Shown: piece by piece, positions 1 through 44,989 of the stretch
How the letters are laid out: each line of letters begins with the position of its first letter
Position numbering within the stretch: the first letter of the stretch is position 1
Origin: Thermoplasmata archaeon
GTDB taxonomy: Archaea; Thermoplasmatota; Thermoplasmata; Methanomassiliicoccales; Methanomethylophilaceae
Reading direction: 5' to 3'
NCBI GenBank assembly: GCA_015063165.1
Contig: SUSZ01000014.1
Span: 1-44,989 of the forward strand
Length of the DNA stretch: 44,989 nt
Position numbers and translations under genes: made by a program
Notes under the pieces: model-generated
What the model saw: only the letters and a program-made list of their open reading frames with translations
Databases searched by the model: none
Told to the model about the DNA's origin: nothing

Positions 1-127
1 CCATCGGTTATACCACAATGGCGGTATAGCTGTCCCGACGTTGATCGGGACATGGCCAGACATACGGGCACCTGGAGAAAGAGCATCAATCGAGGGATGT
101 ATACCATCAAAATCGGGAGTTAGAGTT
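1..127 (+). repeat. Terminal inverted repeat, left copy, with two hairpins
   Basis: This segment is the reverse complement of 44862-44988 with one mismatch (base 8). Inside it, bases 7-14 pair with 23-30 (8 bp, one G-T wobble) and bases 31-38 pair perfectly with 45-52 (8 bp, 6-base loop). Identity to the other copy stops sharply at base 127, just where the thiS promoter begins. The outer limit is not visible because the window ends inside the repeat. No transposase or other open frame explains it. It is probably the end of a multicopy element, and its identity is unknown. Confidence 0.9.
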
Positions 128-131
128 ATAA
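126..131 (+). promoter_or_regulatory. TATA box (box A) of the thiazole operon
   Basis: The TTATAA-like hexamer is centred about 26 bases before the ATG at 155, which is the spacing of an archaeal leaderless transcript. It straddles the inner edge of the terminal repeat. There is no room between it and the start codon for a riboswitch. Confidence 0.55.
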
Positions 132-154
132 TTCCTCTGTCCGTTCTCGGGCCG

Positions 155-355
155 ATGCCCAACGTCAAGATCAACGGAGAGGAGACGTCCGTGAACGACG
201 GAACGGTCTCGTCCTATCTTTCCTCGCATGGCTACGACATCTCGAAGACGGCCGTGCTTCTCAACGGAAAAGTCGTCTCCCGCGCCAATCTAGGGTCAAC
301 AGACCTCAAGGATGGGGATGTTCTGGAGATAGTTAGCTTCGTTGGGGGAGGATAA
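155..355 (+). CDS. thiS: Sulfur carrier protein ThiS
   Basis: This is a small beta-grasp ubiquitin-like protein of 66 residues that carries sulfur as a C-terminal thiocarboxylate to thiazole synthase. The family signs are the N-terminal VKINGEE strand, the VLLNGKVVSR segment, the DGDVLEIVSFVGGG tail and a glycine-rich end with the Gly-Gly that ThiF adenylates. I start it at ATG 155. A longer open frame from base 41 runs through the terminal repeat, and its extra 38 residues do not look like ThiS. No Shine-Dalgarno precedes ATG 155, but a TATA box about 26 bases upstream suggests a leaderless message. The stop overlaps the thiF start (TAATG), so the two are translationally coupled. Confidence 0.9.
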   Translation: MPNVKINGEETSVNDGTVSSYLSSHGYDISKTAVLLNGKVVSRANLGSTDLKDGDVLEIVSFVGGG

Positions 356-978
356 TGGCGGTGGATAATTCCAACTCCATCCATGCCCGGAGCCCTCCCG
401 GGGTGTACGAGGCCCTCCAAGAATCGGTCATAGGCATAGCCGGATGCGGAGGCCTGGGGTCGAACATAGCCGTGATGCTGGCCCGCTCGGGAGCAGGAAA
501 GCTGGTCATAGCGGACTTCGACAGGGTCGAGATGAGCAACCTCAACAGGCAGCAATACTTCCTCGACGACATCGGAAAGCCGAAGACGGAGGCTCTCGAA
601 GCCATCCTCCGTAGAATAGTGTCGGACATCGAGATAGAGGCGCATCAGGTCGTTCTGAACGAAGATAACATACCAGCGATCTTCGCAGGATGCGACATCG
701 TCTGCGAAGCTTTCGATTCTGCGGAATCCAAGACGATGCTCCTGAACACCGTCATGGAGAATCTTCCGAACAAACCTATCATATGTGGGAACGGCATGGG
801 TGGAACATCGGATCCGAGCCAGATGGCCGTCAGAAAGGTCGCCGGGAACGTGTACGTCTGCGGCGACGGGAAGAGCGGCATGGAGCTCGGCATATGCGCC
901 CCGCGCGTGACCATTTGCGCCGGGCTCATGGCGAACAAAGCGATACAGATCCTGCAAGGAAGGGACGAAGATGTCTGA
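355..978 (+). CDS. thiF: ThiS adenylyltransferase ThiF
   Basis: This E1-like enzyme activates the ThiS C-terminus with ATP. Its 207 residues match the short ThiF form common in Clostridia, not the longer MoeB/ThiF form. A Rossmann nucleotide loop GCGGLGSN lies at residues 30-37. The acidic residues and the NLNRQQYF segment that bind ATP and Mg lie near residues 55-70, and a CAPRV cysteine lies near the C-terminus. The start codon overlaps the thiS stop, and a GGAGG Shine-Dalgarno sits inside the end of thiS. It overlaps thiG by 8 bases. A MoaD-activating role is possible in principle, but the operon argues for thiazole synthesis. Confidence 0.9.
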   Translation: MAVDNSNSIHARSPPGVYEALQESVIGIAGCGGLGSNIAVMLARSGAGKLVIADFDRVEMSNLNRQQYFLDDIGKPKTEALEAILRRIVSDIEIEAHQVVLNEDNIPAIFAGCDIVCEAFDSAESKTMLLNTVMENLPNKPIICGNGMGGTSDPSQMAVRKVAGNVYVCGDGKSGMELGICAPRVTICAGLMANKAIQILQGRDEDV

Positions 979-1738
979 TGATCTCGTAATCGGCAAGAAA
1001 CGCTTCAAATCAAGATTCATACTCGGCTCAGGGAAGTTCTCCCTTGAGATGACCGACAAAGTCATTCGCAACGGAGGGGTGGAGATCGCCACCCTCGCCG
1101 TCCGCAGGGTGAACAAGGGCGGACAGGAGAACGTCCTGGACTACATGCCGAAGGGGGTCACCCTGCTCCCCAACACCTCCGGAGCCAGGAACGCGGAGGA
1201 GGCTCTGACCATAGCGCAGCTGGCCAGGGAGCTCGGATGCGGCGACATGATCAAGATCGAGATCGTCCGCGACACCAGGTACCTACTTCCTGACAACGCC
1301 GAGACGATAAAGGCAGTGAAGCTGCTCACCGATGACGGGTTCACCGCCATGCCTTACATGATGCCCGACCTCACGGCGGCCAGGGACATGGCCAGCGCCG
1401 GAGCGGCCGCCATCATGCCTCTCGCGGCGCCCATCGGAAGCAACAGGGGCCTTCTCACCAGGGATTTCATAAAGATGATGGTCGAGGAGATCGACCTCCC
1501 GATAATAGTCGACGCCGGGATCGGACGCCCCTCCCAGGCCTGCGAGTCCATGGAGATGGGCTGCGGAGCCGTCATGGCCAACACCGCCATAGCGACCGCA
1601 TCCGACGTCCCCGCGATGGCTACGGCGTTCAGGATGGCCATAGAAGCCGGAAGGATGGCTTATCTCTCGGGCCCCGGAAGGGTCCTGGAGGACAGAGGGG
1701 AGGCGTCGTCCCCGCTGACAGGGTTCCTGGGTGAGTGA
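971..1738 (+). CDS. thiG: Thiazole synthase ThiG
   Basis: ThiG condenses 1-deoxy-D-xylulose 5-phosphate, dehydroglycine and ThiS thiocarboxylate into the thiazole phosphate of thiamine. The 255-residue TIM barrel matches the family length. Lysine 95 in DMIKIEI fits the Schiff-base lysine. The phosphate-binding segments PLAAPIGSNRG, VDAGIGRPSQA and the late GCGAVMANTAIA are present. It overlaps thiF by 8 bases and runs to the thiH start. Most archaea make thiazole with Thi4, so a ThiG-based route in an archaeon suggests acquisition from bacteria. Confidence 0.93.
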   Translation: MSDDLVIGKKRFKSRFILGSGKFSLEMTDKVIRNGGVEIATLAVRRVNKGGQENVLDYMPKGVTLLPNTSGARNAEEALTIAQLARELGCGDMIKIEIVRDTRYLLPDNAETIKAVKLLTDDGFTAMPYMMPDLTAARDMASAGAAAIMPLAAPIGSNRGLLTRDFIKMMVEEIDLPIIVDAGIGRPSQACESMEMGCGAVMANTAIATASDVPAMATAFRMAIEAGRMAYLSGPGRVLEDRGEASSPLTGFLGE

Positions 1739-1739
1739 C

Positions 1740-2903
1740 ATGCCGTTCAGGGCGCCCACCGACGCCTGCGACTACATGCCGCACATGGAGAACATAGGAA
1801 CGGACATCCTCGAGAGGGTCCTCGAAGCCGACAAAGGGTATTCTCCCGATTCCTATACCGAGGCTGATGTCAAGAGGGCGCTGGCGAAGGACAGGCTCGA
1901 GCCGTACGACTTCGGAGCCCTGCTCTCCCCCGCTGCCGTTCCGTTCTTAGAGGATATCGCCAAGAAGGCCAGACAGGTCACCAGGGACCATTTCGGCAAC
2001 GCCGTGACCATGTTCACCCCGATCTACACCTCCAATTACTGCGAGAACCGCTGCAGGTACTGCGGGTTCAACCGCGACAACGACATCCAGAGGGCCCGTC
2101 TCACGGAGGAGGAGGTGGACAAGGAGATGGCCAGCATCGCCGCCACCGGCCTCACGGACATCCTCATCCTGACCGGGGAATCCCGCAAGCACTCCGACCT
2201 GCAATACATCGGGATGTGCGTGAAGAAGGCCTCGAAGTACTTCACCAGCATCAGCATGGAGGTCTATCCCGTCAACTCCGACGAGTACAGGTACCTCCAC
2301 GAGTGCGGGGCGGACTACGTCATCGTGTTCCAGGAGACCTACGACCCCCTCACATACGCCACATTCCACGCAGGAGGGCCGAAGAGGATCATGTCCTACA
2401 GATTCAACGCCCAGGAAAGGGCCATCCGCGGAGGCATGAGAGGAGTCGGATTCGCGGCGCTTCTTGGACTCAGGGACGACTGGAGGAGGGACGCGTTCTG
2501 CTGCGGAATGCATGCGTATCTGCTGCAGAGGAAGTACCCCCACGCCGAGATAGCGTTCTCCCTGCCCCGCCTGAGGCCCACCAACGCCCACAAGGAGGAC
2601 GACGTGAAGGTCTCGGAGAAGGACCTCCTGCAGGTCGCCATGGCCTACAGGCTCTTCATGCCGTTCGCTTCCGAGACCATATCCACCCGCGAGCTGCCCA
2701 GGTTCAGGGACGGGATCGTCAACATCTGCGCCACCAAGATCTCCGCCGGGTCTTCCGTCGAGATCGGAGGCCACAGCGACGTCGAGGACAAGGGGGACGG
2801 ACAGTTCGAGCTCTCCGACACCAGAAACGTCCAGCAGGTGAGGGAAGCGCTGGTGAGGCAGGGCCTCCAGCCGGTGTTCAACGACTACGTGAGGTCCGAC
2901 TGA
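1740..2903 (+). CDS. thiH: 2-iminoacetate synthase ThiH (radical SAM)
   Basis: This radical SAM enzyme splits tyrosine into p-cresol and dehydroglycine for ThiG in anaerobes. A CX3CX2C cluster (CENRCRYC) lies near residues 101-108 counted from ATG 1740. It is followed by SAM-barrel segments LILTGES and SMEVYPVN and the family motif IAFSLPRLRPTNAH. The protein has about 387 residues, close to the usual length. An in-frame GTG at 1731 would overlap thiG by 8 bases. I prefer ATG 1740 because a GGGTGAG stretch lies just before it. The stop overlaps the next gene as TGATG. Use of ThiH and not the oxygen-requiring ThiO fits an anaerobe. Confidence 0.9.
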   Translation: MPFRAPTDACDYMPHMENIGTDILERVLEADKGYSPDSYTEADVKRALAKDRLEPYDFGALLSPAAVPFLEDIAKKARQVTRDHFGNAVTMFTPIYTSNYCENRCRYCGFNRDNDIQRARLTEEEVDKEMASIAATGLTDILILTGESRKHSDLQYIGMCVKKASKYFTSISMEVYPVNSDEYRYLHECGADYVIVFQETYDPLTYATFHAGGPKRIMSYRFNAQERAIRGGMRGVGFAALLGLRDDWRRDAFCCGMHAYLLQRKYPHAEIAFSLPRLRPTNAHKEDDVKVSEKDLLQVAMAYRLFMPFASETISTRELPRFRDGIVNICATKISAGSSVEIGGHSDVEDKGDGQFELSDTRNVQQVREALVRQGLQPVFNDYVRSD

Positions 2904-3496
2904 TGGACATCGTGTCCGTCACCGACCGCAGGAACAGCCTCCGTCCTCTCGAGGAACAGGTGGAGCTGGTCTGCGAGGCGGGGGCGGACATGGTTGTCCT
3001 CAGGGAGAAGGACCTGCCGTTGGACGACTACAGGAACCTGGCCAGAAGGATCAAGGGCATATGCGACTCCCGCGGGACCGAGTTCTGCGTCAACCTTCAT
3101 TCTTCGGTCGCGAAGGAGCTCGATTCCACGCTTTGGATTCCTTTCGACCTGTTCGTCGCCGAAGAACGCTCCGCTAGACGTACAGGCGTCTCGATCCACT
3201 CCGTGGAAGAGGGCATCCAGGCCTCCGATGGAGGAGCAGACTTCGTCGTGTACGGGAACGTGTACGAGACCTCCTGCAAGCCTGGAAAAGCGGCGAGAGG
3301 ACTTAACGATGTGAGGATGCTGGCCAACCTGCTGGACATCCCTGTGTACGCCATCGGCGGGATCTCGCCTGGCAACATCAGGGAGGTCATGCTCAGCGGT
3401 GCCTCGGGGGCATGCCTGATGTCAGGACTCATGGCCTCGAAAGACCCGGCAGAGGTCGTGTCCAGATGCAGATCGGCATGCCAGTCTCGTCAGTGA
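2903..3496 (+). CDS. tenI: ThiE/TenI family protein, probably TenI thiazole tautomerase
   Basis: This TIM-barrel protein of 197 residues closes the thiazole operon. The segments VVLREKDL, SIHSVEEGIQA, FVVYGNVYETSCKPG and VYAIGGISPGN resemble Bacillus TenI, the thiazole tautomerase that aromatises the ThiG product. The stretch around YETSCKPG is TenI-like and lacks the TT(K)-type pyrophosphate loop expected in thiamine phosphate synthase ThiE. A ThiE annotation from sequence search is likely and cannot be fully excluded. The start overlaps the thiH stop (TGATG). If this is TenI, the true ThiE must be elsewhere in the genome. Confidence 0.75.
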   Translation: MDIVSVTDRRNSLRPLEEQVELVCEAGADMVVLREKDLPLDDYRNLARRIKGICDSRGTEFCVNLHSSVAKELDSTLWIPFDLFVAEERSARRTGVSIHSVEEGIQASDGGADFVVYGNVYETSCKPGKAARGLNDVRMLANLLDIPVYAIGGISPGNIREVMLSGASGACLMSGLMASKDPAEVVSRCRSACQSRQ

Positions 3497-3506
3497 TCAG
3501 ATAGAC

Positions 3507-3513
3507 TTAAATA
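3507..3513 (+). promoter_or_regulatory. TATA box of tRNA-Gly
   Basis: An AT-rich TTAAATA element lies about 30 bases before the tRNA-Gly 5' end, consistent with archaeal box A. Confidence 0.5.
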
Positions 3514-3539
3514 CAAATTCAGCAGTCGGGATGTTCAAG

Positions 3540-3612
3540 GCAACTGTGATCTAGCTGGTTAGGATCTGAGCCTTCCAAGCTCATTGCCCGGGTTCGAATC
3601 CCGGCGGTTGCA
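3540..3612 (+). tRNA. tRNA-Gly (anticodon UCC)
   Basis: A full cloverleaf can be folded by eye. The 7-bp acceptor pairs GCAACTG with CGGTTGC (one G-T). The D arm has a GG in its loop. The anticodon stem TGAGC/GCTCA holds loop CTTCCAA, giving anticodon TCC, and the T arm is CCGGG-TTCGAAT-CCCGG. The discriminator base is A. No CCA is encoded and no intron is seen. Confidence 0.95.
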
Positions 3613-3618
3613 CTCATC

Positions 3619-3626
3619 TTTTTTTT
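3619..3626 (+). terminator. T-tract terminator after tRNA-Gly
   Basis: A run of eight T residues starts seven bases after the tRNA, which is a typical archaeal terminator. Confidence 0.7.
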
Positions 3627-3679
3627 CAATTCTCATCTCGTGGGTCTTTCCATCGATTCCTTCGGCTTTCTGACTCGGG

Positions 3680-6600
3680 TCACCTGTCCGAAAGATCCTC
3701 CAATATCTCCTCGGCTTCGGAGTACATCCTATCGAGAAACTCTTTGTAATCGTCCGAAGCGTCCCACAGCCTGCGCTTTATGGCTTCGTTCAGCGTCTCG
3801 AGGATGTTCATCATGGAATACGGGTTGACATCCTCCATCCATTCGCGGACCATGTCGTCCTTGAGATAGGTGTCCACCAGGCTTTCGTACATCCACCCCT
3901 CGACGATATCGGACGTCGCTCCCCAAGCCATCGTATACTCTGTGATCTTGGCCATCTCCGCCGCGCCCTGGTACCCGTGCTCCATCAGGCCCTTGTTGAA
4001 CTTCGGGTTCGTGACCTTGGACCTGAACAGGAAGCGCAGCTCCTCCTGGGTGCTGCGGATCTTGACCTTCTTGGGATCGGAATTGTCCCCCATATAGGTG
4101 GCCGCATCCTCTCTCCCGTAGGTGCGGACGAAGGCGTTCATCCCTCCCAGGTACTGGTACACGTCGTCTATGTCCAGCATGTCGAATTCTCTCGAAGGAG
4201 CGTTCTTGATCGTGGCCGTGACCTTGCTGAAACGCCTGACGAACTCCTTCTTCATCGGGACTCCGTATCTTCCCTTCGAATAGCCGAAGCTGCTGAGGCC
4301 CGCATACATGTCGGCCAGGTCCTTCGTCTCGTCCCATCTGCCGGATTCTATCAGCCTTCCCACGCCGTTCCCGTAGGTTCCGAGGGCTTCCCCGAATATC
4401 CTGACGGAGTTCCTTCTCCGAGCCTCGTCGTGGCCCAGCCCGGCGATCATGTCGTCCCTGATGTCCTTCCGGAGGTTGGCGGCCAAGGCATTCTCCTCGT
4501 CGGTCTCGTCCAGATCGGCTACCATCTGTATGGCCTGGTCGAGAAGGTCTATTGTGGCGGGGAAAGTGTCCCTGAACAGCCCTGTGATGTTCAGCGTGAC
4601 GTCCACGCGGGGTCTGCCCAGCTCCTTCACCGGCACTACCTCCAGGTCGACGACCTGTCCTCCGGCCTTGGACCACACCGGCTTCACACCCAGCAGCCAG
4701 AGGACGTAAGCGGCGTCGTCTCCGCCGGTGGTCATCATGTCCGTGGCCCAGATCACGATCCCGATCTCCCTCGGATACTCGCCCTTGTCGGAAACATACC
4801 TCTCAATCATCTGGTCGGCCATCTTCCTGCCGATCTCCCATGACGTCTTAGTGGATACCTGGTCCGGATCCAGCGAATAGAAGTTCCTTCCCATGGGCAG
4901 AATGTCGGCGTTCCCGCGGGTGGGGGAGCCGGAAGGCCCTGGTATGACGTACCTGCCGTCGGCTCCGTCCATCATGTGGTCGAGCTCGTACGTCATCCTC
5001 CGCATGTTGGGGACTATGTAGTCGCAGGTGAACTTGATGGATCTGGCCAGCTCGTCGGATACGGAGCCGTACCTCTCCCGGACGTATCCTATCGTCCTCT
5101 CCGCTGAATAGTCTAGCTCGGTCCTCATCGACTCGATCAGAGCACGCTCCTCGGAGTCGATCCTGCTCACTATGGACGAATTGAGCTCCCCGTCCTTCCC
5201 GAACTGGGACGGATTGTCTATGGCGTCCTGCAGGTCCACCCCCATATTGGCTGCGAAAGCGTCCCTCAGAGACCTGATCTGGCCGTTGTCCAGCCTTGTC
5301 AGGGAGTACACCATCTCGTCGAAATGGTGGCCCGCCGGCGGCCTGCCGATGATGTGGAGGTCGGACCTGACCAGAACCTCCTCTATCTCCTCCAGATATT
5401 CGTGCAGAGGGATGATGTACCTCTCGAACCCCTCCGGCCCAGGGTCGTCGTCCCCGTCTATGCCTAGATCCTTGAGGACGTTGTTCCTCTTGACAGCATC
5501 ATAGATCTGCGTTACCAGGCCCTCCTTCATCGCCTTGGACGAGCCGCCTTGGAATTTGAAATAGTCCTGCAGCTGGACGCCGATCTCCTGGATATAGCCG
5601 TACGAATCCCCTCTGGCCATGGTCGGCGGCATGTGGCCTATCAGGACAGACTCGGACCTCCTCTTGGCCTGAACCCCCTCGCCGGGATCGTTCACGGTGT
5701 ACGGGTACAGGTTAGGGACAGCGTCCAGGACGTAGTCCGGGTTGCATTTGTTGGAAAGGCCCACGTTCAATCCAGGAAGCCATTCCAGGGTGCCATGGGT
5801 GCCCATGTGGAATATCATGTCCGCCTTGAAGACGTCCCTTATCCACCAGTAGTAGGCGTTGTACTGGTGCTGAGTGAACAGAAGGGGGTCGTGGACGTTC
5901 TGCTCCATGTTCTCCGCCCAGCCCCTCATGGGCTGATAGCAGACGAACACGTTGCCCTTGAGCAGTCCAGGGATTATGATCTTCCCGCGATCGGTCATGA
6001 TCTCGCCTGCCGGAGTCCCCCAGGAGGATTCGGTCATGGAACGGTCCCATTCCGGGATCCGGGAGTACTGCGCTTCGTAGTCCTTCTTCTCGACCAGGTC
6101 CGCGGCCTTCTCGACGATGGATGCCGTGGACTGGTTGTCCAGGTCGTTCGTGATGTTGTCCAGGATCTCCTCCATGAGCGCGCGTCCGTCGACCGGACAG
6201 TCCGTCACCTTGTATCCTAGATCCTTCATCCTGACAAGTATGTCCGATACGCTCTCGGTGGTGTCCAGACCTGCCGCGGCGCCGATCATGCCAGAGTTGG
6301 GCCGGGACTGCCACATCATTATCGCGACCCTCCTCTCGGATACGGGCTTCCTCCTGATGCTCCCCCAGGCTCTGGCCAGACGGCACAGGTGGTCCGTTCT
6401 TTCCGGCAGTGGCAGGGATTTCTTTGGATTGTCCTTCTCGGAATACGATATGGGGACGCCCAGTACGTTCCCGTCAAGCTCAGGATATATGACGTTGGAC
6501 ATGAAATCGGCCTTGTTCATGCCGACCTTCTCGGTCTCGAAGTCCAGGAAGGTCCCATAGTAGGCCATGGCGAAGATCACCGGAACGTCGATGAGCCTGC

Positions 6601-7435
6601 GGAAGCAGCTCTCCTCGTCGATATTGGGGATGTTGCCGTCCGCACGGTTGATGTTGGCATAGCCGGTGAGAGAGATTATGACGTCCACGACAGGGCGGCC
6701 GTCCAGCTTGAAGTAAGTGCGGAACAGCTTCTCGGTCCCTCCTGGCTCCCTCATGATGTCGAAGGAGCAGGCGATCGGAACGGTTTGCATCCCCATGGCC
6801 TGGAGACGCTCGATGAGGTAGTCTATGGACCCGGTGTTCCCGTAGACCAGCTGCGCGTTGGGGAAGATAAGCCCGACTGTTATCCTGTCCGGATCCAGCG
6901 AACGGAGATGGTCCTGAGGCTCGAAGCGCTCCTGCCCGTTCAGATAGAGGGAATGAAGAGGATGCGTGACAGGAGGGCCCGGTTCCCTGTCAGTATAGCC
7001 GAAATGCCATGCCAACCACCATATGAATAGAAAATCATTCTCGGGAGACTTGTAGAGATTGTATCTTTCCATGTCCTTGAGCTCGGTCTCCGAGCCGGAG
7101 AACAGGTCGGAGGTCATCATATCCACGTCCAGGCTGCCGGAGACCGGAGCCACGAACGCTTTCGTCCTTCTGAGGACTTCCGAGTAGCGGTCGAACCTCT
7201 TGAACTTCCACGGATCCCCCATGCACCTGATGTACACGATGTCGGATCCCATGGTGCGATCGCACAGCTCCGCGTAGACACTGGGGTCGGACTCGCATTC
7301 CTCTTTGGTGTACCCCTTGTAATCTATCCTGATTCCGAGCTCCTTCTCGACTTCGGAGCAAGATTCTCCGAACTGCTTCGGAGGCGTGATCATCACGGAG
7401 AGGAATGTCAGCTTGATGGTCTTCCCTTCGGACAT
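3680..7435 (-). CDS. cobN: Cobaltochelatase CobN / Mg-chelatase H family protein
   Basis: This 1251-residue protein belongs to the CobN/BchH large chelatase subunit family, which inserts cobalt (or magnesium) into a tetrapyrrole with ATP-driven partner subunits. The clearest motif is MIFHMGTHGTLEWLPG near residues 535-550, the conserved histidine-rich core of the family. Further conserved blocks are MMWQSRPNSGMIG near residue 370 and IVIWATDMMTTGGDD near residue 895. The length is normal. Transcription is divergent from a CbiZ gene, with an AT-rich box at about 7465-7474 as the likely TATA. No CobS/CobT or ChlI/ChlD partner lies in this window. CobN in an anaerobic archaeon could serve corrinoid synthesis or another metal-tetrapyrrole, and the neighbours favour corrinoids. 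Confidence 0.88.
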   Translation of the reverse strand: MSEGKTIKLTFLSVMITPPKQFGESCSEVEKELGIRIDYKGYTKEECESDPSVYAELCDRTMGSDIVYIRCMGDPWKFKRFDRYSEVLRRTKAFVAPVSGSLDVDMMTSDLFSGSETELKDMERYNLYKSPENDFLFIWWLAWHFGYTDREPGPPVTHPLHSLYLNGQERFEPQDHLRSLDPDRITVGLIFPNAQLVYGNTGSIDYLIERLQAMGMQTVPIACSFDIMREPGGTEKLFRTYFKLDGRPVVDVIISLTGYANINRADGNIPNIDEESCFRRLIDVPVIFAMAYYGTFLDFETEKVGMNKADFMSNVIYPELDGNVLGVPISYSEKDNPKKSLPLPERTDHLCRLARAWGSIRRKPVSERRVAIMMWQSRPNSGMIGAAAGLDTTESVSDILVRMKDLGYKVTDCPVDGRALMEEILDNITNDLDNQSTASIVEKAADLVEKKDYEAQYSRIPEWDRSMTESSWGTPAGEIMTDRGKIIIPGLLKGNVFVCYQPMRGWAENMEQNVHDPLLFTQHQYNAYYWWIRDVFKADMIFHMGTHGTLEWLPGLNVGLSNKCNPDYVLDAVPNLYPYTVNDPGEGVQAKRRSESVLIGHMPPTMARGDSYGYIQEIGVQLQDYFKFQGGSSKAMKEGLVTQIYDAVKRNNVLKDLGIDGDDDPGPEGFERYIIPLHEYLEEIEEVLVRSDLHIIGRPPAGHHFDEMVYSLTRLDNGQIRSLRDAFAANMGVDLQDAIDNPSQFGKDGELNSSIVSRIDSEERALIESMRTELDYSAERTIGYVRERYGSVSDELARSIKFTCDYIVPNMRRMTYELDHMMDGADGRYVIPGPSGSPTRGNADILPMGRNFYSLDPDQVSTKTSWEIGRKMADQMIERYVSDKGEYPREIGIVIWATDMMTTGGDDAAYVLWLLGVKPVWSKAGGQVVDLEVVPVKELGRPRVDVTLNITGLFRDTFPATIDLLDQAIQMVADLDETDEENALAANLRKDIRDDMIAGLGHDEARRRNSVRIFGEALGTYGNGVGRLIESGRWDETKDLADMYAGLSSFGYSKGRYGVPMKKEFVRRFSKVTATIKNAPSREFDMLDIDDVYQYLGGMNAFVRTYGREDAATYMGDNSDPKKVKIRSTQEELRFLFRSKVTNPKFNKGLMEHGYQGAAEMAKITEYTMAWGATSDIVEGWMYESLVDTYLKDDMVREWMEDVNPYSMMNILETLNEAIKRRLWDASDDYKEFLDRMYSEAEEILEDLSDR

Positions 7436-7515
7436 GTCGCAACCCTATCGTGCGTTAAACCTGTATTAAAACTAAAAAACGTTTTCAATAGTCGGTAGAC
7501 TATACATCCAGCATA

Positions 7516-8727
7516 ATGGCCTTTAACCATGCGGCGATGGTCCGAATGCTGCAAAATCGAGGGATCTGGATGGATTTCACCTGGGAAGACATACTCTGCG
7601 AAGAGCCCATAGACGAAAGGCGCAAGGTAGCGGACATGTGCTGCGACATAGAGGTCTTCAGGCAGTGCAGGTCCCTCATTCTGATCCCGCATTCAGAGGT
7701 AAGGGTCCTGACCGGAGCGAGCCGTGAGCACTCGTTCGTCCAGAACCCCCAGGCCATAACGAACAACAGCAGCATAGGCTCGCGCGTGGAGATGAGCCTG
7801 ATGGGGAAGAAGCTCAACGTCAACGACGCCTACACCGATGAGATGCAGCGCCGCATCGGGCTGGATGCCGAGCGCACAGTCGCTTTCGGAACGGCCGCGC
7901 ACATGGATAACGCCGCCGTCACGAACCTCTTATCGAAAGGAGGCGTGAAGGTCTCGGCAGCGGTCACGGGCGGGATTAGAGGGAACGGAGGAAGGGCGGG
8001 GGATCCGGCCTCCTTCGATGAGGCGAAGAGATATGCGGAGAGACCTGGCACTATAGTGATACTTCTGGCGATAGACGCCGACATCCCTGACGGCACCATG
8101 TTCCAGGCGATGCTCACCGCGACCCAGAGCAAGAGCTGCGTGATCCAGGAGCTGATGGCCAAGAGCCTCTACAGCAACCGCGTGGCCACTGGCTCCGGAA
8201 CCGACCAGGTGGCGGTGATCTGCAGGACAGGCTCCGGAAAGGAGATAACCGACTGCGGAGCGGCTTCTGATGTCGGGATCGCGATAGCCAGATGCGTCCG
8301 CGAATCGCTGTTCAAGACCTTCGACCTCCAGTCCGGCATGGACATGGAAGCGCAGAGCGACCCGTTCGTGATGCTATCTCGGTTCGGCATGACGCCGTCT
8401 TCCATCCATAACGAGATACGCTTCCCGTGCACCATGGCTTCGCTCATCCAGGCAGAAGCGGAGCTACATAAGGACAAGAAGGTCGCCGCAGGGGTGTCGG
8501 CCGTTCTGAGGATAGCCGACGACGTCAACCTGGGGATCATGGAGCCCGCGAAGGGAGTCGAGATCGCTTCCAGGATGATCATGGGCACGCTCCTGGAACC
8601 CGAAGACGTGGACCCTGTCATAAGGAAGGTACTGACGTACGAAGAGACCGTGCCCGGGCTTCTGAGCATGACCATGGCGCTGCTGTTACGGAAGCGCGCG
8701 CTCGAGATCATGGAGGCGGGACAATGA
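7516..8727 (+). CDS. cbiZ: Adenosylcobinamide amidohydrolase CbiZ
   Basis: CbiZ removes the aminopropanol side chain of salvaged adenosylcobinamide so that corrinoids can be rebuilt with the cell's own lower ligand. The protein has 403 residues. The family core runs from about residue 150: VSAAVTGGIRGNGGRAGD, GTIVILLAIDADIPDG, an ATQSK helix, then VATGSGTDQVAVI near residue 225. The N-terminal part (LILIPHSEVRVLTGAS, then ITNNSSIGSRVEM) also fits. Its start is unsure. ATG 7516 is the longest, but a TATA-like ACTATAC at 7499-7505 would place transcription near 7528, favouring ATG 7537. It overlaps the second cbiZ-like gene by 4 bases (ATGA). Confidence 0.8.
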   Translation: MAFNHAAMVRMLQNRGIWMDFTWEDILCEEPIDERRKVADMCCDIEVFRQCRSLILIPHSEVRVLTGASREHSFVQNPQAITNNSSIGSRVEMSLMGKKLNVNDAYTDEMQRRIGLDAERTVAFGTAAHMDNAAVTNLLSKGGVKVSAAVTGGIRGNGGRAGDPASFDEAKRYAERPGTIVILLAIDADIPDGTMFQAMLTATQSKSCVIQELMAKSLYSNRVATGSGTDQVAVICRTGSGKEITDCGAASDVGIAIARCVRESLFKTFDLQSGMDMEAQSDPFVMLSRFGMTPSSIHNEIRFPCTMASLIQAEAELHKDKKVAAGVSAVLRIADDVNLGIMEPAKGVEIASRMIMGTLLEPEDVDPVIRKVLTYEETVPGLLSMTMALLLRKRALEIMEAGQ

Positions 8728-9671
8728 ACGTCACCAGGCTCGGAAGATATCGGCTCGTAGAGAGCGGTTCGTCCCTGAGGATAGAGCTCGGGAACGAGCA
8801 CAAGGTGCTCCTCACCTATCCGGGAGACGGCGAATACGACAGCGTGGAGAGCATCGGATTCGGCGACTGCGGCTGCGACCTTGTCGTCTCCGATAATACA
8901 AACGCGTTGAGCTGCGGCTTCTCCGAATTGTCTTTCGGAAGCACCTGGGGGGCAGCGATAGCCGTCGCCGACCTGCGCTCTGGGATCTGCAGAGCAGGAG
9001 CCGAGGGGTGCGAAGGAGAGGGGGAGGTGTCGCTCATCCTTCTGTTGGGCCCGGATTTCTCCATCTCCTCGATGGCAAGAGCTGGTATAACCTCGGTCGA
9101 GGCGATAACAGCGGTGATCCAGGACCTCAAGCTCAGGGACGGGGAGGGAAGATGCGGGTCCGGCACGAAGAACCTGAGAGTGGCCATCGTATCAGACAAG
9201 AAGTCCGAGATCCACCTCAGAGGAACGGGAAAACATTCCAAGATGGGCGAGATCATAGGCAGGACCGTATACGATGCGGTGATGGACTCCGCGATCAAGA
9301 ACGGCGTACAGCGCCCCGGCCCGGTGATGGCGGGGCTACTCTCCAGAGGATTCGACGAAGAGAGGATCAGGTCGATGCTCGGAATGACCGCTGAAGAGCT
9401 CGAGACGTTCGTCCGCAAGATGGATGACGACAACGTGAAAGCATGCTTCTCGTCGATCTCCCACCTGGAGGACGAGATCTCGTGGGGGCTTATCCCCGAA
9501 TCGGCAGGAAACGAGATCGGAAGGAGGGCCATAGCCGCCGTCCTGGGGGTCCAGCCATCCGAAGGCAATAGCCTCTCGGAATCGTTCCTGTTCGCTCTGA
9601 TCGAATATGGAAGCCGAAGTCATCCGCTGCATTTCACGACGGTCTGCGTGAGTCTTAAAGCTTCACTTTGA
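8724..9671 (+). CDS. Second CbiZ-family protein (diverged paralogue)
   Basis: This 315-residue product shares the CbiZ C-terminal core with its upstream neighbour: a strand LILLLGPDFS, the ARAGITSVEAITAVIQDL helix, then a GSGTKNLRVAIV strand and GTGKHSKMGEIIGRTVYDAV. The last block resembles the GTxTKxGExIGRAV region of CbiZ even more closely than the first gene does. The N-terminal half is shorter, and the C-terminal 100 residues (MLGMTAEELETF onward) are not recognised. The two genes overlap by 4 bases and are co-transcribed. They may form a heteromer or act on different corrinoids; both ideas are inference. Confidence 0.65.
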   Translation: MNVTRLGRYRLVESGSSLRIELGNEHKVLLTYPGDGEYDSVESIGFGDCGCDLVVSDNTNALSCGFSELSFGSTWGAAIAVADLRSGICRAGAEGCEGEGEVSLILLLGPDFSISSMARAGITSVEAITAVIQDLKLRDGEGRCGSGTKNLRVAIVSDKKSEIHLRGTGKHSKMGEIIGRTVYDAVMDSAIKNGVQRPGPVMAGLLSRGFDEERIRSMLGMTAEELETFVRKMDDDNVKACFSSISHLEDEISWGLIPESAGNEIGRRAIAAVLGVQPSEGNSLSESFLFALIEYGSRSHPLHFTTVCVSLKASL

Positions 9672-9716
9672 GCCTTTGCTCTAAAGTATTAGATTCAATC
9701 AAAACGATTACTACCT

Positions 9717-10532
9717 ATGAGCAGGGAATATCCGGTCAGAGCGACCATCAAGAGCAGGAAAAGCGTCCGCACGTTCGACGGCAAAGAGCTGACCGCCGAT
9801 GACCGCGAGAAGTTCGAGAACCATCTCGAGAACATCACCAACCCGTTCGCGCCAGTTGAGTTCCGTCTTCTGGACTGCGACAAGTACGGGATCGACAGCT
9901 CCGTCATCACCGGGGAGCGCGCCTACTTCGCAGCCAAGGTGAAGCCGGTGAAGAACTACGAGATAGCGGTAGGATACAGCTTCGAGGAGGCCTGCCTGTA
10001 CGCCAGATCCCTCAGGCTCGGAACGGTCATGCTGGCCGCCACATTCAGCCGCGACAAGGCCGAGGCGGCCATGGAACTGAAAGAGAAGGAGGTGCTCCCG
10101 GTGGTCAGCCCCATCGGCTACCCTGCAAAGAAGCGCTCCTTGAGGGAGACTGTCATGCGCAAGACCCTCGGCGCTGACGACCGCAAGGACTTCGACGATC
10201 TGTTCTTCAAGGATTCGTTCAAGAACGGCCTGGAGAAAGAGGACGCGGGAATCTACGGAGAGGCCCTGGAGATGGTGAGATGGGCCCCGTCGGCAGCCAA
10301 CAAGCAGCCCTGGCGCGTGGTGATAAAGGACGACATGGTCCATTTCTACGAGAAGCAGAGCATAAGGGAGAACATGCGCGGAGACGTCCAGAAGCTGGAT
10401 GTGGGGATAGCGCTATGCCATTTCGACCTGATGATGGAGTCATCCGAGAAGAAGGGGAGATTCGTGTTCGAGGATCCTGGGATCGAGACCCCGGACAATA
10501 CATCCTACATAGTCTCGTACAAGATCGAATGA
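9717..10532 (+). CDS. Nitroreductase-like flavoprotein
   Basis: This 271-residue protein matches the TM1586-type nitroreductase family (two tandem nitroreductase-like halves, usually FMN-binding). The N-terminal RKSVRTFDGKEL motif is typical. Near residue 190 comes MVRWAPSAANKQPWR, the phosphate/FMN-binding segment, and a final VGIALCHFDL helix follows. It is a single-gene unit with no strong Shine-Dalgarno before ATG 9717. The substrate cannot be told from sequence; family members reduce nitro compounds, quinones or flavins with NAD(P)H. Confidence 0.8.
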   Translation: MSREYPVRATIKSRKSVRTFDGKELTADDREKFENHLENITNPFAPVEFRLLDCDKYGIDSSVITGERAYFAAKVKPVKNYEIAVGYSFEEACLYARSLRLGTVMLAATFSRDKAEAAMELKEKEVLPVVSPIGYPAKKRSLRETVMRKTLGADDRKDFDDLFFKDSFKNGLEKEDAGIYGEALEMVRWAPSAANKQPWRVVIKDDMVHFYEKQSIRENMRGDVQKLDVGIALCHFDLMMESSEKKGRFVFEDPGIETPDNTSYIVSYKIE

Positions 10533-10611
10533 CTATGCCGGAGTGAACCCGGGACATAACCATTTTAACCAGCCTGCCGGCATCTTCCGAACAGATAGGG
10601 AGGACGGCAGG

Positions 10612-11753
10612 ATGATCTACGACCTGATGCACAAGGACACAGCTGTCCTGCGGATGAGGCTGAACGACGAAAGCGGGCTCATAGAATCCGTAGAGGACGT
10701 GCTCTCCTTGCGGCATCTCCCCGTAGGAACCTTCCAGAACGGCTTCCTCAACGGCACCGATCTCAAAAGTTGGTGGGCGAAGAGGTCCATTCCTGCCAGT
10801 CGCAGCGGGATAAAGGACGTCCTGTACAGGCTGGATATACCATGCACCACGGCTCTACTCTCCAGATGCTTCGGCCTCAGTCTTTCGGACCACTACTGGA
10901 TAAAGGAGTCTGGAAGCGAAATCCGGTGGGACGACATCAACTTCTTCGACAACAGCTTCTCCGAGGACCTCGGAGACCTCATGTTCGGGAACTGCCACGA
11001 GCTCGACATAGACCTGAACACTCCCGACAACACTTCGGACGGGGTTCTGAAGAAGAGATGGAAAGTAGTCGACGGCAGAAGATGCCTGATAAAGACCGGA
11101 GGCGGGGTGGCCATACAGGAGCCCTTCAACGAGGCCGTGGCTTCCTGCCTCATGGACGCGATGTCGATAGACCAGTCAAGTACGGGATCGTATGGTCGGA
11201 GGGACGTCCGTGCAGCATATGCTCCGACTTCATAGACAGGAGCACCGAGCTCGTCACTGCATCCAGTCTCCTCAAAGGATGCTCATCCAAGAAGGATTCC
11301 CTGTACGAACGCTATGTCGAAGAATGCTCGATGGCAGGGATCGACATCGTCCCGTTCCTTGACCGCATGATCGTGGTGGATTACATCATGGCCAACGGGG
11401 ACAGACATCTGAACAACTTCGGGCTAATCCGCGACCCGGATACGCTGGAGTTCCTAAGGCCGGCTCCCATATACGACACCGGAACATCCCTTGGATACGA
11501 CCTGCTCACGAAGGAGTTCCCGTACAGGATCAGCGAGGCTTCCAGGCCGTTCAAGAAGACGTTCGACGAACAGCTCGGCCTTGTCTCCAGCTTCGACTGG
11601 CTGGATCTCGACGACCTCGAGCGTTCCATTCCCGATGCGAAGAGGATACTGTCCACGGACGGGTTCCTCGACGTCGAACGCGTGGATGCCATAGTCCGGC
11701 TTCTGGAGAAGCGCATTTCCAGGCTTCGCAGCATCGCAAAAGACCGCTGCTGA
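10612..11753 (+). pseudogene. HipA-like kinase, frameshifted
   Basis: Two frames together encode one protein of about 380 residues resembling Firmicutes HipA-like kinases. The first frame (from ATG 10612, after a GGGAGG Shine-Dalgarno) gives the MHKDTAVLRMRL start, the HLPVGTFQNG and SRSGIKDVLYRL segments, and LSLSDHYWIK. The second frame, to 11753, gives the kinase core: MANGDRHLNNFGLIRD (catalytic DRHxxN) and APIYDTGTS (metal-binding D). The frames join near 11171-11173 (IDxPVKYG), where the second lies at -1 relative to the first. One lost C in a CCC run would explain this. It could be a true mutation, a sequencing error or, less likely, programmed frameshifting. No separate antitoxin gene adjoins it. 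A GTG at 10543 lies in frame upstream but does not extend the family match. Confidence 0.8.
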
Positions 11754-11841
11754 AGCTGGGAAATACCATCTATCTCTGGACGGGAATCATTCATTATAAA
11801 TCAGCAAAAGCAAAGAACGAACCCATCCCGCCATCCAATCA

Positions 11842-11848
11842 ATATATA
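11842..11848 (+). promoter_or_regulatory. TATA box of the DEAD-box helicase gene
   Basis: An ATATATA element lies about 80 bases before the helicase start, implying a 5' leader of roughly 50 bases. This gene is thus an exception to the short-leader pattern seen elsewhere in the window. Confidence 0.5.
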
Positions 11849-11922
11849 AGGTTAACACGATTCACGAATTCGAAAATCGAAAAGTTGTCTGTGTCAGTCG
11901 CAGGCAGTGATTCAGATCTGTG

Positions 11923-13341
11923 ATGTGTATGATCTCTAACTTCACTGAAATTGGAATACCCGAAGACATCGCGAAAGCTATGGACGACATGGGCTGGACA
12001 GAGCCCACACCTATTCAGATTCAATCCATACCCGTCGGTCTCGAGAGCATCGACATGTTCGCTCAGGCCCAGACCGGAACCGGAAAGACGGGAGCGTACG
12101 GCACCATCATCCTCGGAACCATCCCATCCGGAACCATGACCCCTTCCGCTATCGTGCTGGTCCCCACCAGGGAGCTGGCCAACCAGGTGTCCGGAGAGCT
12201 CACCAAGCTGTCCAAGTACACCGGGCACGTGTGCATCCCAATCTACGGAGGAGCCAGCATCGAGAAGCAGCTCGAGAAGCTCAAGAAAGGATGCGACATC
12301 GTCGTCGGTACCCCCGGACGTGTCAGAGACATGGTCACCAGGAAGGCTCTGAACCTCTCCGACATCAAGACCCTGGTCCTGGACGAAGCGGACAGGATGC
12401 TCGATATGGGATTCATCGAGGACATCGAGTTCATCCTGAAGGCCATGCCCAAGCAGAGGCACACCATGCTCTTCTCCGCCACCATGCAGGAGAACGTCAA
12501 GCAGCTGGCCTTCGACTACATGGTCAACCCCAAGGAGATCTCCGTCTCCCAGGACGAGGTCATCCTGGACCTCACCAAGCAGTACTACATCTCCGTCGGA
12601 AGGAGGAACAAGTCCTGGGCGCTGTGCAGGATCCTGGACATCGACCAGCCCAAGGCCATCATCTTCTGCCAGACGAAGAAGATGGTCGACGTCCTCGACG
12701 AGAGGCTCTCCGGCCTGGACTACCACGTGGAAGCCATCCACGGAGACATGCCCCAGTCCAAGAGGGAGAAGGTCATAAAGGACTTCAAGGAAGGGCGCAC
12801 CGACATCCTCATCGCCACCGACGTCGCAGCCAGAGGTCTCGACATAGACGACATCAACTACGTCATCAACTACGACATGCCCGACGACATCGACACCTAC
12901 ATCCACCGCATCGGAAGGACCGGCAGGGCAGGACGCGAGGGAACAGCCGTTTCGTTCGTCACCTCGGAGGAGGAGCACCTGGTCAAGGAGTTCCAGATGC
13001 GCATCGGAATCGACATCGAGAAGAGGAGCGTCCCCGAGGCCGAGCCCGGACAGAGGGACACCATCAAAAGGGTCGTCGACTACGACCAGATCTCCGACGT
13101 CTTCGGCATGTGCAAGTTCGAGGTCAACCTCGGGAAGAAGGACGGGTTCGGAAAGGTCTCCCTCGCCGACTTCATCATACGCAACGCGAGGGTGAGGGAC
13201 GTCTCCATCGGAAAGATCGAGATCGGACGCGAGTCCTCCATCGTCGAGGTCCACAAGGACTTCGGCAACAGGATGACCATGGACCTCACCAAATCCAGAT
13301 ACAACGGCAAGAAGGTCATGGTCCGCGTGATCCAGGACTGA
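11923..13341 (+). CDS. DEAD-box RNA helicase with DbpA-like RNA-binding tail
   Basis: This ATP-dependent RNA helicase of about 472 residues has all core motifs in order: the Q motif GWTEPTPIQIQ (residue 24 on), Walker A AQTGTGKT (about 49-56), PTRELANQ, TPGRVRD, DEAD, SAT, and HRIGRTGRAG near residue 330. After the second RecA domain the C-terminal 75 residues (GKKDGFGKVSLADFI onward) look like the DbpA RNA-binding domain. Likely roles are ribosome assembly or cold adaptation. GTG 11920, ATG 11923 and ATG 11929 are all in frame, and no Shine-Dalgarno decides between them. The leader of about 50 bases could carry temperature control, as in cold-shock genes, but I see no strong structure there. 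Confidence 0.9.
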   Translation: MCMISNFTEIGIPEDIAKAMDDMGWTEPTPIQIQSIPVGLESIDMFAQAQTGTGKTGAYGTIILGTIPSGTMTPSAIVLVPTRELANQVSGELTKLSKYTGHVCIPIYGGASIEKQLEKLKKGCDIVVGTPGRVRDMVTRKALNLSDIKTLVLDEADRMLDMGFIEDIEFILKAMPKQRHTMLFSATMQENVKQLAFDYMVNPKEISVSQDEVILDLTKQYYISVGRRNKSWALCRILDIDQPKAIIFCQTKKMVDVLDERLSGLDYHVEAIHGDMPQSKREKVIKDFKEGRTDILIATDVAARGLDIDDINYVINYDMPDDIDTYIHRIGRTGRAGREGTAVSFVTSEEEHLVKEFQMRIGIDIEKRSVPEAEPGQRDTIKRVVDYDQISDVFGMCKFEVNLGKKDGFGKVSLADFIIRNARVRDVSIGKIEIGRESSIVEVHKDFGNRMTMDLTKSRYNGKKVMVRVIQD

Positions 13342-13345
13342 TCGG

Positions 13346-13924
13346 ATGAACCCCCAGGTGCCGAACGCGCTGTCCATAGCGAGGCTCATCGGAGCCTTCG
13401 CCCTCGTGCTGACTGGCGGTCTGAACGAATGGTTCATCGCCGTATTCACGTTCTGCAGCGTCACCGATGTCCTGGACGGATACATAGCGAGGAAGTACGA
13501 TCTGTGCTCCGAATCGGGGGAGGTGATCGACAGCATCGCCGACTTCGCGGTCGTCCTGGCGATGCTGGCTGTCCTCATCCCCGCCCTGCCCTGGGATCCG
13601 TGGATGATCCATCTCATAGCGCTGATAGCGACCGTCCGCGGGGTCTCCCTGTGCATCGGTGCCATCAGATTCGGGAAGGCAGCCCTTCTCCACACCTATC
13701 TCAACAAGACCGCAGGCTTTCTCCTGCGCCTTTCCCCTTACTTCATACTGTTCTGCGATCTCGGCACCATCGTGGCCGTCGTCTGCACCGTATCCCTGGT
13801 CGGAGCGGTAGAGGACCTCGCCATCAACCTCCGCGCCGACAAGCTGGACCGCAACATCCGCTCATGCCTGGACCTCCTGCCTCGCAATAGGATGAAATAC
13901 GGCGGTACTGATGAACAGCCATGA
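13346..13924 (+). CDS. CDP-alcohol phosphatidyltransferase
   Basis: This membrane enzyme moves a phosphatidyl (archaetidyl) group from a CDP-activated lipid to an alcohol. Residues 43-68 contain the complete family motif: DVLDGYIAR, eight residues on a glycine, then two aspartates, i.e. D-x2-DG-x2-AR-x8-G-x3-D-x3-D. The protein has 192 residues with about five or six hydrophobic segments. It starts 4 bases after the helicase stop and overlaps the next gene by 4 bases (ATGA). The alcohol (glycerol phosphate, serine or inositol phosphate) cannot be read from the sequence. Confidence 0.85.
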   Translation: MNPQVPNALSIARLIGAFALVLTGGLNEWFIAVFTFCSVTDVLDGYIARKYDLCSESGEVIDSIADFAVVLAMLAVLIPALPWDPWMIHLIALIATVRGVSLCIGAIRFGKAALLHTYLNKTAGFLLRLSPYFILFCDLGTIVAVVCTVSLVGAVEDLAINLRADKLDRNIRSCLDLLPRNRMKYGGTDEQP

Positions 13925-15933
13925 CCATCCTTCTCACCAGATGTCCAAAATGCGACGAGAACTTCATGATGGCTGACACGGAGGAACACGAAGGCACCTG
14001 TATCCTCTGCGGCTGCATCAAGCCCTTCACCAAGGAGGAGCTCAGCGAAGCCGAGACGCGTCGCGACAAGCTCTCTGAAGAGTACATCTCCCGCATGCAG
14101 AGGGCGTACGAGGAGAAGGATACGGGAGCCATGACCACCCTGGCCGAGGAAGCGGCATCCAAGGGGGTCTCGTCCTGGTACGCCTGGTTCTTCATCGGCT
14201 GGTGCCACATGACCGAGGGGAAGATCGACAAGGCGTTCGACGACTTCGAGCTGGCGGTGGCCTTCCTGGACGAGGAGAGCTTCGACGAATTCTACGGATT
14301 GGTCACGGACACCTGCCTCGACTCCATCCTTGAGCGCTGCAGGAAGGGGGAGCCCTGGAGCGGGGACTGCATTTCGCTCCTTAAGTTCTCCAGCACCCTC
14401 GTGGACCGCTTCTCCGAGCTGATGGACTGCGGGTTCGAGGAGGACCTGATCACCAAGATCGGATATCTGGACGAGGAGATCGAGGACGACGCCACCTGCT
14501 TCTACCTCGCGTTCGAAGCCTCCAACATAGCTGTATGCTACTCGTGCGACAACATGTACATCCCGGAGCACCTGTCCGTCACGAGCAGCGCATCCTGGAC
14601 TGTCGACACGCTGTTCGGGAAGGCGAAGGAGGTCGGCGTCGCGAAGAACGTCGAGAGCATGTTCCCCCTGATGAAGGAGTTCCTTGAGAGGCTCCTCAAG
14701 ATTGAATCTGACATCTGCGGGGACTTCGGCGACGAGAAGATGGGGCTTCTCTGCGATTACTGGATCCAGGACCCCGGCGACGTGCACGAGGGGCACCTCG
14801 CGGACGCTTTCGAGAGCTTCGCCTCGTACATGGTCTCCAACGGCCGCAACAAGGGCCAGAAGAAGAAGATGGACGCCGCCCTGTCCGAATACGACAAGGC
14901 CATCAGGGAGGCCCTCACGGACGGAAGGCTGGACGAGATGGGCTCCGAAGAGGACGAGGACGCCGAGGAGTACGACTTCGAAGGAAGGGAGTGCCCCGAT
15001 TGCGGCAAATTCATCCCCAACGGCCCCGGAGGGATCCTGGAGTGCGAGTGCGGATTCAGGAGCAGGAACGTCACCAAAGCCATGCTGGACCTTCCCGAAG
15101 ACATCGGAGAGCTCGCAGGCATGGCGGAGAAGGCCCTCGACGGCGAGGATGCGGAGCTGCTGTTCAACCTGGGCTCCCGCATACTGACCGATGGGGAGGA
15201 GCCGATGGGATACCTCGCCGTAGCCCGCTCAATGGTGCTGGACGGAAGGCTCCCCGAATGCGTGGAGGTCCTTTCGGCCAGGTCCGCCAGCCTCTCCGGA
15301 AGGGAGGGGAGGATGTTCTACGACCGCACGCTGGACATAGTCGGAGAGGGCATAGCCAAGGCCTCCAGGGACGAGGACGTCCTGGCCATGATCGCCCTGC
15401 CCGTACTTGTGGACAACCTCGAGCGCGTGGAGGGCGGAAGGTTCCTCAGCGACCTCATGGACAGAGTCCTGGAGCTCGACGGCATGAAGACGCTGGCCAG
15501 CGCTTCGATAATGCCCTCGGGAATGATCAGGCTCATGACCGTGAATATGGAGAGGAACACCTCTCTGGAATCATGGAAGAGCCTCTGCCAGAAGTGCATC
15601 CCGTTCATGGAGAAGGCCGTTTCCAACCTGGAATCCCTGTCCGAGGACCCCGATGCCGTCCAGGAATCCGAGGACATCAAGAAGAACATCGACCTTGTGA
15701 GCCACCTTCTGCATGGGATCGAATCCAAGATCGAGTACGCCGGGCCTACCGTCGTGAAGAAGCTGGAGAAAGAATGGAGAGGAAAGGACGTGCAGGGCCT
15801 GTTCTCGGACATCATCCTAGCCAGCAAGTGGAAGGAGACGAAGCACCGCGCCGACTCCAAGGAGATGCTGGACGCGAAGAACGCCGTGGATGCGGCCCTC
15901 GTGGCGTACATGAAAGGCCCGGACTCAAAGTGA
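13921..15933 (+). CDS. Large zinc-ribbon protein of unknown function
   Basis: I do not recognise this 670-residue protein. It begins with a zinc-ribbon-like motif, CPKC at residues 8-11 and CILCGC near 31-36. A second ribbon (ECPDCGKF, then LECECGF) lies near residues 357-380. Between and after them the sequence is acidic and helical, with TPR-like stretches such as WYAWFFIGWCHMTEGKIDKA near residue 85, and with no signal peptide or membrane span. Its start overlaps the CDP-alcohol phosphatidyltransferase stop, so the two are probably made together. The two ribbons joined by helical repeats suggest a scaffold or a nucleic-acid/ribosome-associated protein; that is inference. It overlaps the convergent gene by 9 bases. 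Confidence 0.8.
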   Translation: MTILLTRCPKCDENFMMADTEEHEGTCILCGCIKPFTKEELSEAETRRDKLSEEYISRMQRAYEEKDTGAMTTLAEEAASKGVSSWYAWFFIGWCHMTEGKIDKAFDDFELAVAFLDEESFDEFYGLVTDTCLDSILERCRKGEPWSGDCISLLKFSSTLVDRFSELMDCGFEEDLITKIGYLDEEIEDDATCFYLAFEASNIAVCYSCDNMYIPEHLSVTSSASWTVDTLFGKAKEVGVAKNVESMFPLMKEFLERLLKIESDICGDFGDEKMGLLCDYWIQDPGDVHEGHLADAFESFASYMVSNGRNKGQKKKMDAALSEYDKAIREALTDGRLDEMGSEEDEDAEEYDFEGRECPDCGKFIPNGPGGILECECGFRSRNVTKAMLDLPEDIGELAGMAEKALDGEDAELLFNLGSRILTDGEEPMGYLAVARSMVLDGRLPECVEVLSARSASLSGREGRMFYDRTLDIVGEGIAKASRDEDVLAMIALPVLVDNLERVEGGRFLSDLMDRVLELDGMKTLASASIMPSGMIRLMTVNMERNTSLESWKSLCQKCIPFMEKAVSNLESLSEDPDAVQESEDIKKNIDLVSHLLHGIESKIEYAGPTVVKKLEKEWRGKDVQGLFSDIILASKWKETKHRADSKEMLDAKNAVDAALVAYMKGPDSK

Positions 15934-16680
15934 GACGTTCGGGTTCACATATCTTCCATGCCCTATGGTCGCCCTTCCGTACTGGATGGCGAACATGGGG
16001 CACCTATGGAGACAGGCCAGGCACATCGTGCACTTCTTTACCGTGATGACCGGCTTCCTGTTCTCCATCTTTATCACCCTTTCAGGACAGATGAACCTGC
16101 ATTCGCCGCATCCGTCGCACATCCCGGTGACCCAGAACATCTTGGTCTTCTGAAGGCCGTATATCGAATACAGAGGCTTCGCCATGAGCGGGGAGGTCGA
16201 GTCTGGCATCTTGCACTTCCTGCGCTCCTTGACGCCTTCCAGGACGTCCTCCGTCATGGGAACGGCTTCTTCCAGAACCTTGTCGACCTTGCTCTTGTCG
16301 GAGAGGTCCTGTATGGGCGTCCATGTGTACGGCATCACCACACGGTACATCCCGTCCACTCTGATCCCCTTTGACGAGAGCGCCTTCTCGGCCATGCCTC
16401 CCGCGTTGCCAGGAGACATCCCGCAGGTGACCGCTACGAAGACGTAAGTGTCGGAGACTATAGTGATATCCGCCTTGTCCAAGAAATCGAGGACTATAGT
16501 GGGAAGTCCAGAGAAGTACACCGGGAACACGAATCCCAGAGGCTCTCCTTCGGGAACAGAGAATCTGGCCCCCTTCTCCCTGAGACAGCGATCCATCCTA
16601 ATAACGGAGCCGCACCCAGCCTCGGACAGCCTCTCGGCGAGGTACAGCGAGTTTCCGGTGGCGGAGAAGCAGAACAACAT
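15925..16680 (-). CDS. Flavodoxin-ferredoxin fusion (EFR1 type)
   Basis: This 251-residue protein joins an N-terminal flavodoxin-like domain to a C-terminal 2[4Fe-4S] ferredoxin. The first starts with MLFCFSATGNSLYLAERL, where the SATGNS loop binds FMN phosphate. The ferredoxin carries CDGCGECRFICP near residue 187 and CTMCLACLHRCP near residue 217. It is a small electron carrier of the EFR1 family common in anaerobes, probably passing low-potential electrons to an unknown partner. It lies downstream of valS, separated by a hairpin terminator at 16695-16708. No Shine-Dalgarno or clear TATA box is visible, so its expression may depend on read-through. Confidence 0.85.
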   Translation of the reverse strand: MLFCFSATGNSLYLAERLSEAGCGSVIRMDRCLREKGARFSVPEGEPLGFVFPVYFSGLPTIVLDFLDKADITIVSDTYVFVAVTCGMSPGNAGGMAEKALSSKGIRVDGMYRVVMPYTWTPIQDLSDKSKVDKVLEEAVPMTEDVLEGVKERRKCKMPDSTSPLMAKPLYSIYGLQKTKMFWVTGMCDGCGECRFICPERVIKMENRKPVITVKKCTMCLACLHRCPMFAIQYGRATIGHGRYVNPNVSL

Positions 16681-16694
16681 GAAAGAAGAAAGAA

Positions 16695-16708
16695 CCGGCC
16701 GAAGCCGG
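16695..16708 (-). terminator. UUCG-loop terminator after valS
   Basis: On the minus strand CCGGC and GCCGG flank a TTCG tetraloop, then comes a pyrimidine-rich tract TTCTTTCTTCTTTC. A C(UUCG)G loop is exceptionally stable. It sits between valS and the flavodoxin-ferredoxin gene. Confidence 0.65.
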
Positions 16709-16717
16709 CTTTTGGTT

Positions 16718-19336
16718 TCAGACCTCGATAAGGACGAGGATCCCGCCGACCTGGATGGTGTCGACAGCCTTTCCGTCGAGCATGAGGCGCTTCTCGACCT
16801 CGAAGAACTCCGAGCCTACGGAGACCTTCTCTCCGCCGACATCGAACTCCACAGAGCCGTTGGCAAGCTGCGCCGCGGCTTCCTTGGGATCCATCGCAGC
16901 GATGGCGGAGACGATCCCCTTGGCCTGGGCTTTGAAGGCGGGTCCGAGCTTGGAGTGGACCGGCTTGATTCCGGTGACGTCCTCGGTGAGCTTGGCTTCG
17001 GGGGCGATCTTGACCTCCTTGGCCTTGGTGGTCTCCATGATGTCGGCTTTGGCGCACTCGAGGATCTTCGCGTCCGCTCCGACGAGCTCCATGAGGGTCA
17101 GCTCTGCGTTGAGGGGGATCTTCTTCTCTCCCTTCCAGGCGCGGACCTCGGCGAGGACGTTCTTGAGGACCTCTCCGGCTGCCTCGGCCTCGTCGTCGGT
17201 GAACATGGGCTCGGGCCAGGCGGTCAGGTGAAGGCTCCTGCATCCGTCGATGGCCTTGAAGTGCTCCTGGTAGACGTCCTCGGTGACGTGGGGCATGAAG
17301 GGGGCCAGCATCTTGATGCTTCCGAGGAAGACGTTGTACAGCGTGTATTTCACAGCGGGGTCGTTCCTGGCCTTGACCATCTCGACGTAGTTGTCGGCGA
17401 ACTCGTGCCATATAAATCCCTCGACCTCTCTCATGGCCTTGTCGAACTGGTACTGTCCGAGGCAGGAGTCGACGGTTTCGAGGACCTTGGTGTACTTGCT
17501 GATGATCCACCTGTCGGAGGTCCTGAGCTCGGGCTGCTCCTTGGGGACGTCGTCGAAGAACCTGGACACGAACTGTCCGAGGTTGAACACCTTGTTGCAG
17601 AGCTTCTTTCCGCGGATGACGTCCTTCTCCCTGAAGGCGTGGTCGATTCCGAGTGAGCAGGTGGCGGCGTAGTACCTCAGAGCGTCGGCCCCGTAGTTCT
17701 TGAGGATCGGTATCGGATCGATGACGTTTCCGATGGAGGAGTGCATGGGGGTTCCGTCGGGGGCCATGATGAATCCGTGGATCATGATGTCCTTCCAGGG
17801 GATGCTCTCCTCGATCTGCTCCGCCCTGAGGATGGAGTAGAACGCCCAGGTCCTGATGATGTCGTGAGACTGGGGCCTCATGCTCATGGGGAACAGCTTC
17901 TTGTGGAGCTCCTCGTCCCTTCCCCAGTACGTGTTGTACAGGGAGGATCCGGAGGAGTCCATCCAGGTGTCGAAAACATCGGTGCATCCGACGAGCTTTC
18001 CGCCGCACTTGGGGCACCTGTCCACGGGAGGAGCGTCGAACACGGGATCGACGTAGCACTGCTCTTTGGTGGCGCACACTGCGTGGCCGCACTTCTCGCA
18101 TTCCCAGATGGGGATGGGGGTGGCGAAGACCCTCTGCCTGCTCAGGACCCAGTCCCACTCAAGGGAGTTGGTCCAGTCCTGCAGCCTGATCTTCATGAAC
18201 TCGGGGAACCAGTTGATCTCGTCCGCCCTCTTCAGGATGGTGTCCTTGAAGGAGGTGGTCTTGAGGAACCACTGGGGCACCTGAAGGAACTCGATGGGGG
18301 TGTGGCACCTCCAACAAATGGAGACCTGCTGGGGGTTGTCCTCCTGCTTGACGAGGAGTCCGGCTGCACGGAGGTCCTCAATGGCGGCCTCCCTCGCCTC
18401 CAGAACAGGCATTCCGGCGTACTTTCCGGAGAGCTCGGTCATCTTCCCGGCCTCGTCGATTCCCTTCTCCATGGGGAGGTGGTACTTCATGACCCACATG
18501 AGGTCGTCCTTGTCCCCGATGGTGCATATCATGACGTTCCCGGTTCCGTAGTCCAGCTTGACGGCGGGATCGGCGATGACCTTGACCCTCCTTCCGTACA
18601 AGGGGGTGATGAGCTCCTTTCCGACGAGATGGGACTTCTCCTTGTCGTCTGGGTGGACGGCGACGACCTTGCAGGTGCAGAGGAGCTCGGGCCTGGTGGT
18701 GGCCACGAGGACGTAGTCGTCCTTCTTGTCGGAGTCGGCGACCATGAACTTGATGTAATTGAGCTTGTTGACGTTATCCTTGTACTCCACTTCAGCGTCC
18801 GCAAGGGCGGTCATGCATCCGGGACACCAGTTGACGGGGAAGTTCGCCTTGTAGACGAGGCCTCTGTTGAACAGGTTCACGAAAGAGAGCTGGGTGATCC
18901 TCCTGTAGTAAGGAGCGTCCGTCTGGTAATAGATGCTGGGGTCCATGGACTCTCCGAGCATCTTGAAGTCCTCGGTCATCTGCGCGATGAATCCGTTGGC
19001 GTAATCCTCGCAGAGCTTCCTGTACTCCTGCCTGGGGGTGTCGAGCTTGGTGATGTGGTGCTTCTTCTCGACCTTGACCTCGATAGGGGTCCCGTTGACG
19101 TCGAAGCAGAGGGGGAAGAACACGTTGTACCCCTTCATCCTCCTGTAACGGGCCGCGAAATCGATCAGGGAGTATCCCGTAGCGTGTCCCAGGTGCAGAG
19201 GTCCCGAAGTGTACCTCGGCGGATTGTCGATGCTGTACACCGGCTTCTCGGACTTGGGGTCGAAGCGATACACCGCCTCGTCCTTCCACATGTCCTGCCA
19301 GCGTTTCTCGATGGAAGCTGAATCGTACTGTGCCAT
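16718..19336 (-). CDS. valS: Valyl-tRNA synthetase
   Basis: This class I synthetase charges tRNA-Val. The product from ATG 19336 has 872 residues, as expected. The HIGH motif is HLGH at residues 48-51 inside NPPRYTSGPLHLGHATG. The editing (CP1) domain with zinc-type cysteines occupies the middle, WCPGCMTALADAEV lies near residue 170, and a CPKCGGK knuckle near 445. The KMSKS loop near residue 530 reads GTPMHSSIGNVIDP, a variant in which the first lysine is proline and the second is serine. An upstream in-frame extension to 19381 runs through the promoter and is rejected. The TATA-like CTTATATACC at 19363-19372 is about 30 bases before the ATG. A hairpin with a TTCG loop ends the gene. Confidence 0.94.
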   Translation of the reverse strand: MAQYDSASIEKRWQDMWKDEAVYRFDPKSEKPVYSIDNPPRYTSGPLHLGHATGYSLIDFAARYRRMKGYNVFFPLCFDVNGTPIEVKVEKKHHITKLDTPRQEYRKLCEDYANGFIAQMTEDFKMLGESMDPSIYYQTDAPYYRRITQLSFVNLFNRGLVYKANFPVNWCPGCMTALADAEVEYKDNVNKLNYIKFMVADSDKKDDYVLVATTRPELLCTCKVVAVHPDDKEKSHLVGKELITPLYGRRVKVIADPAVKLDYGTGNVMICTIGDKDDLMWVMKYHLPMEKGIDEAGKMTELSGKYAGMPVLEAREAAIEDLRAAGLLVKQEDNPQQVSICWRCHTPIEFLQVPQWFLKTTSFKDTILKRADEINWFPEFMKIRLQDWTNSLEWDWVLSRQRVFATPIPIWECEKCGHAVCATKEQCYVDPVFDAPPVDRCPKCGGKLVGCTDVFDTWMDSSGSSLYNTYWGRDEELHKKLFPMSMRPQSHDIIRTWAFYSILRAEQIEESIPWKDIMIHGFIMAPDGTPMHSSIGNVIDPIPILKNYGADALRYYAATCSLGIDHAFREKDVIRGKKLCNKVFNLGQFVSRFFDDVPKEQPELRTSDRWIISKYTKVLETVDSCLGQYQFDKAMREVEGFIWHEFADNYVEMVKARNDPAVKYTLYNVFLGSIKMLAPFMPHVTEDVYQEHFKAIDGCRSLHLTAWPEPMFTDDEAEAAGEVLKNVLAEVRAWKGEKKIPLNAELTLMELVGADAKILECAKADIMETTKAKEVKIAPEAKLTEDVTGIKPVHSKLGPAFKAQAKGIVSAIAAMDPKEAAAQLANGSVEFDVGGEKVSVGSEFFEVEKRLMLDGKAVDTIQVGGILVLIEV

Positions 19337-19362
19337 GGCTAACGGCATGGCATAAATGAAAA

Positions 19363-19372
19363 GGTATATAAG
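19363..19372 (-). promoter_or_regulatory. TATA box of valS
   Basis: Minus-strand CTTATATACC is centred about 31 bases before the valS ATG at 19336, giving a very short leader. Confidence 0.6.
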
Positions 19373-19379
19373 TGGTGTC

Positions 19380-19409
19380 AAAAAGGGTTTGCGGGGCCCG
19401 ATGCCCCGC
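19380..19409 (-). terminator. GC hairpin plus T-tract after the CBS-HPF gene
   Basis: Bases 19391-19397 and 19403-19409 form a perfect 7-bp GC-rich stem. On the minus strand it is followed by five T residues (19380-19384). This looks like an intrinsic terminator between the CBS gene and the valS promoter. Confidence 0.7.
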
Positions 19410-19415
19410 AGGAGC

Positions 19416-20591
19416 TCACTTCTTCCTCTTGCGGAAGGTGACCTTCGAATCCTTCATGTTGATCACGGCATCCTCGAGCTTCTTGATCAGCGTAGAGCAG
19501 GTCTGCACGAGATCCCAGCCGACCTCCTTCATCATGACGGCGGTTCCGTTGATGAACAGCCTCGCGCTGACGCTGTACTTGAAGCTGCCTCCGACGTCGT
19601 TGTACCTGGACACGTGCATCGTCAGGGACTCGGGCTTGTAGATCTTCGAGATCTTGGACACCATCGACTCGATGTCGGCGTAGATGGGTTCCACCGCCAT
19701 CTTCTCGTCGTCTTCGAGACCGCTGATCTGGACGAACAGCATGTCCCTCTCCCTGCATGCGGAGATCAGTTCCAGTATGTCGAACTCGGTGATGATTCCG
19801 ACAAGGGACTTGCCCTCCACGACCGGCAGGGACGAGAACTTGTTGTCCACCATCAGGTCGACCGCCTCGGATATGTCCGCATCCCATTCGATGACGCAGG
19901 CGGAAGTGGTGGCGATGGACTCGACCGTTATCTGAGAGCGGGAGCTCTTCTCCAGGTCTCCGATGGTCTTGTTCTCCTTCTTCCAGTTGTTGTCGATGAT
20001 CTCCCTCATCCCGATGACGCCCACGACGGCGTTCTGCTCGTTCACCACAGGCAAGGTCCTGTAGTCCTCGCGTATCATGAGCGCCAGAGCGTCGTCCATG
20101 AGGTCGTTGACCTTGACGGACTCGACCGGATTGCTCATGATCTCCCAGACCTTGATCTCCTTCAAGGCGCGTATGTCCCTGACGATCTCGATCAGTCTGT
20201 TCCTCTCGATGATACCTATTATCTTCTTCCCGTTGAGGATAGGCAGCTGCCTGCAGTTGTTGGTGACGATCATCTCCGCGATGCGGGTGATCTCCATGTC
20301 GGCAGTGACCGACGGGAAGTTGCGGATCAGGCTCTTGACCTTGGCATCCAAAGATACGCTCTTCTTTCTGAGGATGGACGAATAGCTCACCATCCCCACG
20401 AATTCGCCCTGGTCGACGACGGGCACATCCTGGTACCTCGTCTCCTTCATCACGGCGAGGACGTCCGCGATGCGGTCTTCGGAAGAGACCACAGGGAAAT
20501 CCTCGGACATGATCCTGTCGACGGATATGCCGTCGATCTGCGACCTGAGCATAGAAAGCTTCTTCAGATCTTCTAGGTCCTTTACAGCCAT
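19416..20591 (-). CDS. Four-CBS-domain protein with HPF-like C-terminal domain
   Basis: Residues 1-290 carry four CBS motifs as two Bateman modules, for example IMSEDFPVVSSEDRIADVLA, PILNGKKIIGIIER, PVVNEQNAVVGVIGM and PVVEGKSLVGIITE. These usually sense adenine nucleotides or SAM. Residues 300-391 (SLTMHVSRYNDVGG, then KYSVSARLFINGT and WDLVQTCSTLIKKLEDA) resemble the hibernation-promoting factor fold, which blocks the ribosomal mRNA channel. The lysine- and arginine-rich end FRKRKK would suit rRNA binding. Length is 391 residues. The gene lies between valS and glyS on the same strand with its own terminator. A nucleotide-controlled ribosome hibernation factor is my inference; other RNA-binding roles remain possible. 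Confidence 0.82.
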   Translation of the reverse strand: MAVKDLEDLKKLSMLRSQIDGISVDRIMSEDFPVVSSEDRIADVLAVMKETRYQDVPVVDQGEFVGMVSYSSILRKKSVSLDAKVKSLIRNFPSVTADMEITRIAEMIVTNNCRQLPILNGKKIIGIIERNRLIEIVRDIRALKEIKVWEIMSNPVESVKVNDLMDDALALMIREDYRTLPVVNEQNAVVGVIGMREIIDNNWKKENKTIGDLEKSSRSQITVESIATTSACVIEWDADISEAVDLMVDNKFSSLPVVEGKSLVGIITEFDILELISACRERDMLFVQISGLEDDEKMAVEPIYADIESMVSKISKIYKPESLTMHVSRYNDVGGSFKYSVSARLFINGTAVMMKEVGWDLVQTCSTLIKKLEDAVINMKDSKVTFRKRKK

Positions 20592-20697
20592 GTCTTTACA
20601 CCTCGATGGAATAAATCGGAGAGATGGACATATAATACTTGCCGAAATTGGCTATAGGGCTGCATGCCTCAGTGGATGAAATGCAACCAGATGGATG

Positions 20698-20744
20698 AAA
20701 AAGGTCGGATGGATGCTGGATCTAACCAAGCCAGCATCGCATCC
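20698..20744 (-). terminator. Strong hairpin terminator after glyS
   Basis: Bases 20707-20719 pair with 20731-20744 in a 13-bp stem with a single bulged G and an 11-base loop. On the minus strand a five-T run (20698-20702) follows four bases later. It lies 21 bases past the glyS stop. Confidence 0.75.
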
Positions 20745-20764
20745 TTTTGAAAGGCATTATATAC

Positions 20765-22459
20765 TCAAAGGGATGAGAACGATCTGCCTGCCAGGAGTTC
20801 CTCGAGAACCGCGGATGCGGAGTCTGCGGGGATGCGCTTCTGGTCGGTGGTGTCCCTGTCCCTTATCGTGACGGTCCCGTCCTGGAGGGTCTGGTAGTCC
20901 ACGGTTATGCACCAGGGGGTTCCGACCTCGTCCATGCGGGCGTACCTCTTCCCGATGGTCCCGGAGCCGTCATAGTAGGCCTCCATCCTGTGGGTGTGGA
21001 CCTTCTCGTAGATCTCCTTCGCCTTGTCGTCGAGGCCGTCCTTCTCCATCAGAGGGAAGATACCGACCTTTATGGGGGCCACAGCGGGCGCGAACCTGAG
21101 GACGGTGTAGTCGTCCTTGGAATCGTAGGCGTGCTCGAGGACGGAATAGAATATCCTGTCCAGTCCGTGGGAGGGCTCGATGACGTGAGGGACCACGCGG
21201 ACTCCGGCGACCTTCTCGACCCTCTTGACGACCTCGAAGTACTCCTCGGTGAGGGTTATCTCCTCTCCGTCGACCTTGACCGCGAGCTTGCCGTCCTTCA
21301 CGTCGGATGGGGTCATGGACTCCATGGCTGCGGCGATGGCCTTGGCCTTTCCCTTGAAGGCGGGTCCGAGCGCCTTGTGCTTGGCGGCGATCTTCTCGAC
21401 CTCCATCTCGCGGGGCTCGTCGAACCTCTTCAGGTGGGTGAGGTCGGCTCCGGAGAACTGGGCGTGCCTGGAGAGGTCCCAGGACCCCCTGTCCGCGATA
21501 CCGACGATCTCCGTCCACCCGTATGACAGGAGGACCTCGGCGTCCCAGCAGTCGGCGGCGTAGTGGGCCATCTCGTCCTTCTCGTGCTCTCTGAACCTGA
21601 GCCTCTTGGCGTCGATCCCGAGGGAGGTGAGGAGCTGCTTGGTGGTGTATACGAAATAGGCCAGAACGCGATTGGCGATGACTCCCTTCTCCACCGCCTC
21701 CTTCACGGTCATGGTGGTGAGCTCGAGGGTGGTGTTAGGGATCAGGTCCAGGGTCTCGTTCTCTATCTCGGGGAACTTGGCCCAGTCCTTGTCCTCGGGG
21801 TCCACGAAGAGCTCGACCTCCATCTGGTTGAACTCCCTCATGCGGATCATCCCCTGGCGGGGAGCGATCTCGTTCCTGTAGCTCCTGCCGGTCTGAATGA
21901 CTCCCATGGGGAGCTTCTCCCTGTTGTACCTGTACAGGTTCTGGTAGTTGACGAAGATCCCCTGGGCGGTCTCGGGCCTGAGGTATCCGACGCGGGCGGA
22001 CCCGGGTCCGATGTTGGTCCTGAACATCAAGTTGAACTCCCCGACCTCTCCGAGCTCTCCTCCGCACGCGGGGCACCTTATGTTGTGCTTAACGAACGCC
22101 TCCTCGAGCTCCTTGGGGGTGAGGATGTCGGGGTTCTCGTAGAATCCCTTGACCATATGGTCGGCCCTGTAGGGGGCGTTGCACTGCTTGCAGTAGGTGA
22201 TGAAGTCTGCGAAGTTCTCGACGTGACCGGAAGCGGCCAGCACCTCGCGGGGATTGACGGTCTCGGAGTCGATCTCTACGAAACCCTCCCTTCCCTTGTA
22301 TATCGACCTCCACATCTCGACGATGTTGTTCCTGAGAGCGCATCCCAGAGGGCCGTAGTCGTACATTCCGGCTACGCCTCCGTAGAGCTCGAAGGAAGGC
22401 CAGATGAAACCCCTGCGTTTGCACAGGGACATGAGGTCGTTGCTGTTGATATCAGTCAT
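20765..22459 (-). CDS. glyS: Glycyl-tRNA synthetase (archaeal/eukaryal type)
   Basis: This class II dimeric synthetase charges tRNA-Gly. From ATG 22459 the protein has 564 residues. It starts with SLCKRRGFIWPSFELYGG and MYDYGPLGCALRNNI, both characteristic of the alpha2 archaeal family. An insertion carries zinc-type cysteines (CKQCNAP, CPACGGELG). Class II motif 2 is visible at IQTGRSYRNEIAPRQGMIRMREF, and the C-terminal anticodon-binding domain includes GIFPLMEKDGLDD. The start overlaps the preceding CBS gene by 8 bases, so it is probably co-transcribed with uspA and the CBS gene. tRNA-Gly(UCC) is also in this window. Confidence 0.94.
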   Translation of the reverse strand: MTDINSNDLMSLCKRRGFIWPSFELYGGVAGMYDYGPLGCALRNNIVEMWRSIYKGREGFVEIDSETVNPREVLAASGHVENFADFITYCKQCNAPYRADHMVKGFYENPDILTPKELEEAFVKHNIRCPACGGELGEVGEFNLMFRTNIGPGSARVGYLRPETAQGIFVNYQNLYRYNREKLPMGVIQTGRSYRNEIAPRQGMIRMREFNQMEVELFVDPEDKDWAKFPEIENETLDLIPNTTLELTTMTVKEAVEKGVIANRVLAYFVYTTKQLLTSLGIDAKRLRFREHEKDEMAHYAADCWDAEVLLSYGWTEIVGIADRGSWDLSRHAQFSGADLTHLKRFDEPREMEVEKIAAKHKALGPAFKGKAKAIAAAMESMTPSDVKDGKLAVKVDGEEITLTEEYFEVVKRVEKVAGVRVVPHVIEPSHGLDRIFYSVLEHAYDSKDDYTVLRFAPAVAPIKVGIFPLMEKDGLDDKAKEIYEKVHTHRMEAYYDGSGTIGKRYARMDEVGTPWCITVDYQTLQDGTVTIRDRDTTDQKRIPADSASAVLEELLAGRSFSSL

Positions 22460-23300
22460 TGTTATTACCTGTGATCGCGCACAGAACGTCGACGTCATAT
22501 ATCATGCCGACGAGCTCGTCCTTGGTTCCGCGAACGGGAATCTGACCGAAATCGTTATTCAGCATTATCTTCGCGACCTCCGCCACGTTGGTCCTCTTGA
22601 AGACGGTGTGGGGATTGGGGACCATGAAGTCCTTTACCTTGCGGTCGTCGAAGTACTCCTCGCTGACCGAGTAGAACAGAGGGAGGACGTTCCTGTATCC
22701 GGCGTAGTCGCCGACGTCGAGTCCCAGGGACTTGAGGGTCTCGGGATCCTTCATCTGGTCGCTGAACAGGTCACGGTCCGTCAGAATCCCGGTGAGCCTT
22801 CCGTGGGCGTCGAGGACGGGGACGGCGGTGACATCGCTGATCCTCATGGCCGCGACGGTGTACGAGAGAGGCTCCTCCTCGTAGGCGGTGACGCAGATGG
22901 TCCGGATGATGTCCTCGGCCACCAGCTTGGTCTTCAGGTCCTTGACGATGCGGAGGAGGTCGGTAGGGGTGACTATGCCCACGAGGGACGACCCCTCGAC
23001 GACGGGGAGCCTGTGGATCCTCTTCTCGCTGAATATCTTGGCTGCCTCCTCTACAGGAGCGTCGGAAGAGATGGTGATGCATCCCTTCTTCATGATGAGC
23101 GAGAGCTGGTCCTCCTCGAAGTTGCGGAATATGTCCCTCCTGGAGACCACGCCGATGAGGCTGCCGTCGCTGGAGCGGACCACGGGAAGTCCTGTGAGGC
23201 CGTTCCTGACCATCAGGTTGATGGCGTTGTTGCGGGATCCGGGGACCTCGACCACGATAGGGGCAGGCGTCATCACGTCTGCAACTGTCTTGCCGATCAA
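22452..23300 (-). CDS. CBS-domain protein (four CBS motifs)
   Basis: This 282-residue protein consists almost entirely of CBS motifs: DVMTPAPIVVEV with LTGLPVV, HRLPVVEGSSLVGIVTPTD, VTAVPVLDAHGRLTGILTDRD, and FMVPNPHTVF with FGQIPVRG. There is no output domain, unlike its paralogue at 19416-20591, so it probably works as a nucleotide-sensing partner. The start appears to be TTG at 23300, one base after the uspA stop, with a purine-rich AGGCGGGG about 8 bases upstream. The first in-frame ATG would cut into the first CBS motif. It overlaps glyS by 8 bases. Confidence 0.82.
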   Translation of the reverse strand: MIGKTVADVMTPAPIVVEVPGSRNNAINLMVRNGLTGLPVVRSSDGSLIGVVSRRDIFRNFEEDQLSLIMKKGCITISSDAPVEEAAKIFSEKRIHRLPVVEGSSLVGIVTPTDLLRIVKDLKTKLVAEDIIRTICVTAYEEEPLSYTVAAMRISDVTAVPVLDAHGRLTGILTDRDLFSDQMKDPETLKSLGLDVGDYAGYRNVLPLFYSVSEEYFDDRKVKDFMVPNPHTVFKRTNVAEVAKIMLNNDFGQIPVRGTKDELVGMIYDVDVLCAITGNNND

Positions 23301-23301
23301 A

Positions 23302-23742
23302 TCAGTTCCCCGCCTCTGAAGCCCTGACTACCAGGACAGGGCAAGAAGAAGCCCTGACGACCCTTTCGGCGACGCTTCCCATCAGAAGCTTGGACATTCC
23401 GGTCCTTCCTAGGGTTCCCATGATGATCATGTCGTACTTGGGGGATTCCTCCAGGATGACCTTGACCGGGGACCCTTCCTTGACGGAGATCTCGACAGGG
23501 ACTCCAGCCTCCTCCGCCATATGCTTGACGACGTCGACGGCTTCCTTTCCCTCGGTGGCCAGGGCGTCGTAGACGTTCCTGACAGCCGCGTCCATGGGCA
23601 TATTGGAAATCATGGTCTGATCCAGGACGTAGAGGGCGGTGATCTTTCCTCCCACGGTCTTCGCAAACTCGACAGCCGCCTTGATGGCGGTCTTGGTGTA
23701 CTCGCTTCCGTCAGTGGGCACAAGTATGTTCTTGAACTCCAT
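23302..23742 (-). CDS. Universal stress protein, UspA family
   Basis: This 146-residue protein has the full UspA fold. It starts with FKNILVPTDGSEYTKTAIKAA, in which the aspartate contacts ATP. It ends with MGTLGRTGMSKLLMGSVAE, matching the ATP-binding pattern G-x2-G-x9-G-S, and then CPVLVVR. It likely binds ATP and acts in stress adaptation. It heads a run uspA-CBS-glyS with gaps of one base or overlaps. Its own promoter probably lies in the AT-rich stretch around 23855-23925, which is inside the upstream amidohydrolase frame. Confidence 0.9.
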   Translation of the reverse strand: MEFKNILVPTDGSEYTKTAIKAAVEFAKTVGGKITALYVLDQTMISNMPMDAAVRNVYDALATEGKEAVDVVKHMAEEAGVPVEISVKEGSPVKVILEESPKYDMIIMGTLGRTGMSKLLMGSVAERVVRASSCPVLVVRASEAGN

Positions 23743-24806
23743 CTTCGTTCACTTCCGATTCTCTTTGTCAGAGACATGCCTGACGACCCCGGCCGGAAGA
23801 TGTTCTCGGGCAGAGGCTCTCCTTCGAACGGCACCGCCATGTAGCGTCTCTGTATATCTCTGCCTAACCCTATATTCCGATTTAATATCTTTCTACTTAA
23901 TGTGAAAAATGTATCGAAAACCGAGGCCGAATCCCCCTCCTGTCTATCCATTATGTCGATAAATAGGGAAGATTCCGCAATCATGTCGGGTTCGCGCAGC
24001 ATACCGTTATCGGTACCCAACGCCATGTCGGCTCCCATATCAACGATGCGGGAGAGCGGAGGGACCTTCCCGAAATACATGTTCGACCCGGGACAGACCA
24101 CTATCGGGACCTCGGCCTCGGCGCATTTCAGTATGTCGGAGTCCTCGGCCTCGCACATATGAACGACGAAGGTGGGGTCCAAGGAGAGGACGAGGTCCAT
24201 ATCCTCGCGGACGCGCTCGCTCACGTGGATGGCGAAAAGCGCCCTTCTGTCGCGAACCATGTCGGCGACGTCCTCGATGTATCCCGAAGGCATGTCCGAT
24301 ACGCTGGAGATGCCTATCCCGTCAGCATACCGCAGGATCTCCTCAATCTCCCCGGGATCGAACTCCGGAGAGACCGGGCGTCCCAGGATGACCGCGTCAG
24401 GACAGGCCTCCCGCAGGAGACGGCATCCTTCCGCGCCGTTCTCCCTGAAATCCACGAATGCGGAGCTCCCGTGCGACGCTGAAGCCTCTCCGAAGCGCCT
24501 CATGTTCTCTGAAAGCACCTCCCCTGGCGTGTCGCGGAGATACCTGTGCTTCAAGCCGTCCGGCGGGGCCACGAGGTCCTCCAGGGACATCCCTGCGGGG
24601 ACCTTCAGGCCGTAGTCGGCGCAATGGGTGTGGGCGTTCACCACGTCCGGAAAAAGCGCCAGCTGGATGTCCGTGCGCTCGGGGCAGGGCCCTTCGTCCT
24701 CCTCGACGATTACCCCTCCTTCGGCTATGACGTATCCTTCGCGGAAGCCCCCGCGCTCATAGGTGAAGGCTTCCGCCGCGAAACGGTCGGGCATCCTCTG
24801 GTCCAT
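23610..24806 (-). CDS. Amidohydrolase-family enzyme with abnormal C-terminus
   Basis: This metal-dependent hydrolase resembles the cytosine-deaminase/ATZ-TRZ branch. Visible metal ligands are HTH at residues 59-61, a histidine in AIHVSE near 197, a histidine in VVHMCEAEDSD near 216 and the aspartate in LGTDNG near 267. The frame runs on without a stop for 133 bases into uspA, so roughly the last 45 residues are an out-of-frame copy of that gene. Codons before it (about residues 295-320) turn AT-rich, unlike the rest. The usual closing beta-sandwich strands are missing. Either the end has been lost and the frame now reads into uspA, or a frameshift is present. The substrate is unknown. Confidence 0.7.
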   Translation of the reverse strand: MDQRMPDRFAAEAFTYERGGFREGYVIAEGGVIVEEDEGPCPERTDIQLALFPDVVNAHTHCADYGLKVPAGMSLEDLVAPPDGLKHRYLRDTPGEVLSENMRRFGEASASHGSSAFVDFRENGAEGCRLLREACPDAVILGRPVSPEFDPGEIEEILRYADGIGISSVSDMPSGYIEDVADMVRDRRALFAIHVSERVREDMDLVLSLDPTFVVHMCEAEDSDILKCAEAEVPIVVCPGSNMYFGKVPPLSRIVDMGADMALGTDNGMLREPDMIAESSLFIDIMDRQEGDSASVFDTFFTLSRKILNRNIGLGRDIQRRYMAVPFEGEPLPENIFRPGSSGMSLTKRIGSERRWSSRTYLCPLTEASTPRPPSRRLSSLRRPWEERSPPSTSWIRP

Positions 24807-24852
24807 GCGCCTTGATGGCGTCGGACGTATAACAGAATAACGAACAGGCGTC

Positions 24853-25788
24853 TCAGGCCCAGTAGGGCTTCTTGACGAACTTGTGCGCCATCAGGATGGC
24901 CGTGGTGGCCTCTCCGCAGGCGGTCGTTATCTGCTTGAACTTGCCGGGGTACGAGACGACGTCTCCGCAAGCGAATATGCCAGGGCGGCTGGTGCTCATG
25001 TCGAAACCGACCTTCACGAGGCCGTCGTCGTTGAGCTCGAGGTTCCAGCGCTTGAGATCCTCCAAATCCGCGGAGATCCCGATGTTGATGACCGCCAGGT
25101 CGGTGGGGATGACCATCTCCTTGCCGTCCTGGGAAACGGTCACAGACTCGACCTTGTCGGTTCCGTTGATGGACAGCAGATTAGCCGACATGACCTGCCT
25201 GACGCCGCTGTTCTCCAGCTGCTTGACGGTCCCTTCGTCCGCCCTGAAGTCCGCCCTGCGGTGGACTATGGTCGTATCGGTGACGGTGTCGGCAACCAGA
25301 GCCATGTCGATCGCGCTGTTGCCTCCGCCGAACATGGTGACCTTCTTTCCGACCAGCTTCTCCTTCGAAGGGAGCAGATAGGTCACGCCCTTTCCGAAAA
25401 GCTCGTCCTCGCCGGGGCATCCCATCTTTCTGGGCTTGAAACTGCCCATTCCGATGGCGACGACGACGGATTTGGCGTGATAGGTCTCCTTGACAGTCTT
25501 GACCAGGAGCTCCTGGTCTCCGTTCTCGATGTCTTCGACCTTCTCGTTCTCTTTGATGACGCATTCCATGGATTCCGCCTGGGCGTAGAGCTTGTCAGAG
25601 AGCTTCCTGGCCTGAACGGTCTCGAACCCAGGATAGTTGTGGATACCTTTCTCGGGGTACAGGCTGACCAGCTGTCCTCCGACGCGTCCGGAATCGAGAA
25701 TAAGGGTCTTCATCATCTTCGACCTGGCATATATGCCGGCAGTCAGACCAGCAGGTCCTGCTCCTATGATGACGACATCGTAACACAT
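24853..25788 (-). CDS. Ferredoxin/flavodoxin-NADP reductase-like flavoprotein (YumC type)
   Basis: This 311-residue protein has two nucleotide folds: FAD-binding GAGPAGLTAG at residues 9-18 and NAD(P)-binding MFGGGNSAIDMAL near 150. The closing FAD motif FACGDVVSYPGKFKQI is near 270. It looks like thioredoxin reductase but lacks the CxxC redox pair expected before the second fold. It has the GGQLVSLYPEKGIHNYPGF segment typical of TrxR-like ferredoxin-NADP reductases. A role passing electrons between NAD(P)H and ferredoxin or flavodoxin is likely. An annotation as thioredoxin reductase would be misleading. Confidence 0.82.
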   Translation of the reverse strand: MCYDVVIIGAGPAGLTAGIYARSKMMKTLILDSGRVGGQLVSLYPEKGIHNYPGFETVQARKLSDKLYAQAESMECVIKENEKVEDIENGDQELLVKTVKETYHAKSVVVAIGMGSFKPRKMGCPGEDELFGKGVTYLLPSKEKLVGKKVTMFGGGNSAIDMALVADTVTDTTIVHRRADFRADEGTVKQLENSGVRQVMSANLLSINGTDKVESVTVSQDGKEMVIPTDLAVINIGISADLEDLKRWNLELNDDGLVKVGFDMSTSRPGIFACGDVVSYPGKFKQITTACGEATTAILMAHKFVKKPYWA

Positions 25789-25803
25789 TGGCGTCCCTAA
25801 TCA

Positions 25804-26724
25804 TCACGCTGGTATAAAAAATCCTATTCTAGAGGCCAATACCAGACTTCGTAGTTTCATCCACTGATATCGTCGTCTTCTCCTCATTCCGACGGCGGCA
25901 ATGATGAAGAAAACTGCGGAAACCGCAACGACATAGCACAATGACGAAACGAAATCGAAATCGAATCCGAAAATCGAGAGATCGAACCCCATATCCGTGC
26001 GGAATTCGTCGAGCGCTTCTGCGGGAGCGCCTACGAAGGCTTGGTCCAGAGCCTCCCCTGCCATGGAATTGCGGAACAGGGATGCCATCTGGGTCGCGGG
26101 AAGCAGAGTCCCTATGACGCGCATCGCCTCCGGCATGGTGCCCATCGGCATGTAGATCCCGGCGAGGAACCCGATCACGACGCTCACGACCGTGAAGAAA
26201 CCCGTGAACGCGCCCGCGCTGCGGATGAACGACGCGATGGCATAGATGATGATGGCTCCGGAAAGGGACGAGGGCAGCATCAGCACGACAGAAGCCAACA
26301 ACCCTTCTGCGGACATCGGGCATCCGGTGGCGAACAGGCACGCCAGGCAGATCACGAGGGCGATCAGGCTCATTATCAGGCTGACCAGGAATGTGCTGAC
26401 GATGTGTCCGGAAGCTATCTGGACCGAGCTCATAGGGGTCACCAGTATATCGCGGATCCTGCCGTTGGCCCTGTCCTCGACCATCACCTGAAGACACCCG
26501 GCAGAAGCCGTCACAGGGATGATCGCGATGATCCCGGCCATCACCCAGGCGTCCATCATGCTGTCCATGCCCTCTCCAGGGTTGGACTCCAGCAGGGTGT
26601 TGCGGAGGAACAGCAGGTAGAGGATGATCATTATCATGACGGCCATCAGCGAGAAAGCCACCGACGACCTGTCGCGGAAGAAGCAGATGACATTCCTCTT
26701 GACCAAGGATGAGACTCCGCTCAT
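25804..26724 (-). CDS. ABC-2 type exporter permease
   Basis: This 306-residue membrane protein has an N-terminal cytoplasmic stretch, a first span (FSLMAVMIMIILYLLF), a long extracytoplasmic loop and about five clustered spans ending near VVAVSAVFFIIAAV. The architecture is that of ABC-2 (DrrB-like) permeases. It overlaps the ATPase gene by 4 bases. The substrate (drug, peptide, polysaccharide or lipid) cannot be read from the sequence. Confidence 0.82.
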   Translation of the reverse strand: MSGVSSLVKRNVICFFRDRSSVAFSLMAVMIMIILYLLFLRNTLLESNPGEGMDSMMDAWVMAGIIAIIPVTASAGCLQVMVEDRANGRIRDILVTPMSSVQIASGHIVSTFLVSLIMSLIALVICLACLFATGCPMSAEGLLASVVLMLPSSLSGAIIIYAIASFIRSAGAFTGFFTVVSVVIGFLAGIYMPMGTMPEAMRVIGTLLPATQMASLFRNSMAGEALDQAFVGAPAEALDEFRTDMGFDLSIFGFDFDFVSSLCYVVAVSAVFFIIAAVGMRRRRRYQWMKLRSLVLASRIGFFIPA

Positions 26725-27623
26725 TCTTCCTCCCCTCCGGTTATCCTCAGGAAAGCGTCGTCCAGCGTCCCCATGCGTACCTCGAAGGAAGAGATGTGGC
26801 TCTCCGCGGCCTCCAGGATCGGGATGGCATCGACTGTGCGGGAAAGCAGAACCTCGACGGTCGACTGGACGGACGAATACGATACGCCCAGGCCGTCAAG
26901 GACGGACAGGAGGGCCCCCTTGTCGGATGGCACGATGACCAGCCTGTCCTGGGAATGCCTCTCCCTTATCTCCGAAGGGGTCCCGTGCGCGGCTATGCGT
27001 CCATGGTCTATGATGACCACGTCGTCCGCTCCGGCAGCCTCCTCGAGGTAATGCGTCGTCAGCAGAACGGTCAGGCCTTCGGTCCTGTTCAGCCCCATGA
27101 CGGTGTCCCAGATCATGCGGCGGGACTGCGGGTCCAGGCCGGACGTGGGCTCGTCCAGGATGATCAGGCGGGGGCTGTGCACCAGAGCCCTGGCTATGTC
27201 CGCCCTGCGCCTCTGACCTCCCGACAGCTTGCCGTACGGCCGGTCGCTGAACTCGTCGCATCCTGTCACCGACATCGCCTTCTCCACGGCTGACCTGAGC
27301 CCTTCCTTGGAAAGCCCATACATGCCGCCGCGGACCTCCAGGTTCTCCCTGACTGTCAACAGACGGTCCATCATCGGGTCCTGGAACACGACGCCTATGT
27401 CGGTCCTGACAGAAGGGTCCGAGACCTCCTTACCGAAGACCGAGACGGAACCCGAATCGCATCCGGCTATTGAGCAGATCACCGAGATGGTGGTGGACTT
27501 CCCAGCGCCGTTCGGACCGAGGAGAGCGAAGAAGGACCCTTCCGGAACATCGAACGAGACTCCGTCCACGGCCAGGCTGTCGCCGTACGATTTCCTCAGA
27601 TCCTTGACGGAGATGGCGTTCAT
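26721..27623 (-). CDS. ABC transporter ATP-binding protein (DrrA-like)
   Basis: This 300-residue ATPase powers the neighbouring ABC-2 permease. It contains Walker A GPNGAGKST near residues 36-44, the Q-loop at VVFQDPM, the signature LSGGQRRRADIARAL and Walker B LIILDEPTSGLD. An H-loop histidine follows in LLTTHYLEE. The C-terminal 80 residues form a small accessory domain typical of exporter ATPases. The start follows a weak GGAGTG box, and a CTATAAA element lies about 20 bases before the ATG. Confidence 0.88.
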   Translation of the reverse strand: MNAISVKDLRKSYGDSLAVDGVSFDVPEGSFFALLGPNGAGKSTTISVICSIAGCDSGSVSVFGKEVSDPSVRTDIGVVFQDPMMDRLLTVRENLEVRGGMYGLSKEGLRSAVEKAMSVTGCDEFSDRPYGKLSGGQRRRADIARALVHSPRLIILDEPTSGLDPQSRRMIWDTVMGLNRTEGLTVLLTTHYLEEAAGADDVVIIDHGRIAAHGTPSEIRERHSQDRLVIVPSDKGALLSVLDGLGVSYSSVQSTVEVLLSRTVDAIPILEAAESHISSFEVRMGTLDDAFLRITGGEEE

Positions 27624-27687
27624 AGCACTCCATCATCGGGTTTATAGAAAAACATTGACCATGTCTTTCATCCAGCGGATGTGTTTG

Positions 27688-27694
27688 TTTATAT
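27688..27694 (+). promoter_or_regulatory. TATA box of the PAS gene
   Basis: TTTATAT is centred 26 bases before ATG 27717, so the message is probably leaderless. Confidence 0.65.
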
Positions 27695-27716
27695 CCCTGC
27701 AAACAGATTCATAATT

Positions 27717-28103
27717 ATGGCGAGGGACAAGCAGGAGATCTACACTGAAAAGCTCATGAACATGATTCTCGACATGGTAGACGACATCATAATCATCCAT
27801 GACTCGGAGCACACCATAGTCTGGATGAACCGCGCCGCCGAAAAGGCGTTCGGACGCTCCCTGGAGAGCGTGATCGGCACCAAGTGCCATGCGCTGTTCG
27901 GGAACTCCACCGCCTGCAGCGACTGCACCATAAAGGTAGTCTCGGGCGCCCCCACCAACGCCATCAGACGCAGGATCATCCCCAAGACCGGAGTCCTGTG
28001 CGACTGCAGCGCTGTGCCTTACTACGATGACGGAAAGCTGAAATTCGTGGTCCAGCACCTGGTTCCTCTGAGCCCCATCACCAAGCTGAGCCCCGAGGAG
28101 TGA
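27717..28103 (+). CDS. Single PAS-domain protein with a cysteine cluster
   Basis: This 128-residue soluble protein is one PAS domain (IIHDSEHTIVWMNRAAEKAFGRS, then the ligand pocket) with no output domain. Inside it CHALFGNSTACSDC offers three cysteines that resemble the C-x9-C-x2-C cluster of some PAS proteins and could bind metal or a cofactor. With no kinase or DNA-binding part it may act as a partner of separate signalling proteins. ATG 27717 is chosen because a TATA box stands 26 bases upstream. The longer frame from 27681 would begin inside that promoter. Confidence 0.8.
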   Translation: MARDKQEIYTEKLMNMILDMVDDIIIIHDSEHTIVWMNRAAEKAFGRSLESVIGTKCHALFGNSTACSDCTIKVVSGAPTNAIRRRIIPKTGVLCDCSAVPYYDDGKLKFVVQHLVPLSPITKLSPEE

Positions 28104-28114
28104 GACCGTCGCTT

Positions 28115-28137
28115 GTCCCTTCTGGAAAGAAAGGGAC
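28115..28137 (+). terminator. Hairpin after the PAS gene
   Basis: GTCCCTT and AAGGGAC form a perfect 7-bp stem with a 9-base loop, 12 bases past the PAS stop. A second hairpin (28164-28181, 6-bp stem) follows. Neither has a strong T-tract, so termination is uncertain. Confidence 0.4.
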
Positions 28138-28208
28138 GCGCCCGACGGCCGTACGAACGGAACGGATGCTGGACCGCATCCGGATGTCCTGGATTCCGTA
28201 GTCAGAGA

Positions 28209-28215
28209 TTAAATA
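28209..28215 (+). promoter_or_regulatory. TATA box of the small membrane protein gene
   Basis: TTAAATA is centred 26 bases before ATG 28238, which supports a real leaderless gene at that short frame. Confidence 0.6.
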
Positions 28216-28237
28216 ACACTATCGCCTTCCAGACCTC

Positions 28238-28339
28238 ATGGAAGTAGCTTTGGATCACTTCATTCCGTTCCTCATCGCCGCCGCGATATACCTGGTGGTT
28301 CTCGTCGCAGCGAACAGGAAGAGCAAGAACGACAACTGA
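28238..28339 (+). CDS. Predicted 33-residue single-span membrane protein
   Basis: The frame from ATG 28238 encodes 33 residues: a short acidic start, one hydrophobic span (FIPFLIAAAIYLVVLVAA) and a positively charged end (NRKSKNDN). This is a classic small one-pass membrane protein with its tail in the cytoplasm. A TATA box sits exactly 26 bases upstream, and the next gene starts 20 bases after the stop. I recognise no family. It could be a subunit or regulator of a membrane complex. Confidence 0.6.
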   Translation: MEVALDHFIPFLIAAAIYLVVLVAANRKSKNDN

Positions 28340-28359
28340 TTCAGTAAAAGGTGAACGAA

Positions 28360-28758
28360 ATGGTAGACATGCCTGAACCTGTAATGAGGATGGTTGTCCA
28401 CCCGGACACCAATAAAGTCCTCTCGACCGTCAACTTGAAGGGAGAGCCCCACCTGATAGTGTGCGGAAGCCTCATGGCCACGGCGCCCAACATGATAGCC
28501 GCTGCAGAGGCCTACATGTACCGCACCGCGGAGAACCTCGTCCACAACCCTGTCGCGGAGATCCTCGTCTGGAAGGGCCGCGAGGCATATTCCTTGAAGG
28601 TGAAGGCGCTCGAACGCGTGGAAGAGGGGCCTGTTTTCGAAAGGATGGAGAAATCCCTGGAGAAGATGCATCTGACCGTAGATGCCGTATGGATTTTCGA
28701 AGTCCTCGAGATATGGGACGAGGGAATTGGCAACATGACCGGCGCGCGGGTCGTCTGA
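28360..28758 (+). CDS. Pyridoxamine-phosphate-oxidase-like split-barrel protein
   Basis: This 132-residue product resembles archaeal FMN-binding split-barrel proteins. NKVLSTVNLKGEPHLIVCGSL gives the first strands, NPVAEILVW the third, and YSLKVKALERVEEGPVFERM the later strands and helix. Flavin binding and a redox role are likely from the family, but the substrate is unknown. ATG 28360 is preceded at 6 bases by AAAGGTGA, a fair Shine-Dalgarno. A GTG at 28351 is less likely. The stop overlaps the next start (TGATG). Confidence 0.6.
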   Translation: MVDMPEPVMRMVVHPDTNKVLSTVNLKGEPHLIVCGSLMATAPNMIAAAEAYMYRTAENLVHNPVAEILVWKGREAYSLKVKALERVEEGPVFERMEKSLEKMHLTVDAVWIFEVLEIWDEGIGNMTGARVV

Positions 28759-28979
28759 TGGACTTCGCGAGCGGGGTCCGCCTTTCCAAATGGCTCCTGG
28801 GAATCGGAGCCGTTCTTGCCGTCATAGGATTGGCGGCTACCCTTCTGGGATACAAGGTCCCCGGAATAATAATGCTGGTGATCGGAGTCAGCCTCCTTCT
28901 CATCGGTTTCTCCTTTTCCAGATTCTTCAGGCTATACGATCTGCAGACATCGGTCATGCGTCACAAGAAACGCGAATGA
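28758..28979 (+). CDS. Small two-span membrane protein
   Basis: This 73-residue protein has two hydrophobic segments (WLLGIGAVLAVIGLAATLLG and GIIMLVIGVSLLLIGFSF) separated by a short polar turn (YKVPG). A basic tail, RHKKRE, follows. It is translationally coupled to the split-barrel gene through TGATG. No family is recognised. With the upstream 33-residue peptide and the flavoprotein it may form a small membrane-associated unit; this is inference. Confidence 0.7.
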   Translation: MDFASGVRLSKWLLGIGAVLAVIGLAATLLGYKVPGIIMLVIGVSLLLIGFSFSRFFRLYDLQTSVMRHKKRE

Positions 28980-29053
28980 CCGTTCTCTGACAAAAATCAC
29001 AGAAAAAAATAACTGGTTTATAGGGTGCGACGGACATGCCGTCGCTTTCAGGT

Positions 29054-29266
29054 TCAGAATCTGGATCTGTCCCTGTCTCCCCTTCTTCCGCCGTCTGCAG
29101 GCTGGTGCTTTCTGAAGCAGTCTCTGCAGTAGACAGGCCTTCCCTCGGTAGGCTTGAAGGGAACTTCGCACTCTTTTCCGCAATCGGAGCAGGTCGCTTT
29201 GAAGAGTTCCCTGGGTTCCCTGGGTTCCCTCCTGTCGCCGCCTCTGAATCCTCCGCCGTATGCCAT
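29054..29266 (-). CDS. Small zinc-ribbon protein with RG-rich ends
   Basis: This 70-residue protein has a CxxC-x17-CxxC zinc ribbon: CSDC in ATCSDCGKECEVPF, then CRDC in GRPVYCRDCFRKH. The ends are rich in arginine and glycine (YGGGFRGGDRREPREPRE and GGRRGDRDRSRF), suggesting RNA or DNA binding. A short DNA repeat gives the RREPREPRE stretch. ATG 29266 (MAYGGG) is preferred over ATG 29275 because GTTGAGAAAA precedes it. Similar proteins occur in methanogens and in many environmental bacteria; their function is not known to me. Confidence 0.75.
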   Translation of the reverse strand: MAYGGGFRGGDRREPREPRELFKATCSDCGKECEVPFKPTEGRPVYCRDCFRKHQPADGGRRGDRDRSRF

Positions 29267-29402
29267 TTTTCTCAACTCTTGGTATTCTTATAAACTCCCA
29301 CACCCTGAGCGAGAGACGGAAGAGTACTTGAACGCCTAAGTGGCGAATCCTTTTCCTGATATAATAAATCAATCTATTTCGACCGTTGCCGACAAATCTT
29401 AT

Positions 29403-30221
29403 TCAGCCGTCGCGCAACAGGGTCTTCTTGGACAAATCGTCGGATGCCCATTCCACAAGCTCGCTCAGCTCATCGAAACGGTCCGTTTTATCCAGGTCGT
29501 AGTACTGAAGGTTGTCGGATTCGTTGTACAGGCGCTTCCTCATCTTCATCAGAGCGTCTATGACGTTATTGTAGGCGGACATGTAGACCGTACTCTTCGG
29601 ATAGACGGAGGAACGGTAACGCACGTCGAGGTACTCCGTGGACCTCGTGAGGAACCTGTCGAAAGCCTTCTCGTCCGGAGACACCGGGACCGAGAGGTAG
29701 AACACCCTCATGTCCTCCATGGACGGATTGCGGAGGATGATCCTCTCGATGACCTCCTTCATCCTCATCCGCATAGGGCCTTGGACTTGGCCGTAGGTGC
29801 GCCTGACGCGGGCCATGTCCTCCGAACGGGCGATCTTGGCGAGCTTCGCGGCAGCGGCGTCGAACTCGTGGCCGTCCGAATGCTCTATTCTGTCGAACAG
29901 CTTGGGGATGAGCTCGTCGTCGTCCTCCATGGTCTTGATGTAACCCGTGCAGGCCATGCGGACGGAGTCCCTTCCCCTCTTGGAAAGGTCCCTCACAAGC
30001 GGGTATACAGCGCGCTCTCTGGCGGAAGCGAGCAGGAGGACGGTCTCGGCCGAGACGGCTTCCTCGCCGTTCTCGATGTAGATCCTGACAACAGGAAGAA
30101 AAGAGCCTTGGTAGTTTTCCACGAGCCATCTGTCCTCGGATATGGCTCCGCGGTTGCCGGATTCGACCGAGTCGACCGCATCGAGGAAGCGATCCAGATA
30201 ATCCTCCCTCGACACGGTCAA
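29403..30221 (-). CDS. Hypothetical helical protein
   Basis: I do not recognise this 272-residue product. It is charged, soluble and largely alpha-helical, with short repeated helical units suggestive of HEAT/ARM-like packing (AVYPLVRDLSKRGRDSVRMA, then PKLFDRIEHSDGHEF and AAAKLAKIARSED). There is no signal peptide or zinc motif. It lies 20 bases downstream of the PC4-like gene on the same strand and may be co-transcribed with it. The HEAT idea is inference from pattern only. Confidence 0.7.
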   Translation of the reverse strand: MTVSREDYLDRFLDAVDSVESGNRGAISEDRWLVENYQGSFLPVVRIYIENGEEAVSAETVLLLASARERAVYPLVRDLSKRGRDSVRMACTGYIKTMEDDDELIPKLFDRIEHSDGHEFDAAAAKLAKIARSEDMARVRRTYGQVQGPMRMRMKEVIERIILRNPSMEDMRVFYLSVPVSPDEKAFDRFLTRSTEYLDVRYRSSVYPKSTVYMSAYNNVIDALMKMRKRLYNESDNLQYYDLDKTDRFDELSELVEWASDDLSKKTLLRDG

Positions 30222-30241
30222 CGATCGGCCTCCGAAAAGGA

Positions 30242-30466
30242 TCAGAGCCCTCTGGTCTCGAGAGCTTTCATGAGGACGCGGGCTTCCTCCTCGGTGAGGG
30301 TGACGCCCTTCCTCATCTTGCGGTCAGGCGACCAGTCTCTGATGTCGTACTTAGGGTCCTTGTCGTTCCAACTGATGAGGTTCAGTTCCTTGGTCCATCC
30401 TTTGGAGTTCTCGGATAGAACGGCAATCTGCTCAACCACCTCATACTTAATCTCGGTCGCAGGCAT
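30242..30466 (-). CDS. YdbC/PC4-like single-stranded DNA-binding protein
   Basis: This 74-residue protein is a compact PC4-fold domain of the YdbC type: KYEVVEQIAVLSENSKGWTK, then LNLISWNDKDPKYDIRDW and GVTLTEEEARVLMKAL. Family members bind single-stranded DNA and may assist transcription or repair. YdbC proteins are mainly known from Firmicutes and their phages, so an archaeal copy suggests transfer. It is followed by a helical hypothetical gene. Confidence 0.82.
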   Translation of the reverse strand: MPATEIKYEVVEQIAVLSENSKGWTKELNLISWNDKDPKYDIRDWSPDRKMRKGVTLTEEEARVLMKALETRGL

Positions 30467-30631
30467 GGTAATCTGAAATCGCTAACGACCGCTCATTCAT
30501 TTTAAACTATTGGTCTGAACGACACGATGGTTCGATATTGTTCAGAGAACTCTACAAAAAAAATATATTCGGACCCGTATGTATCATCAGAAGGTTGGAA
30601 TTCAATTGAACAATAGTGACACTCCGACGGG

Positions 30632-31906
30632 ATGCGTGCACCTATAATGGACATGACGCTCATCTATGCCGTCGTAATCGCTCTGCTTATAGTCTGCTCA
30701 TCGTTCTTCTCGATGTCGGAGACCGCATTCACAAGCGCCAACCCGATCAGGCTCAAGAAGATGGCCCAGGACGGCGATGCCAGGGCTGACAAGGTCATCA
30801 GGATCCTCGACAACTACGACAAGCTCCTGACCACGGTCCTGATAGGGAACAACCTGGTCAACATCGCCGGCACCTCCATAGCTACCTTGTTCTTCGCCAT
30901 CCTTCTTGGCGCGGAGACGGGAGCGGTGGCTTCCACGGTCGTCATGACCGTTCTGGTCCTGATATTCGGAGAGATCATCCCCAAGTCGATTGCCAAGCGC
31001 AAGCCAGAGAAGGTATGCCTCAGGATCTGCGGCATCATCCGCGTTCTGGAGGTCATCTTCAGCCCCATCTCCTGGTTCTTCGGGAAGATGACCGCGGCGA
31101 TATCGAAGGGGGAGGAGGACGCCACCCTCACAGAGGACGAGCTCGAGGTCATGATCGACGAGATCGAGGACGAGGGAGTTCTCGAGAAGAGGGAGAGCGA
31201 GCTCATCAAGTCGGCTATCAGGTTCGACGACATCCAGGTGTCCGAAGTGTACATCCCCAGGATGGACGTAGAGGCCGTCGACATCGAGATGACCCCCGAA
31301 GAGGTCGGAGAGGTCTTCGTCCGCACCGGATACTCCAGGCTCCCGGCTTACAGCAAGAACATCGACAACATAGTCGGAATCATCTACGCCAAGGAGTTCT
31401 ACGCCGACCAGTTCAAGGGTACTATGCCTGCGATAAAGGACATCGTCAGGCCCATCAAGAGCGTCCCCGAGACCGCGAGCATAGCGAACCTCCTGGCTGA
31501 CTTCCAGAAGTCCAAGATCCACATGGCGGTCGTTCTCGACTCCTACGGAGGAACCATGGGGATAGTCACCATGGAGGACCTCCTGGAGGAGCTCGTCGGG
31601 GAGATCTGGGACGAGAGCGACGAGGTCCAGCACGACGTGTCCGCAGGTTCCGACGGAACGTTCATCGTCAAAGGAACGGCCAACATCTACGACGTCATGG
31701 AGAAGATGGAGGTCCCGTTCGACCCCGAGGAGTACGAGGACTACTCCGTCAACGGATTCATCTGCTACAAGCTGGGCAGAGGACCCGCCCGCGGAGACCG
31801 CGTCTCCATACCCCACGTCGACATCACCGTCAAGAGCGTGAAGGGACGCAGGGTCGTGGAAGCGGTCTTCAGGAAGGAAGAAGGGGCTCACGAAGAGCCC
31901 GAGTGA
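30632..31906 (+). CDS. CNNM/CorC-type membrane protein (DUF21-CBS-CorC)
   Basis: This 424-residue protein has the CNNM/hemolysin-C architecture. The N-terminal DUF21 domain has about four spans with SSFFSMSETAFTSANPIRLK, then NNLVNIAGTSIAT and VLIFGEIIPKSIAKRKPE. Two CBS motifs follow (residues 215-330; YIPRMDVEAVDIEM, GGTMGIVTMEDLLEELVGEI). The C-terminal CorC/HlyC domain ends near VKSVKGRRVVEA. The family is linked to magnesium and sodium export and is regulated by Mg-ATP through CBS. In-frame ATGs at 30632, 30647 and 30653 leave the start open. A TATA element at about 30563-30569 implies a leader of around 40 bases. Confidence 0.9.
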   Translation: MRAPIMDMTLIYAVVIALLIVCSSFFSMSETAFTSANPIRLKKMAQDGDARADKVIRILDNYDKLLTTVLIGNNLVNIAGTSIATLFFAILLGAETGAVASTVVMTVLVLIFGEIIPKSIAKRKPEKVCLRICGIIRVLEVIFSPISWFFGKMTAAISKGEEDATLTEDELEVMIDEIEDEGVLEKRESELIKSAIRFDDIQVSEVYIPRMDVEAVDIEMTPEEVGEVFVRTGYSRLPAYSKNIDNIVGIIYAKEFYADQFKGTMPAIKDIVRPIKSVPETASIANLLADFQKSKIHMAVVLDSYGGTMGIVTMEDLLEELVGEIWDESDEVQHDVSAGSDGTFIVKGTANIYDVMEKMEVPFDPEEYEDYSVNGFICYKLGRGPARGDRVSIPHVDITVKSVKGRRVVEAVFRKEEGAHEEPE

Positions 31907-32340
31907 TCTTCCAGAGAATCGAGGAAGGCGACGATGTTGGCTTCGGCCACGTCCTTCCTTGCAGGATGGGATTGGATCTTCCCGGTTATCGAGATCACGT
32001 CGCCGTGATGGGCGACCTCGTATTCTCCCCGGACAGCCTTCTGCTTGTCCAGGCGCATGTAGAAGACGCAGTCCTCGTCCACGCGGTTCTCGACATCCTC
32101 CTTTATCCATTCGCGGATGTCGGATCCGAGCTTCCTGAACAGAGCGTTGTACTCTCTCTGCTTGGTCAGGCGGGCCTCCAGGATGAGCATGGTGTCCCCG
32201 TGCTCCCCTTCCGAGACGTCCTCGGTGAACTCGTCCGTGCCGAGCAACTCCGCCAGGGTCTCCTCCAGGAGCTCCTGCCTCTCGGTGGCGTAGCAGAACA
32301 CCTGCACCCTCACCCAATGAAATGCCAGCTGCATTCTCAT
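31888..32340 (-). CDS. COG1325 RNA-binding protein (exosome-associated type)
   Basis: This 150-residue protein matches the archaeal COG1325/DUF54 RNA-binding family. It has FHWVRVQVFCYATE at the N-terminus, a central EGEHGDTMLILEARL segment and the DEDCVFYMRLDKQKA strand. Genes of this family often sit with exosome or ribosome genes in archaea; here the neighbour is a membrane protein. ATG 32340 overlaps the upstream stop as ATGA. ATG 32334 sits at better spacing (6 bases) from a GGAGGA box. The 3' end overlaps the convergent CorC-like gene by 19 bases. Confidence 0.8.
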   Translation of the reverse strand: MRMQLAFHWVRVQVFCYATERQELLEETLAELLGTDEFTEDVSEGEHGDTMLILEARLTKQREYNALFRKLGSDIREWIKEDVENRVDEDCVFYMRLDKQKAVRGEYEVAHHGDVISITGKIQSHPARKDVAEANIVAFLDSLEDHSGSS

Positions 32341-32813
32341 TCCTCCTTCTTCTCGACAAGAATCGTCTTGAACAGCTTCTCGGCCTCCTGGCTGGAGACC
32401 ACGACGACCCTCTTCCCCAGAAGCTTCAGTGCGACGCCGTAGTCGTCCCCGATGACCGAGTACGTCTTGTGGCTGACGCCCTTCAGATTCCACGAGCCGT
32501 AGTTCCTTATCTCTCCGAGCTCGCCCCACTTCTTGTCGATGATCTCCTTGTAGGGGATGACGACCTTCCTGACGATGTAGCGGATGCTGACGGCTTCGCC
32601 GGTGCATTCCACGGTGAGCTTCGTCAGAGAGCAGAACAGTATGATGACCATGAACAGGATCGCGGTCACCGGAAGGCTCCACGCAGGCATGTCCGAGTGG
32701 AAGATCAGGACCATGCAAGCCATGAACACCAGAGTGGACAGCAGCACGGCTGTGAGCACGAGGAACAGCTTCTTCGGAAGTATCGGGCGGGATTCCCTGA
32801 ACGACGTTTCCAT
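32337..32813 (-). CDS. Two-span membrane protein with PH-like domain
   Basis: This 158-residue protein has two adjacent membrane segments (LFLVLTAVLLSTLVFMACMV and LPVTAILFMVIILFCSL). A cytoplasmic domain follows in which YGSWNLKGVSHKTYSVIG and GVALKLLGKRVVVVSSQE look like a bacterial PH-type fold. Start ATG 32813 is supported by a GTTTATA box (complement strand, 32834-32840) centred about 26 bases upstream, giving a leaderless message. A longer frame to 33038 contains only the complement of the next gene's terminator region. It overlaps the COG1325 gene by 4 bases. Function unknown. Confidence 0.75.
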   Translation of the reverse strand: METSFRESRPILPKKLFLVLTAVLLSTLVFMACMVLIFHSDMPAWSLPVTAILFMVIILFCSLTKLTVECTGEAVSIRYIVRKVVIPYKEIIDKKWGELGEIRNYGSWNLKGVSHKTYSVIGDDYGVALKLLGKRVVVVSSQEAEKLFKTILVEKKEE

Positions 32814-32833
32814 GCTGGGTGATTCTCGAGAAC

Positions 32834-32840
32834 GTTTATA
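32834..32840 (-). promoter_or_regulatory. TATA box of the PH-like membrane protein gene
   Basis: The minus-strand TATAAAC element is centred about 26 bases before ATG 32813, the leaderless spacing seen for several genes here. Confidence 0.6.
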
Positions 32841-32878
32841 ATGTAGTTGATGGGGAAGACGGGTGAAAAGAGAAAAGG

Positions 32879-32894
32879 AAGGGCCGAAGCCCTT
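32879..32894 (-). terminator. UUCG-loop terminator after the DUF6935-like gene
   Basis: On the minus strand AAGGGC and GCCCTT form a 6-bp stem around a TTCG tetraloop, followed by CCTTTTCTCTTTTC. It resembles the valS terminator. Confidence 0.65.
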
Positions 32895-32902
32895 GATCTG
32901 TT

Positions 32903-33469
32903 TCAGGCCCAGGGGTTCTGGCTCTCGGGCTTGCGGATCCCTACGAGGACGTACTGCTCCCACAGGTACCACTTTTCGTCCTTCGCCTTCCTGAGGTCGA
33001 TCTGCCTGGGGCTGTCGGCTCCTCCGGAGTTGATCCATACCCTCACGTAGCCCTCGTTGTCGAAGGAGTGGGGATTGGTGGAGATGGTGATGGTGTAGGG
33101 CTGGCTGGGAAGGTAGTCGTTAGCAGGAGTAGCTCCCTTGAAGTACGAGCGGGGGACGTAGTCCTGGTCCATGAAGCGGTCCTTGATGAAAGACCTCTGA
33201 TAATCGCTCAGGTCGGTGGGTCCCTTGAGATACTGGATCATCTTGTAGCACAGCTCCTTGTCCTGAGGGAAGAAGCAGAATGCCAGAATGGTCATGGCAG
33301 CGGTGTCGTAAGGAGTGGACAGGGCGGCCTGGGGCATAGCTATGAATTCCTCGTACGTCTCCGGGAGGCTGGAGAACACCACATCCACGGTTTTAGGCGT
33401 CTTGGCAGAATCTGTGACAGATTTAGCCATGTTGTTCACGGCTTTTCCAATGTTGTCGAAAAGTCCCAT
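32903..33469 (-). CDS. DUF6935-like protein
   Basis: This 188-residue soluble protein resembles a family best known from Firmicutes (DUF6935 as I recall it). The typical pieces are SSLPETYEEFIAMPQAAL, KGPTDLSDYQRSFIKDRF and DYVPRSYFKGATPANDY, followed by GGADSPRQIDLRKAKDEKWY and a final LWEQYVLVGIRKPE. Its function is not known. The N-terminal 25 residues are amphipathic. A UUCG-loop terminator follows. A bacterial-looking gene next to tRNA-Ile hints at transfer. Confidence 0.75.
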   Translation of the reverse strand: MGLFDNIGKAVNNMAKSVTDSAKTPKTVDVVFSSLPETYEEFIAMPQAALSTPYDTAAMTILAFCFFPQDKELCYKMIQYLKGPTDLSDYQRSFIKDRFMDQDYVPRSYFKGATPANDYLPSQPYTITISTNPHSFDNEGYVRVWINSGGADSPRQIDLRKAKDEKWYLWEQYVLVGIRKPESQNPWA

Positions 33470-33702
33470 TTGAAAACCTCGTGGGAAATAACAGTTTCAT
33501 TTGTTAAAATGCTAACGCAGAAACAAGCGAACAAGGGCATGCACAGACCGACATCGTCGAAGCCAGCATCGATCCGATGAGGGGGAGCATTGGTTTTGCC
33601 ATCATCTATCCATATGCTGGCGGCGCCATATTGCTGGCTAATCGATGCGCGTGTCACATCATAGCAATGGTTATATACAACGAATCTATGGAGGGTTTTG
33701 TC
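33470..33702. other. Intergenic region upstream of tRNA-Ile
   Basis: About 230 bases with no supported gene. It holds the promoter of the DUF6935-like gene, an inverted pair GCCAGCAT/ATGCTGGC about 45 bases apart, and the tRNA-Ile TATA box. The open frames crossing it show no family resemblance. Confidence 0.5.
33671..33677 (+). promoter_or_regulatory. TATA box of tRNA-Ile
   Basis: TTATATA lies about 29 bases before the tRNA-Ile 5' end. Confidence 0.6.
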
Positions 33703-33777
33703 GGTCCCATAGCTTAGCACGGTTCGAGCGTCCGGCTGATAACCGGAAGGTCATGAGTTCAAATCTCATTGGGACCA
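33703..33777 (+). tRNA. tRNA-Ile (anticodon GAU)
   Basis: The cloverleaf folds by eye. The acceptor pairs GGTCCCA with TGGGACC. The anticodon stem TCCGG/CCGGA carries loop CTGATAA with anticodon GAT, and the T arm has GTTCAAAT. The discriminator is A and no CCA is encoded. The pyrimidine-rich stretch after it (CTTTTCTTTTCC) is a likely terminator. Confidence 0.95.
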
Positions 33778-34056
33778 CTCACTTTTCTTTTCCTTTCAAT
33801 TTCTCTCTTCGTGACGGCTCGTCGCATTTCTTTCCCGATGCGATGTCAATCCGGCGCCAGACCTTAGACCTGTCCGCGACATCCCTGGTCACAACACCTC
33901 GCCCAGACTGGTCGTGACATGCGTGAAAAAGCCCTTCGGCCTCTGATCTCATCTTTGTCATGTTCATCCAGAAGGTCGGAGGGAATCCCAGGCCGATATC
34001 CTGCGATCATCCCGCACGTTCGAAAAGATGATTATCGCGATGCCCATTCCTGATGC
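33778..34056. other. Intergenic region between tRNA-Ile and the winged-helix gene
   Basis: About 280 bases. It starts with the T-rich tRNA terminator. I see no attachment-site duplicate of the tRNA 3' end, no integrase frame and no convincing small gene. Confidence 0.5.
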
Positions 34057-34341
34057 GTGCCTCAAGAGGACGAAAACGTCAACCGCGCCAGATTCTTCGA
34101 GTCCAAGCATGCTGTAGGGCTGCTCATGTTCATCGCTGAGCACGAGAGCTGCACCAAGCTGGACATCTTCCAGGGATATTCCGAAGAGCCTTCCGCATCG
34201 GCGATGCTGAGAAGGCTGGAAGATGAGGAGCTCATCTCATCCGAAATGCCCGGGAAGGGCCGCATGAGGTTCGTACTGACGGAGAAGGGGGAGCTGGTGT
34301 ACGGGCACCTCAGGTCCATAGGCCGTCTCCTCCGATCATGA
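34057..34341 (+). CDS. Winged-helix DNA-binding protein
   Basis: This 94-residue protein is a single winged-helix domain: SKHAVGLLMFIAEHESCTKL (helix 1-2), PSASAMLRRLEDEELIS (recognition helix) and MPGKGRMRFVLTEKGELVYGH (wing and last helix). It resembles MarR/PadR-like archaeal regulators. It begins with GTG at 34057; no better start or Shine-Dalgarno is visible. It overlaps the convergent formate/nitrite-type channel gene by 6 bases, and control of that gene is possible but unproven. Confidence 0.75.
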   Translation: MPQEDENVNRARFFESKHAVGLLMFIAEHESCTKLDIFQGYSEEPSASAMLRRLEDEELISSEMPGKGRMRFVLTEKGELVYGHLRSIGRLLRS

Positions 34342-34947
34342 CGCCGTCGGCTTCTCCTCGTACATGTACTTCGCGCAGAACGGGATCAGGATTCCGCCTA
34401 TCGCGTTCCCTACGATGACCACTATTATGAAAGCCAGGGAATCCAGCGTGTAGACTCCTGCGGAGCAGAAGTAGAACATGTCGGCTATGCTGTGCTCGAA
34501 CCCAGCCAAGATGAACACGGGGACGCAGATGAAGGTCGCCAGGGGGCCCTTGCCCTTCTTGAAAGTGTCCGCGGCGATGAACATCAGGATACCGCACAGC
34601 ATCCCTTTGAAAAGCACAGGGAAGAACAGGAAGCTCTCGAGCTTCTTTTCCACCAGCACCTCCGCGCCGGACAAAGGCATCATGATGCCTAGGATCAGAG
34701 TCCCGATGAAGTTCCCGACTATGATGACCAGCAGGTCCACGATGTAGGAAGGCGGATTATCGACCGCGTACCCCACCTTTCCGGTGTAAAGGTCGAGCTT
34801 ATAGGTCAGGATCGTGAATAGACCGATGGCAAAAAGGATCGCTCCGACCCACTTGACCTCGCATCCTATGTAGACGCAGCCGCCGATGCCAATGCACATG
34901 CCGGCAAGGATGGAACGCAAAAGACACTTGGAGTAATGGCCTTCCAT
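34336..34947 (-). CDS. Formate/nitrite transporter (FNT) family channel, short form
   Basis: This membrane protein of 203 residues has about six spans and FNT features: LLRSILAGMCIGIGG at the start, FTILTYKLDLYTGKVGY after the second span, and ILAGFEHSIADMFYF, the segment holding the conserved pore histidine. Typical FNT proteins have 250-285 residues, so this one is short, mainly in loops and termini. Formate, nitrite or hydrosulfide are family substrates. A CATATAAAA box (34978-34986, minus strand) lies about 35 bases before the ATG. A GGACAA/TTGTCC palindrome lies just beyond it. Confidence 0.82.
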   Translation of the reverse strand: MEGHYSKCLLRSILAGMCIGIGGCVYIGCEVKWVGAILFAIGLFTILTYKLDLYTGKVGYAVDNPPSYIVDLLVIIVGNFIGTLILGIMMPLSGAEVLVEKKLESFLFFPVLFKGMLCGILMFIAADTFKKGKGPLATFICVPVFILAGFEHSIADMFYFCSAGVYTLDSLAFIIVVIVGNAIGGILIPFCAKYMYEEKPTAS

Positions 34948-34994
34948 GCTAACTTGGATGGGTACGGACGGACAAATTTTTATATGTTACTCTC

Positions 34995-35012
34995 GGACAA
35001 TTCACTTTGTCC
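34995..35012. promoter_or_regulatory. Palindrome upstream of the FNT gene
   Basis: GGACAA and TTGTCC form a perfect 6-bp inverted repeat with a 6-base spacer, about 10 bases upstream of the FNT TATA box on the minus strand. Another GGACAA lies near 34969. It is a possible operator. Confidence 0.35.
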
Positions 35013-35205
35013 AGATAAGTATCATTTTTACAAAGCGAAGTCGTCGAAGAGGGCCAGCGGGATAAGGGGCGACTTATAAAGATCGAGGACGGGAATCAGA
35101 TCGAAAACTGGAATGAATAACCGTTAAAACCCCTTCAATCCATACTATGCTCGCGCCTTCCAAGAATCGGGAACCAATGAGCGCATTCAGCAAGGAGACA
35201 GGACC

Positions 35206-36675
35206 ATGGCCAATTTGAAGAAGATAACATTGCTGCATTCCAACGACATGCATGGAGACTTCATGGCGGAGAACGTGGACGAGAAGCTCGTAGGAGGAGT
35301 GTCCCTTTTGTCCGGATACATCAACAAGGTGAGACAGGAGGACAAGAACGTCATCTACGCCATCGCCGGAGACATGTTCAGGGGATCCATCATCGATTCC
35401 GAATACCAGGGGATCTCCACCATCGAGATCATGAACCTCCTGGGACCCGACATAGTCACCGTGGGGAACCACGAGGTCGACTACGGAGTGGCCCATCTCC
35501 TGTTCCTGGAGAAGTGCGCCGAGTTCCCTATCATCAACGCCAATCTGCACATCACCACCAACAACGCACGTCTGTTCGAGCCCTGCCATGTGATGCAGAT
35601 CGACGGGATGAAGATCCTGTTCATCGGAATCCTGACGGAGGCCGTCCTTGCCCAGTGCAAGACCGACGGTCTGATAGGAACGTTCGTGAACGTCGAGGAC
35701 GCCGCCAACGAGATCGGAAAGATATGCAACACGTACAACGCCGTGGACATCGACTTCACGGTCCTGCTCACCCATATCGGGTTCGAGGAGGACAAGAAGC
35801 TCGCGGCCCTCCTGGACCCCGCTTGGGGAGTGGACGTCATCATCGGAGGTCATTCACACACCCTTCTCAGCGAGCCCTGCGTGGTGAACAACATACCCAT
35901 CGTCCAGGTCGGAATCGGAACGGACCAGGTGGGACGCTTCGACATCCTCATCAACACCGACGACAACTGCATCGATTCGTACAAGTGGCAGTGCATACCC
36001 ATAACCGAGGATAACTGCCCAAGGGACCCCGCTATGGAGGAGATCCTCGGAACCTACAAGTCCCGTACGGACGAGAAGTACGGAAAGATAATCACGAAGT
36101 TCGTGAGGCAGCTCACCCACCCCACGAGGATAAGGGAGACAGAGCTGGGAGACCTGTTCAGCGACGTGCTCAAGGACGCCCTGGGAGTCGACATGTTCTT
36201 CCTCGGATCCGGAAGCATACGCAACGAGCGGCTCGGACCCGTCGTGACCAAGGGGGACCTCAACGAATGCTTCCCTTACGACGACGCCGTCCACATGGTG
36301 TACGCCACCGGAGAGCAGATCAAGCACATGGTGATGCACACCCTCAGGGACGAGGTGTGGGAAGGCGCCCACAGCGAGTTCTACCAGTACTCCAAGGGCT
36401 TGGAGATAGAGTACGACCAGGCCACCCACTCCTTCCTGAAGTTCAATTTCGAAGGCGAACCTGTCAAGGACGACCAGGTCTTCACCGTCGGCCTGCAGCA
36501 CTTCCACTACCTCAACATGAAGGACTCCTTCGACATCACCGTGAAGGAGCTCCGCATGAACCGCAGGGACCGCGTGATATCGACTTCATGCACACAGGTC
36601 ATCGAGGAGGCCCTCCAGGTCGGACAGCACCAGAACGCTGAAGGGAAGGGAAGGCTTATACTCCACCTGGTGTAA
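35206..36675 (+). CDS. 5'-nucleotidase / metallophosphoesterase, cytoplasmic
   Basis: This 489-residue protein has an N-terminal calcineurin-like metallophosphatase domain with all metal motifs: HSNDMHGDF near residue 11, AGDMFRGS near 48, VGNHEVDYG near 84 and GGHSHT near 217. The C-terminal 5'-nucleotidase substrate domain (residues 300-480) includes GSGSIRNERLG and FPYDDAVHMVYATGEQ. Most relatives are secreted, but there is no signal peptide here, so it probably acts inside the cell on nucleotides or sugar nucleotides. The Shine-Dalgarno AAGGAGA lies about 9 bases before ATG 35206. Confidence 0.88.
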   Translation: MANLKKITLLHSNDMHGDFMAENVDEKLVGGVSLLSGYINKVRQEDKNVIYAIAGDMFRGSIIDSEYQGISTIEIMNLLGPDIVTVGNHEVDYGVAHLLFLEKCAEFPIINANLHITTNNARLFEPCHVMQIDGMKILFIGILTEAVLAQCKTDGLIGTFVNVEDAANEIGKICNTYNAVDIDFTVLLTHIGFEEDKKLAALLDPAWGVDVIIGGHSHTLLSEPCVVNNIPIVQVGIGTDQVGRFDILINTDDNCIDSYKWQCIPITEDNCPRDPAMEEILGTYKSRTDEKYGKIITKFVRQLTHPTRIRETELGDLFSDVLKDALGVDMFFLGSGSIRNERLGPVVTKGDLNECFPYDDAVHMVYATGEQIKHMVMHTLRDEVWEGAHSEFYQYSKGLEIEYDQATHSFLKFNFEGEPVKDDQVFTVGLQHFHYLNMKDSFDITVKELRMNRRDRVISTSCTQVIEEALQVGQHQNAEGKGRLILHLV

Positions 36676-36727
36676 ACGAGCATGGGTCGTCGATACCGAC
36701 GGCCCTGCCTTACCACCGGGGGAAGCC

Positions 36728-37243
36728 ATGAAAGGAAACCTGAACACCCTGAAGAAGATCTGCCATTACGCATCCGCGGTCATGCTCGTAGGAGCCGTCG
36801 TTCTGGCCGCGCTCATCGGATTCACGCTCGTCTTGTCCGCAGGAACCGCGATGGGGGACGGAGGCTTCTCCGACCTGCTCTCGACTTGGGTGGGAGCGGA
36901 CAACGTGACCGCTGCCTCCGGAATCGCCGCCGTCGTCGAGATGCTGATGATCCTGTCCCTCGGGCTCGTCACCGTGGTGGTCATCTACAGGTTCATGAAG
37001 GCCATCGAGAGGGAGCACAGCCCGTTCAACACCGAGAACGTGGATGCGATGAGGTTCCTTTCGAAGACGTACCTGATCTTCTCAGTCCTGTTCGCCGTGG
37101 TAGACTGGATAGCCCGCGAGAGCCTGACGATAGCCATGTTCCTCTTCTTCGGATCGATCCTGGTCGGCGTGGTGATCTACTGCCTCGCGTTGGCGTTCCG
37201 CTACGGAAGCGTCCTGCAGAAGGAATCCGACGAGACGCTGTGA
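36728..37243 (+). CDS. DUF2975-type membrane protein
   Basis: This 171-residue protein has four hydrophobic spans (for example MLVGAVVLAALIGFTLVL and AAVVEMLMILSLGLVTVVV). Between the second and third comes the family motif EREHSPFNTENVDAMRFLSK. DUF2975 proteins in bacteria are nearly always paired with a small Xre regulator, as here. Its role is unknown; the pair resembles a membrane sensor or bacteriocin-type module. Confidence 0.8.
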   Translation: MKGNLNTLKKICHYASAVMLVGAVVLAALIGFTLVLSAGTAMGDGGFSDLLSTWVGADNVTAASGIAAVVEMLMILSLGLVTVVVIYRFMKAIEREHSPFNTENVDAMRFLSKTYLIFSVLFAVVDWIARESLTIAMFLFFGSILVGVVIYCLALAFRYGSVLQKESDETL

Positions 37244-37250
37244 GGCGGAC

Positions 37251-37487
37251 ATGACGATAATCCTCAGGCTGGATAGGGTGATGGCGGACAGGAAGATGTC
37301 CCTCAATCAGCTCGCTGAAAAAGTCGGAATATCGAACGTCAACCTTTCCAACATAAAGACCGGCAAGATAAGCGCCATCAGGTTCTCCACTCTGAACGGC
37401 ATTTGCAAGGCTCTGGGATGCCAGCCGGGAGACATCCTGGAGTATGTCGAGGACGAGGAGGGGGAAGACCCCCCTTCAAGCCTCTGA
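37251..37487 (+). CDS. Xre-family transcription regulator (YozG-like)
   Basis: This 78-residue helix-turn-helix protein lies 7 bases after the DUF2975 gene. RLDRVMADRKMSLNQLAEKVGISNVNLSNIKTGK is the HTH and recognition helix, and FSTLNGICKALGCQPGDILEY the conserved C-terminal helices of the YozG group. It probably controls the paired membrane gene. Its 3' end overlaps the convergent symporter gene by 12 bases. Confidence 0.88.
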   Translation: MTIILRLDRVMADRKMSLNQLAEKVGISNVNLSNIKTGKISAIRFSTLNGICKALGCQPGDILEYVEDEEGEDPPSSL

Positions 37488-38441
37488 AGCCAATTCCTTC
37501 TCCATCCTCTTCCTTCCGAACAGGACGGAGTCCATGAACGCGACCCAGAGGACCTCTACGACTATGGAGGTCGCGATGGCCACCATCGCCACGGGAGCGA
37601 GCCCGGTGGGTCCGAGGACGGCCATGCAGGTCGCAATCGCTATTCCCTTGTTCTTGTAGGACGTCATCAGGATGTCGGTGACCCTCTGGGACCAGTGGAT
37701 CCCTGCCTTCTTCTCGACGACCTCCACGCCGATCCCGAGCCCGAAGGACCTGAGGGCGGCGATCAGCAGGAACGCTATGAAGATCCAGGCGTCTCCGGCG
37801 AACTTGGTGGAACCGACGGAGAGCCACACCAGGAAGAAGATGCAGCAGTTCAGGAACACCGCCATGTAGTCCTTGTTCATCTTAACCTTGGTCAGGAGCC
37901 TGGACACCACCAGCGGGACGGCTATGAGCTCGATGACAGTGACGACCACGTTGGTCATGTCGACGAGCTCACCGAGGGCGAGCCAGACGATGAACGGGAT
38001 CCAAGCCAGAGCGATCACGTAGACCACTATGGTGCCTCTCATCGCATGCTCCATGTCCCCGTTGAGGATGTACGAGAGGGGACCTACGGAAGCGGCGAAA
38101 GGCGTAGCGGCGATGAACACCAGACCCATGGCCTGAGCGCCGAACTCGGTGTCCTTCAGAAGGAAATACCCGGCGAGAGGGATGATCGAAGAAACGACGA
38201 GACCCAGGATCACAGCCCTGAGAACGGATCTCTTGTGTGTCAGAGGATTCAGGTTCTCGTAAGGAATCCTGGAAAGGGACACGGTCAGCATCACTGCGAG
38301 AGTGATGACTGTCAGATTCGAACGCACGTCGGCGGTCAGCACCCCTCCAGGGAACACGCCTCCGAAATTCGTCGCCAGCGCGACGACCAGAGCCAGTGTC
38401 ATCATGAATGCGCTGCTCTTGAGGAGCGTTATCGCGGACAT
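37476..38441 (-). CDS. Bile acid:sodium symporter (BASS) family transporter
   Basis: This 321-residue membrane protein has nine or ten spans and BASS-family features: VGPLSYILNGD with FIAATPFAASVG in the first half, and MTSYKNKGIAIATCMAVLGPTG in the second, matching the crossing-helix motifs. Relatives move bile acids, pantothenate, pyruvate or other organic anions with sodium, and the substrate here is unknown. I start at ATG 38441; the frame reads 29 codons further upstream through AT-rich DNA. GGGGTG precedes the start. A box ATTTTAAAT at about 38466-38474 is the likely TATA. Confidence 0.82.
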   Translation of the reverse strand: MSAITLLKSSAFMMTLALVVALATNFGGVFPGGVLTADVRSNLTVITLAVMLTVSLSRIPYENLNPLTHKRSVLRAVILGLVVSSIIPLAGYFLLKDTEFGAQAMGLVFIAATPFAASVGPLSYILNGDMEHAMRGTIVVYVIALAWIPFIVWLALGELVDMTNVVVTVIELIAVPLVVSRLLTKVKMNKDYMAVFLNCCIFFLVWLSVGSTKFAGDAWIFIAFLLIAALRSFGLGIGVEVVEKKAGIHWSQRVTDILMTSYKNKGIAIATCMAVLGPTGLAPVAMVAIATSIVVEVLWVAFMDSVLFGRKRMEKELASEA

Positions 38442-38517
38442 GGGCACCCCATTAATGTTTTTCATTTTAAATTTAACGATAATCATTAAAAATTTAATTT
38501 TCTTCAATATTGCACCG

Positions 38518-38524
38518 TTAAATA
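38518..38524 (+). promoter_or_regulatory. TATA box of the menA-ubiE-HAD operon
   Basis: TTAAATA is centred 26 bases before ATG 38547, predicting a leaderless message for the operon. Confidence 0.6.
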
Positions 38525-38546
38525 CCAAAATACTATGGGGTAACGC

Positions 38547-39467
38547 ATGGCAGGTGTAAAGCCGGTTAAAGCCGGATGGTACAACGTCTTCAGACCGTGG
38601 ACACTACACGGAGCGGTAGTGCCAGTTCTGATCGGAGGAGCCGTGGCCTACCACGACGGGAGCTTTGACTTGCTCATGTTCCTCCTGGTGCTGGCCGGAG
38701 GCATACTTCTGCAGTCGGCGGCGAACATCCTCAACACCTACGGCGACTTCAAGAAGGGAACCGACACGGTCGAGAACGAGACCAGGTCCCCCGAGCTCGT
38801 CACCGGCGCCCTTAAGCCGAAGTCCGTATTGAAAGCAGGGATCGCATGCATCGGAATCACCTGCCTGATCGGTCTGGTGTTCATCTGGCACGTGGGATGG
38901 CCCATCCTGATCTACGGGATCCTGGGCGTCATAGGCGCGGGAACCTACACCATATGCGGCTCATACAAGTACCTCGGACTGGGCCAGATCAGCGTGTTCG
39001 TCATGATGGGGCTTCTGATGCCTCTCGGAACATACTGCGTGATGACGGGAGAGATGTTCTCCTGGGAGGTGTTCCTCCTGTCCCTGCCGAACGCTTTCAT
39101 GATCACGGCTGTCCTGTCCGGGAACGAGATGCGCGACTACTACGAGGACAAGAAAGCGGGAGTCGGAACGCTCTCGCAGCACATGTCCTACGAGAGCGGG
39201 ATGAAGCTGTACCTGTTCGAGAACATCGTAGCATTCCCGATCCTCTTGATTCTGATAACTTCAGGAAGCGCACCTTTATGCACTGCGCTTGCTTTCCTGA
39301 CGCTGTACGACCTGTACAAGCTCGTGGAGAACAGCAGGAAAGCCCCGACGGACCCGCATTGCAGCTTCATGCTCGTGCCTCTGGCATTCAAGATGAACTG
39401 GCATTTCGGCGTGCTTCTGGTGATCGGATACCTGATTCAGTACTACGTGCTGCCCCTGGTGATGTGA
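38547..39467 (+). CDS. menA: UbiA-family prenyltransferase, MenA-like
   Basis: This 306-residue membrane enzyme attaches a polyprenyl chain to an aromatic ring. It has the two Mg-pyrophosphate motifs of the MenA branch: NILNTYGDFKKGTD near residues 60-73 and GNEMRDYYEDKKAGVGTLS near 190-208. About eight or nine spans surround them. The 1-base gap to a UbiE/MenG methyltransferase suggests synthesis of a quinone or a similar redox lipid. Whether the ring is 1,4-dihydroxynaphthoate, or the phenazine of methanophenazine in a methanogen, cannot be told from the sequence. Confidence 0.83.
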   Translation: MAGVKPVKAGWYNVFRPWTLHGAVVPVLIGGAVAYHDGSFDLLMFLLVLAGGILLQSAANILNTYGDFKKGTDTVENETRSPELVTGALKPKSVLKAGIACIGITCLIGLVFIWHVGWPILIYGILGVIGAGTYTICGSYKYLGLGQISVFVMMGLLMPLGTYCVMTGEMFSWEVFLLSLPNAFMITAVLSGNEMRDYYEDKKAGVGTLSQHMSYESGMKLYLFENIVAFPILLILITSGSAPLCTALAFLTLYDLYKLVENSRKAPTDPHCSFMLVPLAFKMNWHFGVLLVIGYLIQYYVLPLVM

Positions 39468-39468
39468 G

Positions 39469-40218
39469 ATGGCCGAGGAAGAGCTCAAGAAAGGAAACCA
39501 GTTCGAAGGCAAAGAAGAGTACATCAAGGATGTCTTCACCGAGATCGCCGACTACTACGACGAGATGAACGACATCATGTCCATGGGAATGGTCCAGGGC
39601 TGGCACAAGTTCATGATGAAGAAGGCCGGCGACATCTCCGGGAAGAAATGTCTAGACGTGGGCACCGGGACAGGGGAGATCGCGTTCCATGTCGCCAGGA
39701 CGGCCGGAGCCGGATCCACCGTCATCGGAGTGGACATCACCCCCAAGATGCTCGAGCTCGCCGAGAAGAAGGAGAAGGAGCTCGACCTGCCCGTCAAGAT
39801 AGACTGGCGCGTGGGAGACGCCCTTAAGCTCGAGTTCGAGGACGACACCTTCAACCTCGTCACATCAGGATACATGCTCAGGAACGTCACCGACATCCTC
39901 CAGGCCGTCAGCGAGATGCACAGGGTGCTGGCTCCCGGTGGGAAAGTGGTCGTCGCAGAGCTCTCCAAGCCCAAGAACGCCGTCGTCCGCTTCTTCTACA
40001 ACATCTACATGAAGAGGGTCAAGAGGTACGGCCGCAAGTACGACAAGGGCAAGTCCATCGACGGAAGGCAGTCCGCGTATCAATGGCTCACCACCTCGAT
40101 AGAGGGATTCCCCTACGGCGAGGACATGGTCAAGATCTTCAGAAAAGCCGGTTTCGAGGACGCCAGGTACTTCGTGAAGTCCTTCGGGGCCGTCAACATC
40201 TATGTGGGCACGAAATGA
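39469..40218 (+). CDS. ubiE: UbiE/MenG-type methyltransferase
   Basis: This SAM-dependent C-methyltransferase of 249 residues matches UbiE/MenG. KEEYIKDVFTEIADYYDEMN and MSMGMVQGWHKFM open the protein. Motif I LDVGTGTGEIAFHVA lies near residues 63-77, and SGYMLRNVTDILQAVSEMHRVLAPGG near 135-160. In quinone synthesis this enzyme methylates the prenylated ring. Its position directly after MenA supports a shared pathway. It overlaps the HAD gene by 4 bases (ATGA). Confidence 0.85.
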   Translation: MAEEELKKGNQFEGKEEYIKDVFTEIADYYDEMNDIMSMGMVQGWHKFMMKKAGDISGKKCLDVGTGTGEIAFHVARTAGAGSTVIGVDITPKMLELAEKKEKELDLPVKIDWRVGDALKLEFEDDTFNLVTSGYMLRNVTDILQAVSEMHRVLAPGGKVVVAELSKPKNAVVRFFYNIYMKRVKRYGRKYDKGKSIDGRQSAYQWLTTSIEGFPYGEDMVKIFRKAGFEDARYFVKSFGAVNIYVGTK

Positions 40219-40844
40219 AGGATTACGAGCTGTACATCTTCGATTTCGACAACACGATGTTCGACACCAGCATCGGGCTGGCCGCGATCCTGAACAACGC
40301 CTTCCCGCCAGTAGGGCTGCAATACGACGAGTCGATGTTCCAGGACCTCGTCGGGATGACGATGGAGCAGATCTTCGACAGGTTCGTAGGGGACGAGTCG
40401 AAGCGCGAGATATTCTACGAGAAGTTCAGAGAGGTCGTCCACTCGGACGCCTATCTCAAAGGAGCGCCGTTCCCGGATACGAAGGAGACCTTCGAGGAGC
40501 TCATGAGACGCGGGAAGCACATAGCCATAGCTTCGGGGAAGTTCAGATTCAAGATACTGAAGCTCATGGAGGTCCATGGGATGGCCCATCTCATCCCGGA
40601 GGTCGTCATCGGCTACCACGACACCGAGAGGCACAAGCCCGACCCGGACCCCATTCTGAAGGCTATGTCCTATTTCGATCTCCCTGAAGAGACTATAATC
40701 TACGTCGGCGACAGCCCTCACGACGCCCTCGCCGCGAGGAACGCCGGAGTCGATTCGGTCATCGTGAACAGGCACAACGGCCTCACGCCCGACGGAATCG
40801 AATGCACCTGGGAGATCAGCTCTCTGAAGGAGCTCCTCGTCTGA
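40215..40844 (+). CDS. HAD-superfamily phosphatase (menA-ubiE operon)
   Basis: This 209-residue haloacid-dehalogenase enzyme has motif I IFDFDNTMFDT near residues 8-18 and the motif III lysine in RHKPDPDPI. Motif IV is YVGDSPHDALAARNAG. A helical cap lies between motifs I and II, as in phosphoglycolate phosphatases. It is co-transcribed with menA-ubiE, so a phosphatase step on a polyprenyl or aromatic phosphate of the carrier pathway is one option. Generic house-cleaning phosphatase is another. ATG 40215 overlaps the ubiE stop. Confidence 0.82.
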   Translation: MKDYELYIFDFDNTMFDTSIGLAAILNNAFPPVGLQYDESMFQDLVGMTMEQIFDRFVGDESKREIFYEKFREVVHSDAYLKGAPFPDTKETFEELMRRGKHIAIASGKFRFKILKLMEVHGMAHLIPEVVIGYHDTERHKPDPDPILKAMSYFDLPEETIIYVGDSPHDALAARNAGVDSVIVNRHNGLTPDGIECTWEISSLKELLV

Positions 40845-40850
40845 ACCCGC

Positions 40851-42020
40851 TCATTGCTGGGAGTTAAGGCGCATCAGCACCTCGTAAGCCGGCTCGTACC
40901 CTGCGCTGGCAGCCTTGGTGAGCCATTCCACGGCCTCCTGGAACTCCATGCGAGCCTGGTTGGACAGACCCATCGCCCCGAGGTTGTACATCGCTGTGGG
41001 CTCTCCCTGTTCGGCGGAGGTCCTGAAGCGCTTCTCGGCCTCCTTCGGCTTCCCCTCATCCAGAGCGATCGTTCCCAGCATCGTGTGCGCGAGCGCGAAT
41101 CCCTTGTCGGCGGCGGACGAAAACCATTCGACAGCCTTCGCCTGGTCGGGTTCGCCCAGATAGTCGCCCATGTACAGCAGGCCGATGTTGTACTCGGCCT
41201 TCACATCGTCCTTCAGAGCGGCGGTGAGGAAGTACTCCTCCGCATCCTTATACTGACCCCTCTCGAACAGTATCCCGCCCATGCACAGGCAGGCGTCGGA
41301 ATCCCCCTGGTCTGCAGCCAGACGGAAGAACTTCTCGGCTTCCTCGTGGTCCACTGGAACACCTTCTCCGGAATCCAACATGAACGCGAGGTCGTACTGG
41401 GCATCCGATTCGCCCATCTCGGCGGCCTTCCTGTAGAGCTCGGCGGCCTTCGCCTTGTCCTGAGATATGCCGTCGCCGTTGCGGTACATCGATGCCAGAA
41501 CGCATATGGAATCGGCGTCTCCGAGCTCGGCGGCCTTGGAGTACCATTCGGCGCCCTTCTTCTTGTCGGCTGACACCCCTTGACCTGCGGAGTACATCGC
41601 TCCGAGGTTCTTCATGGCCTGGGCGCTTCCCATCGAAGCGGCCTTCTCGAAGCATTCCAAGGAGCGTGCAGGGTCCTTTCCCGAATACAGGAAGCCCATG
41701 TTGCACATCGCTCCGGAATCCCCTGCCTCGACGGCCATGGATAGGAGCTTCTCCGCTTCGGCGAGATTGGATTTTACCCCTTCTCCCACTATGTACATGT
41801 ATCCCAACGAGGAAGCCGCCTTGACGTTGCCCGATTCGATAGCCTTCCTGTAATATGACACCGCACGGGGGAGATCCTTCTTCGTCCCGTCCCCTTCGCG
41901 GAGCATACGGGCGACCTCCGCCATCGCTTCCGCATCGCCCGAATCGGCCTTGGCTGCTGCTTCCTGGAATTCCATGGTGCGAGCATGGCGGTGCCAATGA
42001 TATTGGTTGCGGTTTTCCAT
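40851..42020 (-). CDS. Sel1-like repeat protein (ten repeats)
   Basis: This protein of about 389 residues is built of ten tandem Sel1-like repeats of 31-37 residues plus a partial eleventh. Examples are AMKNLGAMYSAGQGVSADKK and SICVLASMYRNGDGISQDKA. Such solenoids are protein-protein interaction scaffolds. There is no signal peptide, so it is cytoplasmic. The start is uncertain. ATG 42020 is about 30 bases downstream of a TATATGAT box shared in the divergent promoter; ATG 41975 lies nearer the first repeat. Partners are unknown. Confidence 0.85.
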   Translation of the reverse strand: MENRNQYHWHRHARTMEFQEAAAKADSGDAEAMAEVARMLREGDGTKKDLPRAVSYYRKAIESGNVKAASSLGYMYIVGEGVKSNLAEAEKLLSMAVEAGDSGAMCNMGFLYSGKDPARSLECFEKAASMGSAQAMKNLGAMYSAGQGVSADKKKGAEWYSKAAELGDADSICVLASMYRNGDGISQDKAKAAELYRKAAEMGESDAQYDLAFMLDSGEGVPVDHEEAEKFFRLAADQGDSDACLCMGGILFERGQYKDAEEYFLTAALKDDVKAEYNIGLLYMGDYLGEPDQAKAVEWFSSAADKGFALAHTMLGTIALDEGKPKEAEKRFRTSAEQGEPTAMYNLGAMGLSNQARMEFQEAVEWLTKAASAGYEPAYEVLMRLNSQQ

Positions 42021-42028
42021 GAAAAACA

Positions 42029-42034
42029 ATTAAA
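42029..42034 (+). promoter_or_regulatory. TATA box of the second HAD gene
   Basis: ATTAAA is centred about 26 bases before ATG 42057, within the divergent region shared with the Sel1 gene. Confidence 0.5.
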
Positions 42035-42056
42035 CCGAAGTCGCATAATCATATAC

Positions 42057-42692
42057 ATGAAGAAGCTGCTGATATTCGATCTGGACGGGACTCTGTCAGA
42101 TTCTTCCGAGGGGATACTCTACTGCTACAGGAAGACGGGCGAAGCCTTCGGAAAGACGGATATCCCTGAGAAATCCCTCAGGAGCGGCCTCGGAGGGCCC
42201 TTCGTCGAGAACATGGTCAGGATCCTAGGAATCCCGCAGGAGAAGATCATGGACGGCGTGAAGGTCTACGTCTCGCATTACATCGAAAAGGGATTCTCCA
42301 TGTGCTCCGGGTTCCCCAGGACCAGGGAGGCTCTTGAAGGGCTGAGGGCCAAAGGATACATCCTCTGCGTCGCCACCATGATGGTCGAGGAGTTCTCGAT
42401 AAAGACCCTTGAGAAGCTCGGTATACGCGACCTCTTCCTCTCTGTCAGAGGGACGAACCTCAAGACAGCCATTTCCAAGCGCGAGCTCATCGAGAAGTGC
42501 CTCGCGGATGCGGGCGCCACCGTGGAGGAGGCCGTGATGATCGGAGACTCCCTCGACGATCTGGATGCGGCCGAATCCATAGGGATGGACTTCGTGGCGG
42601 CTTCCTACGGATACGGGCTCCCCAAGGAGCTCTGCGAGGAGAGAGGCATCATCTACGTTGAGGAGCCTATCGGCCTCTGCGACGTCCTCTGA
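42057..42692 (+). CDS. HAD-superfamily phosphatase (phosphoglycolate phosphatase-like)
   Basis: This 211-residue enzyme starts KKLLIFDLDGTLSDSSEG (motif I, nucleophilic aspartate) and has the helical cap. Motif II is VATMMVEEF and motif IV is MIGDSLDDLDAAESIG. The family dephosphorylates small phosphoesters; phosphoglycolate or phosphosugars are common. ATG 42057 is preferred because a TATA box stands 26 bases upstream. The frame runs open to 41985 but would overlap the divergent promoter. Confidence 0.85.
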   Translation: MKKLLIFDLDGTLSDSSEGILYCYRKTGEAFGKTDIPEKSLRSGLGGPFVENMVRILGIPQEKIMDGVKVYVSHYIEKGFSMCSGFPRTREALEGLRAKGYILCVATMMVEEFSIKTLEKLGIRDLFLSVRGTNLKTAISKRELIEKCLADAGATVEEAVMIGDSLDDLDAAESIGMDFVAASYGYGLPKELCEERGIIYVEEPIGLCDVL

Positions 42693-42693
42693 A

Positions 42694-43446
42694 TCAGCAC
42701 CTGTTGGTCTTTATCATCCACCAGCACAACGAGAAGAACGCGAGGGTGTAGATAGCCATCATCAAGATGGAGTCCAGAGGGATCGCCGTATCGAGCATTA
42801 TCGCCCTCATGAGCTGGCTCACGTGCGTCAGCGGCAGAAGATAGGTGGCGACCGCCGCCCAGGCCGGAAGCGCGGATACGTTGAACAGAGTCCCGCACAG
42901 GAAAGTCATCGGAACTATGACCGTTCCGGAGATCAACGAGAGCGTGTTCGTCTTCTGGACGGCCATCCCTGCCAGCAGGCCGAGCAGGGAGAACATGAAC
43001 GAGGCGAAGAGCACCAGGAGCAGCGCCCACGGCGAGATGACGACCGACGGAACTATCAGGTGACCTACTATCATTATGACGATGCAGCTCAGAGTGGCCC
43101 GGATCACGCCCGACGCCGTTTTCCCTATGACGACAGACGTTATATGGATAGGACACAGGAGCATCTCGTCGAAACTCATGTAGAACAGCCTTTGCACCAA
43201 TATCTTCATTGACACGGTGCTGAAGGTGGCCGAAAGGGTGGTCAGAGCTATGATTCCGGGGACGATGAAGACGATGTAGTCCTGTCCTCCCCCCATGCTC
43301 CCTCCGACTCCGTATCCGAACGCCAGAAGGTACAGCAGAGGTCCCACGAGACCCGTGAGAAGCGTCTCCGGAAGGTTCTCCTTGATGTAGCAAAGGTCTC
43401 CCCAGGCGACGCGGTAGGATTCGTCTATGATGTCCCAGACGATCAC
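42694..43446 (-). CDS. ABC-2 type exporter permease (second system)
   Basis: This 250-residue permease has about six spans, for example LVGPLLYLLAFGYGVGG, IVPGIIALTTLSATFSTVS and LLVLFASFMFSLLGLLAGMA. It also has the ABC-2 motif PMTFLCGTLFNVSALPAW before the last spans. It overlaps its ATPase gene by 4 bases. NodJ/DrrB-like exporters of this form carry drugs, lipids or glycans; the substrate is unknown. Confidence 0.85.
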   Translation of the reverse strand: MIVWDIIDESYRVAWGDLCYIKENLPETLLTGLVGPLLYLLAFGYGVGGSMGGGQDYIVFIVPGIIALTTLSATFSTVSMKILVQRLFYMSFDEMLLCPIHITSVVIGKTASGVIRATLSCIVIMIVGHLIVPSVVISPWALLLVLFASFMFSLLGLLAGMAVQKTNTLSLISGTVIVPMTFLCGTLFNVSALPAWAAVATYLLPLTHVSQLMRAIMLDTAIPLDSILMMAIYTLAFFSLCWWMIKTNRC

Positions 43447-44306
43447 TGTAGCTTCCCCCTGGTGTTGCCTGAAAGCTCGAGGAACACGTCCTCCAGTGTG
43501 GTCCTGCGTATGTTGTAGAACTCCCCTCCCTGCGTCTCCGCGAACGATTTGGCCTCCTCCCTGGACCGGAAGTGATGGGGGATCGTCTTGCTCCCTTCGG
43601 TGACATCCACGGTTATCCTCCCGATCATATCCCTGAGCTCCTCCACCGTCCCTATGGCGGTGAGCTTACCCCTGTCGATTATCGCCACCCTTTCGCAGAG
43701 GGATTCGGCCTCCTCGATGTAGTGGGTGGTCAGGAATATGGTGGTCCCGCGAGAGTTCAGAGTCCTGACCAGCTCCCAGAGAAGATGGCGGGACTGCGTG
43801 TCCAGGCCGGCGGTGGGCTCGTCCAGGAAGAGGACGGAAGGGTCGTGCAATATCGAGCAGACTATGGCCGCCTTCCTCTTCCATCCTCCGGACAGGTCGG
43901 CGATCTTCTTGTCCATGTGCTCTCCGAGGCCCAGGGTCTCCGAGAGCTCCTTCACCCGCTCCTCCATGACATCCTTCGGAATCTTGTGGAGCATCGCATG
44001 GTACTTGATGTTCTGACGGACGGACAGGTCCTTGTCGAGGCTGATGTGCTGCTGCGCGATGCCTATGCAGCGCCTGGCTGCCAGGTAATCGGAGGAGGAA
44101 TCGTGCCCGTCGATGACGATCCTCCCCGAGGTAGGCCTCTGGATGGTGGTAATGGCCCTTATGGTGGTGGTCTTCCCGGCGCCGTTCGGACCTAGAAAAC
44201 CGAAGATCTCACCGCGCTTGATGCTGAAAGTCAGATCATCTACGGCGGTGAAATCTCCGAAGCGTATCGTCAGACCCTCGACCTGCACGATGGCGTCGTC
44301 GGACAT
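43443..44306 (-). CDS. ABC transporter ATP-binding protein (second system)
   Basis: This 287-residue ATPase carries Walker A GPNGAGKTTT near residues 38-47, the Q-loop at IGIAQQHISLD, signature LSGGWKRKAAIVCSIL and Walker B VLFLDEPTAGLD. The H-loop is LTTHYIEE. A GGAGG box about 9 bases upstream favours ATG 44306 over an in-frame TTG at 44312. A palindrome at 44376-44395 overlies the likely TATA, so control by a dimeric repressor is plausible. Confidence 0.88.
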   Translation of the reverse strand: MSDDAIVQVEGLTIRFGDFTAVDDLTFSIKRGEIFGFLGPNGAGKTTTIRAITTIQRPTSGRIVIDGHDSSSDYLAARRCIGIAQQHISLDKDLSVRQNIKYHAMLHKIPKDVMEERVKELSETLGLGEHMDKKIADLSGGWKRKAAIVCSILHDPSVLFLDEPTAGLDTQSRHLLWELVRTLNSRGTTIFLTTHYIEEAESLCERVAIIDRGKLTAIGTVEELRDMIGRITVDVTEGSKTIPHHFRSREEAKSFAETQGGEFYNIRRTTLEDVFLELSGNTRGKLQ

Positions 44307-44375
44307 CGACAAACGCCTCCGGACGCCACGTACCTCACCATGGGCCGAGAAGCATTCTGACAGTATTTATGGATA

Positions 44376-44395
44376 TATGTGCCATAATGCACATA
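44376..44395. promoter_or_regulatory. Palindromic operator at the second ABC-exporter promoter
   Basis: TATGTGC (44376-44382) and GCACATA (44389-44395) form a perfect inverted repeat with a 6-base spacer. It overlaps the AT-rich minus-strand box (ATATATCC) that is the best TATA candidate for the ABC operon, a position typical of a repressor site. Confidence 0.55.
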
Positions 44396-44433
44396 GTATT
44401 CATCCTCGATACCGCCGCTCCAGGATGGACCGA

Positions 44434-44586
44434 TCAGTGCTGCTCGTCCTCTGGCACGCGTTCCAGAGTGATCCTGACCCAATCGTTGTATCCCAGGCCC
44501 ATGAGCTTGACTTCGCTCGTCAGGTGTACGACCAAGCTGTTCCCGTTCAGCTTGATCCTCTTGTCAGCTTTTATGACATCATTCAT
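44434..44586 (-). CDS. Small AbrB-like DNA-binding protein
   Basis: This 50-residue protein resembles the swapped-hairpin AbrB/SpoVT domain: KADKRIKLNGNSLVVHLTSE and LMGLGYNDWVRITLERV. AbrB-like proteins are regulators or antitoxins; no toxin gene is adjacent in this window. A GGAGGGA Shine-Dalgarno lies 6 bases before ATG 44586. A longer frame reaches 44634 but begins upstream of that box. A GTTATATC box at about 44653-44660 would give a leader of about 45 bases. Five 9-base repeats lie upstream of it. Confidence 0.65.
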   Translation of the reverse strand: MNDVIKADKRIKLNGNSLVVHLTSEVKLMGLGYNDWVRITLERVPEDEQH

Positions 44587-44861
44587 TGACTGTTCCCTCC
44601 AATAGATGCGAGTTTTTGCTACACGCATCCCCAATTCTGCAAAAGTATTGCTTGATATAACTATTGTTCGATGAAATAAATGTCATAGTTGTAATGTTTG
44701 TAATAATTGTAATAATTGTAAAAATTGTAATAAATTATGCCGTTCGCCCGCCTACAAGGTATTAAAATATTCATTAATAGATAAATTTGGATTCTAAACC
44801 GAGATAACTTCGATCCCAATTTCCCTCAGAAGGCATCAAGGATGGCTGGATTAACCATTGC
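44587..44861. other. AT-rich intergenic region before the right terminal repeat
   Basis: About 275 gene-free bases, much richer in A+T than the rest of the window. It holds the AbrB-like gene's leader and TATA box and a five-copy 9-base tandem repeat. The rest, to the right terminal repeat, is AT-rich DNA with no supported open frame. Confidence 0.6.
44689..44733 (+). repeat. Five 9-base tandem repeats (TTGTAATAA)
   Basis: Consecutive units are TTGTAATGT, TTGTAATAA, TTGTAATAA, TTGTAAAAA and TTGTAATAA. They lie about 30 bases upstream of the predicted TATA box of the AbrB-like gene, so they may be regulator-binding sites. A slippage-prone AT repeat is the alternative. Confidence 0.85.
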
Positions 44862-44988
44862 AACTCTAACTCCCGATTTTGATGGTATACATCCCTCGAT
44901 TGATGCTCTTTCTCCAGGTGCCCGTATGTCTGGCCATGTCCCGATCAACGTCGGGACAGCTATACCGCCATTGTGGTATAGCCGATGG
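44862..44988 (-). repeat. Terminal inverted repeat, right copy, with two hairpins
   Basis: Reverse complement of bases 1-127, identical except for one base (44981). The two hairpins lie at 44959-44982 and 44937-44958; in this copy both stems are fully paired. The inner flank beyond 44862 shares nothing with the inner flank of the left copy, so the inner boundary is real. Confidence 0.9.
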
Positions 44989-44989
44989 G

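Follow-up and report, generated by a model that had tools for sequence, protein, structure and literature searches.

The window, a stretch of 44,989 nucleotides from a Methanomethylophilaceae archaeon (order Methanomassiliicoccales), harbors on its minus strand an ATG-initiated open reading frame at positions 19416-20591. It encodes a protein of 391 amino acids and was assigned as hibA, a fusion of four CBS domains with an HPF/RaiA-type domain, on the basis of the reading frame, the four CBS matches in Pfam and a full-length match to the PDB chain 9sr9_H. The source genome comprises 2.28 Mb in 67 contigs. Relatives from the same genus were up to 96% identical in the HibA protein, and those near relatives that carry a name were assigned to Candidatus Methanomethylophilaceae archaea of rumen and gut origin.

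All assigned neighbors lie on the same strand. Upstream of hibA, glyS (20765-22498) encodes glycyl-tRNA synthetase, in which Pfam recognized a class II synthetase and an anticodon domain, and downstream, the product of valS (16718-19381) was assigned by Pfam to the class I tRNA synthetases of the valyl type. The placement of the gene between valS and glyS on one strand, as given in the original prediction, was confirmed, the order of transcription being glyS, hibA, valS. Further upstream follow a stand-alone four-CBS protein (22452-23300), a universal stress protein (Usp; 23302-23742; Pfam PF00582, E 2.8e-32) and an amidohydrolase-like reading frame (23610-24806). The best NCBIfam match of the stand-alone four-CBS protein was HhpR (NF053603, E 7.5e-35, below the cut-off of that model), and the protein probably belongs to the family named CM-3 in the paper on HibA cited below. 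The order amidohydrolase, Usp, HhpR-like four-CBS protein, glyS and hibA, usually followed by valS, was conserved across the Methanomassiliicoccales. At 20 loci sampled elsewhere in the phylum these neighbors were absent from the vicinity of hibA, save for one TrxB match. Tandem HibA genes were seen between glyS and valS at several family f6 loci (L015, L021, L023 and L028). Each copy was about 32-36% identical to the protein of the window and the HPF domain was retained in the copies that were aligned; sub-functionalization is possible. At a distance from hibA, the plus strand of the window carries a membrane-protein-like reading frame of 424 amino acids (30632-31906) with a CBS pair at 31241-31597, the first of which fell below the Pfam cut-off. 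This protein may resemble transporters of the CorC/hemolysin type.

The glyS-hibA intergenic region (20592-20764) contains a terminator-like stem, recognized by eye, a TATA-like element (ATTATAT) and a GAGGT ribosome-binding site. The latter two were conserved in 13 aligned upstream regions, which suggests that hibA is transcribed separately and likely has a promoter of its own. In the gap between hibA and valS (19382-19415), a GC-rich stem with a T run resembles a terminator and is followed by a TATA-like element ahead of valS. The terminator-like site 3' of hibA was poorly conserved, and its occurrence (one found versus 0.9 expected) agreed with chance. At several loci of the same genus, some of them short, valS was not found adjoining hibA. 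Because hibA has signals of its own and valS is missing beside it at these loci, a strict glyS-hibA-valS operon is not favored. A TATATAA-like element (20757-20763, minus strand) immediately follows the stop codon of glyS and lies some 170 bases ahead of hibA. It was conserved in 13 of 13 aligned sequences; a second promoter or the start of a small RNA are possible explanations.

Four stretches of the protein matched the CBS model (PF00571, E 4.9e-42), together forming a CBS module that spans about residues 24-283 (19743-20522). With this module as query, Foldseek retrieved the AMP-bound structure 3ddj, MJ1225, SriA/B, Dri and AMPK gamma. NCBIfam matches of the whole protein to PrdR, CbpB and others were rejected, as they reflected common CBS domains and lay far below the cut-offs. 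The T-x-x-D motif generally marks the ribose-phosphate contact in CBS adenylate sites. In an alignment of 37 relatives it was kept in CBS4 only, Thr268 and Asp271 both being present in 37 of 37 sequences, and the motifs of CBS1 to CBS3 were degenerate. That of CBS3 had been lost to a G-x-x-E type, with an invariant Gly194 and Glu, Asp or Gln at position 197. Restriction of the motif to CBS4 predicts a single adenylate site. The interface of CBS3 and CBS4 probably binds one adenylate, which may tune HibA.

The C-terminal part, about residues 284-391 (19419-19742), ends in a basic FRKRKK tail that is kept in the relatives. As a single sequence, this part had no HPF match in Pfam, NCBIfam or the PDB, so profile and fold comparisons were needed. 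A profile built from the 37 relatives matched an HPF chain from Psychrobacter (8rd8_D, E 0.007) and, more weakly in the same search, 3tqm (Coxiella factor Y) and 4v8h (Thermus HPF chain). Individually, 11 of the 37 relatives matched Ribosomal_S30AE (PF02482), with a best E value of 5e-5. The protein of the window did not reach the gathering cut-off of this model; it has the same fold and is not a member by that measure. A PF02482 search of the whole genome matched no gene, the model also missing hibA itself. In the AlphaFold2 model, strands at residues 286-290, 320-330, 338-347 and 350-358 combine with helices at 294-314 and 361-390, and this predicted order is the HPF/RaiA topology. When the model of this domain was compared with the PDB, all of the top 30 Foldseek matches were HPF, pY or RaiA structures (best E 1.2e-6, probability 1.00). 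The domain is, as judged by its sequence, a very divergent HPF. The original prediction of four CBS motifs joined to an HPF-like domain with a basic tail was therefore borne out, including by the fold prediction it had proposed as a check; the start of the HPF part, however, lies near residue 284 and not 300.

The protein is a member of a published family. Its best PDB match by sequence was chain 9sr9_H, residues 21-380 of the query aligning with residues 3-372 of the chain (E 2e-18). Entry 9SR9 is HibA of Pyrococcus abyssi, described in "A family of ribosome hibernation factors widespread in Archaea" (Madru et al., Nat Commun, April 2026; PMC13324472). In that work, a HibA protein consists of four CBS domains in tandem followed by an HPF/RaiA domain at the C-terminus, the HPF domain having two archaeal insertions. 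The family was reported from 47% of archaeal genomes and all major archaeal lineages (PMC13324472). Similarity extended into the C-terminal domain: under the lineage profile, the P. abyssi stretch scored higher than all 5000 shuffles of itself, and hhalign aligned the two domains with an E value of 0.001 at a low probability (21%). A PDB search with the lineage C-terminal profile did not list chain 9sr9_H at E ≤ 10. At E ≤ 1e-40, HibA-like proteins were present in 127 of 293 sampled Thermoplasmatota genomes and in 105 of the 159 more complete ones. HibA was near-universal in the order Methanomassiliicoccales at this threshold, at which it was not found in the genomes G031 and G053 (96% and 98% complete), reflecting either loss or an assembly gap. 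Thus, the gene at 19416-20591 is the HibA of a Methanomethylophilaceae archaeon and an ordinary member of its family. Its architecture and ribosome-protecting role were known before, since HibA had already been published for 47% of archaeal genomes, and the kind of system that the original prediction called little described has since been described in archaea.

Functional knowledge comes from the Thermococcales, where ribosome binding, inhibition of translation, ribosome preservation and binding of AMP and ATP have been shown for HibA (PMC13324472). In P. abyssi, the HPF domain fills the 30S channel for mRNA and tRNA. Three alternative positions on the 50S subunit (PTC, uL5 or L1 stalk) are available to the CBS module, which covers vacant tRNA sites there (PMC13324472). 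Deletion of hibA in Thermococcus barophilus lowered the 70S pools and delayed recovery from stationary phase (PMC13324472). No experiments on any Methanomassiliicoccales HibA were found in the literature, and we infer that the Methanomethylophilaceae orthologue would act like its Thermococcales counterparts. Membership of the HibA family supports both the fusion and a role in ribosome hibernation. By homology, the C-terminal domain would lodge in the channel through the 30S subunit that mRNA and tRNA otherwise occupy, and the CBS module would swing over vacant tRNA sites of the 50S subunit. Idle 70S ribosomes would thereby be held together, silenced and protected until regrowth, and one adenylate at the CBS3/4 interface may tune this plugging. 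With high confidence, we regard an orthologue of HibA that plugs and preserves idle 70S ribosomes, and probably binds one adenylate at CBS3/4, as the best explanation as a whole.

One detail of ribosome engagement might deviate. Between α8 and β10, where CBS3 and CBS4 lie, HibA has a long PTC loop (PMC13324472). Alignments showed its counterpart between CBS3 and CBS4 of the protein of the window (about residues 203-219; 19935-19985) to be shorter than the P. abyssi loop by about 3 residues, and the pLDDT of the model was low there. A GEK signature that P. abyssi shares with many Thermoplasmatota outside this lineage is missing from the loop here. The shorter loop devoid of GEK implies that the PTC-bound conformation may differ.

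It had also been proposed that the energy state of the cell directly switches ribosomes off. The hibernation part of this proposal is upheld by the family assignment; direct switching by nucleotides is a reasonable hypothesis. Ribosome binding by P. abyssi HibA was not clearly altered by either AMP or ATP, and nucleotide control was left open (PMC13324472). A true energy switch, in which AMP or ATP at CBS3/4 directly controls ribosome engagement, appears rather unlikely. In its favor, the CBS4 motif is invariant in the 37 relatives, and the P. abyssi CBS module (HibA-CM) binds AMP, ADP and ATP with affinities of 12, 65 and 113 μM, respectively (AMP > ADP > ATP), AMP and ATP occupying one CBS3/4 site with one nucleotide per module (PMC13324472). 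However, AMP left the conformations of P. abyssi HibA and their distribution unchanged, ATP altered them only marginally, and native HibA-ribosome complexes contained no nucleotide (PMC13324472); moreover, the CBS3 motif has been lost in the lineage studied here. It is doubtful that hibernation, adenylate sensing and tRNA charging are co-regulated within the Usp/HhpR-like CBS/glyS/hibA/valS neighborhood as a stress and translation cluster, with HibA being released or sequestered by the AMP/ATP ratio. A drifted role not involving ribosome binding, for example as a sensor that cooperates with aminoacyl-tRNA synthetases or with the products of the neighboring Usp and HhpR-like CBS regulator genes, is very improbable. 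The gene neighborhood conserved across the order, the shortened PTC loop and DNA replication and recombination proteins in pulldowns with Thermococcales HibA (cited in PMC13324472) would fit such a role, but the HPF fold, the basic tail and conserved C-terminal positions have been retained across the order. Finally, a CBS-associated domain of another fold, suggested by the failure of the single-sequence searches, is refuted as far as prediction allows by the HPF profile matches, the PF02482 matches of the relatives and the uniform Foldseek result.

Recognition as a HibA orthologue provides a functional assignment for a gene of certain gut methanogens whose product would leave annotation pipelines as no more than a "CBS domain-containing protein." HibA is a clear candidate for ribosome preservation between feeding periods in these organisms, and its single conserved adenylate site makes nucleotide control testable.

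Compared with P. abyssi HibA, the protein shares the four-CBS module and C-terminal HPF/RaiA domain, the end-to-end alignment, the topology and the T-x-x-D motif of CBS4; it differs by about 20 extra N-terminal residues, by G-x-x-E in place of T-x-x-D in CBS3 and by the location of its gene beside glyS and valS. The C-terminal domain has the fold of the bacterial HPF/RaiA (pY) family (PF02482), whereas identity in the structural matches was about 10-20% and the domain is fused here to CBS domains. HhpR-like/CM-3 proteins, one of which is encoded close by at 22452-23300, also consist of four CBS domains; however, they stand alone, lack an HPF domain and have been described as a transcriptional regulator. 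The CBS ribosome-binding proteins Dri of Pyrobaculum calidifontis and SriA-D of Methanosarcina acetivorans are similar in the fold of the CBS module but, according to the literature and entry titles, lack the HPF/RaiA domain and represent another route to idle ribosomes.

Follow-up and report, generated by a model that had tools for sequence, protein, structure and literature searches.

What ring do the MenA-type prenyltransferase and UbiE-type methyltransferase of certain gut methanogens act on, and where does that ring come from? The question is raised by a locus in a stretch of 44,989 nucleotides (the window), which makes up contig G000:C25 of a 67-contig, 2.28 Mb genome of the order Methanomassiliicoccales that is 99.86% complete. 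The features discussed here are collected in Table 1.

Table 1. Features of the window locus and of the sister-family fusion locus, with the basis for each assignment
Feature	Position	Strand	Basis or remark
DUF2975 membrane protein	36728..37243	+	PF11188 2.2e-6; travels with the HTH gene
Cro/C1-type HTH protein, 78 aa	37251..37487	+	PF13443 2.5e-24
BASS/SBF-family transporter, 321 aa, candidate ring-precursor importer	37476..38441	-	PF01758 7e-8; BASS fold
Divergent promoter region, transporter/menA	38442..38546		AT-rich; TATA-like stretches toward both genes, by eye
Dyad TTTAACGATAATCATTAAA, 19 bases	38472..38490		Possible operator for both transcripts
menA-type UbiA prenyltransferase, 306 aa	38547..39467	+	PF01040 2.9e-33; TIGR00751
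ubiE/menG-type C-methyltransferase, 249 aa	39469..40218	+	PF01209 9.4e-61; TIGR01934
HAD_2 phosphatase, 209 aa	40215..40844	+	PF13419 3.8e-37; not conserved with menA-ubiE
ABC permease::MqnP-like prenyltransferase fusion	L181:2119-3777; also L188-L195	- (L181)	Pfam, NCBIfam

The gene pair and its organism

The menA and ubiE genes are separated by a single base, and the ATG of the HAD phosphatase gene overlaps the ubiE stop by 4 bases. A preliminary description had reported this pair with the phosphatase behind it, and the gene coordinates together with the Pfam and NCBIfam matches bear it out. The pairing of menA with ubiE is far above chance, the two genes being adjacent in all 20 same-family relatives for which loci of up to 18 kb were compared. 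UbiE orthologs of at least 57% identity are present in 79 of the 147 genomes of the order, all of them in the window's family (f1). The phosphatase gene, which the preliminary description had counted as part of the operon, does not travel with the pair: besides the window, 3 of the 20 wide loci (L034, L035 and L036) have it 3' of ubiE, as do certain close relatives of the window within a set of 71 named loci. The phosphatase was considered as a pathway enzyme or member of the module and rejected, because too few relatives have the gene.

The nearest named ortholog of the window's transporter (96% identity; L099) comes from a Candidatus Methanomethylophilaceae of sheep rumen. This places the organism in a methanogen family, in agreement with the earlier view that it is likely a methanogen. 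Elsewhere in the window, positions 3680-9671 hold a CobN-type chelatase gene and two adjacent CbiZ (adenosylcobinamide amidohydrolase) genes, likely a corrinoid cluster, and positions 34336-34947 hold a gene of the formate/nitrite transporter family (PF01226).

A divergent transporter gene beside menA

The gene that diverges from menA, with a promoter region common to both, lies just outside the part of the window considered in the preliminary description and was overlooked there. By family match and modelled fold its product is a member of the BASS/SBF family. PF01758 is matched by 24 of 26 members of this transporter group, and the structural model of the window protein (pLDDT 88.2, pTM 0.87) is matched best by ASBT_NM (8oyf, TM 0.72/0.74) and related BASS structures; 27 PDB matches at E 0.001 or better are of the bile-acid-transporter type by title. 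The window transporter has its fold and Pfam family in common with ASBT_NM, for which a pantoate-bound structure exists, but solved BASS members share just 12-19% identity with it, and it scores 19.4 bits against the TIGR00841 cut-off of 326.3. BASS proteins carry many anions, which counts against assigning the import of one particular compound, 1,4-dihydroxy-2-naphthoate (DHNA), to this protein.

The transporter gene stands beside menA in 17 of the 20 wide loci (up to 18 kb) and elsewhere in the genome in the remaining three (G119, G092 and G184). Among the 71 named loci with a transporter, menA lies within 600 bp in 47 (42 divergent; 5 co-directional, gaps 29-37 bp) and farther off in 8, giving 55 of 71 with menA. 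The 16 transporter loci in which menA is absent include five from bacteria, one from genome G160 and three that are cut close by contig ends. A functional link would be expected to leave such a change of orientation, from divergent to co-directional, in which the two genes stay in contact. In eight genomes belonging to the window's genus the transporter is retained away from menA, and the neighbours of the relocated genes, inspected as a clue to substrate, include no constant partner. A second, diverged transporter copy (55% identity) was seen in one genome (G106; L073:7935-8900, minus strand) besides the menA-linked one. No relatives were found in a plasmid collection searched for them, and a literature search, mostly outside subscription journals, turned up no recognised report tying the transporter to menA.

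The dyad in the shared promoter region is a possible operator for the transporter and menA transcripts. Its consensus, TTTATCGATTATCGATAAA, is matched with at most 5 mismatches in 16 of 39 divergent intergenic regions, all from near relatives of the window, and in 5 of 1950 mononucleotide shuffles, which preserve base content only. Five of the 20 wide loci have the HTH gene adjoining the transporter gene; in two of the 17 counted as having the transporter beside menA (L043 and L045), the HTH and DUF2975 genes lie in between. The HTH protein, with its DUF2975 neighbour, is a putative regulator, and it could act at the dyad.

The prenyltransferase and the methyltransferase

Both enzymes belong to quinone-pathway families, although neither reaches the narrower models. 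The window MenA passes the NCBIfam model TIGR00751 (menA) narrowly, at 106.1 bits against a cut-off of 102.15, and falls below the cut-off of every narrower DHNA-prenyltransferase model (the PRK06080 models); UbiE passes TIGR01934 with 214.8 against 158.35, fails all narrower NCBIfam models, and is by far the strongest among 18 PF01209 matches in its own genome. MenA retains both Asp motifs. Its closest solved structure by sequence and fold is UBIAD1, of the UBIAD1/MenA branch of the UbiA family: the MenA model (pLDDT 85.3) matches UBIAD1 best (TM 0.76/0.83), ahead of UbiA homologs, but the two share 23% identity and the acceptor-side stretch of the window MenA is unlike that of bacterial MenA. 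In an alignment from which class homologs L025 and L030-L032 were set aside, the GPLRGMQ stretch of the compared bacterial MenA proteins is missing from the family's MenA proteins, which have RSPELVTG there instead. Because of this replacement, the acceptor of MenA may not be DHNA.

Two genes of the window genome exceed the Pfam cut-off for the UbiA family, menA and one on contig 17, which is taken to be a putative lipid enzyme. Another UbiA-family type adjoins UbiE in two genomes of sister family f3 (L200 and L201; G216 and G215), and a similar type occurs in G125 (L183), which belongs to the window's family but has no menA-ubiE pair.

The menA-ubiE pair and the idea that it serves a carrier are not new. 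For three Methanomassiliicoccales, ubiA and ubiE already appear in Borrel 2014 (PMC4153887) under the label 'liposoluble electron transporter synthesis', with the nature of that transporter left undetermined. These are the same two genes, and in Ca. M. alvus and Ca. M. intestinalis their accessions follow one another; the passages of Borrel 2014 that bear on them contain no transporter gene, no salvage reading and no account of gain and loss across genomes.

Joint presence and absence, and the search for ring-forming genes

The transporter and UbiE were counted across family f1 (102 of the 147 genomes of the order), a strong ortholog being defined by at least 57% identity for UbiE and at least 51% for the transporter, with weaker paralogs uncounted. 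Both are present in 75 of the 102 genomes, UbiE without the transporter in 4, the transporter without UbiE in 2, and neither in 21 (Fisher p 9e-16, uncorrected for kinship). The six genomes with one of the two (UbiE in G224, G225, G231 and G280; the transporter in G268 and G297) are 66-89% complete, and in G268 a menA truncated by the contig end sits beside the transporter. The same pattern is seen within genera: both genes occur in the same 12 genomes of g4 and neither in 5, both occur in one genome of g7 and neither in 5, and the 99%-complete g3 genome G018 has no UbiE and no transporter. Transporter orthologs of at least 51% identity, found in 77 of the 102 f1 genomes, occur outside f1 only in G160, a genome of another family, which combines this strong ortholog with adjacent genes for a MenA and a UbiE that are distantly related (25% and 32% identity).

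A search for ring-forming men and mqn genes, which the preliminary description had proposed, was negative for MenD and for MqnA/D. MenD (PF16582) is over the cut-off in none of the 147 genomes, the window's own included, with 2 weak matches below it; in a control set of 14 genomes it matched in 7 and was over the cut-off in 6. MqnA/D (PF02621) is likewise over the cut-off in none of the 147, with 3 weak matches below, and was over the cut-off in 4 of the 14 control genomes. Judged by these two markers, the order therefore appears to lack both of the known routes by which the naphthoate ring is made.

The Fpo-like complex

The preliminary description had argued that these methanogens need a membrane carrier for their Fpo-like complex. 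That argument is weakened by the distribution of the complex. FpoH (PF00146) occurs in 136 of the 147 genomes. Of the 21 f1 genomes that have no ortholog of UbiE or of the transporter, 17 have FpoH, and the remaining four are 60-69% complete. Because genomes without the pair keep Fpo, the product of the menA-ubiE locus is no general requirement for the complex, and Fpo as an obligate partner of the pair was rejected. A loss of the FpoD quinone site in genomes without the pair was also considered and rejected: the His and Tyr of FpoD, which we take to be the residues lining the quinone site by comparison with complex I, are kept in all 20 genomes examined, a set that includes seven f1 genomes lacking the pair. 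G018, which is without the pair, retains both residues and has a single UbiA-family gene. The Fpo-like complex may still use a lipid carrier; as presented in PMC10804542, direct contact of Fpo-like subunits with HdrD is favoured.

A permease-prenyltransferase fusion in sister families

Seven genomes of family f3 and one of family f2 (G218, G188, G213, G196, G298, G212, G209 and G214) carry a UbiA-family open reading frame of 553-626 aa. In G218 a single protein combines an ABC permease half (PF00528, 2e-28) with a half that is a prenyltransferase (PF01040, 1.1e-53). The latter passes TIGR01475 with 276.3 against 180.8 and scores 234-250 bits with the MqnP-specific models, whose cut-offs of 375-430 are unmet; the fusions of G188 and G298 give the same picture. 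The eight loci have a common order of substrate-binding protein (SsuA/NMT1 type), ABC ATPase, fusion (shorter in the L194 gene call) and UbiD-family protein, with UbiE interposed in six loci by gene calls and in G212 by search. The UbiD-family protein scores above the cut-off of TIGR03701 (menaquinone biosynthesis decarboxylase) in both loci tested, with 616.4 and 629.3 against 495.9.

With TIGR01475 and TIGR03701 passed, this operon resembles the late futalosine enzymes MqnP and MqnL, whose roles, with that of a methyltransferase, are predicted in PMC4746308. It differs in that the MqnP-like half is fused to an ABC permease and stays under the MqnP-specific cut-offs, and in that MqnA/D is absent. 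From its gene content the operon looks like the late futalosine half joined to a complete importer. Because one protein is half importer and half prenyltransferase, these cells would import what they prenylate, probably 1,4-dihydroxy-6-naphthoate. The sister families thus appear to meet the same need as the window's family by another machine.

Relatives of the transporter in termite-gut betaproteobacteria

Five relatives of the transporter, at 50-60% identity, occur in records of termite-gut betaproteobacteria (L152, L155, L156, L157 and L159), four of them named Zoogloeaceae or Azoarcus. They stand amid ordinary bacterial genes, which makes contig contamination unlikely; no menA lies alongside and no recognised quinone gene is among their neighbours. 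In a quick tree of 78 rows, the bacterial transporters nest within the Methanoplasma of termites, where they form two groups of three and two; the branch that encloses them has an SH-aLRT of 90. This placement suggests a transfer of the transporter gene from methanogens to betaproteobacteria in termite guts.

Four of the five betaproteobacterial genomes were searched for the enzymes. MenA is matched at E 2.3e-21 or better in three of them, and all three proteins pass TIGR00751; two of them pass NF004750, a narrower DHNA polyprenyltransferase model, of which the third falls just short. The fourth genome, G316, gave no MenA match. MenD and MqnA/D are matched at E 0.001 in none of the four genomes, for which completeness is not given. 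Here again the transporter would seem to accompany a MenA with no known source of the ring, and by family the substrate of that MenA would be DHNA.

A possible salvage pathway and its alternatives

Our reading of the window locus, to which we give a probability of about 0.55, is that it is a three-gene quinone-salvage module. The BASS-family transporter would import a soluble ring-bearing acid, probably DHNA, from neighbouring bacteria; MenA would attach the imported ring to a polyprenyl tail; and UbiE would put a methyl group on the ring, yielding a menaquinone-like lipid that might be used as a membrane electron carrier. The cell itself would form no ring by a known pathway. DHNA is the likely substrate of the transporter and MenA. 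The reading is favoured by the linkage of transporter and menA, by the joint presence or absence of transporter and UbiE, by the dyad between the two promoters and by the lack of MenD and MqnA/D over the cut-off. Two independent lines, the betaproteobacteria with transporter and MenA and the sister-family fusion operon, support salvage. The late Men half alone is also found in Prevotella melaninogenica (PMC5738691) and Lactiplantibacillus plantarum (PMC10746273), which as described there have menA and ubiE only and use exogenous DHNA from their neighbours, L. plantarum having menaquinones after growth with it (PMC10746273). In contrast to those DHNA-using bacteria, the present organisms are methanogenic archaea with a linked candidate transporter. 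The preliminary description had the operon making a prenylated carrier, either methanophenazine or a new quinone. What stands of this is that the pair is real in methanogens and likely makes a prenylated, methylated ring compound; the reading was sensible but too narrow, and the transporter was missed.

A wider proposal, which we hold tentatively and put slightly below an even chance, is that the order scavenges naphthoquinone rings by two unrelated machines. One would be the BASS transporter with MenA-UbiE, acting on DHNA in Methanomethylophilaceae, and the other the sister-family ABC permease::MqnP-type fusion, prenylating 1,4-dihydroxy-6-naphthoate upon entry; the BASS gene would later have passed alone to termite-gut betaproteobacteria that have MenA and no known ring source.

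It is unlikely, but deserves weight, that the ring is made de novo by a pathway of a new kind, with MenA and UbiE finishing a new quinone and the transporter exporting or balancing something else, such as a toxic quinone intermediate. The divergence of MenA from bacterial MenA in the acceptor-side stretch would fit such a pathway, as would the open nature of the carrier in Borrel 2014; such a pathway could also operate where MenD and MqnA/D, the markers covered, are missing. It would have to be one that has not been seen, however, and it explains neither the sister-family fusion of importer and prenyltransferase nor why bacteria whose MenA is ordinary, and in which MenD and MqnA/D were not found, should have the transporter.

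A small chance attaches to the idea that the pair makes a prenylated, methylated compound with no part in respiration, such as an antioxidant, a membrane modifier or a signal. Fpo does persist in genomes without the pair and no dedicated quinol-using partner came to light in this analysis, but the quinone-pathway families of both enzymes, and the quinone-site His and Tyr kept by the Fpo-like complex in 20 of 20 genomes, speak against it.

Slighter still is the chance that the transporter gene serves bile resistance and adjoins a quinone operon by coincidence. Its presence and absence track those of UbiE, with joint absences within genera g3, g4 and g7, and its orthologs occur in genomes from the rumen and the termite gut, which are places without vertebrate bile. 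The bile reading derives from PMC7883539, where a cluster of bile acid:sodium symporters (IPR002657), which may be this gene or its paralog, is reported as enriched in host-associated Methanomassiliicoccales and interpreted as bile tolerance.

Methanophenazine, named as a possible product in the preliminary description, is very improbable. It is not known to carry a ring methyl, so UbiE would have no role in its synthesis, and we know of no dedicated genes for its ring. It is described as an ether-linked phenazine with a C25 tail (PMC3017947), and the ISO4-H5 genome paper argues that it is absent there (PMC5011839), against a proposal from expression data that UbiA and UbiE homologs take part in its synthesis in Methanosarcina barkeri (PMC6315138).

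Implications

How menaquinone precursors enter cells is an open problem in this literature: PMC4746308 states that DHNA could serve organisms with menA and menG only, and that annotation or prediction of the transport genes is still to be done, and according to PMC5738691 transporters for menaquinone precursors had not been described. The window locus offers a concrete candidate for the missing transporter, and the sister families offer a second, in the form of a transporter-enzyme fusion. If the salvage reading is true, these would be the first importers assigned to menaquinone precursors. The finding bears on the membrane carrier of the order, if there is one, and sets the Fpo-like complex apart from the question of the quinone. 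Methanogens of the rumen, the gut and the termite would then depend on their bacterial neighbours for quinone, a link that is testable.
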